Shown piece by piece: positions 1 to 64,000 of a stretch of 64,000 nt of DNA. The position numbers and the translations under genes were made by a program. The stretch comes from an uncultured Erysipelotrichaceae bacterium (lineage in GTDB: Bacteria > Bacillota_I > Bacilli_A > RFN20 > CAG-826). Position 1 is the stretch's first letter; each line of letters begins with the position of its first letter. The stretch is taken from contig CADCDA010000002.1 of assembly GCA_902800025.1 (NCBI GenBank), positions 1-64,000 on the forward strand. The letters are read 5' to 3'. The notes beneath the pieces were generated by a model that was given only the letters and a program-made list of their open reading frames with translations, was not told the DNA's origin and did not search any database.

Positions 1-37
1 ATGGAACACTATTGAGATTTGAACCAACGAATCTCTT

Positions 38-1030
38 TTATTTATTGAATAAATAATTTTTTTGACCCTCTTTCTGGTCTGGCGACATGCCAATTGCAGT
101 ATGAATTCTCTGTTCGTTGTAATAGTGGATATATTTTTCTAGATATTGTTTGATTATGAGTGAATTTTCATATTTATCAATATTAATATTGATTTCTTCT
201 TTCCTTAAAGTTGAATAAAAGCTTTCCATAACTGCGTTGTCGTATGGATTACCAGGAAAAGAAAAGGATTGAGAAACGCCTAACATCTTTAAAGTAGTCA
301 TAAAGGCCTTAGAGGTGAATTCTCCACCTTGGTCCGTGTGAAAAATCAATCCTTCTGGTTCGTTTCTATTTTCAAATGCATCTTTAAATGTATTTATCGC
401 TAGTTTTTCGCTTCTTTTATGTGATAATCTCCAGGCGATAACTTTTCGTGAATATAGGTCTAGTATTGCACATATATAAAACTTTACAGAATAAACTTTT
501 AATTCTAAAAAATCCGATACCCAAACTTTATTTGGAGATGTTTGATTAAACTGCTGTTTTAAAAGATTGATTTTATAGTTAGCTTTCTTCTTTTTGTTGT
601 TTTCTTTTGCTGATGGTCTTTGAATAACTCTTTTAACTTTTAAATTATTCTCTTTCATTATTTTGGAAATTGTAACTGTAGTAGTGTTAATTCCTTTTTG
701 CCTTAACACTATTCGAATTCTGTTTTGCCCATATAGTCCTTTGGATTCGTTAAAAATTCTAATTATTTCTTTGGTGAGTAACTTCTCATTCTTCACATAT
801 ACGGTTTCTTCAACTTTGTGATGAAGATAATTATAAAAAGTTCCTCTTGATAAACCAATAGTGGTACATACTTCATAAGCGGTAAAAGTTGGATTTAATT
901 CAAGAAATCTTTTGGTAGCCTCTTCTTTTTCTTGAATTGAAGCATTGTAACCAATTCCAATATGTTCAAAGATAAAAATCTTTCTTATTAGCTTCGCATT
1001 CTCTTCTAATAACCGAGCTTTCTTAATCAT
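38..1030 (-). CDS. IS3-family transposase (OrfB, DDE integrase)
   Basis: The 330-residue product is an IS3-family OrfB transposase, which cuts and joins element ends. An HTH_21-like segment lies near residues 98-130 (YGQNRIR). The integrase core follows with the DDE triad D173 (VSDF), D233 (HTDQGGEF) and E269 (ESFYSTLRKEE). The second Asp and the Glu are 35 residues apart, as usual in this family. I chose the ATG at 1030 because GGAGGG (1039-1044 on the complement) sits 8 bases upstream; the in-frame ATG at 1066 has no such site. IS3 elements normally carry orfA upstream and make a frameshift fusion, but no orfA is present in the 110 bases upstream. This is therefore an orphan OrfB or a trimmed element. 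The reading frame is intact, so the protein could be functional. Confidence 0.93.
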   Translation of the reverse strand: MIKKARLLEENAKLIRKIFIFEHIGIGYNASIQEKEEATKRFLELNPTFTAYEVCTTIGLSRGTFYNYLHHKVEETVYVKNEKLLTKEIIRIFNESKGLYGQNRIRIVLRQKGINTTTVTISKIMKENNLKVKRVIQRPSAKENNKKKKANYKINLLKQQFNQTSPNKVWVSDFLELKVYSVKFYICAILDLYSRKVIAWRLSHKRSEKLAINTFKDAFENRNEPEGLIFHTDQGGEFTSKAFMTTLKMLGVSQSFSFPGNPYDNAVMESFYSTLRKEEININIDKYENSLIIKQYLEKYIHYYNEQRIHTAIGMSPDQKEGQKNYLFNK

Positions 1031-1178
1031 TTTACATTCCCTCCAGCAATGTGGTAAGAATATCAAATTATTAAAAAAGTGGTACTCTCTAGCACAAAGT
1101 GCTTGCCCCTCCTCCTTCTCCTCCTATAGAATAAAAGAAATTAATTGATTATTTTGTTTAAAGGAGTTTAAAGAAAAT

Positions 1179-1754
1179 ATGAAGAAAAAATTATTTTTAT
1201 TTACATCGATTGGGGCGCTTTTTTTAGTTGGCGTTTCCGCTGTTGCAGTTAGTGGAGTGAATCAATTAGATAGATTACAAGTAAAGGCTGATCCAATTGT
1301 GCCGACTGAGTACAGCGTCACTCTCGACGCAAGCGATACGGCCAATACAACCGTTGAGAATCCCTACGGACACGGCAGATACGCCATCTGCACGACAACC
1401 GCCCGCGGCAACAAGCTCGGAGTGGCTGGTCCCAGTGTCGACATCCCTCAGCTTGACCGCTTGCATTTCCGCGAGGCAAATTTCTACGAACTGCACCTGC
1501 ACGACGGCTCAAGCACGTTGATAAATGCCGGCGCCAATGACTTTGACCACATCACCGGCTACAAGATTACCTTCTCGGGCGGATCCCTGTTTTTTAGGAC
1601 AGGCTACGGGCATGAGGGCGGCTCTCCTGTCACCAGCGGGGTAAAATACGACGTGTCATTGACCCCTGACGACGACCGTCCGGCGTTCGCAATGGACGAA
1701 CATTCAGAAGACATCGTTACCATCTCCTCCCTCACGATCTGGTATACCTGCTAA
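1179..1754 (+). CDS. Secreted protein with native signal peptide and G+C-rich mature domain
   Basis: This 191-residue protein is of unknown function. Residues 1-37 form a signal peptide: MKKK, a hydrophobic stretch to about residue 25, then a likely cut after VKAD. The mature part begins EYSVTLDAS, which resembles EPYTLTIDAS at the same place in the secreted protein at 3990, so the two may be distant relatives. The composition changes sharply at about position 1290. The signal-peptide DNA is A+T-rich like the genome, but the rest is far richer in G+C (40 of 60 bases in 1381-1440). The codons are correspondingly GC-ending (GGC, ACC, GAC, ATC). This suggests a recombined or imported mature domain behind a resident signal sequence. 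AAAGGAG precedes the ATG. It lacks the GTGAC promoter element of its neighbours. Confidence 0.8.
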   Translation: MKKKLFLFTSIGALFLVGVSAVAVSGVNQLDRLQVKADPIVPTEYSVTLDASDTANTTVENPYGHGRYAICTTTARGNKLGVAGPSVDIPQLDRLHFREANFYELHLHDGSSTLINAGANDFDHITGYKITFSGGSLFFRTGYGHEGGSPVTSGVKYDVSLTPDDDRPAFAMDEHSEDIVTISSLTIWYTC

Positions 1755-1777
1755 GGGTCACAATCATTCGCGAATTC

Positions 1778-1810
1778 AGGCCGATGCCCATGCGTGCTTC
1801 GGCCTTTTTT
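1778..1810 (+). terminator. Intrinsic terminator of the G+C-rich secreted gene
   Basis: AGGCCGA (1778-1784) pairs perfectly with TCGGCCT (1799-1805), followed by a T run. It shares the high G+C of the gene before it, so the foreign-looking segment seems to include its own terminator. Confidence 0.85.
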
Positions 1811-1999
1811 CATCATTTAGTTCCCCTTTGCACTTGTAGTATTTAACACAATTTGCCCATTTTTGCCCCAAAAAGAGGGCTACGCAAAGGAGGTACGTTG
1901 TATCAAATAAGGTAAATCATTCCAAAATCTTATAAATTCCTATTAAAATAGGGTTTTATTTTTATGCAGAGTATAAATATTTAGAATATATAAATAAAT

Positions 2000-2032
2000 G
2001 TGACACATTTGTGACAAGCAGTCTGATAACAT
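2000..2032 (+). promoter_or_regulatory. GTGAC direct-repeat promoter, copy 1
   Basis: GTGAC occurs at 2000-2004 and again at 2011-2015 (11-base period) within GTGACACATTTGTGACA. A -10 box TAACAT (2027-2032) starts 11 bases after the element's last base. No TTGACA-like -35 is visible, so the repeat occupies the -35 region, as expected for an activator site. The same layout recurs at 2369 and 3930. Confidence 0.7.
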
Positions 2033-2058
2033 TTATTTAACAAAGGAGAACCTCGTAT

Positions 2059-2337
2059 ATGAAAAAAGAATTGTTAAAAGGATTAACCGAAGAACAAATC
2101 GAAAAAGTTAAAAATTGTAAAAGTAAAGATGAATTATTAAAACTCGCCAAAGAAGAAGGTATTCAACTTACCGATGAACAATTAGAGGCTGTTAATGGTG
2201 GTGGATGTACATCTGAACCTCCTAGTGACATAAAATGTCCAAAATGTGGATCAAATAAAACTGAATGGGTTTGGTTCCCATTTGTTGGTTATGATCTCAC
2301 TTGCACAAAATGCGGTCATGAATGGACCAAAAAATAA
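2059..2337 (+). CDS. Nif11-like leader peptide with zinc-ribbon core, copy 1
   Basis: This 92-residue peptide has two parts. Residues 1-49 match the Nif11-like leader of RiPP precursors: LTEEQIEKVK, then LLKLAKEEGIQLTDEQL and a Gly-Gly-Gly end (47-49), the usual processing point. The rest is not a typical lanthipeptide core. It is a compact zinc-ribbon-like unit with CPKCG (60-64) and CTKCG (82-86), ending HEWTKK. It is followed by a paralogue at 2427, and both stand behind the GTGAC promoter element. AAAGGAG precedes the ATG. No LanM, radical-SAM, YcaO or C39 peptidase/transporter gene lies nearby, so modification and export are not supported locally. Alternatives are a metal-binding secreted peptide, or an intracellular adaptor that merely keeps the leader fold. 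Confidence 0.82.
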   Translation: MKKELLKGLTEEQIEKVKNCKSKDELLKLAKEEGIQLTDEQLEAVNGGGCTSEPPSDIKCPKCGSNKTEWVWFPFVGYDLTCTKCGHEWTKK

Positions 2338-2362
2338 TTATTTTCAAAATCCTTTAATGGTA

Positions 2363-2401
2363 ATGACACACTCACATTTGTGACAGAATCAATGATATAG
2401 T
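2363..2401 (+). promoter_or_regulatory. GTGAC-type promoter, copy 2
   Basis: CACATTTGTGACA (2373-2385) is identical to the right part of copy 1. The left GTGAC is degenerate here (CACTC at 2369-2373), although TGACA occurs slightly further left at 2364-2368. The -10 box TATAGT (2396-2401) again starts 11 bases after the element's last base. The second Nif11 gene therefore seems to have its own promoter. Confidence 0.65.
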
Positions 2402-2426
2402 AAAAATAACAAGAAGGACTTAGATT

Positions 2427-2720
2427 ATGAAACAAGATTTATTAAAAGGTTTAACCGAAGAACAAATTGCAAAAATTAAAGCCTGTAATAGCGGTGAAGA
2501 ACTCTTGGAGTTAGCAAAAGCCGAAGGCGTGGAATTAACCGACGAACAATTAAAAGCGATATCCGGTGGAGGCTTATTATGTTCAACTGAAAATAATTGT
2601 CCTCAATGTGGCGCTGGATATGATGACATTATGTTCTGGAGTGAACGTTTTGCAGATGGTCATGAAACCGTTCATTACGAATGCAAAAAATGTCAATGTC
2701 AATGGACTAAGGATAGATAA
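2427..2720 (+). CDS. Nif11-like leader peptide with zinc-ribbon core, copy 2
   Basis: This 97-residue paralogue of the gene at 2059 has the same build. The Nif11-like leader is residues 1-49 (LLKGLTEEQIAKIKAC, then LTDEQLKAISGGG). It is followed by a cysteine-rich core with CPQCG (58-62) and CKKCQC (86-91), ending QWTKDR. The leaders are much more alike than the cores, as expected for a duplicated precursor family with diverging products. The spacing between the two cysteine pairs differs (about 24 residues here, 18 in copy 1), but both keep a Trp-Thr-Lys near the end. AGAAGGAC is the ribosome site. No maturation or export genes are visible. The function is unknown; the RiPP-precursor reading rests on the leader only. 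Confidence 0.8.
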   Translation: MKQDLLKGLTEEQIAKIKACNSGEELLELAKAEGVELTDEQLKAISGGGLLCSTENNCPQCGAGYDDIMFWSERFADGHETVHYECKKCQCQWTKDR

Positions 2721-2759
2721 TTTAGTTCTTTAAAAGTGTTATACTTATCAAAAAGTGTT

Positions 2760-2788
2760 CCTTGTATTATTCTCGTAGTACTTAGACA
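2760..2788. repeat. 29-bp intergenic repeat, copy A
   Basis: CCTTGTATTATTCTCG and the following GTAGTACTTAGACA recur at 5546-5574 with one mismatch. The short block CTTATC-AAAAAG before it is also shared, with about 22 extra bases in copy B. It lies between the second Nif11 gene and brnA. Confidence 0.8.
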
Positions 2789-2815
2789 GGTTATACATCT
2801 AACTTTGATACAAAA

Positions 2816-2838
2816 AAGTGATAATAAAATTATCACTT
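2816..2838 (-). terminator. Terminator of the brnT-brnA pair
   Basis: AAGTGATAAT (2816-2825) pairs with ATTATCACTT (2829-2838) over 10 bp. On the minus strand it is followed by a T run (complement of 2812-2817). Confidence 0.8.
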
Positions 2839-2846
2839 AATTTTGT

Positions 2847-3059
2847 TTAATCTTTCCACGATATGTCTATTTTTTTCTTGTTTTTTACGCAATCTAATAA
2901 GTAAAAGTTTATAAGCGATTGATAAGGAATTGATGTCTTCTCTGACATCTCTTTAAAATAATCTAAAACATCCTCACTTATGTTAATCGTGATTTGTTTT
3001 TTTAATAACTTTGTGTAAGGATTTTTGCTTCCTTTTGAGAAATCATATTCTTTCTTCAT
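2847..3059 (-). CDS. brnA: BrnA-type antitoxin
   Basis: This small DNA-binding antitoxin pairs with BrnT. The 70 residues contain the BrnA signature KKQITINISEDVLDYFKE (residues 20-37), a ribbon-helix-helix-like core in which the strand QITINI would contact DNA. Members of this family neutralise BrnT and repress their own operon. I took the ATG at 3059; a GTG at 3083 is in frame but would lengthen the overlap with brnT from 17 to 41 bases. The C-terminal tail, rich in Lys and Asp, is unusual for the family. It is the second gene of the pair, in the normal toxin-first order, and is followed by a strong terminator. Confidence 0.82.
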   Translation of the reverse strand: MKKEYDFSKGSKNPYTKLLKKQITINISEDVLDYFKEMSEKTSIPYQSLINFYLLDCVKNKKKIDISWKD

Positions 3060-3336
3060 TTTTAAAATACTCTTTTCTTTCACTATTAGTCGCTTTTCTA
3101 GCGGAAATTATTCTAATGATTGATTCATTTTGACGATAGCAATGACAAACTACCAATAGATTGTATTTGTAAGAAAAACCAATCATTACAAATCTTTCTT
3201 CATTTTCACTGTGCGTTTCATCACTAATTATTAGCGCCTCATCATCATAGAATACAGAACTTGCTTCTTCGAAGCTTATTCCGTGCTTTTTGATGTTTGA
3301 TTGGTTTTTATTCTCGTCCCATTCGAATTTTAACAT
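3043..3336 (-). CDS. brnT: BrnT-type ribonuclease toxin
   Basis: This 97-residue toxin belongs to the BrnT family (RelE-like fold, mRNA interferase). Matching features in order are FEWDENKNQSNIKKHGISFEEA (about residues 4-25), a D-E-x-H motif (ETHSENEER), LLVVCHCYR, and RIISARKATNSERKEY at the end, which carries the conserved Arg-Glu-Tyr residues. It overlaps brnA by 17 bases. The ribosome site before the ATG at 3336 is weak. However, AAAGGAGG on the minus strand precedes an 8-codon reading frame (3350-3376) ending 13 bases before brnT, which could be a leader peptide that couples translation. The gene lies directly downstream of the structured RNA on the same strand. Confidence 0.88.
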   Translation of the reverse strand: MLKFEWDENKNQSNIKKHGISFEEASSVFYDDEALIISDETHSENEERFVMIGFSYKYNLLVVCHCYRQNESIIRIISARKATNSERKEYFKNEERI

Positions 3337-3421
3337 AAATACCTAATAATTACAAAATAATTATAAATGTAATCATTTGACCTCCTTTCTTTAGACGTTG
3401 GTGGTGCTTTTGAAAAGGAGA

Positions 3422-3752
3422 CAAAAAACCACCCAACTCAAAACACCTTTTGTAACTAACTGCTGATATCCCTATCAACCATAGTTACTGGTGTTTCATC
3501 CCTCGTTGGATGGCCTCTGATTCAAATAAAATATATTTGTGTGGAGCGTGGGCAATATTGCTACATAAACCGTGTCCTAATGGTCGCCATTTATTTATGT
3601 ATCGCTTTTACCTTCTGGGCGATGCTTTCCACAATGCAAGATCCTAACACGTCCAATCTTGCAGTCTCTATTAGGGTGTTCTATCGTTTACCTGCGTATG
3701 GTCGACTTTGCTTATTGCTAGTTCATACCGCCGATAGTCTGCTAATAGATAC
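3422..3752 (-). ncRNA. Unassigned large structured RNA (about 330 nt)
   Basis: This 653-base gap (3337-3989) holds no convincing gene, but the minus strand looks like a discrete RNA. A promoter (3759-3787) precedes it and a hairpin plus U6 ends it. Helices I can trace, as paired plus-strand blocks, are: 3742-3749 with 3667-3674 (8 bp); 3732-3737 with 3681-3686; 3724-3728 with 3696-3700; 3656-3662 with 3636-3642; 3619-3623 with 3601-3605; and 3505-3513 with 3429-3437, the closing terminator stem followed by U6 (3423-3428). Inside the last stem are AAACACC/GGUGUUU and GUAACU/AGUUAC. It lacks the GAGGAAAGUCC of RNase P and the tRNA-like ends of tmRNA. I do not recognise the family. Confidence 0.6.
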
Positions 3753-3758
3753 ATAATC

Positions 3759-3787
3759 ATTGTATAATGCCGAGCACACAACATCAA
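3759..3787 (-). promoter_or_regulatory. Promoter of the structured RNA
   Basis: On the minus strand, TTGATG (complement of 3782-3787) and TACAAT (complement of 3759-3764) are exactly 17 bases apart. They predict a start at about 3752, which is where the first 8-bp helix begins. Confidence 0.65.
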
Positions 3788-3889
3788 TTTAATTTATTAA
3801 TAAATTAGCGAATTTTTTATGGGTGGAAAATAATTAAACAAGGGGTGGAAATTGTATCGTTTCCTTAGTGCCTAGCCATCTTAACATTG

Positions 3890-3922
3890 AATCCTTGATA
3901 CCAATTGTATTAAGGATTTTTT
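3890..3922 (+). terminator. Intrinsic terminator before the secreted gene
   Basis: AATCCTT (3890-3896) pairs with AAGGATT (3912-3918), extended by ATAC/GTAT, and a T run follows. It insulates the promoter at 3930. What is transcribed upstream on this strand is not clear; 3757-3889 shows nothing coding. Confidence 0.7.
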
Positions 3923-3929
3923 AAAAACT

Positions 3930-3962
3930 GTGACACTTTTGTGACGCATGTAGGTGTAATAT
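3930..3962 (+). promoter_or_regulatory. GTGAC direct-repeat promoter, copy 3
   Basis: GTGAC at 3930-3934 and 3941-3945 (11-base period). The -10 box TAATAT (3957-3962) starts 11 bases after the base equivalent to the end of copies 1 and 2. It drives the large secreted protein. Confidence 0.7.
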
Positions 3963-3989
3963 ACAAAAGATTTTTATTGGAGGTGCTTT

Positions 3990-5381
3990 ATGCTTAAGAA
4001 AAATGTAATCTTCTTATTAGCTAGCACAATGGCTATTGGAGTTTTTACTTCAGTTGCCTTATTATCAAACAACTCGGGACATTCTTCATTTATAAATGCT
4101 GAGAGCGAACCATACACATTAACAATTGACGCATCGAATAGATCTAATTTTGTTCAAAATGGTGATGTTTATCGAGGCACATTCAAAACAGGTCTTGGTA
4201 ACGATGTCACATTTGTTACCAATTCAGTTAATTTTATTGGTGAAGATGTTTTTTATTGGCAAAGAAATAGCGGGTATTTAAAAAATGAAACTCCTATGAC
4301 TGGTTTATACCAAATCGATATAAGTGCTTATGTCTATGGAGGTCCAAGTCCAACCGCCGCAACTCTTAGAACTGAAACAAAGATTGATCCAAAACAAGCG
4401 AGTTCAGTTTATAGCGCAGACAAGTTGATTGGTGCAACATCAGTCGAAACATATTCAATAAATATTCCTATCAACCAAAGACATGGAAATTATATTTCCA
4501 TGAAATTAAACGAAAACGTCGTATATTCATATCGTTTAGAAGTCACATCAATTAAATTTTATTTTAGTTGTTCGAACGTTAAAAACCTCGTAAAAGTGTC
4601 TTCCACAAATGAAAGCTATGGAACAGTTTCAATCGAAGGCTATGGTAGCAACGAACAAATTGTGGCCAATGGAACTCAAATCACAATTCACGCAAATCCA
4701 CTCACCAATTATCAAACTGAATTTTTTGCATCTTTCAAAGGTTGGCATTTAAATGGCAGCGAAGAAGTCGTAAGTAGAGATTTTGAAATAACGTTCACCA
4801 CAGAATTAAATAAATCATATGTTTATGTGGCAGAATTTGAAGAAGCTGAAACAGAATTATTTGACCAAGGTGTAGACACTTCAGGCGATAAATTAACTAC
4901 TTATGTAAAAAACAAGAATAACAAGTATTATCCACTCAACAGCGTGATAGATGATGAAGCACCTTTCCCAACATTCCCAACAGAGCTAACTGACAAAGTT
5001 AACGAATTATTTATTGCACAACATCTCAGTAGGGAGAATTACTTGACCCATCTTGAATTAAATATTGATCGCAAAGGCCATGGCAATTGGGAACCATTTG
5101 ATCCAGACAAAATTCAAGCAGTTATCTTCTATATGAATATGGACCAACCTACACAATACGACCCAGTTGGAATTGATCAATTTGTAACAACAAACGGAAC
5201 GCTTACAACATACAGCGGTTTAAAAGATAAAACAGATGGAAACAAGGATATGAGTAAGGTTGTTTGGACAAACTTCACATCTAATAAAGCTGAATTTTAT
5301 GTTACTAATGAGTACCGAGATCCAGATAACATCATAAAACACAATATTTGGATCAAGAGAATGCTGGTTATTGAAAGATAA
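3990..5381 (+). CDS. Secreted protein with InlB-type bacterial repeat domain
   Basis: The 463-residue exported protein has a signal peptide of about 37 residues (MLKKN, a hydrophobic run, then INAES). A beta-rich domain follows, beginning EPYTLTIDASNRSN, a start also seen in the secreted protein at 1179. Residues of about 200-285 look like a bacterial repeat domain (PF18998 or Flg_new type): GTVSIEGYG, then NGTQITIHANP, FKGWHLNG and YVAEFEE. The C-terminal 170 residues are unrecognised. No LPXTG motif or transmembrane anchor is visible, so it is probably secreted free or bound non-covalently. GGAGGTG precedes the ATG. It is controlled by the same promoter element as the Nif11 peptides, which suggests joint deployment. 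No enzyme signature is evident. Confidence 0.8.
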   Translation: MLKKNVIFLLASTMAIGVFTSVALLSNNSGHSSFINAESEPYTLTIDASNRSNFVQNGDVYRGTFKTGLGNDVTFVTNSVNFIGEDVFYWQRNSGYLKNETPMTGLYQIDISAYVYGGPSPTAATLRTETKIDPKQASSVYSADKLIGATSVETYSINIPINQRHGNYISMKLNENVVYSYRLEVTSIKFYFSCSNVKNLVKVSSTNESYGTVSIEGYGSNEQIVANGTQITIHANPLTNYQTEFFASFKGWHLNGSEEVVSRDFEITFTTELNKSYVYVAEFEEAETELFDQGVDTSGDKLTTYVKNKNNKYYPLNSVIDDEAPFPTFPTELTDKVNELFIAQHLSRENYLTHLELNIDRKGHGNWEPFDPDKIQAVIFYMNMDQPTQYDPVGIDQFVTTNGTLTTYSGLKDKTDGNKDMSKVVWTNFTSNKAEFYVTNEYRDPDNIIKHNIWIKRMLVIER

Positions 5382-5401
5382 CAAACAAGATTCTAAAAAG
5401 G

Positions 5402-5430
5402 GCTAGAGGAGATCAAACCTCTAGCTTTTT
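5402..5430 (+). terminator. Terminator of the secreted gene
   Basis: GCTAGAGG (5402-5409) pairs with CCTCTAGC (5418-5425), and TTTTT follows. Confidence 0.9.
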
Positions 5431-5545
5431 ATTATGGTATATCCTTCGCTGTGTATAAAACTCGTTCCAAAAAAGAAACAATAGATGTTCAATTCACCAA
5501 GTGACACTCTTATCTAAAAAGCGTTACTGCTTTTCAAATAATGGT

Positions 5546-5574
5546 CCTTGTATCATTCTCGTAGTACTTAGACA
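5546..5574. repeat. 29-bp intergenic repeat, copy B
   Basis: It matches 2760-2788 with one mismatch (TATCAT for TATTAT). A terminator-like hairpin lies 12 bases downstream, so this copy could be the start of a short transcript of about 50 nt. Confidence 0.8.
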
Positions 5575-5585
5575 AAAAGTAGGCT

Positions 5586-5611
5586 AAGGCACAGGAAACC
5601 GTGTCTTTTAT
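5586..5611 (+). terminator. Terminator-like hairpin after repeat copy B
   Basis: AAGGCAC (5586-5592) pairs with GTGTCTT (5601-5607, one G-U pair), followed by TTTATT. No open reading frame precedes it, since the last gene already ended with its own terminator at 5402. Confidence 0.55.
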
Positions 5612-5630
5612 TGTATATAAATAGTAGTTT

Positions 5631-5639
5631 TGTTATAGT
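5631..5639 (+). promoter_or_regulatory. Extended -10 promoter of the MATE gene
   Basis: TGTTATAGT is an extended -10 (TGn plus TATAGT at 5634-5639). The ATG at 5647 is only 7 bases downstream, so the transcript should be leaderless. Confidence 0.6.
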
Positions 5640-5646
5640 ATTTTCC

Positions 5647-7020
5647 ATGACTCAGATTCATTTATCAGATCACTTTACTTTCAAAAAGATATTAAGATTT
5701 ACTATCTCGCCAATACTGATGATGTTTTTTACTTCAATTTATTGGATTGTTGATGGGTATTTTTTATCTAACTATGCTTCTAGCAGTGCTTTTGCTGGTG
5801 TGAACTTAATCTTCCCAGTCATTATGATAGTGGCTTGCGTCGGCTTTATGTTTGGAAGTGGAGGCGCAGCTTTAGTGTCTAAATATCTTGGTGAACAAGA
5901 TAAAGAGAAAGCAAATAAGACTTTTTCAATGTTAACTTATTTCACATTTATTGTTGGAATAGTGTTATCAATCGTCTTTTTCTTTTTGGTAAGGCCAATC
6001 GCTCAAGGGTTTGCTGCTATCAATTCTATTGAAACCACTCAAGAGATGATTGATGTTGCTGAGATATATGGCCGTATCATGATTGGTGGAGTATCTCTAT
6101 TTGTCATGCAAGGATATTTCCACTGTTTCTTCTCGGTTAACGAAACCAGTCACTTAGGATTTTTCTTCTCCTTGGGTTCTGGAATTATCAATATGATATT
6201 AGACTTCCTACTAGTAGGAGTATTTAAGTTGGGTGCGGTTGGCGCTGCAACAGCGTCTTTATGTGGTATGGCCTTTTCGACCTTTGGACCGCTTCTATAT
6301 TTCTTTATAAAGAAAGACAATTTAATTAGACTCGGCAAAGGTGTATTCAACTTTAGAGATATCGGTAAGAGCGTTATTAACGGTAGTAGTGAATTCGTTG
6401 GTAACGTTTCTAGTAGTGTGATCTCTATCGTTTTTAACATTCAACTCCTCAAATATATTGGAGAAGATGGTGTATCTGCCTATGGCGTTATTGGATATGT
6501 TTGCTTTATCTTCTTTGCAGTCTTTATGGGATATTCCGTAGGAATTGCTCCAGTAATTGGCTATAACTATGGGGCTAAAAACAAAGAAGAGATGTCGAGC
6601 GTTATTCAAAAGAGCTTTATTATAGTAGGAATATCAGGACTCATTATGAGCTTAATATCTCTTGCTCTAGCAGAGCCGCTCGCGTTTATCTTCGCGAATG
6701 ACTATCCAGAACTACTTACTTTAAGTACAAGAGCGATGCAGATATACTCTGCGACATACTTCTTAGCAGGATTTTCAATGTTTGGTTCTGGCCTATTTAC
6801 CGCACTTAATAACGGACTTATTTCCGCGCTTATATCTTTCTGTCGAACACTTGTGTTCCAACTCGCAAGTGTCTTTGTTCTCCCTTTAATTATGGGAGTG
6901 GATGGTATCTGGGTTTCAATTATTGTTGCTGAATTTTTAGCGAGCGCAATGACAATTATAATTGTCATAATTAAACGAAAGAAATACGACTATGCGCTTA
7001 AGCCTTTAATGCTTAAGTAA
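5647..7020 (+). CDS. MATE-family efflux transporter
   Basis: This integral membrane antiporter of the MATE (NorM/DinF-like) family exports organic cations or drugs using an ion gradient. Reading from the ATG at 5647 gives 457 residues with about 12 hydrophobic segments. The two halves are related: each has the family pattern of an early GxxGxxxG-rich helix, for example FMFGSGGAALVSKYLGEQ near residues 75-92. The C-terminal half contains APVIGYNYGAKN, the usual conserved loop after helix 7-8. The protein ends in a short basic tail. A TTG at 5611 would extend it by 12 residues, but that overlaps the predicted promoter. Transcription is probably leaderless, with no ribosome site in front. Substrate unknown. 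Confidence 0.9.
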   Translation: MTQIHLSDHFTFKKILRFTISPILMMFFTSIYWIVDGYFLSNYASSSAFAGVNLIFPVIMIVACVGFMFGSGGAALVSKYLGEQDKEKANKTFSMLTYFTFIVGIVLSIVFFFLVRPIAQGFAAINSIETTQEMIDVAEIYGRIMIGGVSLFVMQGYFHCFFSVNETSHLGFFFSLGSGIINMILDFLLVGVFKLGAVGAATASLCGMAFSTFGPLLYFFIKKDNLIRLGKGVFNFRDIGKSVINGSSEFVGNVSSSVISIVFNIQLLKYIGEDGVSAYGVIGYVCFIFFAVFMGYSVGIAPVIGYNYGAKNKEEMSSVIQKSFIIVGISGLIMSLISLALAEPLAFIFANDYPELLTLSTRAMQIYSATYFLAGFSMFGSGLFTALNNGLISALISFCRTLVFQLASVFVLPLIMGVDGIWVSIIVAEFLASAMTIIIVIIKRKKYDYALKPLMLK

Positions 7021-7038
7021 GGTTACATCAAATATTAT

Positions 7039-7066
7039 TTGCAAAATATACATTTTGTCGTAAAAT
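7039..7066 (+). promoter_or_regulatory. Promoter of the acyltransferase gene
   Basis: TTGCAA (7039-7044), a 16-base spacer and TAAAAT (7061-7066). The ATG is 9 bases further on, leaving at most a few leader bases. Confidence 0.55.
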
Positions 7067-7075
7067 ACCAGCCGT

Positions 7076-8326
7076 ATGGAAAAGAAACAAGAACATTTAG
7101 ATATACATTGGGAGGCTAAAACCCCAAGATGGTACTTAAGACCAATTGAATGGGTTGGATCAGCTTTCTTTGTATTACAAGCTAGAACAAAATTTATTCA
7201 CACTAATAAGGTTTCTTATAAAGAACCTGCTTTAATCTTATCTAACCACGCTTCATTTATTGATTTCCCTAACGTTGTCGTGGATATGTTCCCAAGAAAA
7301 CAATGCTGGGTCATTTCAATTGAAGAATTCGTTGGAAGAGATTGGCTATTTAAAAATATCGGTGGTATTGCCAAAAGAAAATTTACCTCTGATTTACACA
7401 TGATTAAACAAATAGTCGATTTGATTAAAAACAAAAAGACAAGCGTTGTTATTTATCCAGAAGCTCGTTTCTCTTTAGCGGGTATTAACGAAGACTTAGG
7501 CGAAGGACTAGGTAGACTTGCTAAAGCCTGTGAATGCCCAGTTATCGTCTATAACCAAAAAGGAAACTTCTTAAGATCACCTCAATGGAACAAAAGACCT
7601 TATCGTGATGTAAGAGTGTACGCGGAAGTTACAACCGTTGTTACTAAGGAAGAAACATTAACCTTATCCGCGGAAGAAATCCAAGAGAGAATTGAACAAG
7701 CGTTCGTCTATGACGAATATCGCTGGCAATTTGATAACAACATCAAGATTAAGAGCAAATATCGTGCTAAAAATATCCATAAGATCTTATATAAGTGTCC
7801 AGAATGCGGAAATGAACACGAAATGGATTCTGATGGAACATCCTTATGGTGTAACGCCTGTGGAGCGCATTGGGATATGGATGTATATGGTGTCCTTCAC
7901 CAAAGAGAAGGAGAAGCCAAATATCCAATCGTCAGCAACTGGTATCGTTGGGAAAGAGAAGAAGCTTTTAAAGAAGTCGAAGAAGGTAGATATCAGGTTA
8001 AAAGTAAAGTGCGTTTAGAAAAACTAGTGGACTTTAAAAAAGGATTTGAACCAATCGGAGTGGTGGATATGACTCACGACGAAAATGGTTATGTCTTTGA
8101 AGGAACATTAGATGATGGAAGTCAGTTCTCACTCAAGAAACCTTGTTTGACAACAAGAAGCATGCATATTGAATTCGATTTCAAAGGCCGAGGAGATGCG
8201 CTTGATATCGCCACAATGGAAGATACATGGTTTGCTTTCCCGCTCGAGATCAAGAATTGCTTAACAAAATTTAACTTTGTTACTGAAGCGTTATATTTCA
8301 AGGCAAAAAGAACAAACAAACAATAA
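7076..8326 (+). CDS. PlsC-type acyltransferase fused to a zinc-ribbon domain
   Basis: The 416-residue protein begins with a lysophospholipid acyltransferase domain (about residues 40-220). It shows the catalytic HX4D box in NHASFID and the phosphate-binding block YPEARFS. The second half is not typical of PlsC. A zinc ribbon CPECG...CNACG lies near residues 241-262, followed by about 150 residues of beta-rich sequence with no domain I can name. The family normally transfers a fatty acyl chain to lysophosphatidic acid at the membrane. No long N-terminal anchor is present here. The zinc ribbon and tail may dock a partner or a different acceptor. A second, ordinary PlsC-like enzyme is encoded at 54662, so this one is probably specialised. 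Confidence 0.85.
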   Translation: MEKKQEHLDIHWEAKTPRWYLRPIEWVGSAFFVLQARTKFIHTNKVSYKEPALILSNHASFIDFPNVVVDMFPRKQCWVISIEEFVGRDWLFKNIGGIAKRKFTSDLHMIKQIVDLIKNKKTSVVIYPEARFSLAGINEDLGEGLGRLAKACECPVIVYNQKGNFLRSPQWNKRPYRDVRVYAEVTTVVTKEETLTLSAEEIQERIEQAFVYDEYRWQFDNNIKIKSKYRAKNIHKILYKCPECGNEHEMDSDGTSLWCNACGAHWDMDVYGVLHQREGEAKYPIVSNWYRWEREEAFKEVEEGRYQVKSKVRLEKLVDFKKGFEPIGVVDMTHDENGYVFEGTLDDGSQFSLKKPCLTTRSMHIEFDFKGRGDALDIATMEDTWFAFPLEIKNCLTKFNFVTEALYFKAKRTNKQ

Positions 8327-8332
8327 GAATTT

Positions 8333-8359
8333 AGGCAACAGCAGATGTTGCCTTTTTTC
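8333..8359 (+). terminator. Terminator of the acyltransferase gene
   Basis: AGGCAAC (8333-8339) pairs with GTTGCCT (8347-8353), followed by a T run. Confidence 0.9.
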
Positions 8360-8433
8360 TTTTTTATAAAATAAAACTATACATATTAATAAAAATGATA
8401 AATAATATTTATGCACGAATGTGCGTAAATTAA

Positions 8434-8499
8434 TTTGGCAAACCCGGAGCAATCCGGCGACGCAAAGCTATAGGGCCCTAAATGGGTAGCCAGTTGCAC
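8434..8499 (+). promoter_or_regulatory. c-di-GMP-I (GEMM-I) riboswitch 1
   Basis: The aptamer shows the GEMM-I core in order. These are GGCAAACC, a P1b hairpin CCGGA-GCAA-UCCGG with a GNRA loop, GACGCAAAGCUA, a second arm AGGGCCCUAAAUGGGUAG, and the 3' GCCAGUUGC that closes P1 with GCAA. It lies in the leader of a diguanylate cyclase gene, and a terminator follows at 8525. The 8 bases CGCAAAGC in the aptamer core (8461-8468) are perfectly complementary to GCTTTGCG in the top of the terminator (8533-8540). Folding of the aptamer around c-di-GMP should therefore free the terminator, an OFF switch. Identity of the motif is secure; the polarity is inferred. Confidence 0.92.
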
Positions 8500-8524
8500 T
8501 TAAAATCTATTATTCGATTTTTTG

Positions 8525-8559
8525 TACAGTATGCTTTGCGGCGTACTGTATTTATTTTT
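8525..8559 (+). terminator. Riboswitch-controlled terminator before the cyclase gene
   Basis: TACAGTA (8525-8531) pairs with TACTGTA (8544-8550), extended by TGC/GCG, then TTTATTTTT (8551-8559). The start codon follows the T tract immediately. Confidence 0.8.
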
Positions 8560-10044
8560 ATGGAAAAAACAAAAAGAAAGTTCAAAATTAGTATTCAACT
8601 TAAAACGTCGATTATTATCACTTTATTCGCGTTATTTTTAGGAACGATCGCAATTGTTTTCTTTTATCGCGTTATATATAGAACTGATAATGACCACACT
8701 AAAGCGACCGCTCAAAATATTTCAGCGACAGTTGCAGAAACAATTGATGTTGATAAATATGTCGTTGTTAAAGATAAGATTCAATCTATTTTAGACACGA
8801 TTGAAAACCCTGTTTTTAGCGATGACTGGGGATCTCCAGAATGGAATGATTACATTGCTCAATTTGATTCTGTTCAAGTGGAATGCGCTACTGAATTTAA
8901 CCATTTATTAAATTCTCTTTCTAAAGCAGTCGAAAAAACCACAATTGATGTTGATTGTATTTATTTAGTTTTTGTCGATACTAGAACACAAGGATTTGTT
9001 TATGTTATCGATTCTGCTGGCGAAGATGGATGTCCTCCAGGGTGTATCGATCCAATTTATGATATTAATAAAGAAGTGTTAACCAATCCTGATAGGGGCT
9101 TTCCTCCATATATCACTAATACCGCTGAATACGGTTGGCTTTGTACTGCTGGAACACCTATTTATAATGGTGACACAGTTGTAGGATATGCGATGGTTGA
9201 TATATCAATGACCACAATGAGAGCTATTCAATCTCATAATGTTTTACAAATGGGATTATATGTCTTGGGAACAATTGTTATTTTGTGGGTTATCGGCTTT
9301 GTTTTAATTCATTTTATCTTGATTAAGCCTATAAGAAATTTAACTAATGCCGCTAAAAAATACGTTAGTACTGAAGACAACCAAGATAGTGAAATTTTCG
9401 CTAAATTAAATATCAAAACCAAAGATGAAGTCGAAGAATTAGCAAATGCGATGGGTGAAATGGAAAAAGATATTAATCGTCAGATTAATGAACTCAAAGA
9501 TATGAATGTTAAACTTATCGAAACCAAACAAGAAGCAAACTTAATGACAGAACTCGCTAATAAAGATGGATTAACCGGTGTTAGAAATAAAATTAGTTAT
9601 GATTCCACAGTTAAAGATCTTAGCGAAAAGATTAATAGTGGGGCAAAGGTTCACTTTGGTATTGCAATGATCGATCTTAATGACTTAAAGGTTGTTAACG
9701 ATGAATGCGGCCATAGCGCTGGTGATATTGCTCTAATGAAACTCAGTTCCGTCATTTGTGGGGTATTTGTTCATTCTCCTGTTTTCCGCGTCGGTGGAGA
9801 TGAGTTCGTTGTCTTATTACAAAATAACGATTACAAAAGAATTGATAAGTTGGTTGAAGAGTTTGACAAAAAAATCAGCGACTTACAAAATGATGAATAC
9901 TTACGAGATTTTGAAAAAATCAGTGCCGCTATTGGGTATGCAAAATATAACCCAGAAATTGATAAAACGGTTCAAGATGTTTTCAATCGTGCAGATGAGG
10001 CGATGTATAACAAAAAACGCGAAATGAAGAATCAACAAGAATAA
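8560..10044 (+). CDS. Membrane diguanylate cyclase (sensor-HAMP-GGDEF)
   Basis: The enzyme joins two GTP to c-di-GMP. Reading from the ATG at 8560 gives 494 residues. Upstream in-frame ATGs lie inside the riboswitch and are unlikely. A membrane helix (about 15-36) and an extracellular sensor (about 40-225) are followed by a second helix, a HAMP-like linker with coiled coil, and a GGDEF domain (about 325-490). The active-site loop is intact (RVGGDEF, 412-416) and DGLTGVRNK marks the domain start. The inhibitory RxxD site five residues before GGDEF is absent (sequence there HSPVF). Product feedback would thus have to come from the riboswitch in its own leader. There is no ribosome site between the terminator and the ATG. 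Confidence 0.92.
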   Translation: MEKTKRKFKISIQLKTSIIITLFALFLGTIAIVFFYRVIYRTDNDHTKATAQNISATVAETIDVDKYVVVKDKIQSILDTIENPVFSDDWGSPEWNDYIAQFDSVQVECATEFNHLLNSLSKAVEKTTIDVDCIYLVFVDTRTQGFVYVIDSAGEDGCPPGCIDPIYDINKEVLTNPDRGFPPYITNTAEYGWLCTAGTPIYNGDTVVGYAMVDISMTTMRAIQSHNVLQMGLYVLGTIVILWVIGFVLIHFILIKPIRNLTNAAKKYVSTEDNQDSEIFAKLNIKTKDEVEELANAMGEMEKDINRQINELKDMNVKLIETKQEANLMTELANKDGLTGVRNKISYDSTVKDLSEKINSGAKVHFGIAMIDLNDLKVVNDECGHSAGDIALMKLSSVICGVFVHSPVFRVGGDEFVVLLQNNDYKRIDKLVEEFDKKISDLQNDEYLRDFEKISAAIGYAKYNPEIDKTVQDVFNRADEAMYNKKREMKNQQE

Positions 10045-10078
10045 AATCAAATTTTATTGTAAAAAAATTTTAATATTT

Positions 10079-10098
10079 GGAAGAGATATATCTCTTCC
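10079..10098. repeat. 20-bp perfect palindrome
   Basis: GGAAGAGATA and its exact reverse complement TATCTCTTCC abut, without a T run after them. It could be a weak terminator for the cyclase gene or a dimeric regulator's operator. Confidence 0.5.
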
Positions 10099-10192
10099 CT
10101 GCTTATTTCAGGACATGATTACTGGCAAAATTATAATTTTGATACAAAAAAAATTGTAATTGTAATTTAGATAAATTAAAATAATAGCAGTC

Positions 10193-10263
10193 AAAAGCAA
10201 ACCTGGAGAAATCCAGCGACGCAAAACTACAGGGTCTTAAATTAAAAAGATAGCCAGTTGCCT
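10193..10263 (+). promoter_or_regulatory. c-di-GMP-I (GEMM-I) riboswitch 2
   Basis: Same architecture as the motif at 8434: AGCAAACC, hairpin CUGGA-GAAA-UCCAG, GACGCAAAACUACAGGG, and 3' UAGCCAGUUGCC closing P1 with GCAA. It precedes the three-gene surface operon. The 3' P1 strand GCCAGTTGCC (10253-10262) can instead pair over 10 bp (three wobbles) with GGTGATTGGC (10277-10286), which is followed by TTTTAATTT. Ligand binding holds this strand in P1 and blocks the terminator, so this should be an ON switch. The motif is certain by eye; polarity is inferred from mutually exclusive pairing. Confidence 0.92.
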
Positions 10264-10295
10264 GAATTAAGAGAAAGGTGATTGGCTTTTAATTT
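10253..10295 (+). terminator. Terminator sharing the riboswitch 2 P1 strand
   Basis: GCCAGTTGCC (10253-10262) with GGTGATTGGC (10277-10286), then TTTTAATTT up to the ATG. The 3' arm also contains the only ribosome-site-like sequence (AAAGGTG, 10274-10280). Confidence 0.7.
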
Positions 10296-12434
10296 ATGGC
10301 AGTTAAATCAGTAAACAAGAAAGTGAGGAAAAGTATCGTTACAGCGACCGCTGCAACAATTTTCTCATTGGCTACTGCCATGGTTGGAACATATGCTTGG
10401 TTCGCATCAAGCACATCAGTCACCACAACAGGAATGCAAGTTACTGTCGTTGCTTCTGGTTCTTGTGATTTGGATAATGTCAAAGTTATCAAGTTTGACT
10501 ATGACCAACAAAGAATTGGAGGAATGGACTATTTTGATTACCTTTCCCCAGAGAAAGGAAAAGTTTCCGAATACGAATATAGCTATAGAGAAGGTGAAAA
10601 CTCCTTCGGTTATTATGGAAGCGCTAAAAGATTCTATCAATGGAATGGTTCTAGTTGGGTTGCATCTGACGATAAACCATTAACCGGAACCAAAAAAGGT
10701 GAAGTTGAAAAGAGAAGCAACTTACCAGTTTCTGGTGATGTTGGTGATTATTATTACGCCTACGCTGATGAATGCGCTATGTACTTCCAATGGAACGGTG
10801 ATGAATGGGTTGTTTCAGAGGATGCACCAGCAGAAGGCACAAGTGGTGGAAATCTCACTAATTATTCTGATCTCCCTTCAACTCCTACAACTGGTTATTA
10901 TTATAGAGTTACCTATGGTAGCTGGAATAAAATTAATGCGATGAATGTTTACGATCCTGTTGATAAGGTCGTTCGTAATTCAAGTTTAAGAGACTTAAAC
11001 TGTAACGCTATTTATGAAGTTGAATTTACATCTCCATCTTATAGTTCACTCGATTTAGATTTAGTTGCATCTACATTTGATGTTGGTGCTTTAGGAGAAT
11101 ATGACATCTTACTTTCTGATTGCATTGATATCGATGTCTTTACCGATGCTGATTTAAGAGACGATAACCAATTATTCTATTTACCAAATAGAGGATCAAC
11201 AATTAATGATAACGAATATGACGACAAAGCATATTGCCCATCATATAAATTGCTTGATCAAATGTACGCTAAGTGGAATGGTTCTTCTTGGGTTTTATTT
11301 GAAGAAAAACCAGAAACTGGCTCAAATAAAGGCAAAATTAAAAAATATTCGAACTTACCAGATTCCGAATTATCAAGCGGAGATTATTATCTCATTTCTG
11401 AATATTCTGAATTCTATAAGTGGAATGGTTCTAGCTGGGATTTAACTTATGAAGAACCTGCTACTGGTAATGATAAAGGTTCGGTGAGATATGAAAGCCT
11501 CTTACCATCTACCCCATCTACTGGTTGGTATTATCATGTACTTAGTAACCAAACATATGTACAATGGGATAACACAAATCATCAATGGGTTGCTAGCGAA
11601 GAAGAACCAGGTACTGGCTCTAATCGTGGTATTTTAGATTATAGTGACGAATTACCAGGTGAACCTTCAAATGGTGATTACTATTTAGTAAATAACTATA
11701 ACAATCCAAAATATTACAAATGGAATGGTTCTAGTTGGGATATTACCACTGACGAACCAGATTCTGGCACAAATAAAGGAACAGTTGGTTACGCAAATCA
11801 ATTATGTCCATCAACAAATGATTATTATTTAGCTACTCATAATGAAGCATATGCAAAGTGGGATGAAACAGAAGGAGATTGGTTAATTAGCTTTAACGAA
11901 CCTTCTGGAACATACAAGACCGCAATTGCAGATGAGAGTTTCTTACCAAATGTTCATGATGATGGCGACTATTATTTAATGACCAATTATGAAGTTAATA
12001 AATATTACAAATGGAATGGCTCCTCTTGGGCTGCTTCTGATAGTGAACCTTCCGGAAATGATAAGGGCACAATTTCACATCAAAGCCTCTTACCAGTCAC
12101 TTTAAATAGTGGTGATTATTATGAAGTCTTGAAGAAACCAGCTGAATTAACAGACTTAGAAAAAGTTTATTATAAGATTTCTTATTTAGCGTCACTCATT
12201 GATGAAGATGATCATAGTCACTTCTACAATAAATCAGGATCAAAAGCTTCTGAAATCACAATTGTTGATGGTAAAACAATTGATTTTGATGGTGACGTAG
12301 TTAAATTTTACATTAATGTAAATTATGCTCCATCTGTCGCAGATGAGTATTACGATAAAATTTCAGTTAATAGTTATACTGCAAAATATGACTATTGCTT
12401 CAATTTTAATTTCTCGGGAGGTGTCTCCAGATAA
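10296..12434 (+). CDS. Exported repeat protein with TasA/CalY-like signal, eight WNGSSW repeats
   Basis: The 712-residue surface protein starts with a basic end and a hydrophobic segment ending in GTYAWFASST (31-40). This is the look of signal peptides in the TasA/camelysin group of exported fibre-forming proteins. From residue 111 to about 610 it is built of eight repeats of about 45 residues. Each has the pattern YYKWNGSSW, an acidic-proline stretch, a GSNKG-like turn, a y-dLP segment and GDYYLV. Repeats 2 and 3 are separated by a larger insert (about 210-325). Similar WNGSSW units occur in phage tail and adhesin proteins, where they act as stalk or ligand-binding modules; that role is inferred here. 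It is the first gene of an operon switched by riboswitch 2 and overlaps the next gene by one base (TAATG). No cell-wall anchor is visible. Confidence 0.85.
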   Translation: MAVKSVNKKVRKSIVTATAATIFSLATAMVGTYAWFASSTSVTTTGMQVTVVASGSCDLDNVKVIKFDYDQQRIGGMDYFDYLSPEKGKVSEYEYSYREGENSFGYYGSAKRFYQWNGSSWVASDDKPLTGTKKGEVEKRSNLPVSGDVGDYYYAYADECAMYFQWNGDEWVVSEDAPAEGTSGGNLTNYSDLPSTPTTGYYYRVTYGSWNKINAMNVYDPVDKVVRNSSLRDLNCNAIYEVEFTSPSYSSLDLDLVASTFDVGALGEYDILLSDCIDIDVFTDADLRDDNQLFYLPNRGSTINDNEYDDKAYCPSYKLLDQMYAKWNGSSWVLFEEKPETGSNKGKIKKYSNLPDSELSSGDYYLISEYSEFYKWNGSSWDLTYEEPATGNDKGSVRYESLLPSTPSTGWYYHVLSNQTYVQWDNTNHQWVASEEEPGTGSNRGILDYSDELPGEPSNGDYYLVNNYNNPKYYKWNGSSWDITTDEPDSGTNKGTVGYANQLCPSTNDYYLATHNEAYAKWDETEGDWLISFNEPSGTYKTAIADESFLPNVHDDGDYYLMTNYEVNKYYKWNGSSWAASDSEPSGNDKGTISHQSLLPVTLNSGDYYEVLKKPAELTDLEKVYYKISYLASLIDEDDHSHFYNKSGSKASEITIVDGKTIDFDGDVVKFYINVNYAPSVADEYYDKISVNSYTAKYDYCFNFNFSGGVSR
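10626..12129 (+). repeat. Tandem protein-coding repeats (about 45 codons, eight units)
   Basis: Eight imperfect units share the coding block for WNGSSW (TGGAATGGTTCTAGTTGGG and close variants) at about 10641, 10788, 11274, 11421, 11565, 11721, 11859 and 12009. The near-identical DNA of several units would allow copy-number change by recombination. Confidence 0.8.
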
Positions 12435-15400
12435 TGAAAAAGAAAGGCATTGCTTATTTCTTTGTTGGAATAATCGCTATTTGTAGCGTTGCTATCTCAG
12501 CGGTGTCTTTTTCATTCGCTTGGTTCAAGGGCCTCGGAGATAAAATAAAAGATGAAAATCTTCCTGGTGAAATTGGACTCCGTGGATATTTCTACGCTGG
12601 AAGCGGACAATCTATAGAAGATCCTTACGAAATCGTTTCTCCAATTCACTTCTATAACTTAAGCCGTTTACAAAACTATGGTATTTTCAGTGAAAAAACA
12701 TATTTTAGAATCGGCCATGATTTTGGAACTGGTGATGGATATCAATGTATCGACTATAAGACTGGTGCATACACAGATGAATTAGAAATGAAGGACTTCT
12801 TACAAGATAATCCTCAAATCGTTATCCGCCCAATCGGTAGTGAAAGCACCCCGTTCCATGGACACTTTGAAGGCAATGGTATTCCAATTAGAAACCTAAT
12901 GGTGTCTGGCTATCCAGAAGATATTGGTATTTTCGGTTATGTCGCTCACGACGGCGAAATCGAAGGCCTTGTTTGTGATACCTTAACTGTTGAGTCTCTT
13001 GGTTACACAACTATTACAAGCGATGATACATTCAAATTATTTAGCCAAAATATCGAAAATCTTTTTGCTAGCTCAAGTTATTTGGCTACCGAAACAAATC
13101 TCGACTTTTATAACTATCAATCTACTGGTGTAGACACTTATGGCTACGTTAGAGCACTTCCAGTTCCTGCTAAACCAGGATTAAAGAATGAAAACGGACT
13201 TGGGGGCGTTGAATATAAGAAAATAAACGCAAATATGTATGAAAATACAAACTATTATCGTGGTTACTTTATTCCAACATTCCCTAATAGACCAGCCAGC
13301 CCATATTGCAACACAAACAATCATCCAAATGATCCATTTTCTTATTCTTGGTCATCTTCATCTTCAATTATCACTGTTACAGATGCTTTAAATGTTGATG
13401 TTAACGGAGATTCTGTTGCAGATGATTTGATTGTTTTTGATTTCACAAAACTTAAATTAAATGGCCAAGATCAATTTAATACTGGCGATGATATGCAATT
13501 AGATGTGAGACTTAATCTTATTGCCTCAGTTGAAGTTGAAGGCATTATTTATTCACGTGTTATTCAATCATACTTGATTGAATTCTACTCCAATCAGAAG
13601 CGTTTTGAAGATCCAGTTACAGATAATAACGGCTGGACAGTTCATATTTATTGTAACTACGCTACCCCTGACGACATAATTCATCCAGCGACAAACTATT
13701 ACCATGGTAATAATATTGGTTTCTTAGTTGGTCACTTAGATGGAACATTAACTCATTCATATGTCTATAATGGAACTTTCAAATTTAATGATGATTCCTA
13801 TAATCCAATTAAAGCAGAAACACAAACTGGCTTAGTTGGTGAAGTTGGCACAAACGTTGTCAATGCCTTAGACCCAGACTATAACAGCGTTGTTCATGGT
13901 GAAACTGGTGCTATGAACTTTACTAGAATTTACGATGGTATCAGAGGCGATTTCTCTGGTGGAGAATCCATTCACGTTGGCCTTGAATCTAGTAAAAAAA
14001 TTGCATCATATGACACTGTTATCAACCACACGGGTGATCATAATCCAGATGATTCACTATTTGATAATTATTCTGAATATTTGAGACATAGACCAACAGG
14101 AGAATATATCACTGGAATTTTTGAAAACCCTACTGGAAGCGGCAGCTGGTCAACTTGGGATACAGCCAATGTTCCAACGCCTCCAACAGAAAGCTTCAAT
14201 ACAGTTGATTTCTTATTTAACAATGTTATTCAAGACGATCGTGATGCATTTGGAAAAGTCACAACTAATCGCGGTCTTGGTATTTTCAAACTCGTTACCC
14301 CTCGTAATACGTCCGCTAATAGTGGTAACTATCAATTCCACGTTTTAGACAATTTAGGCGAATGTAGAATTATTAAAGGCAATTCTTATGATAAAGTTTA
14401 TTTCTCAACAGCAGAATATAAACATTTAGAACACAATTTCTTAGAGTGGGGAGATACCGCTGAAAGTCAGCCATTAAGAGCAACCACTCTTCCAACTAAT
14501 TCGAATGTTTTTACTTTCGACTACCCATTCTCAAGAGATCACAACTATGTTTTCGAATTGGACTTAACTCAAAATGTTGAAGATAGCACAAATAACTTCA
14601 TGTATGATACCAACAGTCAATTCTTAAGTAATTATTTACAATCAATACTTATTGATAAGTATGGAAGAACAATCCCACACGGTGATTATCGTTTTGGATT
14701 TATGTTACAAAATAGTGAATTGAATAAATCAACCGGACAAGAAGAAACAATTCCATTCCAGTCTTTATCTTCATATATGCCAATTAGATATCCTGGTGGA
14801 GATGGAAGTTTAACAAACTATGGTGGCGACGCTATTTATAAAGGAACTCTTGATAGTGAAAGCGATATTAGTTCAATTGTTTCTCCTTCTAATCTTGATT
14901 GTTACTATGTAAACAATTCATCGGTTTATTATCAATGGAATTCAACTAAAGGTAATTGGGATATTTCTGTGAATAATCCTGGTGGCAATTATATTAAAGA
15001 AGTTGATTACTATACTGACTTGGCTACTGAAGAGCCTACAAATGGCGATTGCTATTTAGTTCATGGCTATCCATCATATTTTAAATATAACGGCTCAACA
15101 TGGGTTCAAACTTTAGATAGTCCATTAGCGGTTTTCTATCCTGCCAATTCTATTGTTTTCGATATTACAAACGATAATGGTGGAAACGTCTCCGTTATTG
15201 CTAATAAGAGAAATGTTTCAATTTACAAATTCTATAAATACAAAACAGCCTCAAAACCAACTCCAGACAAGGCAGTTAAGATGTTTACAATGAAGAGTGA
15301 GAATGTTGCTGATCCAGCAATTGACACTCATAGATATTTTAAATATGACTATAGCGATGGCTATGGAACCACATCAACTTTAGCATATGAAAACGATCAT

Positions 15401-15964
15401 AACTTAATGAAAGATGATGGCGTTCTTTATGCACATACTTTCAAATTAGATAAGCTTGATGACGGATGGGCATACGCTATCGGCTGTTCTGATACGGGTA
15501 ATGATGTTACCTCAAATCTATATTATTTAGCGGTCCAAGGACAGGTCGATGGTAATATCGGTTCCAAAGCCGCTAAAGTTGGAAATGTATTAAATGATGT
15601 TGATTTCTTAACTCAACAACCAAGAGCAAGTGACTATGTCGTTGAAACAACTATCAATGATAATGGCACACCAGAAGATCCTAGTGACGATACAGAAACA
15701 AAGACAGTCACTTATAATTCAAGCAAGGTTGCAAAACTATCGTTCACATCAGACTTTAATACAAGAAACGGATCGTTCACAGTCGGCGCTGTAACCGATG
15801 GTGTATCGGGACACAATTACATCAATTTTGAATATAATAATTCACCAAAATTCATCACGTATTTATTCGCATACGATTATAAATCGACACCAGGATTCTT
15901 CCTGAACGATTCGAAATATCCAACGAATATTTCGCCAACTTATACAATCATTAAAAGGACTTAA
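12434..15964 (+). CDS. Large exported surface protein with AWF-type signal and GLUG-like region
   Basis: The 1176-residue protein has an N-terminal membrane/signal segment ending SFAWFKG (about 28-34), matching the YAWF signal of the preceding gene. Residues of about 40-185 contain PYEIVSPIHFYNLSRLQNYG, then HFEGNGIPIRNLMVSGYPED and IGIFGYV. This resembles the GLUG-type beta-helical repeats of adhesins. A second HGNNIGFLVGHLDG block near residue 430 looks similar. About 1.5 of the WNGSSW-type repeats from the first gene reappear near residues 830-890 (YYQWNSTKGNW, YFKYNGSTW). This supports a common origin or joint assembly. The C terminus has no sorting signal. It overlaps the first gene and is followed at 20 bases by the LRR gene. 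Confidence 0.8.
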   Translation: MKKKGIAYFFVGIIAICSVAISAVSFSFAWFKGLGDKIKDENLPGEIGLRGYFYAGSGQSIEDPYEIVSPIHFYNLSRLQNYGIFSEKTYFRIGHDFGTGDGYQCIDYKTGAYTDELEMKDFLQDNPQIVIRPIGSESTPFHGHFEGNGIPIRNLMVSGYPEDIGIFGYVAHDGEIEGLVCDTLTVESLGYTTITSDDTFKLFSQNIENLFASSSYLATETNLDFYNYQSTGVDTYGYVRALPVPAKPGLKNENGLGGVEYKKINANMYENTNYYRGYFIPTFPNRPASPYCNTNNHPNDPFSYSWSSSSSIITVTDALNVDVNGDSVADDLIVFDFTKLKLNGQDQFNTGDDMQLDVRLNLIASVEVEGIIYSRVIQSYLIEFYSNQKRFEDPVTDNNGWTVHIYCNYATPDDIIHPATNYYHGNNIGFLVGHLDGTLTHSYVYNGTFKFNDDSYNPIKAETQTGLVGEVGTNVVNALDPDYNSVVHGETGAMNFTRIYDGIRGDFSGGESIHVGLESSKKIASYDTVINHTGDHNPDDSLFDNYSEYLRHRPTGEYITGIFENPTGSGSWSTWDTANVPTPPTESFNTVDFLFNNVIQDDRDAFGKVTTNRGLGIFKLVTPRNTSANSGNYQFHVLDNLGECRIIKGNSYDKVYFSTAEYKHLEHNFLEWGDTAESQPLRATTLPTNSNVFTFDYPFSRDHNYVFELDLTQNVEDSTNNFMYDTNSQFLSNYLQSILIDKYGRTIPHGDYRFGFMLQNSELNKSTGQEETIPFQSLSSYMPIRYPGGDGSLTNYGGDAIYKGTLDSESDISSIVSPSNLDCYYVNNSSVYYQWNSTKGNWDISVNNPGGNYIKEVDYYTDLATEEPTNGDCYLVHGYPSYFKYNGSTWVQTLDSPLAVFYPANSIVFDITNDNGGNVSVIANKRNVSIYKFYKYKTASKPTPDKAVKMFTMKSENVADPAIDTHRYFKYDYSDGYGTTSTLAYENDHNLMKDDGVLYAHTFKLDKLDDGWAYAIGCSDTGNDVTSNLYYLAVQGQVDGNIGSKAAKVGNVLNDVDFLTQQPRASDYVVETTINDNGTPEDPSDDTETKTVTYNSSKVAKLSFTSDFNTRNGSFTVGAVTDGVSGHNYINFEYNNSPKFITYLFAYDYKSTPGFFLNDSKYPTNISPTYTIIKRT

Positions 15965-15983
15965 AAGAAAGGAGCAGCAAATT

Positions 15984-18900
15984 ATGAAAAACAATAAAAA
16001 ACACTTTATTCCATTTGTCATCACTCTTTTATGTTCTTTGATGATTATTCCATTTTTAAAGGGCGCTTCTATTAGACCTGCTGACGCTGAGCCTGAGTAT
16101 TCTTATGTTATCTTGGACGATGGTAGCTATAACCAAGTAGTTACTTATAAAGATGCCACACACACTTATACCTTCTATCCAATTAAGGATCATGAAAACT
16201 ATGTCGCAATTAAATGGGCTGAATCAGTTGGTACAGCAATTGACCATCTTGACATTCCATCAAGTTTTACAAGTAATGTTACTCACGAAACAACAACTGT
16301 TGTTGCAATTGCTAGAGCAGGCTTTAGCCGCTGTAGATTTTCAACCGTTTCTATTCCTCAAACAATCGAAGATATTCGTGAGGAAGCTTTTGCATATTGT
16401 AATTATTTAACAACGGTTCAAATTCCAAAAGGCGTTAAAGCTATATCAGAAAGCATGTTTTTAGACTGTCGTTCATTAACTTCTGTCTATTATTCATCTG
16501 ATACAGGAGCCTTAACGGCGTCAAATACAAAAATTACTTATATCGGAGATCATGCATTTGATTCATGCATTAACCTTGCAGGCTTCAACTGCCCAGCGTT
16601 AGTTACTTTCTTTGGACAAAGTTGTTTCCAAAGATGCAGCAGTCTTTCTGTTTTTAGATTCCCATTAGATGTTACTGCAAAAGTTAATTACGCTGAATGG
16701 TATTGTGAAACTTGTGACAAGTATTACACTGACGAACAAGTTGGAGAAGATCATCTTTGCCCTGAACATGGTACGCCTGTAGTAAAGGAAGAAGAACCAG
16801 GACCAGAGCTTGAACAAAATGTCATTACAGTTAAAGAATATGCTTTCGCTGATTGTACAACTCTTAAGAAAGTTTATTTTGATAGGAACTTAAAATATAT
16901 CAGCAATCATGCGTTTGCAGATTGTAGTACAGAGCTTATTTTCTACTTCTATGGAACTGCTGATGAATTGAGTGCTTTAATGAACACCGTTGATGGAGAG
17001 GGACATAAAGTCTACTTCGAAGATGATTGGAGAAAAGAATATATCACCACAGACGAAGATAAAGACGATGTCTATCCATTTGAAGCAGGACTTGATAGAC
17101 CAACTTATTCTGCAGACTTCCCTGGATTAGAGTTTTATTTAACCAAAGCAAATCAAAAGTTAGATAACGCTAGAAACAAATCAACCATTAATATTATTAG
17201 CGGTCAAACAAAAAGATACGCAGTTATCAAAGGCTTTACTCCTCCAACAGCAGAGGATTTGCCAAGTTCAACATACTATGTACCTGGTACAGGCACTTTA
17301 CATATTCCTTCTTCAATAGTTATTAGCGGTCAAGAATATATTGTCAAAGTAATCGATAAAGATGCGTTTAATAACACATCTTGTCAAGCAAACTTACAAC
17401 AAGTGTATTTCCCTGATCAACTTGTTCAAATCAAAAATCACGCTTTCTATCATTGTAACAATATTAGTGTGTTTGATTTTAGTGCTTGTACAGAACTCAA
17501 AGAAATTAGTTATTCAATTTTCAACGAAGTTCTCGCTAACGCCGGAAAAGACATTCAAGATCTTAATGAAAACGGTGAAGTCAATGCTAACACAACTAAA
17601 GCAGATGCCAATCGAAACAAAGTGTTATCAAGAGTGGTGTTGCCAAATTCATTGGAATATTTAGGTAATTTCGCATTTTATAATTGCACTAATTTAAACG
17701 CTGATGCAGATGCAATATCATTTAAAACAGACAAGACTAAACCTTCAAATTTGAAAATAATTGGAGATTATGCTTTTGCGGTTCATAGAGATATAAAAAA
17801 CTATATATCAGATAACGGCAGTGCGAAAGTAGATTTATTACTCCCTAATTCGTTAGATGATTCTTATGCTCCAACAGCTAATATATATCATTCTTGTGTC
17901 TGGATGGCTGATAGAAAAGGCAAGCATACAGATGATTTCGTTTATAATCGAGTTGCTATTAACAAAAATGCATTTGATAATCAATTGGCACTAAGAACAG
18001 TTAAAATGGAAAGCGGTGGCGTTGAAGGACACACAACGTCTTTAGCATCTAACGTTTTTGTCAGATGTTCTAACATTTTGAGATTTGAATCTAATGAAAA
18101 TCTTTGCTTAATTGGTGATAATACATTTAAGCTCTGCACTTCTATGAGAGAAATTTTCTTACATGCTGATACAGCAAAGGCAAACAAAATGCACTGGGAT
18201 GCTAGTAGCGGGGGACTACATGATACCGCTGTTGATAACCCGTGGGGAATCGCAGATGGTACTAACGCTTTACATAATAACGGCGATAATAAGGGCGAAA
18301 CAATGTTCTGGGCTACGGAATATAGCGAACTTGTCGTTTATGTTTGCGGAAACAATAATGGTAATAACAATTACCCTGACCTTAGTAACGCTAAGAATTG
18401 GCGTACTTTATCGCAAGATAAGTTCTCACATGCTTTAACTGGTGTTGACAGAAAAGCAGTTGGTGTGCCTACTTATTATGTTGATTGGACAGTTACAGGA
18501 AACGTTAAATATTGGCACAAGAATGATAGTCCAACAGACGTTAAAGTCGATTTCGCTAGTGGTCCACGCACACTTAGCGATTATAATAGTGGATATATTT
18601 CTTTTGTAAAACAAGGAACTAATTACACTGTTGCTAGATATTTTACAGAAGGGAAAAATAATAATTTTTCAAAAACAATTGATTTAAGAAGTAGTGCATG
18701 TGGTGTTACAGTGGATGCAATTGGTCCTGAAGCTTTTGGCACTTATAACGATAAGAATCTTGGCTATTATTATGTTTTGCCTTCTACAATTAATTCCATT
18801 GCTTCACGAGCATTTTATCGTAATAAAGCAGCAAATGGAGTTCGTATTGTAACATTTGACAATGGCGGAACTCCACAACCTTATACGGGTGGAGCTGCCT

Positions 18901-20198
18901 TTAGTACGATTGCTTCAGGAAATAATTATGATGTAGACGATACCAAACGTGGATATTGCTGTTTGCCAGCAGCCATTACCGTAATTAATGATGCAACATT
19001 CTATAATAATGTTTTCTCTAAAGTTGAATTGCCAACATCAATTACAAAAATTAATGATGGTGCATTTTACACTAATGTTGAAAGTAATAGCGATAAAGGC
19101 AGAATAGATAAATTCATTTTTACCGATTATAATAGTGGCACTTCTCCTGATACAAACTCTTATTTTACCGCTGGATCTGGTGGGCTTTATTACACTGAAA
19201 AAAATAAGACAAAAGCATTGTTCCAAGCAAACACAGGTGATACTGGTACTTTAAATATTGATAGTGGTGTTACTCAAGTTTATTATCAAGCTGCTGCTTC
19301 GAGCAAATTTACATCCGTGTCTTTCAATGATGTAACTGCGATTGGAGGCCAGTCATTTATTAATTGTTACAGTTTAGCATCTATCTCAAACTATTCAAAA
19401 ATCGAATATATTGGAATTAGTGGCACAATAACCGATATATCTGGTAGTAGAACGGATACTTATAAAAACACAAAAGGAAAAGCATTTGAGAACTGCTCTT
19501 CGCTAAAAGTTGATTTTACACAAATGACAAGCATTAAAAAGATTGGAGAGAATTCCTTCAAAACATGCTCAAATTTGGTTAATTTAACGCTAACTAAAAC
19601 TTATAAGTTTTATGAATCAACCGGAGGTAATCCAGCAGATTGGAACTCCGTACAGGCAGTGACAACTAATGTATTGGATTTGAGTACACTGGCGGATTTA
19701 AGAGAAATAGGAGCTGGCGCATTTGTTGATGCTGGTGTTCAATATGCAATTTTGCCTAATACTACAGTCTCTCAAACAGGAGACCATGATGATTATTCTA
19801 GCCAAGAATCAAGCTTTAAGTGTGGAGGTAGTGCTATCTTCAACAATTCATCAACAAAGAGATTATGTGGTGAAACCGCATTCCAAGCCGATCAATCAGG
19901 TACTGGATCATTAAATCCTAAGACTCATTATCCGGTTGCTGCGTTAGCTGGTGAATATTCAAAACTTTATTATCGTGTACATTCAATAAATGATATTTTG
20001 GCTGCTGGCAGTGCGTCAACAGGTAGACAATATTGGACAGCTGTTAAAAGCGGCAAACCAAACGAAGTTAGAATAATTCTTTTTGCCGATAGAGATAAAG
20101 CTATTGCTTGGCTTGGTGATCCTGAGGATCCAAACTATGATTCCACTAACTTCGATAGTCAGCTTCATACATTCCCAGAAGTTGTTGCCACTCCTTAA
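15984..20198 (+). CDS. BspA-type leucine-rich-repeat surface protein
   Basis: The 1404-residue secreted protein has a signal peptide of about 33 residues (MKNNKKHF, a hydrophobic core, then ADAEPE). It contains many LRR_5 (BspA/TpLRR) units with the pattern I-x-x-x-A-F-x-x-C-x-x-L-x-x-V-x-I-P, for example IREEAFAYCNYLTTVQIP and IGDHAFDSCINL. Such proteins mediate adhesion to host or neighbouring cells in gut and oral bacteria. The repeats are interrupted by non-repeat segments. Near residue 238 there is a zinc-ribbon-like insert (CETC, then LCPEHG). GAAAGGAG precedes the ATG. As last gene of the riboswitch-2 operon it should be made when c-di-GMP is high, fitting an adhesive or matrix role. 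No LPXTG or SLH anchor is seen. Confidence 0.9.
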   Translation: MKNNKKHFIPFVITLLCSLMIIPFLKGASIRPADAEPEYSYVILDDGSYNQVVTYKDATHTYTFYPIKDHENYVAIKWAESVGTAIDHLDIPSSFTSNVTHETTTVVAIARAGFSRCRFSTVSIPQTIEDIREEAFAYCNYLTTVQIPKGVKAISESMFLDCRSLTSVYYSSDTGALTASNTKITYIGDHAFDSCINLAGFNCPALVTFFGQSCFQRCSSLSVFRFPLDVTAKVNYAEWYCETCDKYYTDEQVGEDHLCPEHGTPVVKEEEPGPELEQNVITVKEYAFADCTTLKKVYFDRNLKYISNHAFADCSTELIFYFYGTADELSALMNTVDGEGHKVYFEDDWRKEYITTDEDKDDVYPFEAGLDRPTYSADFPGLEFYLTKANQKLDNARNKSTINIISGQTKRYAVIKGFTPPTAEDLPSSTYYVPGTGTLHIPSSIVISGQEYIVKVIDKDAFNNTSCQANLQQVYFPDQLVQIKNHAFYHCNNISVFDFSACTELKEISYSIFNEVLANAGKDIQDLNENGEVNANTTKADANRNKVLSRVVLPNSLEYLGNFAFYNCTNLNADADAISFKTDKTKPSNLKIIGDYAFAVHRDIKNYISDNGSAKVDLLLPNSLDDSYAPTANIYHSCVWMADRKGKHTDDFVYNRVAINKNAFDNQLALRTVKMESGGVEGHTTSLASNVFVRCSNILRFESNENLCLIGDNTFKLCTSMREIFLHADTAKANKMHWDASSGGLHDTAVDNPWGIADGTNALHNNGDNKGETMFWATEYSELVVYVCGNNNGNNNYPDLSNAKNWRTLSQDKFSHALTGVDRKAVGVPTYYVDWTVTGNVKYWHKNDSPTDVKVDFASGPRTLSDYNSGYISFVKQGTNYTVARYFTEGKNNNFSKTIDLRSSACGVTVDAIGPEAFGTYNDKNLGYYYVLPSTINSIASRAFYRNKAANGVRIVTFDNGGTPQPYTGGAAFSTIASGNNYDVDDTKRGYCCLPAAITVINDATFYNNVFSKVELPTSITKINDGAFYTNVESNSDKGRIDKFIFTDYNSGTSPDTNSYFTAGSGGLYYTEKNKTKALFQANTGDTGTLNIDSGVTQVYYQAAASSKFTSVSFNDVTAIGGQSFINCYSLASISNYSKIEYIGISGTITDISGSRTDTYKNTKGKAFENCSSLKVDFTQMTSIKKIGENSFKTCSNLVNLTLTKTYKFYESTGGNPADWNSVQAVTTNVLDLSTLADLREIGAGAFVDAGVQYAILPNTTVSQTGDHDDYSSQESSFKCGGSAIFNNSSTKRLCGETAFQADQSGTGSLNPKTHYPVAALAGEYSKLYYRVHSINDILAAGSASTGRQYWTAVKSGKPNEVRIILFADRDKAIAWLGDPEDPNYDSTNFDSQLHTFPEVVATP

Positions 20199-20226
20199 CC
20201 TTGATAATTATTTTATCTGATATAAA

Positions 20227-20256
20227 AGCTCGATGTTTTCACATATCGGGCTTTTT
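20227..20256 (+). terminator. Terminator of the surface operon
   Basis: AGCTCGATGT (20227-20236) pairs imperfectly with ACATATCGGGCT (20241-20252), then TTTT. Confidence 0.8.
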
Positions 20257-20324
20257 AATATATAAATATTGCGATAATACCTTTCAAATTCTAAAATTGA
20301 ATTAAAGATAATAGAGGTATCTAT

Positions 20325-21731
20325 ATGAGTTACACAAGAGAAGAGATTCACCAAATAGTGGTGAACCAGCGTGAATATTTTCTTACTGGAGAAACATTAA
20401 GTGTTAAATTCAGAAAAGAGCAGCTTAAGAAACTAAAAGAAGCAATTTTAAGAAATCAAAAGAAGATTACTGACGCTTTACACGTTGATTTAGGAAGACA
20501 CGAGTTTGAAGGATACTTCTGTGATGTAGGAGCGATTATATTAGAGATTAATGAATATATTAAAGGATTAAGTAAATGGAATAGACCAGAGACGCATTTC
20601 TCTGGATTAGCATGTTTTCCTTCTTTAACCACTAAAGTGTATAAGATGCCTTATGGTGTATCTTTAATCATTTCTCCATTTAACTTCCCTTTCCTCTTAT
20701 CTTTGGGTGTATTAGCAGCCTCTATTAGTGGCGGTAATACCGCTTTAATAAAAGCGAGTAGTAAATCTAGTGAATCTACAAGAGTACTAAAAGAGATTAT
20801 TAGTGAAACATTTGATCCAAAATATGCGATTGTTATCGATGGTGGACACGATGTTGCTGATTATTGTTTAGAAGAAAGAGTTGATAAGATTTTCTATACC
20901 GGTTCTCCTATTGTTGGTAAGCACGTTATGGAAATGGCGAGCAAGAACTTAACTCCAGTAGCGTTAGAATTAGGTGGAGAAACTGGGAACTGGTGTATTG
21001 TTAGAAAAGATGCGGATATTAAAGACGCTGCTAGAAAGATTGCGTTCTTTAAGATTTGTAATTCTGGACAAATTTGTATCAATATTAACCAAGTTGCAGT
21101 TGCTGAAGAAGTAGCGGATGCTTTTATAAAAGCATTAAAAGAAGAAATTGTTAGGCAAATTGGAGAAGATCCAATTAATAACGAAGAGTATCCAAAACTT
21201 ATCGCTGAAAGAGCGTATTTAAAAATTGAAGAAGAGGCAAATTTATATAAAGACCGTATTGTTTTTGGTGGAAATGGTAATAAAGAAACTTGTAAATATT
21301 CTCCAACAATCATTTATCCAGTAAAGATTGATGAAAGTATCGTATTACATGAAATATTCGGACCATTATTACCAGTTGTTCCTTTTAAAGATGATGAAGT
21401 TGATTCTTTAGTGGATATCATTAATCAAAGAGAACATGGATTAGCCTTATATCTATTTACTAAAAATAAGAAATGGGCTAAGAGAGTAATGATGACTTCT
21501 CAATATGGTGGTGGATGTGTTAATGAAGTATGTGTTCACCTTATGGTGAAAGGAGTTCCATTTAACGGAACTGGCCATTCTGGAATGGGAGCATATCATG
21601 GAGTGTGGGGATTTAGAGAATTTACTCATCCTTCAACTGTTTTATATGGACATAATCATTTCAATTTATCAATTAGAGAACATCCATATACGAAAGGAAA
21701 AAGAAAACTCCTTTCTAAGTTTTTAAAATAA
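20325..21731 (+). CDS. Aldehyde dehydrogenase, class-3/fatty aldehyde type
   Basis: The 468-residue NAD(P)-dependent enzyme oxidises aldehydes to acids. The class-3 features include the absence of the long N-terminal extension, the cofactor-loop motif ISPFNFPF (about 121-128) and FYTGSPIVGK (192-201). The catalytic Glu lies in ALELGGE (about 212-218). The catalytic Cys is in NSGQIC, near residue 250. The usual Lys after ELGG is Glu here, a notable change next to the general base. The start has AGAGGT nearby. The next gene, 37 bases on, encodes a YhhN/lysoplasmalogenase-like membrane protein. That enzyme releases fatty aldehyde from lysoplasmalogen, so this dehydrogenase may clear its product. 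Without that context a general detoxifying role would be equally likely. Confidence 0.9.
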   Translation: MSYTREEIHQIVVNQREYFLTGETLSVKFRKEQLKKLKEAILRNQKKITDALHVDLGRHEFEGYFCDVGAIILEINEYIKGLSKWNRPETHFSGLACFPSLTTKVYKMPYGVSLIISPFNFPFLLSLGVLAASISGGNTALIKASSKSSESTRVLKEIISETFDPKYAIVIDGGHDVADYCLEERVDKIFYTGSPIVGKHVMEMASKNLTPVALELGGETGNWCIVRKDADIKDAARKIAFFKICNSGQICININQVAVAEEVADAFIKALKEEIVRQIGEDPINNEEYPKLIAERAYLKIEEEANLYKDRIVFGGNGNKETCKYSPTIIYPVKIDESIVLHEIFGPLLPVVPFKDDEVDSLVDIINQREHGLALYLFTKNKKWAKRVMMTSQYGGGCVNEVCVHLMVKGVPFNGTGHSGMGAYHGVWGFREFTHPSTVLYGHNHFNLSIREHPYTKGKRKLLSKFLK

Positions 21732-21767
21732 TTATTTATAATATTTGTATATATAGGAGGCTTTTAT

Positions 21768-22469
21768 ATGGGAGTATACATCGCTTTATTATGCGTCGGT
21801 GTTTTACTTGTTGCCTCTTATTTATTCTTAAGAACAAAAAAGCCTTCTTTAGTAGCGGTATTTATTAAAATAGGTGCATCTTTGATATTTATATCAATAT
21901 GCGCTTACGGCTTATATTTACATCACTATGTAATTCTTCCGTTAATGTTTGTCATTGGAATGGTTTTTGGGATGCTTGGAGATATATTATTAGATCTAAA
22001 ATATGTCTTCCCTGAACAAGATAAGATGTTTACGTATTCTGGATTTATAACTTTTGGAATTGGACATATCTTCTTTATCTCAGGTATGTTTAGGGATTTA
22101 TATCATAATGAATCTATCTTATACGTCATTCTTCCATTTGTTTTTGGTTTATTAATGGCAGTAGTGACTTTATTAATGCAAAAACCAATGAAATTAAAAT
22201 ATGGCGATATGGCTTTAATTGTTGCGATATATGCTTTTATTCTTTTCTCTATGACAGGAACCGCAATTAGTCTTTCGATTTTGAATAAGTTTATGAGTAC
22301 AAGTTTAATATTATTAACCATTGGTGGAGCACTTTTTGCGATTAGTGATTTGATCCTTTCTCAAGCTTATTTTGGTGGAAAAGAAAAGAATCCTATTGTT
22401 ATCATTTTGAATATTTGCACTTACTATTCTGCTCAATATTTATTAGCGTCAGCAATATTTTTCATTTGA
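21768..22469 (+). CDS. YhhN/TMEM86-family membrane protein (possible lysoplasmalogenase)
   Basis: The 233-residue protein is almost wholly hydrophobic, with seven or eight membrane segments. Family marks are the GMLGDILLDL box (about 70-79) and FGIGHIFFISGMF (about 95-107), matching the conserved Asp and His of YhhN/TMEM86. Characterised members hydrolyse the vinyl-ether bond of lysoplasmalogens and release a fatty aldehyde. The strong AGGAGG site lies 8 bases before the ATG. It probably forms an operon with the aldehyde dehydrogenase upstream. It ends in TGA followed by an in-frame TAG, and TGA as stop argues for the standard code. Substrate is inferred from family and context only. Confidence 0.82.
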   Translation: MGVYIALLCVGVLLVASYLFLRTKKPSLVAVFIKIGASLIFISICAYGLYLHHYVILPLMFVIGMVFGMLGDILLDLKYVFPEQDKMFTYSGFITFGIGHIFFISGMFRDLYHNESILYVILPFVFGLLMAVVTLLMQKPMKLKYGDMALIVAIYAFILFSMTGTAISLSILNKFMSTSLILLTIGGALFAISDLILSQAYFGGKEKNPIVIILNICTYYSAQYLLASAIFFI

Positions 22470-22500
22470 TAGCTTTTAAAACAAAAAACCATATAAGAAA

Positions 22501-22545
22501 CCCGTTATTTTACTGATTTTGGTAGTGAAATAAGGGCTCTTTTTA
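22501..22545 (+). terminator. Terminator of the aldehyde dehydrogenase-YhhN operon
   Basis: CCCGTTATTTTACT pairs with AGTGAAATAAGGG, then CTCTTTTTAT. Confidence 0.85.
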
Positions 22546-22617
22546 TATACATAATTCATAAAATTATTTTATTTTATGAGATATAATTATACAATTTAAT
22601 GGAAAGAGATATCTTTA

Positions 22618-25170
22618 ATGAGATCTAAAAGAACAGACAGCTTTTATGAACTGTTTTATAAATATGGCAATAATGGTGCTGGTCTTTTCGATTTTCTTTT
22701 AGCGGATGCACCAGATGAAATTTTCTATGTTGATATTGATAATGATACTTATCATCTTATCTATCATGTAGAAGGCAAATATTCGGTTCCTAAAATCAAT
22801 GGAATTCATTATACTGAGCTTTTCGAATTCGCCGCTAATTATATCGTTCACCCAGATGATGTTGAAGAGCATAATAAGCTTTTAAACCCAAAAGGAATGG
22901 TGGAAAGATTAAAGAATAATAAAACGACACCTGGATTTGGTTATCAACAATTCCGTTATCGTTTAAGAGAGGGAAGTTACCGTTGGGTCGAAGAATGTGT
23001 TATCTATGGAGAAGAACTTGGTGTTGATCCAGGAAGAATTTATTTCTTTATTTTTGATGTTCAAAACTTTATGAACTTTGAAAATGGCACTGATACTGGT
23101 GATGGCACTAATATCATGACTGATCTTGACGAAATTACTAATTTATTAACTAAAAAGCCATTTTTAGTCAAAGCGGATGAATTAATTAAACAAAATAAAG
23201 AAAAGACATGGTGTATCGCTTCTATTGATATTGATCACTTTAAATTATTCGATGAGTGGTATGGAAGAGAAGCAGGCGATGTTCTTTTAGCAAAAATTGG
23301 CGCTATCCTCAAAGAGGATGAAGAAAAGTTTGGCGGACTAGCTGGTTATTTCGGACAAGATGATTTCTCTATCCTTATTCCTTATGACAAAGAGAATATT
23401 GAAAAAGTATTCGAAAATGTTCGTGAAGTCATTACTGGTAGTGGTTATTCAGTCGGCTTCCTTCCAGCAATCGGTGTCAGTGTTATTGAAGGCGAAGTTG
23501 AACTTCTTGATGCTTTAGATAAAGCATCTATCGCGGCTTCTGAAGCTAAAACTGATATTCGTAAGCGTATTTATTTCTATGATTTAGAAATGCATAGGGT
23601 GGTTGAGAAAGAAAATAAAATTCTATCTGATTTTATGGTCGCTCTTAAAAACGACGAACTTGAATTTTATCTTCAACCACAATGCCGTATTTCTACAGGA
23701 AAAATTGTTGGTGCGGAATCTTTAGCGAGATGGATTAAAAAAGATGGAACAATTGTCTATCCAAACGACTTTATTCCAATCCTTGAAAAATATGGATTTA
23801 TTACTGAACTTGATATTGTTTTATGGGAAAAGGTTTGCAAATGGTTAAGAAGATGGATTGATTCTAACCACGCCCCTGTTCCAATTTCTGTAAATATTTC
23901 TAGAGCAGACATTTTTACTATTGATGTATACGAAGTATTTACTAATTTAGTTGAAAAATACAATCTTCCACCTAACTTATTAAAACTTGAGATTACCGAA
24001 TCAGCGTATGCTGAAACTTCGGCAGTTGTTGGTGAATTAGTTAATAAACTAAGAGAAAAAGGATTCGTCGTTTTGATGGATGATTTTGGAGCGGGATATT
24101 CTTCTTTAAATATGTTATCAAACTTAAAGGTTGATGCGATTAAATTAGATGCCAACTTCTTAAACATCAATAGTGCCGAAGGAAAAGGTGTCCATATTCT
24201 TGAATCCGTTATCAATATGGCGAAAGTCATTAATATTCCAATCATCGTGGAAGGTGTTGAATTAAAAGCGCAAGTTGACTTCCTAGAAGGGCTTGGATGT
24301 CGATATGTTCAAGGCTACTATTTCTATAAACCAATGCCTGTTAGTGATTTTGAAAAAATCATTAGATATAAAAAGAATGTTGATCCACGTGGATTTATCG
24401 CGAAACTCAATGAGCAATTTAGAATTAGAGAGTTTATGGATCAAAACATCTATAGTGACTCAATGCTCAACAATATTTTAGGTCCTGTTGCTATTTATTC
24501 ATGGGATGGAGAAAATAAAGTTGATATTGTCAGATTCAACCAACAGTTCTATGAATCTGTTTCAGTTTCAGACTTCCATGAAAAACTTGAAAATGTTCAA
24601 AACACTGTTCCAGAAAAAGATAAAGTTAATTTTATTAATCTATTTAAAGAAGCTAAAGAACACAAACTATTAGGTTCAAGAGGAACGGTGAGATTTTATA
24701 AAGCAGACGGAACCTTAACTGCCTTTGATATGCGCGTATATTATATTGGAAAGAACGAAGGCACTGATAGGTTCTATGGATCAACTCATAACATCACTGA
24801 ACTAGAAGATATTAAGCAAGCAATGACTTTAATATCTAAATATTCAGTGGACAATTATATCTTCTTAAAACGACTTAATAATAAATGGGTTTATAAAGTA
24901 GTGGCCTATAACTTAACAGGTATCTTTGGTTTAACCAAAGAACAACTTGAAAAAGAACTTAATGATGGTTCATTTAAGAAGAGATATAAAGAAGGCGACT
25001 TTGACCGTGTTCACAATATAGTGTCTAAAGGCGAATTAAAGGAACCAATAACTGAAACTATTTCTATAAAAACCAACAAAGGCGAATTTGTTAAATACTC
25101 AATGACCTTTATCTCTTGTGAAGGAATTACAAATAACATTAAGTACATGGTGCTTGTTAGAAGACAATAA
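22618..25170 (+). CDS. PAS-GGDEF-EAL protein, likely c-di-GMP phosphodiesterase
   Basis: The 850-residue cytosolic protein lacks membrane segments. An N-terminal PAS-like domain (about 25-155, ending in a YRWVEECVIY strand) precedes a GGDEF domain (about 165-325). The signature of that GGDEF is degraded to FGQDDF (245-250), so cyclase activity is doubtful. The EAL domain (about 335-585) keeps its key residues: ESL (367-369, Glu kept), NISRAD, LEITES, DDFGAGYSS (488-496) and VEGVE (544-548). It should hydrolyse c-di-GMP, perhaps with the dead GGDEF sensing GTP. Two further PAS-like segments follow to the C terminus. With the cyclase at 8560 and the two riboswitches it could complete a local circuit. 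It has its own promoter (TATAAT at about 22582) and an AGAGAT site. Confidence 0.9.
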   Translation: MRSKRTDSFYELFYKYGNNGAGLFDFLLADAPDEIFYVDIDNDTYHLIYHVEGKYSVPKINGIHYTELFEFAANYIVHPDDVEEHNKLLNPKGMVERLKNNKTTPGFGYQQFRYRLREGSYRWVEECVIYGEELGVDPGRIYFFIFDVQNFMNFENGTDTGDGTNIMTDLDEITNLLTKKPFLVKADELIKQNKEKTWCIASIDIDHFKLFDEWYGREAGDVLLAKIGAILKEDEEKFGGLAGYFGQDDFSILIPYDKENIEKVFENVREVITGSGYSVGFLPAIGVSVIEGEVELLDALDKASIAASEAKTDIRKRIYFYDLEMHRVVEKENKILSDFMVALKNDELEFYLQPQCRISTGKIVGAESLARWIKKDGTIVYPNDFIPILEKYGFITELDIVLWEKVCKWLRRWIDSNHAPVPISVNISRADIFTIDVYEVFTNLVEKYNLPPNLLKLEITESAYAETSAVVGELVNKLREKGFVVLMDDFGAGYSSLNMLSNLKVDAIKLDANFLNINSAEGKGVHILESVINMAKVINIPIIVEGVELKAQVDFLEGLGCRYVQGYYFYKPMPVSDFEKIIRYKKNVDPRGFIAKLNEQFRIREFMDQNIYSDSMLNNILGPVAIYSWDGENKVDIVRFNQQFYESVSVSDFHEKLENVQNTVPEKDKVNFINLFKEAKEHKLLGSRGTVRFYKADGTLTAFDMRVYYIGKNEGTDRFYGSTHNITELEDIKQAMTLISKYSVDNYIFLKRLNNKWVYKVVAYNLTGIFGLTKEQLEKELNDGSFKKRYKEGDFDRVHNIVSKGELKEPITETISIKTNKGEFVKYSMTFISCEGITNNIKYMVLVRRQ

Positions 25171-25185
25171 ATAAGCATTAAAAAA

Positions 25186-25209
25186 CTCTTCCATAAGGAA
25201 GAGCTTTTT
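25186..25209. terminator. Bidirectional terminator between the EAL gene and eno
   Basis: CTCTTCC (25186-25192) pairs with GGAAGAG (25197-25203). There are T runs on both sides in the respective directions, so it serves both convergent genes. Confidence 0.88.
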
Positions 25210-25229
25210 GTTTGCTTTTAATTCACCAA

Positions 25230-26546
<1,317 letters not shown>

Positions 26547-26561
26547 TTAATGTCCGTAGAT

Positions 26562-26567
26562 ATTATA
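26562..26567 (-). promoter_or_regulatory. -10 box of eno
   Basis: TATAAT on the minus strand (complement of ATTATA), 34 bases before the start codon. The -35 is T-rich and poorly defined. An inverted repeat TTTCTTAAGAAA lies about 30 bases further upstream. Confidence 0.5.
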
Positions 26568-26655
26568 AACAATCGTTAAGAAAAAATGCATATTTTCTTA
26601 AGAAATTATATATATTTTGTCTATTTTTTTGTTTTTTGGCTCAAAATTAGAAGAA

Positions 26656-26687
26656 AAATGGTCCCTATTCGTCAAAAAGGACCATTT
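26656..26687 (-). terminator. Terminator of recN
   Basis: AAATGGTCC and GGACCATTT (26656-26664, 26679-26687) form the stem, and the recN stop codon lies in its loop region. A T-rich tail follows on the minus strand. Confidence 0.75.
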
Positions 26688-28341
26688 CTTTTGCGTATTC
26701 AAGCTGTTTATCAGTAACTTTACCGTCCGAAATCATTAATGCGATTTCATAGATTTTTTCATCGAGATTGAGTTCTTTAATTGAGGTGTATGTTCTATTG
26801 CCTTTCACAACTTTTGAAATTTTAATGTGATTGTTTGACAAACTTGCAACTTGAGGTAAATGAGTAATAGTGATGACCTGGGTATTTAAAGAAATCTCTT
26901 TGATTTTTAACGCTACCCGTCTAGCGATTTCTCCGCTGACACCAGTGTCGATTTCATCAAAGATGACAGTGGCAATCTTTTGAGATTTAATGAATAACGC
27001 TTTAATTGCGAGCATGATTCGACTCATCTCGCCACCAGAAACTACTTTAGCGAGTGGTTTGATACCTTCTCCAATATTAGTTTCAATCAAGAAATCGATA
27101 TCATCAATACCATTTTCATTAAAGATTGATAAAGATAGATTTTCATCTTTCTTTTGACTATTGATTTGAATTTGGAATATTGATGACAAAGATAAATCTT
27201 TGAGGTTATTCATTAACTCTTTTTCAATACCGCGAGATACTTCTTTTCTAACTCTACTTAAAGTAGATGCATATTCAAAGGTCTCATTATATTGAGCTTC
27301 GAGTTCTTTTCTTTTTTCGTTTAAAGAGATGTCGAGATCTTCTTTGTTTTGAAGAAGTTTTTCAAGGAACTCTTGATATTCGATGAGTTCTTTAATGTCT
27401 TTGTTATATTTCTTCTTTAATAAAGAAAGATTGTTTTTTCTTTCAATGAGTTCGTCTAAACGACGAGGATCATAATCAAGCCTATCGACTTTTTTAGATA
27501 AATCTTCATAGATAGATTCTAACTCGTAGTAGTGGTCATTGAGTTTTTCGTATGTTTCTTGATATTCGTTTTGATATTTAGATAACTTAGAAACATTTTC
27601 TTTTATTTCATAAATATCACTCAGTGAATCTTTATCAATTAATGATTTTGTTTGACTCAGAAGATCGTAGATTTTATCAAAATTATTTAATAGTTCAATC
27701 TCGCTATCGATTTCAGCTTCTTCATCAATCTTTAATTTATAGGAAGTGAGTTCTTTTAATTCGTATTCAAAGGTATCTCTTTTTGTTTTGATGTCATTAA
27801 TTTGACGCTCTAACTCCAAATATTCTTTTTCTTTTTGTTTGAGTGTTTCTAAAGAAACAAGATATTGGTTTTTATAATCATTGATAAGATCGTATTTGAA
27901 ACCATCAACGATTTCTAAATAGTTTTCTTTATTTAAAAGTTTAACCATATCAAACTGCTGATGAATATCAGCGAGATATTTAGCGATGACTTTTAATTCG
28001 GTCAAAGAAACAGCTTTATTATTAACTTTAATTATGTTTTTATTTCCAGTGATTGTTCTTGTGATTTCTAATTGGTTATCTTCATAAGAAATATCAATTG
28101 AATCAAGGAACGCTCCTAATCTTTTATTATTAAAGGAAAATAAGCCAGTAATAGTGGCTTTTTCTTCTCCATTACGAATCATTTCAGAATTTGCTCGATC
28201 GCCTAAAAGTAGACTAATAGAATCGATGATTAAACTTTTTCCAGCGCCGGTTTCACCAGTTAAGACAGTGAGGCCACTTTTAAAAGAGATATTTATATCT
28301 TCTATAATCGCAAAATTCTTAACTACTAGATTAATAAGCAT
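26665..28341 (-). CDS. recN: DNA repair ATPase RecN
   Basis: The 558-residue SMC-like protein acts early in double-strand break repair. The head domain has Walker A GETGAGKSLIIDSI (about 31-44) and, near the C terminus, the ABC signature VSGGEMSRIMLAIK and Walker B TVIFDEIDTGVSG. Between them run two long coiled-coil arms (about 150-380) rich in Glu, Lys and Leu, separated by a short hinge. The D-loop/H-loop region TITHLPQVAS is present. The length matches the family. On the minus strand TAGAAT ends 6 bases before the ATG, so the gene is probably transcribed without a leader. It is divergent from htpG. Confidence 0.97.
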   Translation of the reverse strand: MLINLVVKNFAIIEDINISFKSGLTVLTGETGAGKSLIIDSISLLLGDRANSEMIRNGEEKATITGLFSFNNKRLGAFLDSIDISYEDNQLEITRTITGNKNIIKVNNKAVSLTELKVIAKYLADIHQQFDMVKLLNKENYLEIVDGFKYDLINDYKNQYLVSLETLKQKEKEYLELERQINDIKTKRDTFEYELKELTSYKLKIDEEAEIDSEIELLNNFDKIYDLLSQTKSLIDKDSLSDIYEIKENVSKLSKYQNEYQETYEKLNDHYYELESIYEDLSKKVDRLDYDPRRLDELIERKNNLSLLKKKYNKDIKELIEYQEFLEKLLQNKEDLDISLNEKRKELEAQYNETFEYASTLSRVRKEVSRGIEKELMNNLKDLSLSSIFQIQINSQKKDENLSLSIFNENGIDDIDFLIETNIGEGIKPLAKVVSGGEMSRIMLAIKALFIKSQKIATVIFDEIDTGVSGEIARRVALKIKEISLNTQVITITHLPQVASLSNNHIKISKVVKGNRTYTSIKELNLDEKIYEIALMISDGKVTDKQLEYAKEMVLFDE

Positions 28342-28347
28342 AGAATT

Positions 28348-28353
28348 ATTCTA
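28348..28353 (-). promoter_or_regulatory. -10 box of recN (leaderless)
   Basis: TAGAAT on the minus strand, exactly 6 bases before the recN ATG. Confidence 0.5.
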
Positions 28354-28396
28354 TATCATTTAGTTATAACTAAATAGCAAAAAGTTAATAAAAAAT

Positions 28397-28423
28397 TAGC
28401 AATCTACTTGAAAGAGTGCCAAA
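28397..28423 (+). promoter_or_regulatory. CIRCE-like HrcA operator 1
   Basis: TTAGCAATC, nine bases, GAGTGCCAA. Compared with the consensus TTAGCACTC-N9-GAGTGCTAA it has a few mismatches. It overlaps the -35 (TTGAAA, 28409-28414) of the htpG promoter, whose -10 TAAAAT is at 28431-28436. Confidence 0.75.
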
Positions 28424-28442
28424 AATGGTTAAAATATATGTG

Positions 28443-28469
28443 TTAGCAGATAAAATGTGAGAGTGCTAA
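28443..28469 (+). promoter_or_regulatory. CIRCE HrcA operator 2
   Basis: TTAGCAGAT, nine bases, GAGTGCTAA; the right half is a perfect CIRCE arm. It sits directly before the GGAGG ribosome site of htpG and downstream of the -10. HrcA bound here would block elongation or the start site. Confidence 0.85.
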
Positions 28470-28482
28470 TGGAGGTATATAT

Positions 28483-30381
28483 ATGAAAGAAACAAAAGAA
28501 TTTCAAACTGAATCGAAAGAACTTCTTTCTTTGATGATTAACTCTATTTATAGCAATAGCGAAATCTTTCTAAGAGAATTAATCTCAAACGCAAGTGATG
28601 CGATTGACAAATATCGTTATTTGTCTTTGACAAGTGATGGTAAATATCCAGTTAAAGAAGGAGAGATCCGTTTATCATTTGATAAAAAGAAAAGAACCAT
28701 AACTATTTCCGATAACGGAATCGGAATGAGTAAAGATGACTTAGTTAACAATTTAGGAACAATCGCTAAAAGTGGTTCTAAAGACTTTGTCTCAAAATTA
28801 AAAGAAGCTAAAGAAAAACAAGATTTAAATATCATCGGTCAATTCGGTGTCGGCTTTTATAGTGCGTTTATGGTCGCTGATAAAATTGAAGTCTTAACAA
28901 AGACCCTCGATAGTGATGCCTATTTATTCTCTTCTAATGGAGAAGAATCTTACACAATTGAAGATGCTTCTAAGGAAGATGTTGGAACTTCAATTACTTT
29001 ACATTTAAAGAAAAAGACCAAAGAAATCGATTATGATGAATATTTAAGTGAATATCAACTTCGTAACCTTGTAAAGAAATATAGTGATTATGTCCGTTAT
29101 CCAATTAAGATGATGGTTACTAAAACCAAAAAGGAAAACGATAAAGATGTTGAATATGTCGAAGATGAAACACTTAATTCAATGACTCCTCTTTGGAAGA
29201 GAAATAAAAAAGATGTCACCGATGAAGAACTCAACAAGTTCTATAAAGACAAATTCATGGACTATGAAGATCCTCTTATTTCTTTGTTTGTCAAGGTTGA
29301 TGGTAATATCACTTATGATGCGATGCTTTTTATTCCAAGCCACGCGCCAATGAACTTATATAGTGATAATTTTGAAAAGGGATTACAACTATATTCAAAA
29401 GGAGTGTTTATCAAAGATAAATGTCCAGAACTTATCCCAGATTATTTGAAGTTTGTTAAAGGTCTAGTGGATTCACCTGACTTCAACTTAAATATCTCTA
29501 GAGAAATCCTTCAACAATCACCGATGATGAAAAAGATTTCTGAAAATATCGAAAAGAAAATCATTTCTAAACTCGAAGAAGTGAAGAAAGAAGACTTTGA
29601 GAAATATAAGAAGTTCTGGGAATCGTTCGGAGAGATTATTAAATATGGTATCTATTCATCCTATGGATTTAAAAAAGATACATTACAAAATCTTCTCATC
29701 TTCCATTCATTAAAACACGAAGATGAATATATCTCTTTGGAGGATTATAAGAAAGAGATGAAGAAGGACCAAAAATATATTTATTATGTTTCTGGTGATA
29801 ACCTCGACTCTATTAAACTCCTTCCTCAGATTGAAAAATATCGTAAAGAAGAAGTGGATGTCCTCTTATTTGATAAGAAGATCGATGAATTTGCGATTAT
29901 GATGATGAGAGAATACGACAAAGTTGAATTCAAACTCATCTCTGATGAATCCGCAAGTGAGCTCTCTAAAGAAGAACAAGAAAAAGTTGAAAACTTAACC
30001 GCTGATAATAAGAGATTAATCGATAACATCAAAGAAGCTCTTAAGGATAAAGTGGATGATGTCGTTATCTCCTCTAAACTTGTAGATTCTCCATTATGTT
30101 TATCCACTAAAGATGGAATGTCTCTAGAAATGGAAAAGACATTACAAGAAGAAGCAATTGAAAATAAAGAAGATATTAAAGCGACTAAGGTCCTTGAAAT
30201 CAACCCTGATCACGAGCTATTTAAGGCTCTAGCTTCTATTCAACAAGATGATGAACTCGTTAAAGAATATGCCCCATTACTATATGATGAAGCGATGCTT
30301 CTTGAGGGAAGAGATATCGCTGATAAAAAAGAGTTCGTCACCAAACTCAACTCTTTGTTCTTAAAAGCAATGAACAAATAA
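28483..30381 (+). CDS. htpG: Chaperone HtpG (Hsp90)
   Basis: The 632-residue cytosolic ATP-dependent chaperone is full length. The GHKL ATPase domain (about 1-215) has EIFLRELISNASDAIDK with the catalytic Glu and the Mg-binding Asn. DNGIGMSK and GQFGVGFYSAF contribute to the ATP lid and pocket. The middle domain (about 225-480) includes LNISREILQQSPMM, which supplies the catalytic Arg. A C-terminal dimer domain completes it. The TGGAGG site is 9 bases from the ATG. Two CIRCE-type operators flank the promoter, so HrcA should repress it until heat stress. That is unlike Bacillus subtilis, where htpG is outside the HrcA regulon. There is no partner gene, and a terminator follows. Confidence 0.98.
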   Translation: MKETKEFQTESKELLSLMINSIYSNSEIFLRELISNASDAIDKYRYLSLTSDGKYPVKEGEIRLSFDKKKRTITISDNGIGMSKDDLVNNLGTIAKSGSKDFVSKLKEAKEKQDLNIIGQFGVGFYSAFMVADKIEVLTKTLDSDAYLFSSNGEESYTIEDASKEDVGTSITLHLKKKTKEIDYDEYLSEYQLRNLVKKYSDYVRYPIKMMVTKTKKENDKDVEYVEDETLNSMTPLWKRNKKDVTDEELNKFYKDKFMDYEDPLISLFVKVDGNITYDAMLFIPSHAPMNLYSDNFEKGLQLYSKGVFIKDKCPELIPDYLKFVKGLVDSPDFNLNISREILQQSPMMKKISENIEKKIISKLEEVKKEDFEKYKKFWESFGEIIKYGIYSSYGFKKDTLQNLLIFHSLKHEDEYISLEDYKKEMKKDQKYIYYVSGDNLDSIKLLPQIEKYRKEEVDVLLFDKKIDEFAIMMMREYDKVEFKLISDESASELSKEEQEKVENLTADNKRLIDNIKEALKDKVDDVVISSKLVDSPLCLSTKDGMSLEMEKTLQEEAIENKEDIKATKVLEINPDHELFKALASIQQDDELVKEYAPLLYDEAMLLEGRDIADKKEFVTKLNSLFLKAMNK

Positions 30382-30402
30382 CTTATACTTTGTATAAAAA
30401 AC

Positions 30403-30434
30403 AAAACTCGACCAAATAAATGGCCGAGTTTTTT
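30403..30434 (+). terminator. Terminator of htpG
   Basis: AAAACTCG (30403-30410) pairs with CGAGTTTT (30425-30432), with ACC/GGC-type extension and a T tail. It is nearly symmetrical, so it may also stop the convergent gene. Confidence 0.85.
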
Positions 30435-30984
30435 AGAAATCTGAATCAATCATGTGGGCGACTTTATAAGCGCCGATATCGTTGATTAGTGAAGACACGA
30501 ATCCGACGAGCAACATGATTGGAATGTTCACTAACATACTTGCGAAAGCTTGTTCTGGAGTTGTATAGATTTTGAGTATAAAGTAGTTGAACAATGTTAA
30601 CGCTGGTGTGATAGCGACATAGTAGATTAATGTAATGATCAAAGTTGCAAGTAATCTATATGGCATATTGCCAGTGTATGTGTCATTTCTGACGTGGAAG
30701 AGGGCTGTGAACCATCTACCAATTTTGGTAAGTGGGACAAACATTCCAACTAACATCGCAATCGTGAATCCAACTAAGAAGTTATATAACATATTGAGCC
30801 AAACGATACTATTGAAGTCGATGGTCAACACTCCAGAGTGGAAGTCAGTTGCTCCAATGACTGATGCTGCTAAGCATAAGAAGAAGCAGACTGGGATGTT
30901 ACAGATTAGACAATAGACAAATGTTGCAACTTTTATTCTCATAACGGCTAATATTCTACTATCACTAAAATTATTTGCAATCAT
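30433..30984 (-). CDS. Four-helix membrane protein, unknown
   Basis: I do not recognise this 183-residue protein. It has about four hydrophobic segments, near residues 18-45, 62-88, 108-133 and 142-168. Between helices 2 and 3 a cytosolic-looking loop GRWFTALFHVRNDTYTGNMP carries positive charge. Helices 2 and 4 have related patterns (VGFTIAMLVGMFVPL and LVNIPIMLLVGFVSSL), so it may be an internal duplication. No enzyme or transporter motif is visible. It is convergent with htpG and divergent from the HAD gene. AAAGAAT before the ATG is a weak ribosome site. It may be a small carrier, a membrane-stress protein, or a DUF-type protein. Confidence 0.65.
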   Translation of the reverse strand: MIANNFSDSRILAVMRIKVATFVYCLICNIPVCFFLCLAASVIGATDFHSGVLTIDFNSIVWLNMLYNFLVGFTIAMLVGMFVPLTKIGRWFTALFHVRNDTYTGNMPYRLLATLIITLIYYVAITPALTLFNYFILKIYTTPEQAFASMLVNIPIMLLVGFVSSLINDIGAYKVAHMIDSDF

Positions 30985-31011
30985 ATTCTTTAAAAATTCT
31001 TAATTTTTCGG

Positions 31012-31017
31012 TAGTAT
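31012..31017 (+). promoter_or_regulatory. -10 box of the HAD gene
   Basis: TAGTAT, 9 bases before the ATG at 31027, so the transcript has a leader of only a few bases. Confidence 0.45.
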
Positions 31018-31026
31018 TAATGAGTT

Positions 31027-31653
31027 ATGAAGAAATACGATGTTTATCTATTTGATTTCGATGGCACTCTTGTCGATTCCTATGAATCATTAAGAATTGT
31101 CTTTGAAGAAGCGTATGGAAAAGTGAATACAGTAGTGCCAGAAGGATACACTCTTAGACTTATGAGAGTTCCTTTATATGTCGGCTATGAGGAACTTAAA
31201 GCGCCTCAAGATGAAGAAAGCAAGAAATTATTCGGTTCAGAAATCATCCGTTTATTAGATGAGCCAGAAGTGTTATTAGCGACTCGTATTTATGATGATG
31301 TCAAAGAAACCTTAAAAGAGTTACATAACCAAGGAAAGAAACTTGGCATCATTTCAAGTAACAATAGAAAACATATTTATGAAGTGATGAAATTTCTTGA
31401 TATCGACGAAACACTTTTTGATGTTGTTGTCGGCAATCAAGAATCGAAAAAACATAAACCAAATCCAGATCCAATTCTAAAAGGATTAGAGGCTTTAGGA
31501 ATCGGTAAAGAAAATGTTTGTTATGTCGGAGATGGCCTTGATGATATGAGATGCGCGATTAACGCGGGTGTTGATCCAATCTTAGTTGATAGACGAAACG
31601 AATATACGAACGAATATGATGTTATTATCAAAAATATAAGTGAGCTCTTATAG
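31027..31653 (+). CDS. HAD-superfamily phosphatase (Gph/PpaX-like)
   Basis: The 208-residue cytosolic hydrolase shows all four HAD motifs. DFDGTLVDS (about 10-18) contains the nucleophile and acid/base Asp. ISSNN (about 115) is motif II. Lys occurs in KKHKPNPDP (about 137-145) as motif III. VGDGLDDM (about 166-173) is motif IV. A helical cap lies between motifs I and II, as in phosphoglycolate phosphatases and PpaX-type pyrophosphatases. The actual substrate cannot be told from sequence. The stop codon overlaps the GTG start of the Sel1-repeat gene by one base, so the two are translationally coupled. Confidence 0.9.
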   Translation: MKKYDVYLFDFDGTLVDSYESLRIVFEEAYGKVNTVVPEGYTLRLMRVPLYVGYEELKAPQDEESKKLFGSEIIRLLDEPEVLLATRIYDDVKETLKELHNQGKKLGIISSNNRKHIYEVMKFLDIDETLFDVVVGNQESKKHKPNPDPILKGLEALGIGKENVCYVGDGLDDMRCAINAGVDPILVDRRNEYTNEYDVIIKNISELL

Positions 31654-32432
31654 TGGAAAAAAGTGAATTAAATAGACTTCAAGATTTAGCGAGTGTTGGA
31701 AATTTAAACGCCATTAATAAGCTCGTTGAATATTATCTATCAATTAACGATTATCAAAACGCCTTTTTAACGGCGAGTAGATATGAGTTTTTTTCTGACG
31801 CTCAAGGGTATAAAACACTTGGATATTTCTATCAAAAAGGTGTAGGAACTCCAGCGGATTTAGAAAAAGCCAAGCATTATTATAAGAAAAGTTTTGAATT
31901 AGGAGATGTTGCTTCTGGGTATAATGCTGCCCTTATTGAAGTGAAAAATAAGAGCTATCAAAATGCACTTATTTATTTAACGAGTGGCATTGAAAATGAT
32001 CACGTTCCTTCTATTCGATTATTAGCGAATCTTTATCTCAACGGTGATGGCTTACTAGAAGATAAAAATGTCGCGATTAGTTTATTAGAAAAAGCAGTGG
32101 AACTTGGCGATTTTAAATCAATCACTCAATTAGCGAAAATCTACTATGTAGATAAGGAGTATTCAAAGGCATTTGAATTATTCAAAAAAGGCGCGGATAT
32201 TGAAGACATTGATTCTATATATCATGTTGGGTTATGTTATGCGAAAGGATTAGGGGTCAGACAAGATTTTTCGCTAGCGTTTAAATATTATGAGATTGGT
32301 GCAAAACAAATGGAACCGAAATGTCTATATAACCTTTCACTGTACTATAGAAGCGGTATTGCGGTTCCTAAAAATGAGGAACTAGCTAATAAGCTAGAAG
32401 AACAAGCAATTCAACATGGGTTCAAAAAATAA
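31653..32432 (+). CDS. Sel1-like repeat protein
   Basis: The 259-residue protein is made of Sel1-type TPR repeats. Clear units are GYKTLGYFYQKGVGTPADLEKA (with a KHYYKKSFELGD continuation), IRLLANLYLNGDGLLEDKNVAI, and YHVGLCYAKGLGVRQDFSLA; the last is followed by YNLSLYYRSGIAVPKN. The repeats form a superhelix that binds partner proteins. It has no signal peptide, membrane segment or enzyme motif. It starts with GTG inside the stop of the HAD gene (TAGTG), so it may scaffold that phosphatase or the following membrane protein. In other bacteria Sel1 proteins often link signalling and envelope functions. Confidence 0.88.
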   Translation: MEKSELNRLQDLASVGNLNAINKLVEYYLSINDYQNAFLTASRYEFFSDAQGYKTLGYFYQKGVGTPADLEKAKHYYKKSFELGDVASGYNAALIEVKNKSYQNALIYLTSGIENDHVPSIRLLANLYLNGDGLLEDKNVAISLLEKAVELGDFKSITQLAKIYYVDKEYSKAFELFKKGADIEDIDSIYHVGLCYAKGLGVRQDFSLAFKYYEIGAKQMEPKCLYNLSLYYRSGIAVPKNEELANKLEEQAIQHGFKK

Positions 32433-32481
32433 TGTATTTTTTCCGTTGTTGTGTGATAATTTATAAAAAGGTGATGATAAG

Positions 32482-33558
32482 ATGAGCAAAGAGAGTTTAA
32501 GAACAATTAAGGAAGTAAATGGTTGGAGAGTCAACCATCCTCATAGTGCCGCGAATATTTTTTACGCACTTTTTACATTTTTTGTTCTCGCAGTTCCTGT
32601 TGCTTATGTCTTTGTTCCAACGACCATCATGTGGCAAGTTGATGTCACTCCAAACATCGAATCATCATTTAATGGAGTTGATGTCGTTAAGTTTGCTATC
32701 TCATTTATTGAATTAGCGCTTGGTAAAACATATCCAATTGAAAACGAACTCATTAAAACTTTATACGATGCGAATTTCTCTGGACAACTCATCTATCAAG
32801 CAGTTCCATATCTTTATTTAGTCGGCGCTGGATTATTAGCCTTAATGGTGCTTTTCTCAGTCATCTTATTGATCATTTTCCTCGTCCACATTATTAAAGG
32901 CTATCTTAGACATCCTAAAGTTGTTAAAGTTTTCACTAATATAAACTTCACTTTGTCTATCTTGTATGGCATTGCTTTCATGATTATTTTTATTGGTTTT
33001 TCTACTTCTTCTGCAGCGACAAGTGGTCAATTCCAATTATTCGTTTGGTATAACTTCGCTATTTCTGGCGGATATATGGTATTCCTTATCGTCATTTCCG
33101 CTATTTATTCAGTTAACTTCAGAGATTCAATTCCTGAATCAGAACTTGAAATGCACGATGATGAACCAACCGTTGAACATATTTCTCAAGTTCATGAAAT
33201 TACTAAAGTAAATTACGAACAAAGTTCAAGTTTGCCACCAAATCTTACTAGTATCGGTGGACATGCATTTGCTGAAAATCAAAACTTAATGGTGGCTAAT
33301 ATTCCATTAGAAGTTACTAAGCTTGGTCCAAGTGCGTTCGCTAATTGTTTGAATTTAAAAGTCGTCTCTATTCCAGATACAATTACTGAAATTGGATTTA
33401 ACTGTTTCTTTAACTGTGCAGCGTTAGAAAGAATTAATTACGCTGGTACAAAAGAAGAATGGAAAAAGATCCGTCGTGGTAGTAACTGGCTTGCTAAAGC
33501 TGGCACTACAGAAGTAACTTGTATCGATGGAGTTATTATTGTTAATCCATTCCATTAA
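32482..33558 (+). CDS. Membrane protein with C-terminal LRR_5 repeats
   Basis: The 358-residue protein has an N-terminal membrane part with four hydrophobic segments (about 24-46, 112-140, 156-178, 185-210). A short linker leads to BspA-like LRR_5 units from about residue 250: LTSIGGHAFAENQNLMVANIP, then LGPSAFANCLNLKVVSIP and IGFNCFFNCAALERINYAG. The end YAGTKEEWKKI is the common cap of LRR_5 arrays. The linker is acidic. The topology is uncertain: the repeats could face the cytoplasm, as no N-terminal signal exists. AAAGGTG is the ribosome site. Its stop overlaps the ATG of the LicD gene by one base, which points to a joint envelope role. Confidence 0.82.
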   Translation: MSKESLRTIKEVNGWRVNHPHSAANIFYALFTFFVLAVPVAYVFVPTTIMWQVDVTPNIESSFNGVDVVKFAISFIELALGKTYPIENELIKTLYDANFSGQLIYQAVPYLYLVGAGLLALMVLFSVILLIIFLVHIIKGYLRHPKVVKVFTNINFTLSILYGIAFMIIFIGFSTSSAATSGQFQLFVWYNFAISGGYMVFLIVISAIYSVNFRDSIPESELEMHDDEPTVEHISQVHEITKVNYEQSSSLPPNLTSIGGHAFAENQNLMVANIPLEVTKLGPSAFANCLNLKVVSIPDTITEIGFNCFFNCAALERINYAGTKEEWKKIRRGSNWLAKAGTTEVTCIDGVIIVNPFH

Positions 33559-34439
33559 TGAGCTATATTGTTGATAACAACCGATATATTATCGGTTTGA
33601 ATGATAAAAAAGAAGAAATAGATAATTTTCTTGTCCATGAAGTGATTAAGAAAATTATTTTTGAAATTGACCGAGTTTGTCGCAAAAACGATATTCCTTA
33701 TGCACTTAGTTTTGGTAGTTCTCTAGGCTTATATAATTATCAAGGAATTGTCCCTTGGGATGATGATGGTGATGTCGTTATCAATTATTTTGATCGTGAG
33801 CGTTTTGTTGAAGCGCTTAAAAATGATTTAGGAGAAGATTTTGTTTTCGACTGCGATGCGGTGAATAAAAAATATAATCCACTTATTCCGGCCTTTAAAA
33901 TCAAATACAAACATTCATATATCAAAGAGAAAAATAGAATAACTTTACCAGACCATTGCGACTGTAAAGGAATCTTTGTCGATGTCTGCTATTTTATGGG
34001 CGTTCCTTCTAATGAAAAGGAGCATAAAAAGTTGTTTTGGAAATCTAAGCTATTAATGCCATTTTATGTCCTTTTAGACGGTTTCTTGCATCTTAATCCA
34101 AAAAATATCCGTAAATCATTAAGGAAATATGAAGAGAAAATCGCTAATAAATATAAGGATAGTGATTATGTATCTCAAACAGTCATTATTCCCTTCCAAG
34201 AATGTCCAAAAAAATATGTTGAACATTTGGCGTTTCCTAAACACGTTATTTATCCGTTTAAAGAATATGATTTCTATGGTAAAAAGATTTATTCGTTCAA
34301 CAATATTGAAGAATTCTCGAGGCTTAGATATGGCGAGAAGGCTCTTAAGAGACTTGATTGTGATGGGGAGTATTACGATCCATTAAAAAGAAAAGACCGT
34401 AAAAGTGGACACATTAAAACAATATGTATCTATAAATAG
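33558..34439 (+). CDS. LicD-family transferase
   Basis: The 293-residue protein belongs to the LicD/fukutin-related nucleotidyltransferase fold. Motifs seen are SFGSSLGLYNYQG (about 55-67) and the metal-binding PWDDDGDV (about 70-77). A later GIFVDVCYFMGVP is followed by basic C-terminal sequence. Characterised LicD enzymes move phosphocholine from CDP-choline onto teichoic acids or lipopolysaccharide; other members transfer other phospho-alcohols or sugar phosphates. No licA/licB/licC choline-uptake genes are nearby, so the substrate is open. It lies at the end of a coupled set (HAD, Sel1, LRR membrane protein, LicD), consistent with surface-polymer decoration. Confidence 0.87.
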   Translation: MSYIVDNNRYIIGLNDKKEEIDNFLVHEVIKKIIFEIDRVCRKNDIPYALSFGSSLGLYNYQGIVPWDDDGDVVINYFDRERFVEALKNDLGEDFVFDCDAVNKKYNPLIPAFKIKYKHSYIKEKNRITLPDHCDCKGIFVDVCYFMGVPSNEKEHKKLFWKSKLLMPFYVLLDGFLHLNPKNIRKSLRKYEEKIANKYKDSDYVSQTVIIPFQECPKKYVEHLAFPKHVIYPFKEYDFYGKKIYSFNNIEEFSRLRYGEKALKRLDCDGEYYDPLKRKDRKSGHIKTICIYK

Positions 34440-34532
34440 ATTTGTTATTAACATCGTTAATAAAATATTTTCTGAAATAATTATTAAACAAAAAATAAGA
34501 AAACTATTGAAATTAAATAAATATTTAAATAA

Positions 34533-34605
34533 TATAATTGTGCGTTTAGCAATAAACGTAAATTAGCTCTGAATAAGAGTGGCCAGGTTGCCACTCTTTG
34601 TTTTT
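34533..34605 (+). promoter_or_regulatory. rimP-nusA operon promoter and attenuator leader
   Basis: A TATAAT (34533-34538) predicts a start near 34545. The leader has a hairpin CGTTTA-GCAA-TAAACG (34543-34558) and then a strong terminator-like hairpin. That hairpin is AAGAGTGGC (34575-34583) with GCCACTCTT (34590-34598), followed by TGTTTTT, and it ends 12 bases before the rimP start. This looks like transcription attenuation, fitting feedback by NusA on its own operon. A conserved rimP leader RNA is known in Firmicutes; I cannot confirm that this is a member. Confidence 0.7.
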
Positions 34606-34617
34606 GAGGGGGTATCT

Positions 34618-35076
34618 ATGGATTTAGTAAAGATCAAAAGCTTATTAGAAAACAAGATTACCGAATTAGGATTTGAACCGATTTCTATCACTAAGAAAGT
34701 AGAAAAAGGTGATGTCTTCCTATCAGTCGTTGTTGATCGAGTTGAACCAATTGATATGAACACCATAGTGAAGATATCAGGAGAATTATCTTCTTATCTC
34801 GATGAAATCGATAATAGTGAAGAAAAATATTTCCTTGATGTTTCCTCCTTAGGAGCGGAAAAGCCATTAAAGATTGAATCGTTATCTCAATATGAGGGAA
34901 GATTCATCCACGTCCATGTTAATAATGCGATTGATGGATTAAATATCTTTGAAGGAGACTTAGTTAAAGTTAATAAAGATTCTCTTACTCTTTCTTACCG
35001 AGTCAAAACAAGAGTAAAAACTGTGGATATATTATTCAATAATATATATAAAATTCGTTTAGCAATTAAATTTTAA
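34618..35076 (+). CDS. rimP: Ribosome maturation factor RimP
   Basis: RimP assists maturation of the 30S subunit. From the ATG at 34618, preceded by GAGGGGG, the protein has 152 residues, normal for the family. An upstream in-frame start lies inside the terminator hairpin and is rejected. The N-terminal domain has LGFEPISITKK and a VVDRVEPIDM segment. SSYLDEIDNSEEKYFLDVSS matches the conserved region before LGAEKPL, the hallmark turn (normally SPGLxRPL), here diverged to SSLGAEKPL. A C-terminal Sm-like barrel follows. It is the first gene of the rimP-nusA-ylxR-infB-rbfA operon. Confidence 0.93.
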   Translation: MDLVKIKSLLENKITELGFEPISITKKVEKGDVFLSVVVDRVEPIDMNTIVKISGELSSYLDEIDNSEEKYFLDVSSLGAEKPLKIESLSQYEGRFIHVHVNNAIDGLNIFEGDLVKVNKDSLTLSYRVKTRVKTVDILFNNIYKIRLAIKF

Positions 35077-35090
35077 GGAGTAAAAATAAT

Positions 35091-36764
35091 ATGGCTATTA
35101 ACGTAAGTGAAATTAACGCTGCACTTGAGCAAATTGAAATTAATAAGGGCATCTCAAGAGAACGCGTTATCGAAGCATTGAAAGAATCGATGGCAAAAGC
35201 ATACCGCAAGCAATTAGGCGGAGATGATGCTTTAGTGAACGTTGTCTTTGATTTAGATAACGGTGTCATCGAAATGTATCAAATCAAAAATGTTGTCGCA
35301 GATGTCGAAGATGATTTACTTGAAATCTCTGTCGAAGATGCGGAAGAAGAAGACAAATCCGGCAAAAAGTATAAAGTCGGTGATGAATTCCGTATTTATG
35401 CAAACATCGAAGAACTTCGCAAGGCGATGGTTTTAACCATCAAAGGATTGATGAAACAAAAATTCGCTGAAGCAGAAAAAGAAGTTCTCCACGAACAATT
35501 CAAAGACAAGATTAATACATTAATTACTGGTAGAGTTGAACAATTCGATGATCGTGGTGCATCTGTTAACATCGGTAGAACAAGTGTCTATCTCCCAAGA
35601 AAAGAAATGATTAAAGATGAAAGATTCGCAATTGGAGATAACATCAAATTATTTGTTTCTAGCGTTGCTACAGGAAATAAAGGCGCCCACATTGTTGTTT
35701 CACGTGCAAACGAAGGTTTCTTAAAAGCGTTAATGACCGAAGAAATACACGATATTTATGATGGAACAATCATCATTAAGGCTGTCGCTAGAGAAGCAGG
35801 CGAAAGAAGTAAAGTCGCTGTTTATTCTAATGATATTAATGTTGATCCAGCAGGCGCATGTATCGGTCCAAATGGTAGCAGAATTCAAAAAGTTGTTTCA
35901 CAACTTGGTAATGGCCCATCTAAAGAAAAGATCGATGTTATCGCTTATAAAGAAAACGTTGGCTTATACATCATGGAAGCTTTAAAACCAGCTCATGTCA
36001 TCGGTGTTAAAGTTAACGAAGAAGAAAAATCCGCTTTAGTAGTTGTTAAAGACGACTCCTTATCTTTAGCAATCGGTAGAAAAGGCGTCAATGCCCGTTT
36101 AGCGGTTAACCTCACAGGTTATAAGATTGATATCAAGATTGAAAGCGAAGCCCTTGAAGAAGGTCTTGAATATCAAAGCTTTGAAGAACTCAGCTCCATC
36201 GAACTTGAAGAAAAGAATAGAAAAATCGCTGAAGCTCAAAGAGAAGCCCTTGTTTATCAAAATAAAGAAGCAACCGTCTTACCAGGATTACCAGAAGGAT
36301 ATGTTGCTCCTCAAGCGAGAAATTATGAAGAAGAATCTAATGACTTTGACACAGCGTTAGAAGAAGTCGCGGAAAGCGAAGAAACGCCAGTTGTCGTTAA
36401 AAAAGAAGTCAAAGTGGAAGAAGCTCCAAAAGCTGAAGTTAAAGAAGAACCAGCTCCAGTCGTTGAAGAAACACCAGTTGAAAAACCAACCGCTGTTAGA
36501 ACAACTACAACTCTTGAAGATTTAGAGAAATCTTTGGCTGAAGAAGAAAGCAAAAAACAAAAGAAAAATAGTGGTAATAGACGCAAGAAGAAAGTCGAAG
36601 AGGAAAAGGAAGAAACCACAATTACTCGTAACGAAGGACAAAGAATGTCTATTTACACCGAAGAAGAACTCAAAGAACTCGAAGAAGAAGAAAACGAGGA
36701 CATCGAGGAAGAAGAAGACGATATTGATTATGATGAATATGATCAATATTACGATGAGGATTAA
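35091..36764 (+). CDS. nusA: Transcription factor NusA with long acidic tail
   Basis: NusA binds RNA polymerase and controls pausing, termination and antitermination. The 557-residue protein has the N-terminal polymerase-binding domain (about 1-130), an S1 domain (about 135-200, INTLITGRVEQFDDRGASV) and two KH domains (about 205-350). The first includes DPAGACIGPNGSRI and the second SLAIGRKGVNARLA. The remaining 200 residues, from about 360, are not standard. They are rich in Glu, Pro, Val and Lys and end in a run of acidic residues with Tyr (DYDEYDQYYDED). Similar acidic extensions are seen in Mollicutes NusA. The tail is low-complexity and probably disordered. AAGGAG precedes the ATG. The operon leader suggests autoregulation. 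Confidence 0.97.
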   Translation: MAINVSEINAALEQIEINKGISRERVIEALKESMAKAYRKQLGGDDALVNVVFDLDNGVIEMYQIKNVVADVEDDLLEISVEDAEEEDKSGKKYKVGDEFRIYANIEELRKAMVLTIKGLMKQKFAEAEKEVLHEQFKDKINTLITGRVEQFDDRGASVNIGRTSVYLPRKEMIKDERFAIGDNIKLFVSSVATGNKGAHIVVSRANEGFLKALMTEEIHDIYDGTIIIKAVAREAGERSKVAVYSNDINVDPAGACIGPNGSRIQKVVSQLGNGPSKEKIDVIAYKENVGLYIMEALKPAHVIGVKVNEEEKSALVVVKDDSLSLAIGRKGVNARLAVNLTGYKIDIKIESEALEEGLEYQSFEELSSIELEEKNRKIAEAQREALVYQNKEATVLPGLPEGYVAPQARNYEEESNDFDTALEEVAESEETPVVVKKEVKVEEAPKAEVKEEPAPVVEETPVEKPTAVRTTTTLEDLEKSLAEEESKKQKKNSGNRRKKKVEEEKEETTITRNEGQRMSIYTEEELKELEEEENEDIEEEEDDIDYDEYDQYYDED

Positions 36765-36778
36765 TTTATAAAATTAAT

Positions 36779-37051
36779 ATGAACAAAACCAGACCTATTT
36801 ATCGTACATGTATAGCAAGTAAAGAAAAACTACTCAAGCACGAACTATTCCGTATAGTTCTTGTTGATAATGAAGTTCTCTTTGACGCTAAACAAACGAT
36901 ACAAGGTCGTGGTGTTTACCTCAAAAAAGACTTAGAGGTGATAAAGCTCGCTCAAAAGAAAAAGATGCTTAATAAAGCATTTAAAAAAGATGTGGGTGAA
37001 GCTATCTATCAAACTCTAATTCAGGAATTAGAAAAAGAAAGAAGGGATTGA
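36779..37051 (+). CDS. ylxR: YlxR-family RNA-binding protein (RnpM)
   Basis: The 90-residue protein is the usual small gene between nusA and infB. The YlxR fold is recognised by RTCIASKEKLLKHELFRIV (about 9-27) and the GRGVYL motif (about 43-48) near a basic RNA-binding face. In Bacillus the homologue (RnpM) binds and modulates RNase P. The canonical Cys of the RxC motif is kept (RTC). It starts 14 bases after nusA; the ribosome site is weak, so translation probably depends on readthrough from nusA. The L7Ae-like ylxQ gene often found next to it is missing here. Confidence 0.9.
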   Translation: MNKTRPIYRTCIASKEKLLKHELFRIVLVDNEVLFDAKQTIQGRGVYLKKDLEVIKLAQKKKMLNKAFKKDVGEAIYQTLIQELEKERRD

Positions 37052-37052
37052 T

Positions 37053-38885
37053 ATGGGCAAAAATAACAAGAAAACATTTGAAAGAGAAACTAATGTTTCC
37101 ACCAAAGTTAACGCTGATAAAACGAAGACCAAACTCCATGGTGGTACCTTTGTTTACACAGGTGCAATTTCTACCAGCGAACTTTCCAAATCATTAAATA
37201 TCCCTGTTGGTGATATTATCAAATTCCTTTTTATGCAAGGGAAAATGATTACAATTAACACCATTCTTGATGATGAATTAATCGGCTTAGTTTGTTTACA
37301 ATTCGGATTTGATTTTGAAAAGAAAACAATCGTTGCCGCTGAAAATTTTGAAGATGTCGTCATTAATGACGATCCATCCAAATTAAAACCACGTCCACCT
37401 GTGGTTACTATCATGGGACACGTTGACCATGGTAAGACCACATTAATCGATGCGATTAGAAATTCTAATCTCGTCGCTGGTGAAGTTGGTGGCATCTCTC
37501 AAGAAATCGGTGCTTATCAAAAAGAAATCAAAGGTCAAAAGATTACCTTTATTGACACTCCGGGTCACGAAGCCTTTACAGCGATGAGAAGTCGTGGTGC
37601 TTCTGTCACTGATATTGTTGTCTTGGTTGTTGCTGCTGATGATGGCGTTATGCCTCAAACTATTGAAGCAATTGACCACGCGAAGAGTGCAGGTGTCCCA
37701 ATTATCGTCGCTATCAATAAAATTGATAAAGCTGGCGCAGATCCAAGTAGAGTCAAGACAGAACTCATGGCGCATGAAATCGTCGCTGAAGAATTCGGCG
37801 GTGAAAATATCATGGTTGAGATTTCTGCTAAGAAGAAGATCAATATTGATGGACTTCTTGAAGCAATCCTCTTAGTTAGTGAAATGGCCGAACTTAAAGC
37901 TAATCCAGATCGATATGCTTTAGGTACAGTCCTTGAAGCTAAGCTCGATAAGAATGAAGGTCCTAAAGCCACATTACTCATTCAAAATGGTACTTTAAAA
38001 GAAGGTGACTACTTAGTAGTCGGTACTTCTTACGGTAAAGCCCGTAGAATGACTAACGAATTTAAAAAAGTGCTTCAAGTGGCCACACCAAGTACTCCAG
38101 TTTCCGTTATCGGTTTAGCGGAAGTTCCTGAAGCTGGTGATCACTTTATGGCGTTTGCAGAAGAGAGTGAAGCTCGTGCGATTGCCTTAAAACGTAAACA
38201 ACTTAAAGAAGCTAAAGAAAAGAGCAAGACCTCTGCTGCTAGCTTAGAAGATTTATTCAATATGGCGAAAAACGGTGATGTTCAAAAGATTAATGTCATC
38301 ATTAAAGCTGATTCCACTGGTTCAGCAGAAGCAGTGAAGAGCTCCTTAGAAAAATTAAACACTGATAACATTAAAATTAATGTTATTCGTGCTACATCTG
38401 GTGCGATTACAGAAGGCGATATTCTTTTAGCGAGTGCGTCTCACGCGATTGTTTATGGCTTTAATGTTAGACCTGACGCCAAAACTAGAGCGAAGGCTAA
38501 CGAAGAAAAAGTTGAAATTAGATTACATAACATCATCTATGCTTTAATCGAAGAAATTCAAGCAGCGATGAAAGGTATGCTTAAGAAAGAACTCGTTGAA
38601 AGAGTTACTGGACAAGCCGAAATCCGTAAGTTATTCAAAGTATCAAAAGTCGGAACAATTGCCGGTTGTATGGTCACTGATGGATATATCAAAGCAAATT
38701 CTTTAATTAGAATTATTAGAGATGGTGTTGTTGTCTTTACTGGTAAACTCGCCTCCTTACAAAGAGAAAAAGACCAAGTCAAAGAAGTTAAGTCTGGCTT
38801 TGAATGTGGAATGCTTGTTGAAAACTTTAACGATATTAAAGAAAACGACATCATTGAAGGCTATGAAATGGTGGAGGGCGACTAA
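37053..38885 (+). CDS. infB: Translation initiation factor IF-2
   Basis: This GTPase brings fMet-tRNA to the 30S subunit. The 610-residue form is short, with a 110-residue N-terminal region instead of the long linker of enterobacteria, typical for Firmicutes and Mollicutes. The IF2-N fold segment is near residues 40-90. The GTPase motifs are G1 GHVDHGKTT, G2 in GGISQEIGAY, G3 DTPGHEAF and G4 NKID, followed by SAKKK. The later domains II-IV contain the fMet-tRNA binding C-terminal part (VFTGKLASLQREKDQVKEV). AGAAGGGAT precedes the ATG one base after ylxR. Its TAA overlaps the rbfA start (TAATG). Confidence 0.98.
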   Translation: MGKNNKKTFERETNVSTKVNADKTKTKLHGGTFVYTGAISTSELSKSLNIPVGDIIKFLFMQGKMITINTILDDELIGLVCLQFGFDFEKKTIVAAENFEDVVINDDPSKLKPRPPVVTIMGHVDHGKTTLIDAIRNSNLVAGEVGGISQEIGAYQKEIKGQKITFIDTPGHEAFTAMRSRGASVTDIVVLVVAADDGVMPQTIEAIDHAKSAGVPIIVAINKIDKAGADPSRVKTELMAHEIVAEEFGGENIMVEISAKKKINIDGLLEAILLVSEMAELKANPDRYALGTVLEAKLDKNEGPKATLLIQNGTLKEGDYLVVGTSYGKARRMTNEFKKVLQVATPSTPVSVIGLAEVPEAGDHFMAFAEESEARAIALKRKQLKEAKEKSKTSAASLEDLFNMAKNGDVQKINVIIKADSTGSAEAVKSSLEKLNTDNIKINVIRATSGAITEGDILLASASHAIVYGFNVRPDAKTRAKANEEKVEIRLHNIIYALIEEIQAAMKGMLKKELVERVTGQAEIRKLFKVSKVGTIAGCMVTDGYIKANSLIRIIRDGVVVFTGKLASLQREKDQVKEVKSGFECGMLVENFNDIKENDIIEGYEMVEGD

Positions 38886-39211
38886 TGGCTAATAAGCAAG
38901 AAAGAATTGCCGCTATTATTCGTAAAAACATCGCTGAAATCATTCAATTTCAGATTAAAGATCCTCATCTTGGATTTGTTTCAATTCCAGAAGTAAGAGT
39001 GTCTAAAGACTTCTCTTACGCAACAGTTTATGTATCCTTCTTTAAAGATGAAGATATAAAACCATCTTTAGAAGTATTAAATAAAGCTAAAGGATTTATC
39101 AGAAGCGAACTCGCTACTAAACTAGATACACGTCGAGTTCCAGAGATTCGTTTCGTCTTAGATGAAGGCTATAAAAAAGAAGAGAGAATCGCGGAATTAT
39201 TAAAAAAATAA
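38885..39211 (+). CDS. rbfA: Ribosome-binding factor A
   Basis: RbfA is a cold-shock 30S maturation factor with a KH-type fold. The 108-residue length is normal. Matching segments are RIAAIIRKNIAEIIQFQIKDP (about 7-27), PEVRVSKDFSYATVYVS (about 34-50) and RRVPEIRFVLDEG (about 82-94). It overlaps infB by one base (TAATG), so the two are coupled. It closes the nusA operon: a terminator begins directly at its stop codon. Confidence 0.96.
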   Translation: MANKQERIAAIIRKNIAEIIQFQIKDPHLGFVSIPEVRVSKDFSYATVYVSFFKDEDIKPSLEVLNKAKGFIRSELATKLDTRRVPEIRFVLDEGYKKEERIAELLKK

Positions 39212-39232
39212 GGAGATTTTATCTCCTTTTTT
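39212..39232 (+). terminator. Terminator between rbfA and truB
   Basis: GGAGAT (39212-39217), TTT, ATCTCC (39221-39226), then a T run, ending just before the truB ATG at 39239. It separates truB-ribF from the nusA operon, or tunes readthrough. Confidence 0.85.
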
Positions 39233-39238
39233 ACGTAT

Positions 39239-40105
39239 ATGGACGGAATATTTTTAATCGACAAACCTATTGGAATGACTTCAAGAAGTGTGTGTTCAAG
39301 AATCTCCAAAGCATTCAAAGAGAAAAAGGTTGGGCACGTTGGCACTCTTGATCCTTTTGCGAATGGCTTATTAATCGTCGCAACTGGAAAATGTACAAAG
39401 GCCGTTACTTTTTTTGATGAAGCGATTAAAGAATATAATGCGACTATTCAATTAGGAAAAGAAACTGACACACTAGATAATACTGGTAAAGTGATTAAAG
39501 AAGAAACAATCAAAGAATTTTCAGATAATGAAATTGAAAAAGTGATTAATTCTTTTTTAGGAAAACAAAAACAAATTCCTCCAATGACAAGTGCGATTCA
39601 CGTATATGGAAGAAGATTATATGAATACGCTCACGAAGGAAAAGAGATTGATAGACCTTCAAGAGATATTGAAATCTTTGATCTAAAAATGACTTCATAT
39701 GACAAAAAGAGTGGACTTCTTGCGTTTTATTGCAAAGTTTCTAAGGGTACTTATGTTAGAACTATAGGAAATGATATCGCTAAAAAGCTAGGAACAATTG
39801 GATATTTAGAAAAGCTAGAAAGAGTGGGTGTAGAACCTTTTACGATTTCAGAAACTTCATCATTAAAAGATGTAGAAGAAGGAAAGGCAAAAGCGTATTC
39901 AACTTATGAAATCCTTTCTCGATTCATTAAAGTTTGCTCTTTTGATGATAAAAAGATTGAAGATATTAAAAACGGAAAAATTACTTATCTAGAAAATAAT
40001 TTAAAAGATAATAGAATATTAGTGGTCGATTCTTCTAATAATGCGATTGCGATATACACTCGTAATAAGAATGATAGATTAGAATTCACCAGAGGATTAT
40101 TTTAA
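39239..40105 (+). CDS. truB: tRNA pseudouridine-55 synthase TruB
   Basis: TruB makes pseudouridine 55 in the T-loop of all tRNAs. The 288-residue protein has the signature GHVGTLDPFANGLL (about 33-46) with the catalytic Asp. KEYNATIQLGKETDTLD follows near residue 63. PPMTSAIHVYGRRLYEYAHEG lies near 116-136 and KGTYVRTIGNDIA near 170. A C-terminal PUA-like part is present. No ribosome site is seen, as the preceding 12 bases are the terminator T tract. It either starts from a leaderless transcript or by readthrough. It overlaps ribF by one base. Confidence 0.96.
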   Translation: MDGIFLIDKPIGMTSRSVCSRISKAFKEKKVGHVGTLDPFANGLLIVATGKCTKAVTFFDEAIKEYNATIQLGKETDTLDNTGKVIKEETIKEFSDNEIEKVINSFLGKQKQIPPMTSAIHVYGRRLYEYAHEGKEIDRPSRDIEIFDLKMTSYDKKSGLLAFYCKVSKGTYVRTIGNDIAKKLGTIGYLEKLERVGVEPFTISETSSLKDVEEGKAKAYSTYEILSRFIKVCSFDDKKIEDIKNGKITYLENNLKDNRILVVDSSNNAIAIYTRNKNDRLEFTRGLF

Positions 40106-41004
40106 TGAAAATCATCGATATTGATATTAAGGATATTAATATAGGAGAGAATCCAAATGTTAATTTGGTTCTCGGCTATTTTGATGGTGTTCATATCGGC
40201 CATCAAGAGATGATTAAAAAGGCTATTGAAAATGGTGATACTGCTGTGATGACATTTGATCAATCACCTAATGTCGCTTTAGGGCAAGGTATTAAGTATA
40301 GTTACATCACATCCTTATTTGATAAAGCGAATATCTTTGAAGAATTAGGAGTGAAATATTTATACGTATTAAAAGTGTCAATAGACTTATTATCTGTATC
40401 AAAAGATGAATTCATTGAGAAAGTTTTAAAGAAGATTAATCCGAAAAGAATATATGTTGGAGAAGACTACCGATTTGGTAAAAATGCGGAAGGGACTTTT
40501 CTAGATTTAGAAAAGCATTTTAACATTCATGTTAATAAGCTTGTTTCTTTAAACGATAGCAAGGTTTCTTCTCGAGAAATTAGACATTTTATTAAAGAAG
40601 GAAAAATGAAAGAGGCTGAAGAGAGTTTAGGCCGTCCATATCAAGTAACTGGAATAGTTATTGAAGGAAGACATAACGGGGAGAAAATCGGTTTTCCAAC
40701 CGCGAATTTAGAACTCACTTATCCTTATGTTTTACCTAAATTAGGTGTTTATACTGGATATGTAAAACTATTATCTAGTAAATATAAAGCAATAATCTCG
40801 ATGAGCACTCATCCAACAATTATGGAACTTAATGAACCAATCATTGAAGTGCATCTACTTTCCTATAAAGGAGACTTATATGGAAAAGAGATTGATGTCC
40901 AATTTAAAGACTATATTCGCGACATTATGAAGTTCGATTCTTTAGAAGAATTAAGAGAACAACTAGAAAAAGATCGTGAATACGCAAAAAATACTTTGAA
41001 ATAA
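40105..41004 (+). CDS. ribF: Riboflavin kinase / FAD synthetase
   Basis: This bifunctional enzyme turns riboflavin into FMN and FMN into FAD. The 299 residues show the nucleotidyltransferase half with LGYFDGVHIGHQEMI (about 23-37) and YVGEDYRFGKNAEGT (about 118-132). The C-terminal kinase half has the GEKIGFPTANLEL motif (about 193-205) and PKLGVYTGYV. Both activities look intact. It starts inside the truB stop (TAATG), forming the widespread truB-ribF pair. FMN and FAD supply fits the several flavoproteins encoded further on (45050, 46474, 59796, 60305). Confidence 0.96.
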   Translation: MKIIDIDIKDINIGENPNVNLVLGYFDGVHIGHQEMIKKAIENGDTAVMTFDQSPNVALGQGIKYSYITSLFDKANIFEELGVKYLYVLKVSIDLLSVSKDEFIEKVLKKINPKRIYVGEDYRFGKNAEGTFLDLEKHFNIHVNKLVSLNDSKVSSREIRHFIKEGKMKEAEESLGRPYQVTGIVIEGRHNGEKIGFPTANLELTYPYVLPKLGVYTGYVKLLSSKYKAIISMSTHPTIMELNEPIIEVHLLSYKGDLYGKEIDVQFKDYIRDIMKFDSLEELREQLEKDREYAKNTLK

Positions 41005-41016
41005 TATATTTTTCAT

Positions 41017-41090
41017 ATATATTAATACAAAGCGACTTATCTCTAGGGTCTTCGAATCCTCAACGAACACCCCGGGCTTAAGTTAAGAAA
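41017..41090 (+). promoter_or_regulatory. Promoter and structured leader of rpsO
   Basis: TATATT (41017-41022) and a leader of about 80 bases precede rpsO. ACTTA (41035-41039) can pair with TAAGT (41079-41083) and GGGT (41046-41049) with ACCCC around a C-rich loop. S15 represses its own mRNA in many bacteria through unrelated leader structures, so this is a candidate autoregulatory site. I cannot match it to a known class. Confidence 0.4.
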
Positions 41091-41111
41091 AGAAAAAGGA
41101 GGAACTTGAAG

Positions 41112-41381
41112 ATGGCACTTTCCAAAGAAAGAAAAGCAGAAATCGTCAAGAAATACGGAAAGAATGAAAAAGACACTGGCTCAGTTGAAGTCCAAGTCGC
41201 ACTTCTTACCGAACAAATCAAAGCGTTAACCGAACATTTAAAGAGAAATCACAAAGACGCCGCTAGTAAGAGAGGCTTAATGATTCTCGTTGGTCAACGT
41301 AGAAGTTTACTTGATTATCTTGCTAGAACAGATCGTGAAGCTTACTTAAGACTCATTGTCTCTCTTGGCATTAGAAAATAG
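41112..41381 (+). CDS. rpsO: 30S ribosomal protein S15
   Basis: The 89-residue primary binder of the 16S rRNA central domain is recognised by KKYGKNEKDTGSVEVQVALLTEQI (shown in part; about residues 13-36), KRNHKDAASKRGLMILVGQR and RRSLLDYL. I chose the ATG at 41112 because AAAGGAGG lies 8 bases upstream; a TTG two codons earlier is less likely. It has its own promoter with a structured leader and its own terminator. It is followed, after the terminator, by an unrelated gene and then pnp, so the common rpsO-pnp pairing is interrupted by one insertion. Confidence 0.97.
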   Translation: MALSKERKAEIVKKYGKNEKDTGSVEVQVALLTEQIKALTEHLKRNHKDAASKRGLMILVGQRRSLLDYLARTDREAYLRLIVSLGIRK

Positions 41382-41395
41382 TCAAAGTCAAAAAT

Positions 41396-41418
41396 GGAGC
41401 ATTATTGCTCCTTTTTTC
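41396..41418 (+). terminator. Terminator of rpsO
   Basis: GGAGCA (41396-41401), TTAT, TGCTCC (41406-41411), then TTTTTT. The next gene's -10 box starts 3 bases after the T run. Confidence 0.9.
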
Positions 41419-41419
41419 G

Positions 41420-41425
41420 TATAAT
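41420..41425 (+). promoter_or_regulatory. -10 box, leaderless promoter
   Basis: TATAAT with the ATG exactly 6 bases downstream (41432). The same TATAAT-N6-ATG layout is seen at 49886 and on the minus strand at 56735. Confidence 0.65.
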
Positions 41426-41431
41426 GAAGAT

Positions 41432-42502
41432 ATGGATTTATTCGATTATTTAAACGACTATCAATATAAAACAATAGATAAGTATCCATTAAATGAAATT
41501 GATATGGTTCTTTTTTCCATTTTAGCGTACCCACACTACGAAGAATTTATTGGAAAAAAAGAAATCTATAACGCTAAGAAGATGCTTAAGTTTTTATCTA
41601 ACCTTGATGTCAGCGACTTGATGGATAGGAAAATCGAGTATCTTAGACTCCTTAAAAGAGTGTGCCAAGCCCCTCGATATGAAGGAATAAAGTTTTATCA
41701 TTTTCGAGTTAATCACGATGAAGAAACAACAAAACAATTTCAAGCGATTACTTTAATTTTAGGAAAAATAGTGGTGGTTTCTTATTGTGGAACAGATGGG
41801 ACAACGGTCGGTTTTAAAGAAGACTTAAACATGTCTTATTTAGAAGTGACACCAGGAGAAATTGAAGCCATTGAATACTTAAAATATATCCAAAAAAAGA
41901 AGAGACCTAAATATTTATATTTAGTTGGCCATTCAAAAGGTGGAAGACTCGCTGAATATTCCGCTAAGCATTTTACTAAAAAAGAGAAGCTATTAGGAGT
42001 GTATACTTTTGATGCTCCAAATTTCAAAAAAGAGTTTTATGATTCTGAATATGAAAAGATTTCTCCACTTATGAATGTCTATCTTCCAGAAGAATCAATC
42101 ATCGGTCGATTAATCGCTGAATCTGCTCATTATAAAATCGTGAAATCAACAAGGCATTTATTAATGCAACATGACACTCTCTCTTGGGAGATTGAAGATA
42201 ATCATTTCGTTTATTCGAATGAGTTTTCAAAAAGATCGACAAGAATTGTTAATGCCCTTAATGGTGTTCTTGAAAAATATGATAACAACACTAAAAAAGA
42301 ATTTACTGATACATTATTCGATTTAATCGAAAGCGCGAATATTAAATCATTCACAACAAAAGAAGAGAATATCGCTATGCTTAAGAGTGCAATTCCAATA
42401 TTCAAAGTCCAGTGGAAGAACACTCCAAAAGAAGATAGAAAATCTCTTAAACTGATATTACTGACTTTGGTTGTCGACTTTTTGAAAAATAAGAAAAACT
42501 AA
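41432..42502 (+). CDS. Mbeg1-like (DUF2974) lipase-fold protein
   Basis: The 356-residue alpha/beta-hydrolase-like protein is of the Mbeg1/DUF2974 type. The start NEIDMVLFSILAYPHYEEF is typical of that family. The nucleophile elbow GHSKGG lies near residues 169-174. Asp in YTFDAPNF and a downstream His are candidates for the rest of the triad. Substrate is unknown; class-3-lipase-like ester hydrolysis is the usual guess. I start at the ATG at 41432, which follows a TATAAT by 6 bases; an upstream TTG would lie inside the promoter and terminator. No signal peptide is present, so it should act in the cytosol. It sits between rpsO and pnp. Confidence 0.83.
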   Translation: MDLFDYLNDYQYKTIDKYPLNEIDMVLFSILAYPHYEEFIGKKEIYNAKKMLKFLSNLDVSDLMDRKIEYLRLLKRVCQAPRYEGIKFYHFRVNHDEETTKQFQAITLILGKIVVVSYCGTDGTTVGFKEDLNMSYLEVTPGEIEAIEYLKYIQKKKRPKYLYLVGHSKGGRLAEYSAKHFTKKEKLLGVYTFDAPNFKKEFYDSEYEKISPLMNVYLPEESIIGRLIAESAHYKIVKSTRHLLMQHDTLSWEIEDNHFVYSNEFSKRSTRIVNALNGVLEKYDNNTKKEFTDTLFDLIESANIKSFTTKEENIAMLKSAIPIFKVQWKNTPKEDRKSLKLILLTLVVDFLKNKKN

Positions 42503-42503
42503 G

Positions 42504-42528
42504 AATCGTGATGTTTTCACGATTTTTT
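42504..42528 (+). terminator. Terminator of the Mbeg1-like gene
   Basis: AATCGTGA (42504-42511) pairs with TCACGATT (42517-42524), followed by TTTT. Confidence 0.9.
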
Positions 42529-42582
42529 ATTAGAGTTGTTGTCGTTATCATCTTATTTTTGTTACATATTTTAGTACATAAT

Positions 42583-42622
42583 TAAAAAAGACCTAAACCA
42601 TAAGGAATAGGTCCCAAACCTT
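42583..42622 (-). ncRNA. Candidate tiny minus-strand RNA (about 40 nt)
   Basis: On the minus strand a near-consensus promoter drives a transcript that would run only about 40 bases to a terminator. The terminator is GACCTA and TAGGTC (42590-42595 with 42608-42613), followed by T6. An alternative helix AUAAGG/CCUUAU would disrupt it, so the RNA may be a switch or a decoy. No reading frame is included. Confidence 0.45.
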
Positions 42623-42628
42623 ATTTTC

Positions 42629-42657
42629 AAAGTAAGCCACATCTAGGAAAAAGTCAA
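42629..42657 (-). promoter_or_regulatory. Promoter of the tiny minus-strand RNA
   Basis: TTGACT (complement of 42652-42657), 17-base spacer, TACTTT (complement of 42629-42634). It is one of the best -35 boxes in the window. Confidence 0.6.
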
Positions 42658-42766
42658 GAGTTAATGGCCATTTATTGATAAAAAAATGAATAGTGGTCAA
42701 ATAATAATATTTATATTTAAAAAATATAGTGTCATTTTTTGCTTGTTGTGATAACATACTATCGTT

Positions 42767-44992
42767 ATGTTATTTAGAAGAAAGAAGAAAAAAGAAATGA
42801 AAAGAGTATTCGAATTAGAATTCGAAGGAAAGAAGTTCGTTGTTGAAGCCGGCGAAATCGCAAAACAAGCTGATGGCGCTGTCTTAGTGAGATTAAATGA
42901 AACAGTCGTTCTTTCCACCGCATGTGCCTCTGATCTACCAAAAGAAGGTGATTTCTTCCCACTAACAGTTGGTTACGAAGAAAAACAATATGCAGTTGGT
43001 AAAATCCCAGGCTCATTCCTCAGAAGAGAAGGTCGTGCTGGAGAACACGCAACCCTCACCGCAAGATTAATTGATCGTCCTATTAGACCAATGTTCTCCG
43101 AAGGATTCCGTAATGAAGTCCAAATCGTTAATACAGTCATGTCTGTTGACCAAGACTGTACACCAGAAATGACCGCTATGCTCGGTTCAAGCTTAGCATT
43201 AGGCATTAGTGATATTCCATTTGATGGACCAATCGCCGGTGTTTATGTCGGTAGAGTTAACGGCAAATTCATCATTAACCCAACCGTTGAAGAAAAAGCA
43301 AATTCCGATATCAACTTAGCAGTTGCTGGTACAAAAGAAGCTATCAACATGGTTGAAGCTGGTGCTGACCAAGTCAGCGAAGAAGATATGTTAGACGCCT
43401 TAATGTTTGGTCATGAAGCCATCAAAAAGTTATGTGTCTGGCAAGAAAAAATCATTAAAGAAATCGGTAAAGAAAAAAGACACATCGATTTATATGTCTG
43501 TGATCCAGTCATTGAAAAAGATGTTACCGAGAGAGCAGAAGCTCGTTTAGTCAAAGCTATTTCTATCTTTGATAAGCTCGAAAGACAAGACGCCATTGAT
43601 GCGATTGAAAACGAGATTATCGATGATTACGATAATAGAAAATATGAAGATGAGAAAACTCATCAAAAGACCTTATCAATGGTCAAAGAAACTCTTGAGA
43701 AATTAGTCGCTAAAGAAGTTAGAAGATTAATTACTGATGAGAAGATCAGACCAGATGGTCGTAAAGTTGACGAAATTCGTCCTTTGGACGCTCAAGTCGA
43801 CTTATTACCAAGAACTCATGGTTCTGCGATGTTCACTCGTGGACAAACCCAAGTTATCTCTGTGACAACTTTAGGTGCTAAGAGCGACGAACAAATCATC
43901 GACAACTTAACCGATGAAGAAACACGTCACTGGATGCATCATTACAATTTCCCACCATACTCTGTTGGTGAAGTTGGAAGAATGGGTTCTCCAGGAAGAA
44001 GAGAAATCGGACATGGTGCTTTAGGTGAAAGAGCATTATCATATGTCATTCCAAGCGCCGAAGAATTCCCATACACCATTAGAACAGTGGCAGAAGTTGT
44101 TGAATCTAACGGTTCCTCTTCACAAGCCTCTATCTGTGCTTCATGTATGTCCTTAATGGCTGCTGGTGTCCCAATTAAAGGTATCGTTAGTGGTATCGCC
44201 ATGGGCTTAATTAGCTCTGGACCATTAGATGGTAAACACCCATATACAATCCTTACTGATATTCAAGGTTTAGAAGATCACTTTGGTGATATGGACTTCA
44301 AAGTTGCTGGTACTGAAAAAGGTATTACTGCACTTCAAATGGATATCAAAATCAAAGGAGTCACTAAAGAAGTCCTACGCGAAGCTTTAGCCCAAGCTCA
44401 CGAAGCAAGAGCAAAGATTCGTGAAGTCATGAAGAAAGCCATTGCTGAACCACGTCCAGATGTCGGTAAGTACGCTCCTAAGATGGATACATTCTTCATC
44501 GATGTCGATAAGATTAGAGATGTTATCGGTACTGGTGGAAAAGTCATCAATGAAATCATTGCTCAATGTGATAATGTGAAGATTGACATTGAAGACAATG
44601 GTCAAGTCACTCTCTACCATATGGATAGAGAAGTCATTAACAAAGCTAAACAAATCATTCTTGATATCGTTAGAGAAGCCAAAGTTGGTGAAGACTTTGT
44701 CGGTGAAGTTACTAGAGTTGAAGACTATGGTGCGTTCGTTAGACTCTTTGGAAACGTTGAAGGCTTATGCCATGTCTCTCGCTTAGGCTGGGGATATATC
44801 AATAAGGCCAGCGATGTTGTCAAAGTTGGCGATAGCTTAAAAGTTCGTGTTATCGAAATTGATGATCACGGAAAAGTTAAGGTCTCCGCTAAAGAATTTA
44901 TGGAAAAGCCTGCTGAAGAAGAAGGTAGAAAATTAGAGCATCACGCTCATCCAGATAAGTCCATCAAAGGACCACGTAAATTCAGAAAGTAA
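42767..44992 (+). CDS. pnp: Polynucleotide phosphorylase
   Basis: PNPase degrades RNA 3' to 5' by phosphorolysis and is part of the RNA degradosome. The 741-residue protein has two RNase PH cores. The first (about 10-240) contains [22 protein letters not shown]; the second (about 330-560) has [16 protein letters not shown] and [22 protein letters not shown] helical linker joins them. A KH domain follows ([10 protein letters not shown], near 586) and an S1 domain ([21 protein letters not shown], near 645). The tail is basic. The ATG at 42767 directly follows a TACTAT/TAACAT box; a second ATG at 42797 (MKRVFELEF) would match the usual family start and cannot be excluded. It is separated from rpsO by one gene. 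Confidence 0.97.
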
Positions 44993-45007
44993 AAAACTTA
45001 TTAAAAT

Positions 45008-45033
45008 ACTCTCGATTTTTTCGAGAGTTTTTA
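45008..45033 (+). terminator. Terminator of pnp
   Basis: ACTCTCGA (45008-45015) pairs with TCGAGAGT (45021-45028), followed by TTTTATT. Confidence 0.9.
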
Positions 45034-45035
45034 TT

Positions 45036-45041
45036 TATAAT
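45036..45041 (+). promoter_or_regulatory. -10 box of the glycerol-3-phosphate oxidoreductase operon
   Basis: TATAAT, 8 bases before the ATG at 45050, implying a leaderless or nearly leaderless mRNA. Confidence 0.55.
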
Positions 45042-45049
45042 AAATGTAT

Positions 45050-46477
45050 ATGTTAGACGTAGTAATTATAGGCGCAGGAGTCTCCGGTGCTTTTATCGCT
45101 CGTAAGTTAGCGCGTTATGAATTGAATGTCGCCCTTTTTGAAAGGGAAAACGATGTTGGCGACATTACAAGTAACGCTAATAGTGCTATCGTACATAGCG
45201 GTTATGACCCTGTTCCACACACATTAAAAGCACTTTTGAATGTTCGCGGAAACGCGATGTTTGATCAAATTGCAGATGAGCTTGATGTTCATTTCAACCG
45301 CTGTGGTTCTTTAACTGTTGCAGTCAGTGATGAACAAATGGCGATGCTTTATGATTTAGAAAAACGCAGCCACGAAAACGGAGTTGAAGTTCGTATTCTT
45401 TCCGCTGACGAAGTAAAGAAAATGGAACCACACATCTCTCAAGAAGCTAAAGGAGCGTTACTTGCTCCAACAGCAGGAGTTGTCGATCCATTTAATTTAG
45501 TCGTTCACGCTGTTGAAAATGCGGTTGATAATGGAGTAGAACTTCATTTATCTGAACCTGTCATCGACATAGTCGATAAGGGTGAATATTTCTTAGTTAA
45601 AACCCCTAAAGGTGAATATGAAAGTAAAGTCGTTATCAATGCGGCTGGTTTATATAGTGACAAGATCGCTTCAATGATTGAAGACATCGATTGGCATCTC
45701 ATTCCTAGAAAAGGTGAATACTTTGTTTTAGACCATTATGAAGTCGGTTTAGTCAATCACACAATTTTCCCTCTTCCAAGTGCAAAAGGAAAAGGTGTCC
45801 TTGTTTCTATGACAAGCAGTAATAACTATATCGTTGGTCCAAGCAGTGAACCAATCGATGATGTTGAAGACTTTGCCACCGACAGCTTTACATTAGGCGA
45901 AATCAGAAGACAAGCCACTGAACTTGTTCCAGATATTCCATTTAATCAAGTCATTCGAGTGTTCTCTGGTATTAGACCAACATCAACTAGACATGACTTT
46001 ATTATTGAACCTGCAAAGACAAATAAGAGATTTATTAATGTTGCTGGAATTGAATCTCCAGGACTTGTCTCTTCTCCTGCAATTGCAGAATATGTCTTTG
46101 AAAACTACGTTTCTAAATTATTTAATTTAGTTGAAAAGAAAAACTTTAATCCTCGTATTAAAAAATATCATCATCTTAATGAGATGAGTGTTGAAGAAAG
46201 AAACGCTGCTATAAAAGAAAATCCAGAATTCGGAACAATTATTTGTAGCTGTGAAAAAGTTTCTTTAGGTGAAATCAAAGAACTTCTTGATAGAAGTGTT
46301 CCACCTCATTCAGTTAAAGGTGTCAAAAGAAGATGCCGTGCTGGATTTGGCAAATGCCAAGGTGGATTCTGTTCACCTATGGTGACTTTAATCTTAGCAA
46401 AGCATTATGGAGTTTCTCCTCTCGATATCACTTGGGATAGAAAACCTATTCTTGAAGAGGAGGTAAAGAAAATATGA
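45050..46477 (+). CDS. GlpA-type FAD-dependent glycerol-3-phosphate dehydrogenase
   Basis: This 475-residue flavoprotein probably oxidises glycerol-3-phosphate to dihydroxyacetone phosphate or a related 2-hydroxyacid. The Rossmann motif VVIIGAGVSGAFIARKLA (about 4-21) binds FAD. SAIVHSGYD and RKGEYFVLDH fit the DAO/GlpA family. The last 90 residues form a BFD-like [2Fe-2S] domain, with Cys residues in IICSCEKVS, RRCRAGFGKCQGGFC. I prefer the ATG at 45050 to that at 45044, because it places MLDVVIIGAG at the start. The next two genes (an FAD/NAD oxidoreductase and DUF1667) make up the standard three-gene set found in anaerobic Firmicutes. RibF-derived FAD and an electron acceptor are needed. 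Confidence 0.9.
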   Translation: MLDVVIIGAGVSGAFIARKLARYELNVALFERENDVGDITSNANSAIVHSGYDPVPHTLKALLNVRGNAMFDQIADELDVHFNRCGSLTVAVSDEQMAMLYDLEKRSHENGVEVRILSADEVKKMEPHISQEAKGALLAPTAGVVDPFNLVVHAVENAVDNGVELHLSEPVIDIVDKGEYFLVKTPKGEYESKVVINAAGLYSDKIASMIEDIDWHLIPRKGEYFVLDHYEVGLVNHTIFPLPSAKGKGVLVSMTSSNNYIVGPSSEPIDDVEDFATDSFTLGEIRRQATELVPDIPFNQVIRVFSGIRPTSTRHDFIIEPAKTNKRFINVAGIESPGLVSSPAIAEYVFENYVSKLFNLVEKKNFNPRIKKYHHLNEMSVEERNAAIKENPEFGTIICSCEKVSLGEIKELLDRSVPPHSVKGVKRRCRAGFGKCQGGFCSPMVTLILAKHYGVSPLDITWDRKPILEEEVKKI

Positions 46478-47727
46478 TTAAACGTGATTTAGTTATCATC
46501 GGTGGTGGTTCCGCTGGTATGGCGGCTGCTATCGAAGCCAAAAAGAATGGCATCGATGATATTCTCATCTTAGAAAAAGATGGAGTGTTAGGCGGCATTC
46601 TTAATCAATGTATTCATAATGGTTTTGGTCTAACTGAATTTAAAGAAGAATTGACTGGACCAGAATATTTATCAAGATTTGTTAAACAAGTCGAAGAACT
46701 CGGTATTGAATATAAGCTCAATTCCTTGGTTTTAGATATTACTGAAAACAAGTGCGTTACTTATAGTAATGAAAAAGACGGTGTTGTCATCGTTGAAGCT
46801 AAAGCGATTATTTTCGCAACTGGATGCTATGAAAGAAGCCCAGGCGCTATTCAATTAGCAGGCGATCGCTGTAGTGGTATTATCACCGCTGGTACCGCTC
46901 AAAAATATTTAAATATTCACGGATATCTCGTTGGTAAACGAATCGTTATCCTTGGTAGTGGCGATATCGGTTTAATCATGGCCAGAAGAATGACTTTAGA
47001 AGGCGCAAAAGTATTGTGTGTTTCTGAAATCATGCCTTACTCAAATGGCTTAAATAGAAACATTGCTCAATGTTTGAATGACTATGACATTCCTTTATAT
47101 CTCTCAAGAAGCGTTCTCAGAGTTGAAGGCAAGAGTGGTAGGGTAGAAAAAGTCGTTCTTGCCGCTGTTGATGACAAGATGAAATTCATCCCAGGAACAG
47201 AGATGGAATTTGAGTGTGATACATTACTTCTTTCTGTTGGATTAATTCCTTATGTCAGTTTACTTGATAAGCTTCACTGTGAAATGAGTTCCACTAGAGG
47301 AGCGAAAGTTAACGATCAACTTATGACTTCTATTCCAGGAGTCTTTGCCTGTGGTAACTGCTTACACGTTCATGATGTTGTTGACTTTGTTACCGATGAA
47401 GGAAGAGACGCTGGTAGAGGCGCTGCTAATTACATCAAAGGTTTATCAGAAAAGAAGAAACATATCCTTGTGAAACCAGGAAATGGAGTGGGATATGTTA
47501 TTCCTCAATTTATTGAGACTGATTTAAATAATGACATCACTTTCAAATTTAGAGTTAGAAGACCAGTTAAAAATGTCTTTGTCAACTTTAAAAGTGGAGA
47601 CGCTTTGATTCATAAGGTTGTTAAACCAGTCTTGATTCCAAGTGAAATGGTGATGATTAAATTAAACAAAGATAAATTAGCGGGCTTACCGCTTGATGAG
47701 ATCGAAGTCTCTTTGGAGGAAAGATAA
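46474..47727 (+). CDS. FAD/NAD(P)-dependent oxidoreductase, partner of the GlpA-like enzyme
   Basis: The 417-residue protein has two dinucleotide-binding folds: LVIIGGGSAGMAAAIEAKK (about 5-23) for FAD and VILGSGDIGLIMARRMT (about 150-166) for NAD(P). It ends with the conserved ACGNCLHVHDVVDFVTDEG flavin loop, a pattern of the pyridine nucleotide-disulphide/thioredoxin-reductase group. No CxxC redox pair is present at the active-site position. Start (ATG 46474) overlaps the preceding gene by 4 bases and the stop overlaps DUF1667. The trio is co-translated. It probably passes electrons between NAD(P) and the GlpA-like subunit, as GlpB/C do elsewhere. Confidence 0.9.
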   Translation: MIKRDLVIIGGGSAGMAAAIEAKKNGIDDILILEKDGVLGGILNQCIHNGFGLTEFKEELTGPEYLSRFVKQVEELGIEYKLNSLVLDITENKCVTYSNEKDGVVIVEAKAIIFATGCYERSPGAIQLAGDRCSGIITAGTAQKYLNIHGYLVGKRIVILGSGDIGLIMARRMTLEGAKVLCVSEIMPYSNGLNRNIAQCLNDYDIPLYLSRSVLRVEGKSGRVEKVVLAAVDDKMKFIPGTEMEFECDTLLLSVGLIPYVSLLDKLHCEMSSTRGAKVNDQLMTSIPGVFACGNCLHVHDVVDFVTDEGRDAGRGAANYIKGLSEKKKHILVKPGNGVGYVIPQFIETDLNNDITFKFRVRRPVKNVFVNFKSGDALIHKVVKPVLIPSEMVMIKLNKDKLAGLPLDEIEVSLEER

Positions 47728-48068
47728 TGAAAGAGTTAACTTGCATCGTATGTCCTAGAGGCTGTCGCTTAACAATCGATGATGATTTAAAAGTTACTGG
47801 TAATTCCTGCCCTCGTGGAGCGGAATACGCAGTTAATGAAATGACTAATCCAAAAAGAATGATTACTTCTTTTATGAGGGTTAAAAACAGAGAGAACTGT
47901 GTCGTTTCAGTTAAAACAAGTACCTCAATTCCAAAAAGAATGATTTTCCAAGTGATGGAAGAAATCAATAAAGTCGGAGTTAACGCTCCAACAAATATCG
48001 GCGATATCGCGATTAAAAATGTTCTCGGTACTGGAGCAGATATCGTGATCACAAAAAACGTGAAATAA
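47727..48068 (+). CDS. DUF1667 iron-sulphur-type protein
   Basis: The 113-residue protein belongs to DUF1667, nearly always encoded after the FAD/NAD oxidoreductase of this trio. The conserved cysteines are C7 and C10 (CIVCPRGC, with a third at C14) and C29 in NSCPRG. This suggests a metal or Fe-S site and a role as electron carrier or assembly subunit. The rest is a small alpha-beta domain with RVKNRENCVVSVKT. It overlaps the gene before by one base (TAATG). There is no biochemical evidence for this subfamily that I can cite, so the function is inferred from gene neighbourhood. Confidence 0.88.
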   Translation: MKELTCIVCPRGCRLTIDDDLKVTGNSCPRGAEYAVNEMTNPKRMITSFMRVKNRENCVVSVKTSTSIPKRMIFQVMEEINKVGVNAPTNIGDIAIKNVLGTGADIVITKNVK

Positions 48069-48149
48069 TTATTTTATAAGAATTAATTATTTGCTAAAAT
48101 AAAACTAAGATTAATTCATAGTCAATTTTTCTATTTATAAGGAGACAAG

Positions 48150-49835
48150 ATGTCTGAAAAAATTAAAGTATTTGCTTTGGGCGGATTAGACGAAGACGGT
48201 CGAGACTGTTATATTGTCGAGATTGACTCTGATATTTTCGTTATTGACGCCGGCTCATCTTTACCAGATAAAACTATTCCTGGAGTAGATTGCTTACTCC
48301 CGAATTTTGACTATATTATTAAAAACAAAGATCGTGTTAGAGCATATATTATGACTCATGGTCATGATGAGAGCATCGGTGCTATTAGACATTTCTATAA
48401 ATATGCTCCAGCACCAGTATATTGCTCACATACAACTATGACCATTATGGAAGGTCAACTCGCAATCTATGATCAAAAACTTGAATATGATTTTAGAATT
48501 GTGAAGCCTAGTGATGATGTAATCATCTCTGGTAGAAGAGTCAGATTTTTCCAAACTTGTCATAACGCTGCTAACTCTTCTGGAATTGCGATTTCGACTA
48601 GCCAAGGCAACATCATCTTTACTGGTGATTTCATCATTAGCTTTGCTACTGAAGAAACAAACTTCCAATTCGACTTATTTGCCGCTAGTGAATTAGCAAA
48701 AGAACCAACCCTCCTTTTAATGGCGGAGTCCAAAAACGCTGATAAGAATGGCTATTGTTCTCCAAAGCATAGATCTAGTAGCCTTATTGAAAAATATTTT
48801 AAAGCTAATAAACGTATTTTTATCACTTGCTATTGGCAAAATATGTATCGAATTAGAGAAATCATTCGTTTAGTGAAAAAATACGGTAAGAAAATTTATT
48901 GCTACGATAATTACACCCAAATCATCATGAGACAAATTATTGCTGCAACAAAAACTGGATCTTTATCAGACACTGATTTTATTAAAAAAGAAGATTTATT
49001 AAGAGTTAGAAAGAATGATGTTGTTGTCTTACTTGTTGGACAATCAGACGATATCTTTAGAGAAATCTCTGCTTTAGCAGCAGGTGTGAACGCTGATAAG
49101 CGTATCAAACTCGAACCAGATGATATTTTCATCGATGTCGCTCTTCCTCGTCCAAGCTTTGAAACAATTGCCACTCGTTCAATGGATTCGGTGTATCGTT
49201 CTGGATGTGAAGTGGTCTGGCTTAAAGGAAAAGATGTCAGCCCAATGCACGCCAAAGAAGATGACCTTCGCTTCGTTTTAAATTTATTTAAACCAAAATA
49301 TTATTTCCCAGTTCGTGGACATTATACAAAGATTATGGAAAACGCTAAGATTGCGGTTTCATTAGGTATTGGACTTAACCATATGAATGTCTTTGTCCTC
49401 GATAATGGCATGCAACTTATTTTCGAAGAAAATAGAAGGCCAGTTATTCTTCCTAGCGAAGTGACTGGTGTTGATGTTTCACCAATCTTGGTGGACGGAA
49501 AAGGTGTTACCAAAATCAGTAATGATATCATCGAAACTCGTCAAAAGATGGGCGTTGATGGAGCGGTGGTTATTGCTTCAACAGTGTCGCTTTCTCAAAA
49601 GAAGATTATTGCAGGACCTGATTGCCAAATGAGAGGATTTGTCTTTGTTAAAGAAGCCGAACCTCTATTAAAGTCAATTACTCAGATTTATGTTGAGGAA
49701 GTTAATGGAGCTTTAACAAGAAACCAAGACCTCGAATTAACTAAGAATACAATTAAAGATCGAATCCGCTGGTTTATCAGAAGAGAAAACGGTCGAGAGC
49801 CATTAATTGAACCGATTATATTGATCGAAGATTAA
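48150..49835 (+). CDS. RNase J-type metallo-beta-lactamase protein with altered metal site
   Basis: The 561-residue protein has the RNase J layout: beta-lactamase part (about 1-200), beta-CASP domain (about 210-370), return of the lactamase fold (NLFKPKYYFPVRGHY, about 391-405) and a C-terminal domain (about 450-561). The key metal motif HxHxDH is HGHDES, so the Asp-His pair that binds the second metal is lost. THGH, the later FFQTCHNAANSSG and TGDF are kept. Such changes are known in RNase J2-like paralogues, which are weak or inactive partners of J1. I therefore do not assign it as the main RNase J. AAGGAG precedes the ATG. A terminator starts directly at the stop. Confidence 0.85.
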   Translation: MSEKIKVFALGGLDEDGRDCYIVEIDSDIFVIDAGSSLPDKTIPGVDCLLPNFDYIIKNKDRVRAYIMTHGHDESIGAIRHFYKYAPAPVYCSHTTMTIMEGQLAIYDQKLEYDFRIVKPSDDVIISGRRVRFFQTCHNAANSSGIAISTSQGNIIFTGDFIISFATEETNFQFDLFAASELAKEPTLLLMAESKNADKNGYCSPKHRSSSLIEKYFKANKRIFITCYWQNMYRIREIIRLVKKYGKKIYCYDNYTQIIMRQIIAATKTGSLSDTDFIKKEDLLRVRKNDVVVLLVGQSDDIFREISALAAGVNADKRIKLEPDDIFIDVALPRPSFETIATRSMDSVYRSGCEVVWLKGKDVSPMHAKEDDLRFVLNLFKPKYYFPVRGHYTKIMENAKIAVSLGIGLNHMNVFVLDNGMQLIFEENRRPVILPSEVTGVDVSPILVDGKGVTKISNDIIETRQKMGVDGAVVIASTVSLSQKKIIAGPDCQMRGFVFVKEAEPLLKSITQIYVEEVNGALTRNQDLELTKNTIKDRIRWFIRRENGREPLIEPIILIED

Positions 49836-49862
49836 AGCACAAAGAAAATTGTGCTTTTTTTC
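49836..49862 (+). terminator. Terminator of the RNase J-type gene
   Basis: AGCACAA (49836-49842) pairs with TTGTGCT (49849-49855), followed by a long T run. Confidence 0.9.
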
Positions 49863-49885
49863 TTCAAATCTTTCTCGCGTATGCG

Positions 49886-49891
49886 TATAAT
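49886..49891 (+). promoter_or_regulatory. -10 box, leaderless promoter of ftsK/spoIIIE
   Basis: TATAAT, then six bases, then the ATG at 49898. No ribosome site lies between. Confidence 0.65.
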
Positions 49892-49897
49892 TTATTT

Positions 49898-52591
49898 ATG
49901 GCCGAAAAAGAATTCAATCCAGTTAGTCCAAGAGTGGAACATATTGTTAAAGGACTTTTTATGGTCCTTTTTGCGGTTGTTGTCGCAATTAATGTTGGAA
50001 AGATTGGAAAAACTCTAGCGTTCCCATTTTTGTATTTATTTGGAGCGACATATTATTTGATGATGGCCTTTGTTGCTTTTGTCGGTGTTTATCGCACTTT
50101 TAGACATAAGAAATTAAAGATTAAAGATTTCAAAATTATTCTTGGATTATTTTTATTAACCCTTTCACTCGTGATTATTATTACCTACGCTTCCTTTAAA
50201 GGAACTGGTAAGACATTTAACAATGTAAAATTCGATGAAATCCTTGCGAGTTATAATTCTCAATTAGGTACTTATTATAGCGATAAAATCATCAATGTTT
50301 TTGATGGCTCTAACATATACGCCTGTGGATTAATTGGTATCCTCGTTGCGGGATTAACCGCTAACGATGTCATTATTTTATTTATCGGAATCATTTTATT
50401 TATCCTTGCTGCTTTGTGCTTATCTTGGTCAAAACTATTAATGCTTAAAAAGGACAAGAAAAGCAAAGAACAAAGAAAAGCGGAAAGAGAAGAAGCTAAA
50501 CGTAGATTCATTGAGCAACAAAGAATTGAAGAAGAAAATAACCCAGTTATCTCCACTCACGATGCTTCAATCTACCAAGAACCAATCGTTCACGATAATC
50601 AAATTCGTCCTGATCCGGTCTTTAACCGTGAATTAGAACCAGCCCCTATTGAAAGAGGCTATGAAAAAGATGACCGTCCATTTATTAATGAAAATAGTGG
50701 ATTCAACCAAGTGAATTCATCTTTAGATGAAATCTATGGTGGAAATGTTATAAAGAAAGAAGAAAATATCGGTTACACCGAATTTACTCCTTTAGTGTTT
50801 AATGGCAACGCTAATATCAATCCTTTTGAAAAATATAGTCAAGTTAAGCCTCAAGAGTCTGTAAAACAAGAAGAAGTTGTTGCTCCTGCTCCAATTGAAG
50901 AAGAAGAGGAAGAAATCAACTTAATTGAAGAAAGACCAATTGAACAAAATCCAGAAGAACATGTTATCGATGAAACTCTTGTGAAGATGCAGCCTCAATT
51001 CGTCGAACCAGTTGAGCAAAAAGTTGAAACCCCAGTTCAACAAGTTTCAGCCCCTATTAGTGAACCTGTAGTGGAAAAACCTAAGAAACGTGAAAGAGTA
51101 GTGTGGATTGCTCCTTCTACTGATCTTTTAATGAATTATGAAACTCAGGAAGCAAAAGAACTTAATGAAAGTGTTGCTAATGAGAGAGTAATTTTAATTA
51201 ACAAGACATTAAGTGATTTCAAGATTGGCGCGAGATGTATTGGTTACACAATTGGGCCAAGTATTACTAGATTTAATATTGAATACGACGCAAACGTCAC
51301 CGTTAAATCAGTTGAAAGATTAGATAAAGATATTTCTTTAAGATTAGGTGGAGTTGTTTCTAGATTTGCCGCGATTATTCCAGGAGAATCTTATTCTGGC
51401 TTAGAAGTTCCTAACGCCACAATTACAACTGTCGGCTTTAAAGATGTCTTTACTGCTCTACCAGATGTTAAGAAACATCCTTTAGCGGTTGCTTTCGGTA
51501 AAGATATTTCTGGTAATGTTATCGCGGCTGACTTTAATGAATTCCCACACCTACTTGTCGCTGGTACCACTGGAAGTGGTAAATCAATTTATGTTCACTC
51601 TATTATTTCAACTTTAATCATGAGAGTGTCTCCAGATGATCTAAAGATTGTTTTGGTGGACCCGAAGAAAGTTGAAATGACTAAATATCGTGATATGCCT
51701 CACTTATTATGTCCAATTATTACCGAAGCTGATAAAGCGAAAGTATGTTTACAAAAACTCGTTGAGGAAATGGAAAGAAGATACGCTTTATTCTCAACTA
51801 ACCCAGAGATTAGTGATATCAAAGGATATAATGCTTGGGCTAAAGAAAGTGGAGAAGACACTCTTCCATATATTATCGTCATCTTAGATGAATACGCTGA
51901 TTTAGTGGATAACTGTAAAGAAATCTCTCAACCAGTTGTTTCAATTGCGCAAAAAGCGAGAAGTGCTGGTATCCATTTACTTATTTCCACACAAAGACCA
52001 TCTACCAACGTTATTACTGGTGTTATTAAAGGCAACTTACCAACTCACGTCGCTTTAATGACTAGTAGCTATACCGATTCTATGACGATTATTGGTGAAG
52101 GTGGTGCTGAAGCCCTTTTAGGTAAAGGCGATATGCTTGTTCAATCACCTCTTGTTTCTCGTGTCGGTGTTACACGTCTACAAGGATGCTATGTTCAAAA
52201 CAAAGAAATTGTTCACATAGTGAACTATTTAAAAGAGCACTATGAAACATATTATGATGAAAACTATTTAGATTTAGTTGATCACTCTAAAGAACCAGCG
52301 ACTCCAGCTTTAGCGCCAGGAGAAGTTGAAAAAGAGAGTACTCAAGAAGAAGAAAATAAGTATCAATCCATTAAGGAATGGGTTATGAGCCAAGAATTCG
52401 TTTCTATGAGCAAGATTCAAAGAGAATGCTCTGTTGGCTTTAACCGCGCTGGAAGATTCTTCTCTAGATTACAAAAAGAAGGAGTGGTTGCAACTACTCA
52501 AGACGGCTCATCCAAAGGATGCAGAGTTCTTGTTCACGACAAATATTATGATGGTGATGATATCATCGGAAGTGATGAATTAATTGGATAA
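49898..52591 (+). CDS. DNA translocase FtsK/SpoIIIE
   Basis: This membrane-anchored ATPase pumps DNA during division or chromosome segregation. The 897-residue protein has an N-terminal membrane part with four hydrophobic segments (about 15-185), shorter than many homologues. A low-complexity linker rich in Glu, Pro and Val follows (about 190-400). Then comes the motor: Walker A GTTGSGKS near residue 556, Walker B VILDEYADLVD near 663, and STQRPS near 695. The C-terminal winged helix (gamma domain) that reads polar DNA sequences is present (SMSKIQRECSVGFNRAGRFFSRLQ, in part). Transcription appears leaderless. The pullulanase gene follows after 2 bases. Confidence 0.96.
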   Translation: MAEKEFNPVSPRVEHIVKGLFMVLFAVVVAINVGKIGKTLAFPFLYLFGATYYLMMAFVAFVGVYRTFRHKKLKIKDFKIILGLFLLTLSLVIIITYASFKGTGKTFNNVKFDEILASYNSQLGTYYSDKIINVFDGSNIYACGLIGILVAGLTANDVIILFIGIILFILAALCLSWSKLLMLKKDKKSKEQRKAEREEAKRRFIEQQRIEEENNPVISTHDASIYQEPIVHDNQIRPDPVFNRELEPAPIERGYEKDDRPFINENSGFNQVNSSLDEIYGGNVIKKEENIGYTEFTPLVFNGNANINPFEKYSQVKPQESVKQEEVVAPAPIEEEEEEINLIEERPIEQNPEEHVIDETLVKMQPQFVEPVEQKVETPVQQVSAPISEPVVEKPKKRERVVWIAPSTDLLMNYETQEAKELNESVANERVILINKTLSDFKIGARCIGYTIGPSITRFNIEYDANVTVKSVERLDKDISLRLGGVVSRFAAIIPGESYSGLEVPNATITTVGFKDVFTALPDVKKHPLAVAFGKDISGNVIAADFNEFPHLLVAGTTGSGKSIYVHSIISTLIMRVSPDDLKIVLVDPKKVEMTKYRDMPHLLCPIITEADKAKVCLQKLVEEMERRYALFSTNPEISDIKGYNAWAKESGEDTLPYIIVILDEYADLVDNCKEISQPVVSIAQKARSAGIHLLISTQRPSTNVITGVIKGNLPTHVALMTSSYTDSMTIIGEGGAEALLGKGDMLVQSPLVSRVGVTRLQGCYVQNKEIVHIVNYLKEHYETYYDENYLDLVDHSKEPATPALAPGEVEKESTQEEENKYQSIKEWVMSQEFVSMSKIQRECSVGFNRAGRFFSRLQKEGVVATTQDGSSKGCRVLVHDKYYDGDDIIGSDELIG

Positions 52592-52593
52592 TT

Positions 52594-54660
52594 ATGGAAA
52601 ATCAACTTATCAGTGCCTTTTTGTTAGAAAATAACCAAGTTGAAGTCAACTATGTAAGTGATGACATTCGCTCTGTTTCTTATACTTTTAGTAGAGATGG
52701 CGAAGTCTTTAGATTAAAGAAAATTTCTGAAACAGGCACGAATTCAATATATAAAGTCGTTTTTCAAAATGACACACCTTTAGAATTAGGTCATATTTAT
52801 AAACTAAAAACTAATGATGAAGAAGAAACGATTCTTCGACTTGATCGTTATGTAGCGTCTAAAGAGTTTGATGACTTATATGCCTATGAAGGAAGATTAG
52901 GAATCAAATATTCAAAAGAAGAAACTTCTTTTAAGCTCTGGTCCCCAATCAGTGAAAAAGTTTATCTCAAACTTGAAAAGAGCGATAACAACTTTGTTCT
53001 TGTTCCGATGAAAAGACAAGAAAAGGGAGTTTATAAAGTTTCTGTTAAAGGTGATTTATTCAACAAAAAATATCGCTTTGTTATTTATCAAAATAACATC
53101 CAAAAAGAAATTAATGATCCATATGGTGTAGCGGTATCTGCTAATAGTGAGCATTCGGTTGTTATCGATATTAACGATATTAAAAATATGGGGACAGTAA
53201 CTCCAACAACCGAAATCAAAAAACCAGTTAACTCAATTATTTATGAACTTCATATTCGCGATTTCACCGAAGGTGATAAAAGTATTGTTAATAAAGGGAC
53301 ATATTTAGGTTTATTAAATAAAATCGACTACTTAAAGAAACTTGGTATTACCCACGTTCAACTTTTACCAGTAATCGATTTTGATGCGGTTGATGATTTT
53401 AATAAATCAACTTATAACTGGGGTTATAATCCAATTTCTTTCTTCGCTTTAGAAGGAAGCTATTCTCAATATCCAGAAGACGCTTTAGCGAGACTTATCG
53501 AATTTAAAACTTTAGTTAATGAACTTCATAAGAATGATATTCGGGTGGTCATGGATGTTGTTTATAATCATTTATATGATTATATTACCACTGATTTCCA
53601 AAAGAATATCCCTTATTATTATTTCCGTAGAGCAGGCAAGAAAATGGCTAATGCTTCTGGATGTGGAAATGATATCGCCAGTGAAAGAAAGATGGTTCGT
53701 AGAATCATCTGTGATTCGATTAGATATTTCTTTGAAGTCTTTGATGTTGATGGCTTTAGATTTGACTTATTAGGTTTAATTGATATCGATACCAGTCGAG
53801 AAATCATTAAGATTAGAAACGAAGTTAAAAAAGACGCTCTTTTATATGGCGAAGGCTGGAATATGGGTGTCGAATTAAAAGCAGAACAAAAAACTTCACT
53901 TGATAACGCACATCAAATTCCAGAGATGGGATTCTTCAATGATAAATTTAGAGATGTTGTTAAAGGTTCAACTTTTGACCATTTATCTCCAGGCTATATT
54001 TTAGGAAACAAAAACATTCACTTTGATATCGAAGATGTTCTTTTTGGAACAATGTTATCAAGAAGATTTGATTCATTTAATCAATCGATCAACTATGTTG
54101 AATGTCACGACAATCAAACCTTGTTTGATAAGGTGTCATATTTTGATGAATCTATTGATGTTTGTCTTAAACGCGTAAAGCTTGCAAATATCATTACTTT
54201 ATTCTCCTTTGGAGTTCCTTTCATCCATATGGGACAAGAAATTGGTTTATCTAAACAGTTATTAGATAACACCTATAATGTTCCAAAGATTAACAATATG
54301 GATTGGAAACTCGTCAAAGAACGCGAGACTATGGTGAATATCCTCGCTGATGCGATCAAAGTTAGAAAACTCCTATCTTTTGAAGGAATTGATAATCCCG
54401 ATGATATCGGTGATTCAGTAACTGTGGAACATTTAGAGAACGGTTTACTTGTTATTAGAGTTAAAAACGAAGTTTTGATTACCGATAAGAACGCGAAAGA
54501 AGCAATCTTTATCATTAATCCAACCGAAGAAAAGGTGACGTTTGATCTTGAAAGCGATTACTATTTATATTTCTCATCTTCTTCAGGCTTAGTAACTACA
54601 AAGACTTATTTCAAAGATCTTTTAGTTCCAGGCTTATGTTTTGAGGTATTCATGAAATAA
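52594..54660 (+). CDS. pulA: Type I pullulanase (GH13)
   Basis: This debranching enzyme hydrolyses alpha-1,6 links in glycogen, pullulan or limit dextrins. The 688 residues begin with a CBM48-like domain (about 90-190, FKLWSPISEKVYLKL). The GH13 catalytic barrel has the type I signature YNWGYNP (about 272-278), DVVYNH, FRFDLLG (nucleophile Asp near 389), LYGEGWN (acid Glu near 419) and ECHDN (Asp near 505). A short beta domain ends it. No signal peptide is present, so it works on intracellular glycogen or imported dextrins. It starts 2 bases after ftsK and is followed 1 base later by plsC, so the three are probably one transcript. Confidence 0.95.
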   Translation: MENQLISAFLLENNQVEVNYVSDDIRSVSYTFSRDGEVFRLKKISETGTNSIYKVVFQNDTPLELGHIYKLKTNDEEETILRLDRYVASKEFDDLYAYEGRLGIKYSKEETSFKLWSPISEKVYLKLEKSDNNFVLVPMKRQEKGVYKVSVKGDLFNKKYRFVIYQNNIQKEINDPYGVAVSANSEHSVVIDINDIKNMGTVTPTTEIKKPVNSIIYELHIRDFTEGDKSIVNKGTYLGLLNKIDYLKKLGITHVQLLPVIDFDAVDDFNKSTYNWGYNPISFFALEGSYSQYPEDALARLIEFKTLVNELHKNDIRVVMDVVYNHLYDYITTDFQKNIPYYYFRRAGKKMANASGCGNDIASERKMVRRIICDSIRYFFEVFDVDGFRFDLLGLIDIDTSREIIKIRNEVKKDALLYGEGWNMGVELKAEQKTSLDNAHQIPEMGFFNDKFRDVVKGSTFDHLSPGYILGNKNIHFDIEDVLFGTMLSRRFDSFNQSINYVECHDNQTLFDKVSYFDESIDVCLKRVKLANIITLFSFGVPFIHMGQEIGLSKQLLDNTYNVPKINNMDWKLVKERETMVNILADAIKVRKLLSFEGIDNPDDIGDSVTVEHLENGLLVIRVKNEVLITDKNAKEAIFIINPTEEKVTFDLESDYYLYFSSSSGLVTTKTYFKDLLVPGLCFEVFMK

Positions 54661-54661
54661 T

Positions 54662-55447
54662 ATGTGGCATATCATTAGAGCAGCTTTACTAATTGCACCA
54701 ACTTTAATCTACGATTATTTCGCATGGATTTTAAAATACTCAAAGCATCCAGAAAAATATCCAATTACGAAAAGATATGATAAAACTCGTAAACTCATTA
54801 GAAAAGTGAACAAGTTATTAAAACTTGATGTTCATATTGAAGGCTTAGAAAATCGCCCAGAAGGAGTGGCATGTTATTTTGTTAATCACCTCGCTGCAGT
54901 CGATCCTCTTTTGCTTTTCGAAGCAATGGATACTCCAACTGCCTTTTTAGCGAAGATTGAAATTAAAAAGATGCCATTTGTGGGACGTATTTTTACCGCA
55001 GAGAATGGTTTGTTTTTAAAACGTGATGATTTAAAGCAACAGCTTAAAGTAATGATGAAAGTCGAAGCTTCATTAAAAAACAAAGAATGTAACTGGGCCA
55101 TTTATCCAGAAGGTACAAGAAATAAAGACCCGATGAATACATTGCTTACTTTCCATAAAGGGACTTTCCGTCCTGCTGTTAAGGCTAATGTTCCTTTAGT
55201 CCCAGTTGTGTCTTATGGTTCTTTTAGAGTGTTAAACATGAAACACAACTATAAAAAATATCCTACATATGTTAAATTCTTGAAACCGATTTATCCAGAG
55301 GAATATGAAGGAAAAACCACCGATGAAATCGCTGTGATGGTGCAATCGAGAATTCAAAAAGAGGTCAGCTTTATCGCTAAACCTCTCGATCATAAACGCA
55401 TGAGTGAACTCGGTGATAAATATTACCGTTTCAATTCAATTAAGTAA
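54662..55447 (+). CDS. plsC: 1-acyl-sn-glycerol-3-phosphate acyltransferase
   Basis: This membrane-associated enzyme makes phosphatidic acid from lysophosphatidic acid and an acyl donor. The 261-residue protein starts with a hydrophobic anchor (about 1-20). The HX4D catalytic box is NHLAAVD (about 74-80). GRIFTAENGLFLKRDD follows near residue 102, and IYPEGTRNKDP (about 147-157) is the phosphate-binding motif. HKGTFRPAVKANVPLVPV completes the fold. It is of standard length, unlike the zinc-ribbon version at 7076, and is the more likely housekeeping PlsC. It is convergent with the methyltransferase gene, with no gap. Confidence 0.93.
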   Translation: MWHIIRAALLIAPTLIYDYFAWILKYSKHPEKYPITKRYDKTRKLIRKVNKLLKLDVHIEGLENRPEGVACYFVNHLAAVDPLLLFEAMDTPTAFLAKIEIKKMPFVGRIFTAENGLFLKRDDLKQQLKVMMKVEASLKNKECNWAIYPEGTRNKDPMNTLLTFHKGTFRPAVKANVPLVPVVSYGSFRVLNMKHNYKKYPTYVKFLKPIYPEEYEGKTTDEIAVMVQSRIQKEVSFIAKPLDHKRMSELGDKYYRFNSIK

Positions 55448-56728
55448 TTAGTATTTTCTTCTAAGACCTTTTGGATAATAGTTCTTAATAACTGTTCCAT
55501 CGGTCTTGGCAATATCAATAGGATTATCGTGGTATGTTAGTAAGACATACCCTTTATTTTTGTTTACTTTGTTTAATTGATTTCCTTCTAAATATAGTTT
55601 TAATTCTTCTAAAGATAACTCGATTGATGGGAATTCATTTTTGGATAAAGTTCTTGCGTAATGAAGGTCATATTTAAAGATTCCTTTACGCTCTTCTCCG
55701 ACCTTGACTCCATAGCGAACAACACGTAATCCTTTAGTGTCAATCATGCTACTAATTGCGAATAAAGTGTCACCGTATTTTTTAATGTCATACCCTTTAT
55801 AGGAGTCGACAAATTCGAACTTAACTTTGTTATCGTTTTTAAATTTGGATACATTACTCGTCCCTGGCTTACGAATGTGACAGATGTATTGACCTTCTCC
55901 GTTAAACATAGAAGGAAGGAGTCTAACTCCAAGAGGTTTCTTTTTATTAACATATCCATCTTTAAGATTAATTGGTTCAACTTGGGCATCACTATTTAAA
56001 AGAAGATATTCAATTACTTCTTCATCTTCCTCTATTGAATAACTACATGTTGAATAAGAGAGTAATCCACCTTCCTTAAGCATCTTATAAGCGTAAGAAA
56101 TAAGCTCTTTTTGTATTTCGGCAAATTTATATACTTTATTGATTGACCAATCTTCTTTCATTAAAGAGTTTTTTCTAAACATTCCGCTTCCTGAACAAGG
56201 GGCGTCTAAAAAAATTTTGTCAAACGTTCCTAAATAGTGATGATAAATGTCTTTGAAGTCGTTATTAGTCACCAAAATGTTTCTTAAGCCAAGGCGTTCA
56301 GAATTAGAAGCGATAATTGAAGCCCTTGAGCTAGATAAATCGTTAGAAATAATTAACCCATTTCCGTGCATCTTTAAAGAAGCTTGAACGCTTTTTCCTC
56401 CAGGGGCAGCGCATAAATCTAAAACGCAATCTGTATCCTTAAAATCAATAATAGAGGAAACAATCATCGCACTTGGTTCTTGTAGATAATAGTAACCAAG
56501 TTCGTGATAATAATGTTTCCCTAATGGGTACTCATTTTTGTCATATATATAAGCGTGATTCACATATGGATGCTTCTTGACATGTGGGAATTCTTTTAGG
56601 AATTCTTCATCGCTTATTTTATTCGTGTTTAAAAGCACCGCGTGCTCATCTTCTAAGTCGAGTGACTCATAGAGCTTAATCGCGTCTTCTTCTGGTAACG
56701 AATTTTTTAAATGTTCAAGAAAGTCCAT
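55448..56728 (-). CDS. RsmF/RsmB-type RNA m5C methyltransferase
   Basis: The 426-residue SAM-dependent enzyme methylates cytosine-5 in rRNA or tRNA. Motifs are DLCAAPGGKSVQA (SAM binding, about 102-114), LDAPCSGSGMFRK (motif IV Cys, about 178-190) and YSTCSYSIEEDEE (motif VI catalytic Cys, about 225-237). The N-terminal part is short, and a C-terminal extension of about 170 residues resembles the PUA/RNA-binding end of RsmF. From the ATG at 56728 a TATAAT lies 6 bases upstream on the minus strand, so I prefer it over the ATG at 56773. Whether the target is 16S rRNA C1407 or tRNA cannot be decided. Confidence 0.9.
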   Translation of the reverse strand: MDFLEHLKNSLPEEDAIKLYESLDLEDEHAVLLNTNKISDEEFLKEFPHVKKHPYVNHAYIYDKNEYPLGKHYYHELGYYYLQEPSAMIVSSIIDFKDTDCVLDLCAAPGGKSVQASLKMHGNGLIISNDLSSSRASIIASNSERLGLRNILVTNNDFKDIYHHYLGTFDKIFLDAPCSGSGMFRKNSLMKEDWSINKVYKFAEIQKELISYAYKMLKEGGLLSYSTCSYSIEEDEEVIEYLLLNSDAQVEPINLKDGYVNKKKPLGVRLLPSMFNGEGQYICHIRKPGTSNVSKFKNDNKVKFEFVDSYKGYDIKKYGDTLFAISSMIDTKGLRVVRYGVKVGEERKGIFKYDLHYARTLSKNEFPSIELSLEELKLYLEGNQLNKVNKNKGYVLLTYHDNPIDIAKTDGTVIKNYYPKGLRRKY

Positions 56729-56734
56729 AAACCA

Positions 56735-56740
56735 ATTATA
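56735..56740 (-). promoter_or_regulatory. -10 box, leaderless promoter of the m5C methylase
   Basis: TATAAT on the minus strand (complement of ATTATA), then TGGTTT and the ATG at 56728. This is the third exact TATAAT-N6-ATG case. Confidence 0.6.
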
Positions 56741-56808
56741 TACGGAATACAAAAATAAATGTATAAAATACATTGTTTTGTGGTAACATATATACGAGGT
56801 TTTTACAT

Positions 56809-58116
56809 ATGAGAATGGTAGATTTAATAATCAAAAAACGTGATGGCCACGAATTAAGTGATGAAGAAATCAAATTTTGGATCGATGGCTATGTGAAAGG
56901 TGAAATCCCTGATTATCAATCAAGTGCGATGAACATGGCGATTTTATTCCGCGGAATGAATAAAAGAGAAATCGCCTCTTTAACTGACCATATGGAACAT
57001 AGTGGTGAAATTATTGATTTAAGTGATATCGCTGGTATTAAAGTTGATAAACACTCCACAGGTGGAGTTGGTGATAAAACATCTTTGGTTCTTGGACCAA
57101 TGGTTGCTGCTTGTGGTGGCAAACTCGCCAAAATGAGTGGTAGAGGATTAGGCCACACTGGTGGAACGCTTGATAAACTCGAATCCATTCCAGGAATGTC
57201 TATTGCTAAAACCAAAGAAGAAATGGTGGAACAAGTTAATAAAATTGGTATCGCCATTATTGGACAAACCGCTTCTTTAGTTCCAGCAGATAAAAAACTA
57301 TACGCTCTTAGAGATGTTACAGGAACCGTTGAATCTATCCCATTAATCGCTGCTAGTGTTATGAGCAAGAAACTCGCTAGTGGTACAGATGCCATTTTAT
57401 TAGATGTCACTGTTGGTGAAGGTGCCTTTATGAAAAACATGGATAGTGCTTTTGAATTAGCAAGAACCATGGTTGATATTGGTAAATCTCTTAAAAGAGA
57501 TACAGTCGCTGTTCTCTCTGATATGAGCGAGCCTTTAGGCTTTGCGGTTGGTAACAACTTAGAAGTTAAAGAAGCAATCGCATCATTACATGGTGAAGGA
57601 CCAGAAGATTTAATGGATCTCTGCTATACTTCAGGAAGTATCATGCTTGTTCAATCCAAGATTTGTAAGGACTTACAAGAAGCAAGAGAAAAACTTCACG
57701 AAGTTGTTTATAATGGAAAAGCCTTTGAAAAGCTTTGCTTAATGGTCGAAGCTCAAGGTGGAGATGTTGAATATATTAAACATCCTGAAAAATTTGAAGT
57801 TTCAAAGAATATTATTGAAATTAGAAGCGAAGCTGATGGATATATCAAAGAGATTAACGCTCTTGATATCGGTATTAGCGCGATGAAACTTGGCGCTGGT
57901 AGAGAAACTCTTGAAGATACAATCGATATGAGCGCTGGTATTGTTTTAGCAAATAAGATTGGTGCTAAAGTTGCTAAAGGTGATCTCTTATGCACTGTTT
58001 ATACAAATAAACCAGAAGAAGAATTTCTTCCTGTTCTTGATGAAATCAAGTCAGCCTATAAATTCACTGATGAACCAGTGAAGATTCTTCCAGTTATTAG
58101 AGAAGTTGTTAGATAA
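56809..58116 (+). CDS. pdp: Pyrimidine-nucleoside phosphorylase
   Basis: This salvage enzyme splits uridine, thymidine or deoxyuridine with phosphate. The 435-residue protein matches the family throughout: MVDLIIKKRDGHELSDEEI at the start, KVDKHSTGGVGDKTSLVL (about 79-96) and the signature SGRGLGHTGGTLDKLESIPG (about 111-130). The C-terminal domain contains GAGRETLEDTIDMSAGIVL. The ATG at 56809 follows ACGAGG at 8 bases; an earlier in-frame start at 56773 lacks a site. It heads a coupled cluster with dtd and mnmA: its stop overlaps dtd. Confidence 0.95.
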   Translation: MRMVDLIIKKRDGHELSDEEIKFWIDGYVKGEIPDYQSSAMNMAILFRGMNKREIASLTDHMEHSGEIIDLSDIAGIKVDKHSTGGVGDKTSLVLGPMVAACGGKLAKMSGRGLGHTGGTLDKLESIPGMSIAKTKEEMVEQVNKIGIAIIGQTASLVPADKKLYALRDVTGTVESIPLIAASVMSKKLASGTDAILLDVTVGEGAFMKNMDSAFELARTMVDIGKSLKRDTVAVLSDMSEPLGFAVGNNLEVKEAIASLHGEGPEDLMDLCYTSGSIMLVQSKICKDLQEAREKLHEVVYNGKAFEKLCLMVEAQGGDVEYIKHPEKFEVSKNIIEIRSEADGYIKEINALDIGISAMKLGAGRETLEDTIDMSAGIVLANKIGAKVAKGDLLCTVYTNKPEEEFLPVLDEIKSAYKFTDEPVKILPVIREVVR

Positions 58117-58568
58117 TGAAAGTTGTATTACAAACTGTTAAAGAAGCTCATGTAAATATATTAGGGAAGACCGTTGGAAGTATTTCTAACGGTTACCTTT
58201 TACTTGTTGCCTTCACTGATGGAGATGATGAAGAAATAGTCAATCGCATGATTGATAAGATTCTTAAACTCCGTGTTTTTGCAGACGAGAATAGAAATAT
58301 CAACCTTTCACTTTTTGATGTGAAAGGAAATATCCTTTCTGTTAGTCAATTCACTTTATATGCGAACACGAAAGGTGGTCGTAGACCTTCCTTTACTGAT
58401 GCGATGAGACCACATGAAGCTGAAGTTTTATATGATTATTTCAATAAGCAATTAGAACATGTTTCTGGTTTAAATATCGCAACTGGTGTTTTTGGTGCGG
58501 ATATGGAAGTTTATTCTATCAATGATGGTCCATTCACTTTAGTGCTTGATAGTAAGGAATTATTCTAG
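58116..58568 (+). CDS. dtd: D-aminoacyl-tRNA deacylase
   Basis: DTD removes D-amino acids, and misplaced glycine, from tRNA. The 150-residue protein has SQFTLYANT (about 84-92), which carries the essential Ser-Gln-x-x-Thr motif. GRRPSFTDAM (about 96-105) and the cross-subunit Gly-Pro-like element near NDGPFTLVLDS at the end are also present. Length is normal. It overlaps pdp by one base, and mnmA starts at its stop codon. There is no specific functional link to pdp beyond co-transcription. Confidence 0.95.
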   Translation: MKVVLQTVKEAHVNILGKTVGSISNGYLLLVAFTDGDDEEIVNRMIDKILKLRVFADENRNINLSLFDVKGNILSVSQFTLYANTKGGRRPSFTDAMRPHEAEVLYDYFNKQLEHVSGLNIATGVFGADMEVYSINDGPFTLVLDSKELF

Positions 58569-59699
58569 ATGAAAATATTAGTTGGACTTTCTGGTGGTGT
58601 TGATAGCGCAGTAGCGGCGTATCTATTAAAAAAAGATGGATATGACGTTAGTGCTTGTTTTATGCGTAACTGGGATAGCCTCGCTAATAATGATTATTTA
58701 GGAAATCCAAACATCAATAATAGTCAATGCCCTCAAGAAGCGGACTGGGATGACGCAGTTAAAGTTGCTCAGAAATTAGATATCCCTTTATTAAGAATTG
58801 ACTTTATCAAAGAATACTGGGATGACGTCTTTTCATATCTAATAAAAGAATATGAAGTTGGTAGAACTCCAAACCCAGATATTTTCTGTAATAAATATAT
58901 TAAATTCGATGCTTTCTTGAAGTTCGCTAAAGAAAAAGGCTTTGATATGATTGCCATGGGACATTACGCAAAGCGAGTTGATAAAGATGGCGTTAGTTAT
59001 CTTTGTAAATCATTTGATCAAAACAAAGATCAAACTTATTTCCTTTCCCAAATCTCTCAAGACCAATTAAAATACGCGTTATTTCCGTTAGGGGATATCG
59101 ATAAAAAAGAGGTTAGAAAAATCGCTCATGATTTGAACCTAGAAATCGCTGATAAAAAAGACTCAACTGGAGTGTGCTTTATCGGTGAAAGAAACTTCAA
59201 AGAATTTTTAAAAAATTATATTCCTGCTAAAAAAGGAAAGATTATTGATATCGACACAAATAGAACAATTGGATATCACGAAGGCGTGATGTATTACACA
59301 ATTGGACAAAGAAAAGGCTTAGGTATTGGTGGAATTGCTAATGAAGAAGCTAAAGGCTGGTTTATTGTTAAAAAAGATGTAAGAAATAATATATTATTTG
59401 TCGCTAGCGGTGGAGAAAGCGATCGCTTGAATTCAGATAGTTGTTTAGTTACTAATCTTAACTTCATTAGTGGTAAACCAAAAGAAGGGCAACATATCTA
59501 CGCTAAATTTAGATATCGTCAACAAGATAATGGAGTAGTTATTCACTTTGTTAATGATGATACAGTAAGACTTGATTTCGATTCTCCTTATAAAGCAGTA
59601 ACTCCTGGTCAAGCAGCGGTGTTTTATGATGGCGATATATGTTTAGGAGGAGGGTTAATTCACTCCACCTATTACAAAGGAAAAAGAACTGATTTATAA
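58569..59699 (+). CDS. mnmA: tRNA-specific 2-thiouridylase MnmA
   Basis: MnmA thiolates U34 of Lys, Glu and Gln tRNAs. The 376-residue protein has the PP-loop GLSGGVDSAVAAYLL (about 5-19). FMRNWDS follows, with a Cys in DIFCNKYIKFD (near 103). The catalytic Cys is in STGVCFIGERNF (near 200). DKDQTYFLSQ-type sequence is recognisable in NKDQTYFLSQIS. The C-terminal domain with YTIGQRKGLGIGG and a beta barrel completes it. It starts directly after the dtd stop, and a terminator lies 10 bases past its end. All catalytic residues appear intact. Confidence 0.97.
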   Translation: MKILVGLSGGVDSAVAAYLLKKDGYDVSACFMRNWDSLANNDYLGNPNINNSQCPQEADWDDAVKVAQKLDIPLLRIDFIKEYWDDVFSYLIKEYEVGRTPNPDIFCNKYIKFDAFLKFAKEKGFDMIAMGHYAKRVDKDGVSYLCKSFDQNKDQTYFLSQISQDQLKYALFPLGDIDKKEVRKIAHDLNLEIADKKDSTGVCFIGERNFKEFLKNYIPAKKGKIIDIDTNRTIGYHEGVMYYTIGQRKGLGIGGIANEEAKGWFIVKKDVRNNILFVASGGESDRLNSDSCLVTNLNFISGKPKEGQHIYAKFRYRQQDNGVVIHFVNDDTVRLDFDSPYKAVTPGQAAVFYDGDICLGGGLIHSTYYKGKRTDL

Positions 59700-59709
59700 A
59701 ATTGATATG

Positions 59710-59734
59710 AGCCTCGAAATGAGGCTTTTATTTT
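59710..59734 (+). terminator. Terminator of the pdp-dtd-mnmA operon
   Basis: AGCCTC (59710-59715), GAAAT, GAGGCT (59721-59726), then TTTATTTT. Confidence 0.88.
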
Positions 59735-59795
59735 AAAAATAATGTTTCCTTAAAAGATTATTATTTGTAATAATAGTGATTGAGGTATTACGCAT

Positions 59796-60302
59796 ATGAA
59801 AACATTAGTCGTTTACTTTTCACGAACTGGTGAAAACAGTGTTAATGGTGAACTTGAAATCATCACTAAAGGTTTTACTGAAATCGTCGCTGAAAAGATC
59901 GCTCAAAAAGTAGGAGCAGAATTATATAAATTAGAACCAGAAATTCCTTATCCAACAAACTACGAGGAATGTGTTAAAAGAAGCAGAATTGAAGATCAAT
60001 ACAATGAGAAAGTTAAATATTTACATCCTCTTTCATCTTTAGATGAATACGATGTGATTTATCTTGGTTTCCCATGTTGGTGGAGAACTTATCCTCGTAT
60101 TGTTGCTTCTTTTATTAGAGACCATAACTGGTTAGGAAAAACTGTTTACCCATTTGCCACTAATGAAGAAGGGGCTCTTGGGATGGCAGAGATGGAACTT
60201 AAAGGCTCTTTAAGAGGTGCCTTAATTAAAAAAGGATTTGCCTGTAAAGGTAGTGAAGTAAATAACATTGATGACAAGCTTAATGCTTGGATAGGAGCGT
60301 AA
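59796..60302 (+). CDS. Flavodoxin
   Basis: The 168-residue FMN protein is a small electron carrier. The N-terminal phosphate loop YFSRTGENS (about 7-15) matches flavodoxin_4-type proteins. The FMN-stacking loop lies in GFPCWWRTYPR (near 90) with aromatic residues, and FATNEEGALG is near residue 123. There is no other domain. Three bases separate its stop from the flavodiiron gene, so it is in the same operon and may feed electrons to that enzyme. It may alternatively serve other anaerobic reactions. A GAGGT site precedes the ATG. Confidence 0.88.
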   Translation: MKTLVVYFSRTGENSVNGELEIITKGFTEIVAEKIAQKVGAELYKLEPEIPYPTNYEECVKRSRIEDQYNEKVKYLHPLSSLDEYDVIYLGFPCWWRTYPRIVASFIRDHNWLGKTVYPFATNEEGALGMAEMELKGSLRGALIKKGFACKGSEVNNIDDKLNAWIGA

Positions 60303-60304
60303 TT

Positions 60305-62110
60305 ATGCAAAACGTTACAAAAGATATTTTCTATGTTGGTGTAAATGATCACGATATCGACTTATTTGAAGGACAATATGTCGTTCCTTTAGGAATGGCC
60401 TATAACTCATATGTCATCGTTGATGACCTAGTGGTCGTTATGGACACAGTGGACCAACACTTCACAAAAGAATGGCTAAAAAACATTAAAGAAGTATTGG
60501 GCGCTAGAAATCCTGACATCTTAGTGGTTCAACATATGGAACCAGACCATTCCGCAAATATTATTAATTTCTTAAAAGAATATCCAAATGCAAAAGTTTT
60601 AGGAAACGCGAAAACCTTTAAGATGATGGAACAATTCTTCCACGAAGAAATTAAAAACAGAATCGTTGTCAACGAAGGTGATACCTTAAATATTGGTAAA
60701 CATACATTAACATTTGTCTTTGCACCTATGGTGCACTGGCCAGAAGTTATGGTTACATATGATAGCTATGACAAGGTCTTATTCTCTGCGGATGGCTTTG
60801 GCAAATTCGGAGCAAATGATGTCGAAGATCCTGAAGGATGGGATTGTGAAGCTCGTCGATATTATTTCGGTATTGTTGGTAAATATGGACCACAAGTTCA
60901 AGCTTTATTAAAGAAAGCCGCAACTTTAGATATTCAAATCATCTGTCCATTACACGGACCAGTCCTTGATAAAGATTTAGGTCATTATTTAAAACAATAT
61001 GACACATGGAGTTCTTATAGAACTGAATCAGAAGGTGTCGCTGTTTTCTATACCTCAGTGTATGGACACACTAAAGAAGCGGTTGAATTCTTATGCGAAG
61101 AACTTAAAAGAAATGGTTGCCCAAAAGTCGCTTGTAGTGATTTAGCAAGAGAAGATATGCCTGAATGTGTTGAAGACGCATTTAGATATGGAAAAATCGT
61201 TTTAGCGACTACCACATATAACGCTGGTATCTTCCCATGGATGGAAACATTTATCGGCCATTTAGTAGAAAGAAATTTCCAAAACAAGAAGATTGGTTTA
61301 ATTGAAAATGGTACATGGGCTCCTCTCGCCGCTAAAGTGATGAGTGAAAAGCTATCTGGCTGTAAAAACATTGAAATAGTGGAACCAAAAGTTAGAATCC
61401 TTTCTAGCATGTCTGAAGAGAATAAGAAACAAATTTCTGCTTTAGCAGAAGTGTTATGCTTAGACTATAAAGCTCATAAAGAAATCAAAGAAGAAAAGAA
61501 ACCAGAATTAGATCCAAAAGCCTTATTTAAGATTGGATATGGTTTATATGTTGTTACATCTAAAGATGGTAATAAAGATAATGGTTTAATCGTGAACACT
61601 GTTTCTCAATTAACAGACACTCCTTTAAGAGTGGCGGTCAATATCAATAAAGCTAACTATTCACACGATTTAATTAAAAAGACTGGTGTTCTAAACGTTA
61701 ACTGTTTAAACGTTGAAGCCCCATTCTCTATTTTCCAACAATTCGGATTTGTCTCTGGAAAAGATAAGAACAAATTTGAAGGACAAGAAATCATTCGTAG
61801 TGAAAATGGTTTAGCGGTTTTAGATAAATGTATTAACGCCTTTATTTCCTTAAAGGTTGATAACTATGTTGATTTAGGAACACACGGAATGTTTATCTGC
61901 ACGGTTACTGAAAGTAAGATTATTAATAATGTTGAAACGATGACATATAATTATTATCAAGCGAATGTCAAACCAAAACCTGACACTCAAAAGAAAAAAG
62001 GATATGTTTGTAAAGTGTGTGGTTATGTTTATGAAGGAGACGAATTACCAGATGATATCGTCTGTCCACTTTGTAAGCATGGCGCAGCAGACTTTGAACC
62101 AATTCAATAA
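60305..62110 (+). CDS. Four-domain flavodiiron protein (FDP-flavodoxin-flavin reductase-rubredoxin)
   Basis: Flavodiiron proteins reduce O2 or NO to protect anaerobes. The 601-residue form carries, in order, a diiron beta-lactamase domain (1-243), a flavodoxin domain (about 244-395), a flavin-reductase-like domain (about 415-545) and a rubredoxin (about 552-598, CKVCG and CPLCK). The diiron ligands are complete: H77, E79, H82, H144, D163, H217. The FMN loop is YTSVYGHTKE. Fusion of both the reductase and the rubredoxin should allow electrons to pass from NAD(P)H to the diiron site within one chain. I use the ATG at 60305, 2 bases after the flavodoxin stop. A separate rubredoxin follows. Confidence 0.95.
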   Translation: MQNVTKDIFYVGVNDHDIDLFEGQYVVPLGMAYNSYVIVDDLVVVMDTVDQHFTKEWLKNIKEVLGARNPDILVVQHMEPDHSANIINFLKEYPNAKVLGNAKTFKMMEQFFHEEIKNRIVVNEGDTLNIGKHTLTFVFAPMVHWPEVMVTYDSYDKVLFSADGFGKFGANDVEDPEGWDCEARRYYFGIVGKYGPQVQALLKKAATLDIQIICPLHGPVLDKDLGHYLKQYDTWSSYRTESEGVAVFYTSVYGHTKEAVEFLCEELKRNGCPKVACSDLAREDMPECVEDAFRYGKIVLATTTYNAGIFPWMETFIGHLVERNFQNKKIGLIENGTWAPLAAKVMSEKLSGCKNIEIVEPKVRILSSMSEENKKQISALAEVLCLDYKAHKEIKEEKKPELDPKALFKIGYGLYVVTSKDGNKDNGLIVNTVSQLTDTPLRVAVNINKANYSHDLIKKTGVLNVNCLNVEAPFSIFQQFGFVSGKDKNKFEGQEIIRSENGLAVLDKCINAFISLKVDNYVDLGTHGMFICTVTESKIINNVETMTYNYYQANVKPKPDTQKKKGYVCKVCGYVYEGDELPDDIVCPLCKHGAADFEPIQ

Positions 62111-62125
62111 AGAAAGGAGCCTCAT

Positions 62126-62284
62126 ATGAAATACGTTTGTACTGCATGCGGATTCGTCTATGACGAAGAAGTCGGAGATCCAGATAACGGAATTGCTCCT
62201 GGCACAAAATTTGAAGTCCTTCCAGACACCTATATGTGTCCATGGTGTGGACAAGGTAAAGAAGTCTTTGAAAAACAAGAATAA
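62126..62284 (+). CDS. Rubredoxin
   Basis: The 52-residue one-iron electron carrier is typical: [19 protein letters not shown] (Cys 5 and 8) and CPWCG (Cys 38 and 41), all four Fe ligands present. GAAAGGAG precedes the ATG by 6 bases. It follows the flavodiiron gene by 15 bases. It thus supplies a free rubredoxin in addition to the fused copy. The gene is short but unmistakable. Confidence 0.96.
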
Positions 62285-62295
62285 CAACATAGAAC

Positions 62296-62321
62296 GACCC
62301 TCTTAATTGAGGGTCTTTTCT
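62296..62321 (+). terminator. Terminator of the flavodiiron-rubredoxin operon
   Basis: GACCCTC (62296-62302) pairs with GAGGGTC (62309-62315), followed by TTTT. Confidence 0.9.
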
Positions 62322-62330
62322 TAAAACTAT

Positions 62331-62358
62331 TTGCATTATAAAACGAATAATGTATAGT
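62331..62358 (+). promoter_or_regulatory. Promoter of alaS
   Basis: TTGCAT (62331-62336), 16-base spacer, TATAGT (62353-62358), start near 62365. Confidence 0.6.
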
Positions 62359-62364
62359 AATTAA

Positions 62365-62577
62365 TGAAATTGAGGGAAAGAAATTTATTTCTTCTACTAA
62401 TAGAGAAACGTTACAAGGCTGGAATAACGTAGTAGAGATTAAATGGGCCACTCCCTGACAAGTGGGTAATGCCACCGTTAAGTTAACGAGATAACTATTA
62501 AATAAGAGTCTATCCCAATAAGGATAGGAAATAGGATGGTATCGCGGAGTAATTCGTTCCTATATAGGAACGTTTTT
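62365..62577 (+). promoter_or_regulatory. T-box riboswitch of alaS
   Basis: The leader contains the T-box core AGGATGGTATCGCGG (62534-62548) whose UGGU pairs with the ACCA end of tRNA-Ala. A terminator CGTTCC (62555-62560) with GGAACG (62567-62572) and T run follows. Stem I is closed by AGGGA (62373-62377) with TCCCT (62452-62456), has a GGCUG terminal loop (62417-62421), and stem III is CTATCC/GGATAG. The triplet GCC followed by A (62447-62450) lies where the specifier should be, fitting alanine. Uncharged tRNA-Ala should prevent termination and raise AlaS. Confidence 0.9.
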
Positions 62578-62597
62578 ATATGTTTGGAGGGTAATAT

Positions 62598-64000
62598 ATG
62601 AAAAAGATGTCTTCAAGTGAAATTAGACAAATGTGGTTAGACTTCTTTAAAAGCAAAGGTCACCATGTTGAACCAGGTAGTTCTTTGATTCCAAAAAATG
62701 ATCCAACTTTACTTTGGATTAACGCCGGGGTTGCGGCATTAAAAAAATATTTTGATGGAAGTGAAGTTCCACCAAGTAGAAGAATCACAAACGCTCAAAA
62801 GAGTATTAGAACTAACGATATTGAAAATGTTGGTGACGCCACTCACTTAACATTCTTTGAAATGTTAGGAAACTTTTCTATCGGTGATTATTTTAGAAAA
62901 GAAGTCATACCATGGGCGTGGGAACTTTTAACAAGCGAAGAATGGTTTAACTTTCCAAAGGAAAGATTATATGTTACCTATCATCCAGATGATTTAGAAA
63001 CTAAAAAATGCTGGATTGAAGCAGGGGTTGATGAAACTCATTTAATTAAGAAAGAAGATAACTTTTGGGAAATTGGTGAAGGACCATGTGGACCAGACAC
63101 TGAAGTTCATTTTGATCGTGGCGAAAAATTTGATCCTGAACATGTCGGAGTTAAATTACTCGTTGATGATTTACCAAACTCTCGATATGTTGAAATTTGG
63201 AATATCGTTTTCTCTCAATTCAATAGTGAAGTTGGAAAGAAAAGAAGCGAATATAAAGAACTTCCAAGCAAAAACATCGATACTGGCGCTGGATTAGAAA
63301 GATTTGCGTGTGTCATTCAAGAAACCGACACTGCCTATGAAACAGATTTATTCTGGCCAATTATTCAAAAGACCGAATTAATTTCTAAAAAAGAATATGC
63401 CTCTAATCGACGTGCATTTAGAGTTATCGCTGACCATATTAGAACCATCACATTCGCTTTAGCGGATGGTGAAATGTTCTCTAACGAAGGTAGAGGATAT
63501 GTTTTAAGAAGATTACTTAGACGCGCAGAAAGATATGGACACGTTTTAGGCATTAATCATTCTTTCTTATATGAACTTGTAGAAGTCGTCGCTGAAATCA
63601 TGAAATCATATTATCCTTATCTTTTAGATAAGAAAGAATATATTAGTAAGATGATTCAGGCTGAAGAAGAAAAATTCTTAAAGACTTTACAAAATGGTGA
63701 AAACTTACTTCTTTCTCTTATCAAAGATAGTAAATCATTATCTGGCAAAGATATGTTTAAGTTATATGACACCTTTGGATTCCCAAAAGAATTGACATTA
63801 GAGATTTGTGAAGAACATGGTGTCACTGTTGATATTGATGAATTCAACGAAGAGATGAATAAGCAAAAAGAAAGAGCGAGAGCCGCTCGTGGTGATTTGC
63901 AATCCATGAATAAGCAATCAATCGATTTAATGAACTTCACTCAAGAAAGCAAATTCGATTATGAAGCGACAGAACTTGAAAGCGAAGTTATCGGTTTATT
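62598..64000 (+). CDS. alaS: Alanyl-tRNA synthetase (5' part, cut by window end)
   Basis: AlaS charges tRNA-Ala. About 467 residues are visible from the ATG at 62598, preceded by TGGAGGG; the 3' end is outside. The class II catalytic domain is intact: [16 protein letters not shown] at the start, then [16 protein letters not shown] (motif 2 region), [27 protein letters not shown] (shown in part) and [14 protein letters not shown] (motif 3). The tRNA-recognition domain starts with [20 protein letters not shown]-like sequence. The editing domain and C-Ala lie beyond the window. T-box control in its leader matches its function. Confidence 0.97.

Follow-up and report, generated by a model that had tools for sequence, protein, structure and literature searches.

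The window, a stretch of 64,000 nucleotides from an uncultured Erysipelotrichaceae bacterium, encodes a structured RNA of about 330 nt on its minus strand. From sequence comparison and folding models, this RNA is probably a cis-acting leader that is found, across an order of gut Bacilli, before unrelated genes of toxin-like or candidate anti-phage type and that keeps these genes off by default. What is new is the proposal of a regulatory RNA of the leader type, with a known Rfam family of unexplained function at its core. The copy in the window is atypical, with a downstream gene pair that probably has its own operator and with an altered start, so the confidence expressed here is for the family and not for control of brnT, the gene that follows the RNA in the window.

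The original prediction was of a real, structured minus-strand RNA with its own promoter and terminator, and it is supported by the homologues. The gap of 653 nt (3337-3989) that was said to be free of genes indeed holds no plausible gene. The promoter TTGATG-N17-TACAAT was found, as were the long helices of the minus strand and the 3' stem that is followed directly by six U (Table 1). For the minus strand, the fold energy is -92.6 kcal/mol (z -4.16), and none of 100 shuffled sequences folded as well, in agreement with the claim of a non-random structure. The plus strand of the same region also folds well (z -3.42), so fold energy alone cannot prove the strand; the homologues prove it. Across the loci, at least five of the six bases of the -10 box are matched in 56 of 57 cases, compared with 37% at random places, and the -35 box is weakly enriched. 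The conserved unit in the aligned loci is about 330 nt long; it begins right after the -10 box and stops at the terminator.

The RNA had been called unidentified, and this part does not stand. The Rfam search that was proposed together with the claim gave a strong match to an already catalogued family, RF02941 'COG3943' (103.4 bits against a gathering threshold of 71.8). The other matches between 3300 and 4000 were at chance level (E 1.1 and 4.5), as expected from the stated lack of RNase P, tmRNA, and 6S RNA marks. The Rfam entry is of the type 'Gene; sRNA' and carries no assigned function. Its entire model of 108 positions is matched by the 3' third of the RNA (108 of about 331 nt, 103 bits), whereas the conserved RNA is three times longer and runs on into a ribosome-site hairpin. 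The neighbourhood of COG3943 (RhuM) genes is the apparent source of the family name and is not a criterion of the Rfam model. The window has brnT in place of a neighbouring RhuM gene, RhuM is found at 11 of 59 loci, and the RNA fronts four or five kinds of genes and not RhuM alone. The COG3943 motif was reportedly described in a paper of 2017. A literature search of partial coverage found neither the phrase 'COG3943 RNA' nor a description of a leader common to such toxin-like or candidate-defence genes. With these results, an orphan Rfam family is given its full extent, a consistent genomic neighbourhood, and a proposed mechanism that can be tested.

Three copies of the RNA are present in the source genome of the window. 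In a sample of the same family it was found in 57 of 196 genomes, and a sample of the order added two further genomes (one other family). Samples of the class and the phylum gave matches within the window's own family and no new family. The named records that contain the RNA are uncultured Bacilli and bins labelled 'Erysipelotrichaceae' and 'Bacillales', many of them from the gut of ruminants or horses. Viral contigs gave no match to the exact core pattern, a scan that misses divergent copies, and hence nothing to suggest that phages are the main carriers of the RNA.

The genes behind the RNA can indicate what it is used for. A total of 62 distinct cores were collected from uncultured gut Bacilli. 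Enough downstream sequence was available for 59 of these, and the genes were called by tblastn. At 58 of the 59 loci, the first recognised gene that follows on the RNA's strand is one of a few toxin-like or candidate-defence kinds; the exception, L081, has a broken reading frame. These genes encode a DUF1016/YhcG PD-(D/E)XK nuclease (24 loci), an undescribed KYHFR protein (14 loci, plus one behind a 60-aa ORF), RhuM-Fic (11 loci), DUF4314 followed by DUF1016 (four loci), and, in a minority, BrnT (four loci). Pfam matches were to YhcG_C/DUF1016_N, RhuM, Fic, and BrnT. DUF1016 and RhuM also match the PADLOC candidate-defence models PDC-S02 and PDC-S05/S23, and RhuM has been proposed as a toxin domain of defence loci (PMC3710099). 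Multi-gene runs are present as well, RNA-DUF1016-RhuM (G052 C4) and RNA-RhuM-DUF1016-brnT (G072 C18).

The KYHFR family, named for the motif KYHFR...HPF[IL]V, consists of proteins of 110-120 aa (for example L066:6201-6545, L077:6437-6796, and L052:1340-1666), and no match to it was found in Pfam, NCBIfam, or PADLOC. The structural matches of its AlphaFold model (pLDDT 90) are almost exclusively MazF and CcdB toxins. The Foldseek matches are weak (best E 0.11, TM 0.5-0.6); comparison with MazF-like folds gave Z up to 9.0, and the type III toxin CptN (4rmo) gave Z 7.3. By its predicted fold, KYHFR is possibly a new toxin family of gut Bacilli, and a shared fold does not prove activity. In L082 and L042, a 60-aa ORF (MRNPNRI...) lies first after the RNA and ahead of the KYHFR gene, and it is a candidate antitoxin. 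In L099, an apparent insertion sequence with IS3-type frames splits the KYHFR gene near its start, about 170 nt past the terminator. Two genomes from the same genus as the window have a tmRNA gene that adjoins a gene of the KYHFR family (L128, 966-1354, and L130, 959-1347, both on the minus strand).

The layout of promoter, RNA of about 330 nt, terminator-like stem, ribosome-site hairpin, and gene, all on one strand, is common to the loci. A Shine-Dalgarno (SD) sequence and a start codon were found at all but three BrnT loci, and where both are present the start codon is 28-54 nt downstream of the terminator (median 41). The RNA has its own promoter and terminator and is filed by Rfam as an sRNA, so it could be a free-standing, trans-acting sRNA that is merely co-inherited with these genes, and the one 5' domain that is 100% identical in tandem copies before different genes in L042 would fit. 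This is very unlikely, because a gene of one of these few kinds follows on the same strand at 58 of 59 loci, with its start codon mostly within that short distance, and because the helices between terminator and start coevolve with segment b of the RNA, for which a separate sRNA would have no need. The present evidence favours a leader over the sRNA of the Rfam entry.

The leader appears to be portable. RNAs that are 97-99% identical precede unrelated genes, KYHFR in L043 and DUF4314-DUF1016 in L092, and DUF1016 in L071 and RhuM in L078. The two tandem RNAs of L042 with identical 5' domains precede DUF1016 and KYHFR. Such placement points to a portable leader and not to a gene-specific partner. 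Within the near-identical RNA pairs, identity is 0.41-0.79 in the upstream flank and 0.43-0.79 between terminator and SD. The nearest relative of an RNA shares its gene class in 49% of cases, compared with 33% with shuffled labels, which is a weak linkage between RNA version and gene class. Tandem RNA-gene-RNA-gene arrays were seen in L042 (RNAs at 2083 and 3740, in RNA orientation) and in L051 (3281 and 4912). Near-identical RNAs in such arrays suggest leader duplication or gene conversion. Arrays of this kind, with different genes behind the same block, could also be expected if the conserved block were a DNA recombination site of a gene-cassette system and not a functional RNA. This is extremely improbable in light of the compensatory base pairing, the -10 box, and the terminator. 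In addition, the upstream flanks have no common junction, and of the immediate neighbours that were read, none could be assigned to a recombinase family.

Another explanation is a type III-like toxin-antitoxin system, in which the RNA would be the antitoxin, made in excess by means of the terminator, and would bind the downstream toxin directly. The order of promoter, RNA, terminator, and toxin gene is identical to that of ToxIN (PMC5772629), with a terminator between RNA and toxin gene in both. Many of the genes here encode single toxin-like proteins without an obvious protein antitoxin, and the MazF-like predicted fold of KYHFR has CptN among its structural matches. With respect to the type III toxin families ToxN/CptN/TenpN the picture is mixed: KYHFR has that fold and no Pfam match, and RhuM and DUF1016 belong to other families. 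Against a type III-like system, no tandem repeats were found in the RNA, unlike in ToxIN and CptIN. Nearly identical RNAs before unrelated folds are hard to reconcile with an antitoxin that binds directly, and the exchange of the RNA between genes argues against a toxin-specific binding partner. The conserved ribosome-site hairpin and the b:c helix described below point to control of expression, genes of the same families also exist without the RNA, and BrnT already has BrnA. A type III-like system is therefore quite unlikely. The structured 5' region of type I toxin mRNAs such as tisB (PMC7708055) also keeps the ribosome site of the toxin shut. It differs from the leader described here in that no antisense RNA was seen and that the leader ends in a terminator and forms a large family common to different toxins.

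The RNA can be divided into a 5' domain, a central domain, and the 3' part that includes the Rfam core (Table 1). The 5' domain exists in two unrelated, interchangeable versions, A in the window and B elsewhere, and genes for DUF1016, RhuM, KYHFR, and BrnT are found behind both. The strict forms of both central marks, GUGUUAGG and GGAAAGYAUYGCCCAG, are found together in 48 of the 57 loci, and no locus lacks both marks.

Table 1. Putative features of the RNA and of the neighbouring brnTA genes in the window.
Feature	Position	Strand	Remarks
Promoter TTGATG-N17-TACAAT	3759-3787	-	-10 box kept across loci, -35 box weakly
Full-length RNA, about 331 nt	3422-3752	-	predicted start to U-tract; limits from inter-locus similarity
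5' domain	3667-3749	-	closed by outer helix P1 (3749-3742 / 3674-3667)
Central hairpin GCAAGAU/AUCUUGC	3636-3662	-	conserved GUGUUAGG in loop; six pairs covary significantly
Central domain	3541-3632	-	closed by long-range pairs 3632:3541 and 3631:3542; contains conserved GGAAAGCAUCGCCCAG
Rfam RF02941 'COG3943' core	3443-3550	-	103.4 bits, model positions 1-108 of 108
Segment x, CCAUCCAAC	3505-3513	-	pairs with y (Rfam hairpin) or z (terminator)
Segment y, GGAUG	3497-3501	-	pairs with x in Rfam-model hairpin
Segment a, AACACC	3490-3495	-	invariant; pairs with b in core fold
Segment b, GGUGUUUUG	3439-3447	-	pairs with a, or with downstream c
Segment z, GUUGGGUGG (3429-3437) and six U (3423-3428)	3423-3437	-	intrinsic terminator-like 3' end
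Ribosome-site hairpin	3381-3420	-	anti-SD CUCCUUU (3420-3414) pairs with AAAGGAG of SD
Segment c, UCAAAAGCACC	3403-3413	-	inside ribosome-site hairpin
Shine-Dalgarno, AAAGGAGG	3381-3388	-	within ribosome-site hairpin
8-codon ORF MITFIIIL	3350-3376	-	occupies main-gene start position of other loci
Palindrome AUAAUUA-N5-UAAUUAU	3346-3364	-	probable BrnA operator, read from sequence
brnT, ribonuclease toxin (PF04365)	3043-3336	-	E 2.9e-31
brnA, antitoxin (PF14384)	2847-3059	-	E 4.7e-7

Covariation, which had been proposed as a check on the structure, was found in 10 column pairs at E<0.05 over 56 sequences. The test was an R-scape-like implementation of our own and not R-scape itself; it used an APC-corrected G-test with a null in which the tree-mapped substitutions were redistributed. 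In nine of the 10 pairs, 95-100% of the combinations are Watson-Crick or G-U; in the tenth, the share is 89%. The central hairpin (3662-3656/3642-3636) accounts for six of the pairs. The others are the long-range pair 3631:3542, the hairpin pair 3536:3526, 3654 with 3621, and the x:y pair 3508:3501. The pair of 3654 with 3621 may be part of a pseudoknot, in which the loop side of the central hairpin would contact a conserved strand, AUCGCCC, that is not part of that hairpin.

The 3' part contains segments that can pair in more than one way. The terminator x:z and the hairpin x:y are mutually exclusive, and the b:c helix excludes both a:b and the ribosome-site hairpin. These helices were examined by arm swapping, in which the duplex energy of native arms is compared with that of arms exchanged between loci. 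Native arms were better for the terminator stem x:z (z -8.2), the b:c helix (z -10.0), and the ribosome-site hairpin (z -9.1), and six control pairings gave |z| of 2.1 or less; relatedness is not fully removed by this test, although the controls stay flat. No signal was obtained by arm swapping for x:y (z -0.7) or a:b (z -0.8), both of which are near-invariant. Little covariation is seen in x:z and a:b, since x and a are almost invariant. Of the 59x9 cells examined for b:c, 94% are paired, and 19 of the changes are two-sided. Between the two RNAs of L042, whose 5' domains are identical, b differs and c differs with it. A tree-aware test of two sets gave E 1e-4 for the x:y pair 60:67 and E 5e-4 for the b:c pair 142:187; the support for x:y is one covarying pair. 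The search that yielded 52 of the stretches used a pattern in which x, y, and a are set, and the remaining stretches came from the Rfam model, so that x, y, and a are partly fixed by the selection of loci. Segments z and c and the SD region lie outside both the pattern and the model. The results support three helices beyond the Rfam model, namely the x:z terminator, the ribosome-site hairpin, and b:c.

The balance between these helices was modelled. When the sequence from the core through the start codon folds freely, the mean probability is 0.99 for x:z and 0.96 for a:b, and the SD is unpaired with a probability of 0.04. When b:c is imposed, the latter rises to 0.31 on average; the increase is seen at 58 of 59 loci and costs a median of 10 kcal/mol relative to the free fold, and the ribosome site is still only partly free. 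If only the core is folded, the terminator state is favoured over x:y by 9.4 kcal/mol on average. About 70 nt lie inside the terminator, which in this respect does not resemble a textbook terminator hairpin. By these model energetics, OFF would be the default state, and ON would need a strong effector or folding kinetics.

The leader thus probably has two locks, termination and sequestration of the ribosome site, together with a switchable ON fold. In a resting cell, x:z would end most transcripts, and the ribosome-site hairpin would block translation of any transcript that reads through. When a signal is bound by the 5' domains, x:y would form and prevent the terminator, and b:c would open the ribosome-site hairpin so that the gene is made. 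As in riboswitches and attenuators, the RNA is part of the 5' leader of a gene on its own strand (58 of 59 loci), has a structured upstream domain, and contains mutually exclusive conserved helices, among them terminator and antiterminator and the helix that sequesters the ribosome site. It differs from them in that its genes are toxin- or defence-like and not metabolic, in its two interchangeable 5' domains, and in its combination of OFF controls on both transcription and translation. Infection or stress is the likeliest trigger, because the genes look toxic or defensive. It is conceivable, if rather unlikely, that the RNA is a portable sensor of phage infection or host shutdown that switches on the anti-phage toxin joined to it, as an immune receptor with interchangeable effectors. 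If the leader reading is true, bacteria would employ one and the same RNA switch for a variety of dangerous genes, which encode unrelated toxin-like or candidate-defence proteins, and a handle would be gained on when single-gene candidate defences turn on.

A hairpin that buries the ribosome-binding site was also seen at KYHFR and DUF1016 genes without the RNA, some of them distant relatives, in the last 45 nt or so before the gene (L130, L131, L146, and L206). This gives the impression that such genes are generally kept silent.

It had been proposed that the RNA may be a leader that controls BrnT. The leader part is borne out for the wider family, and control of BrnT itself is uncertain, given its probable own operator and the altered start-codon position. 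The neighbouring genes on the same strand were confirmed by Pfam as encoding BrnT and BrnA. In the window, the SD of the leader is intact and the RNA ends about 90 nt before brnT. Variants of the palindrome that lies between the RNA and brnT are also found ahead of most brnT genes where the RNA is absent (L113-L116), which makes it probable that brnTA is served by an operator of its own. The RNA in the window may therefore be a leader without its original gene that stands by chance before a self-regulated brnTA cassette. This is a real possibility, if not the expected one. The RNA-brnT loci have no main-gene start after the leader SD (the window has an 8-codon ORF there, and the other loci have no ORF), which would fit, as would the recurrence of the palindrome. 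Against it, the leader, the ribosome-site hairpin, and the b:c pairing are intact at the RNA-brnT loci. The neighbourhood recurs in three genera (g1, g30, and g8), one with a quite different RNA version, and in G072 brnT closes its same-strand run.

Other features of the window were observed. An IS3-type transposase is encoded near the RNA locus (38-1066, minus strand). On the plus strand, 2059-2337 and 2427-2720 each encode a small protein in which a Cys-rich, zinc-ribbon-like part comes after a Nif11-like leader (LTEEQ...GGG); both are possibly precursors of peptide natural products. Two c-di-GMP-I riboswitches are also present on the plus strand (8427-8501 and 10186-10265), one of them just ahead of a gene for a GGDEF-type protein.
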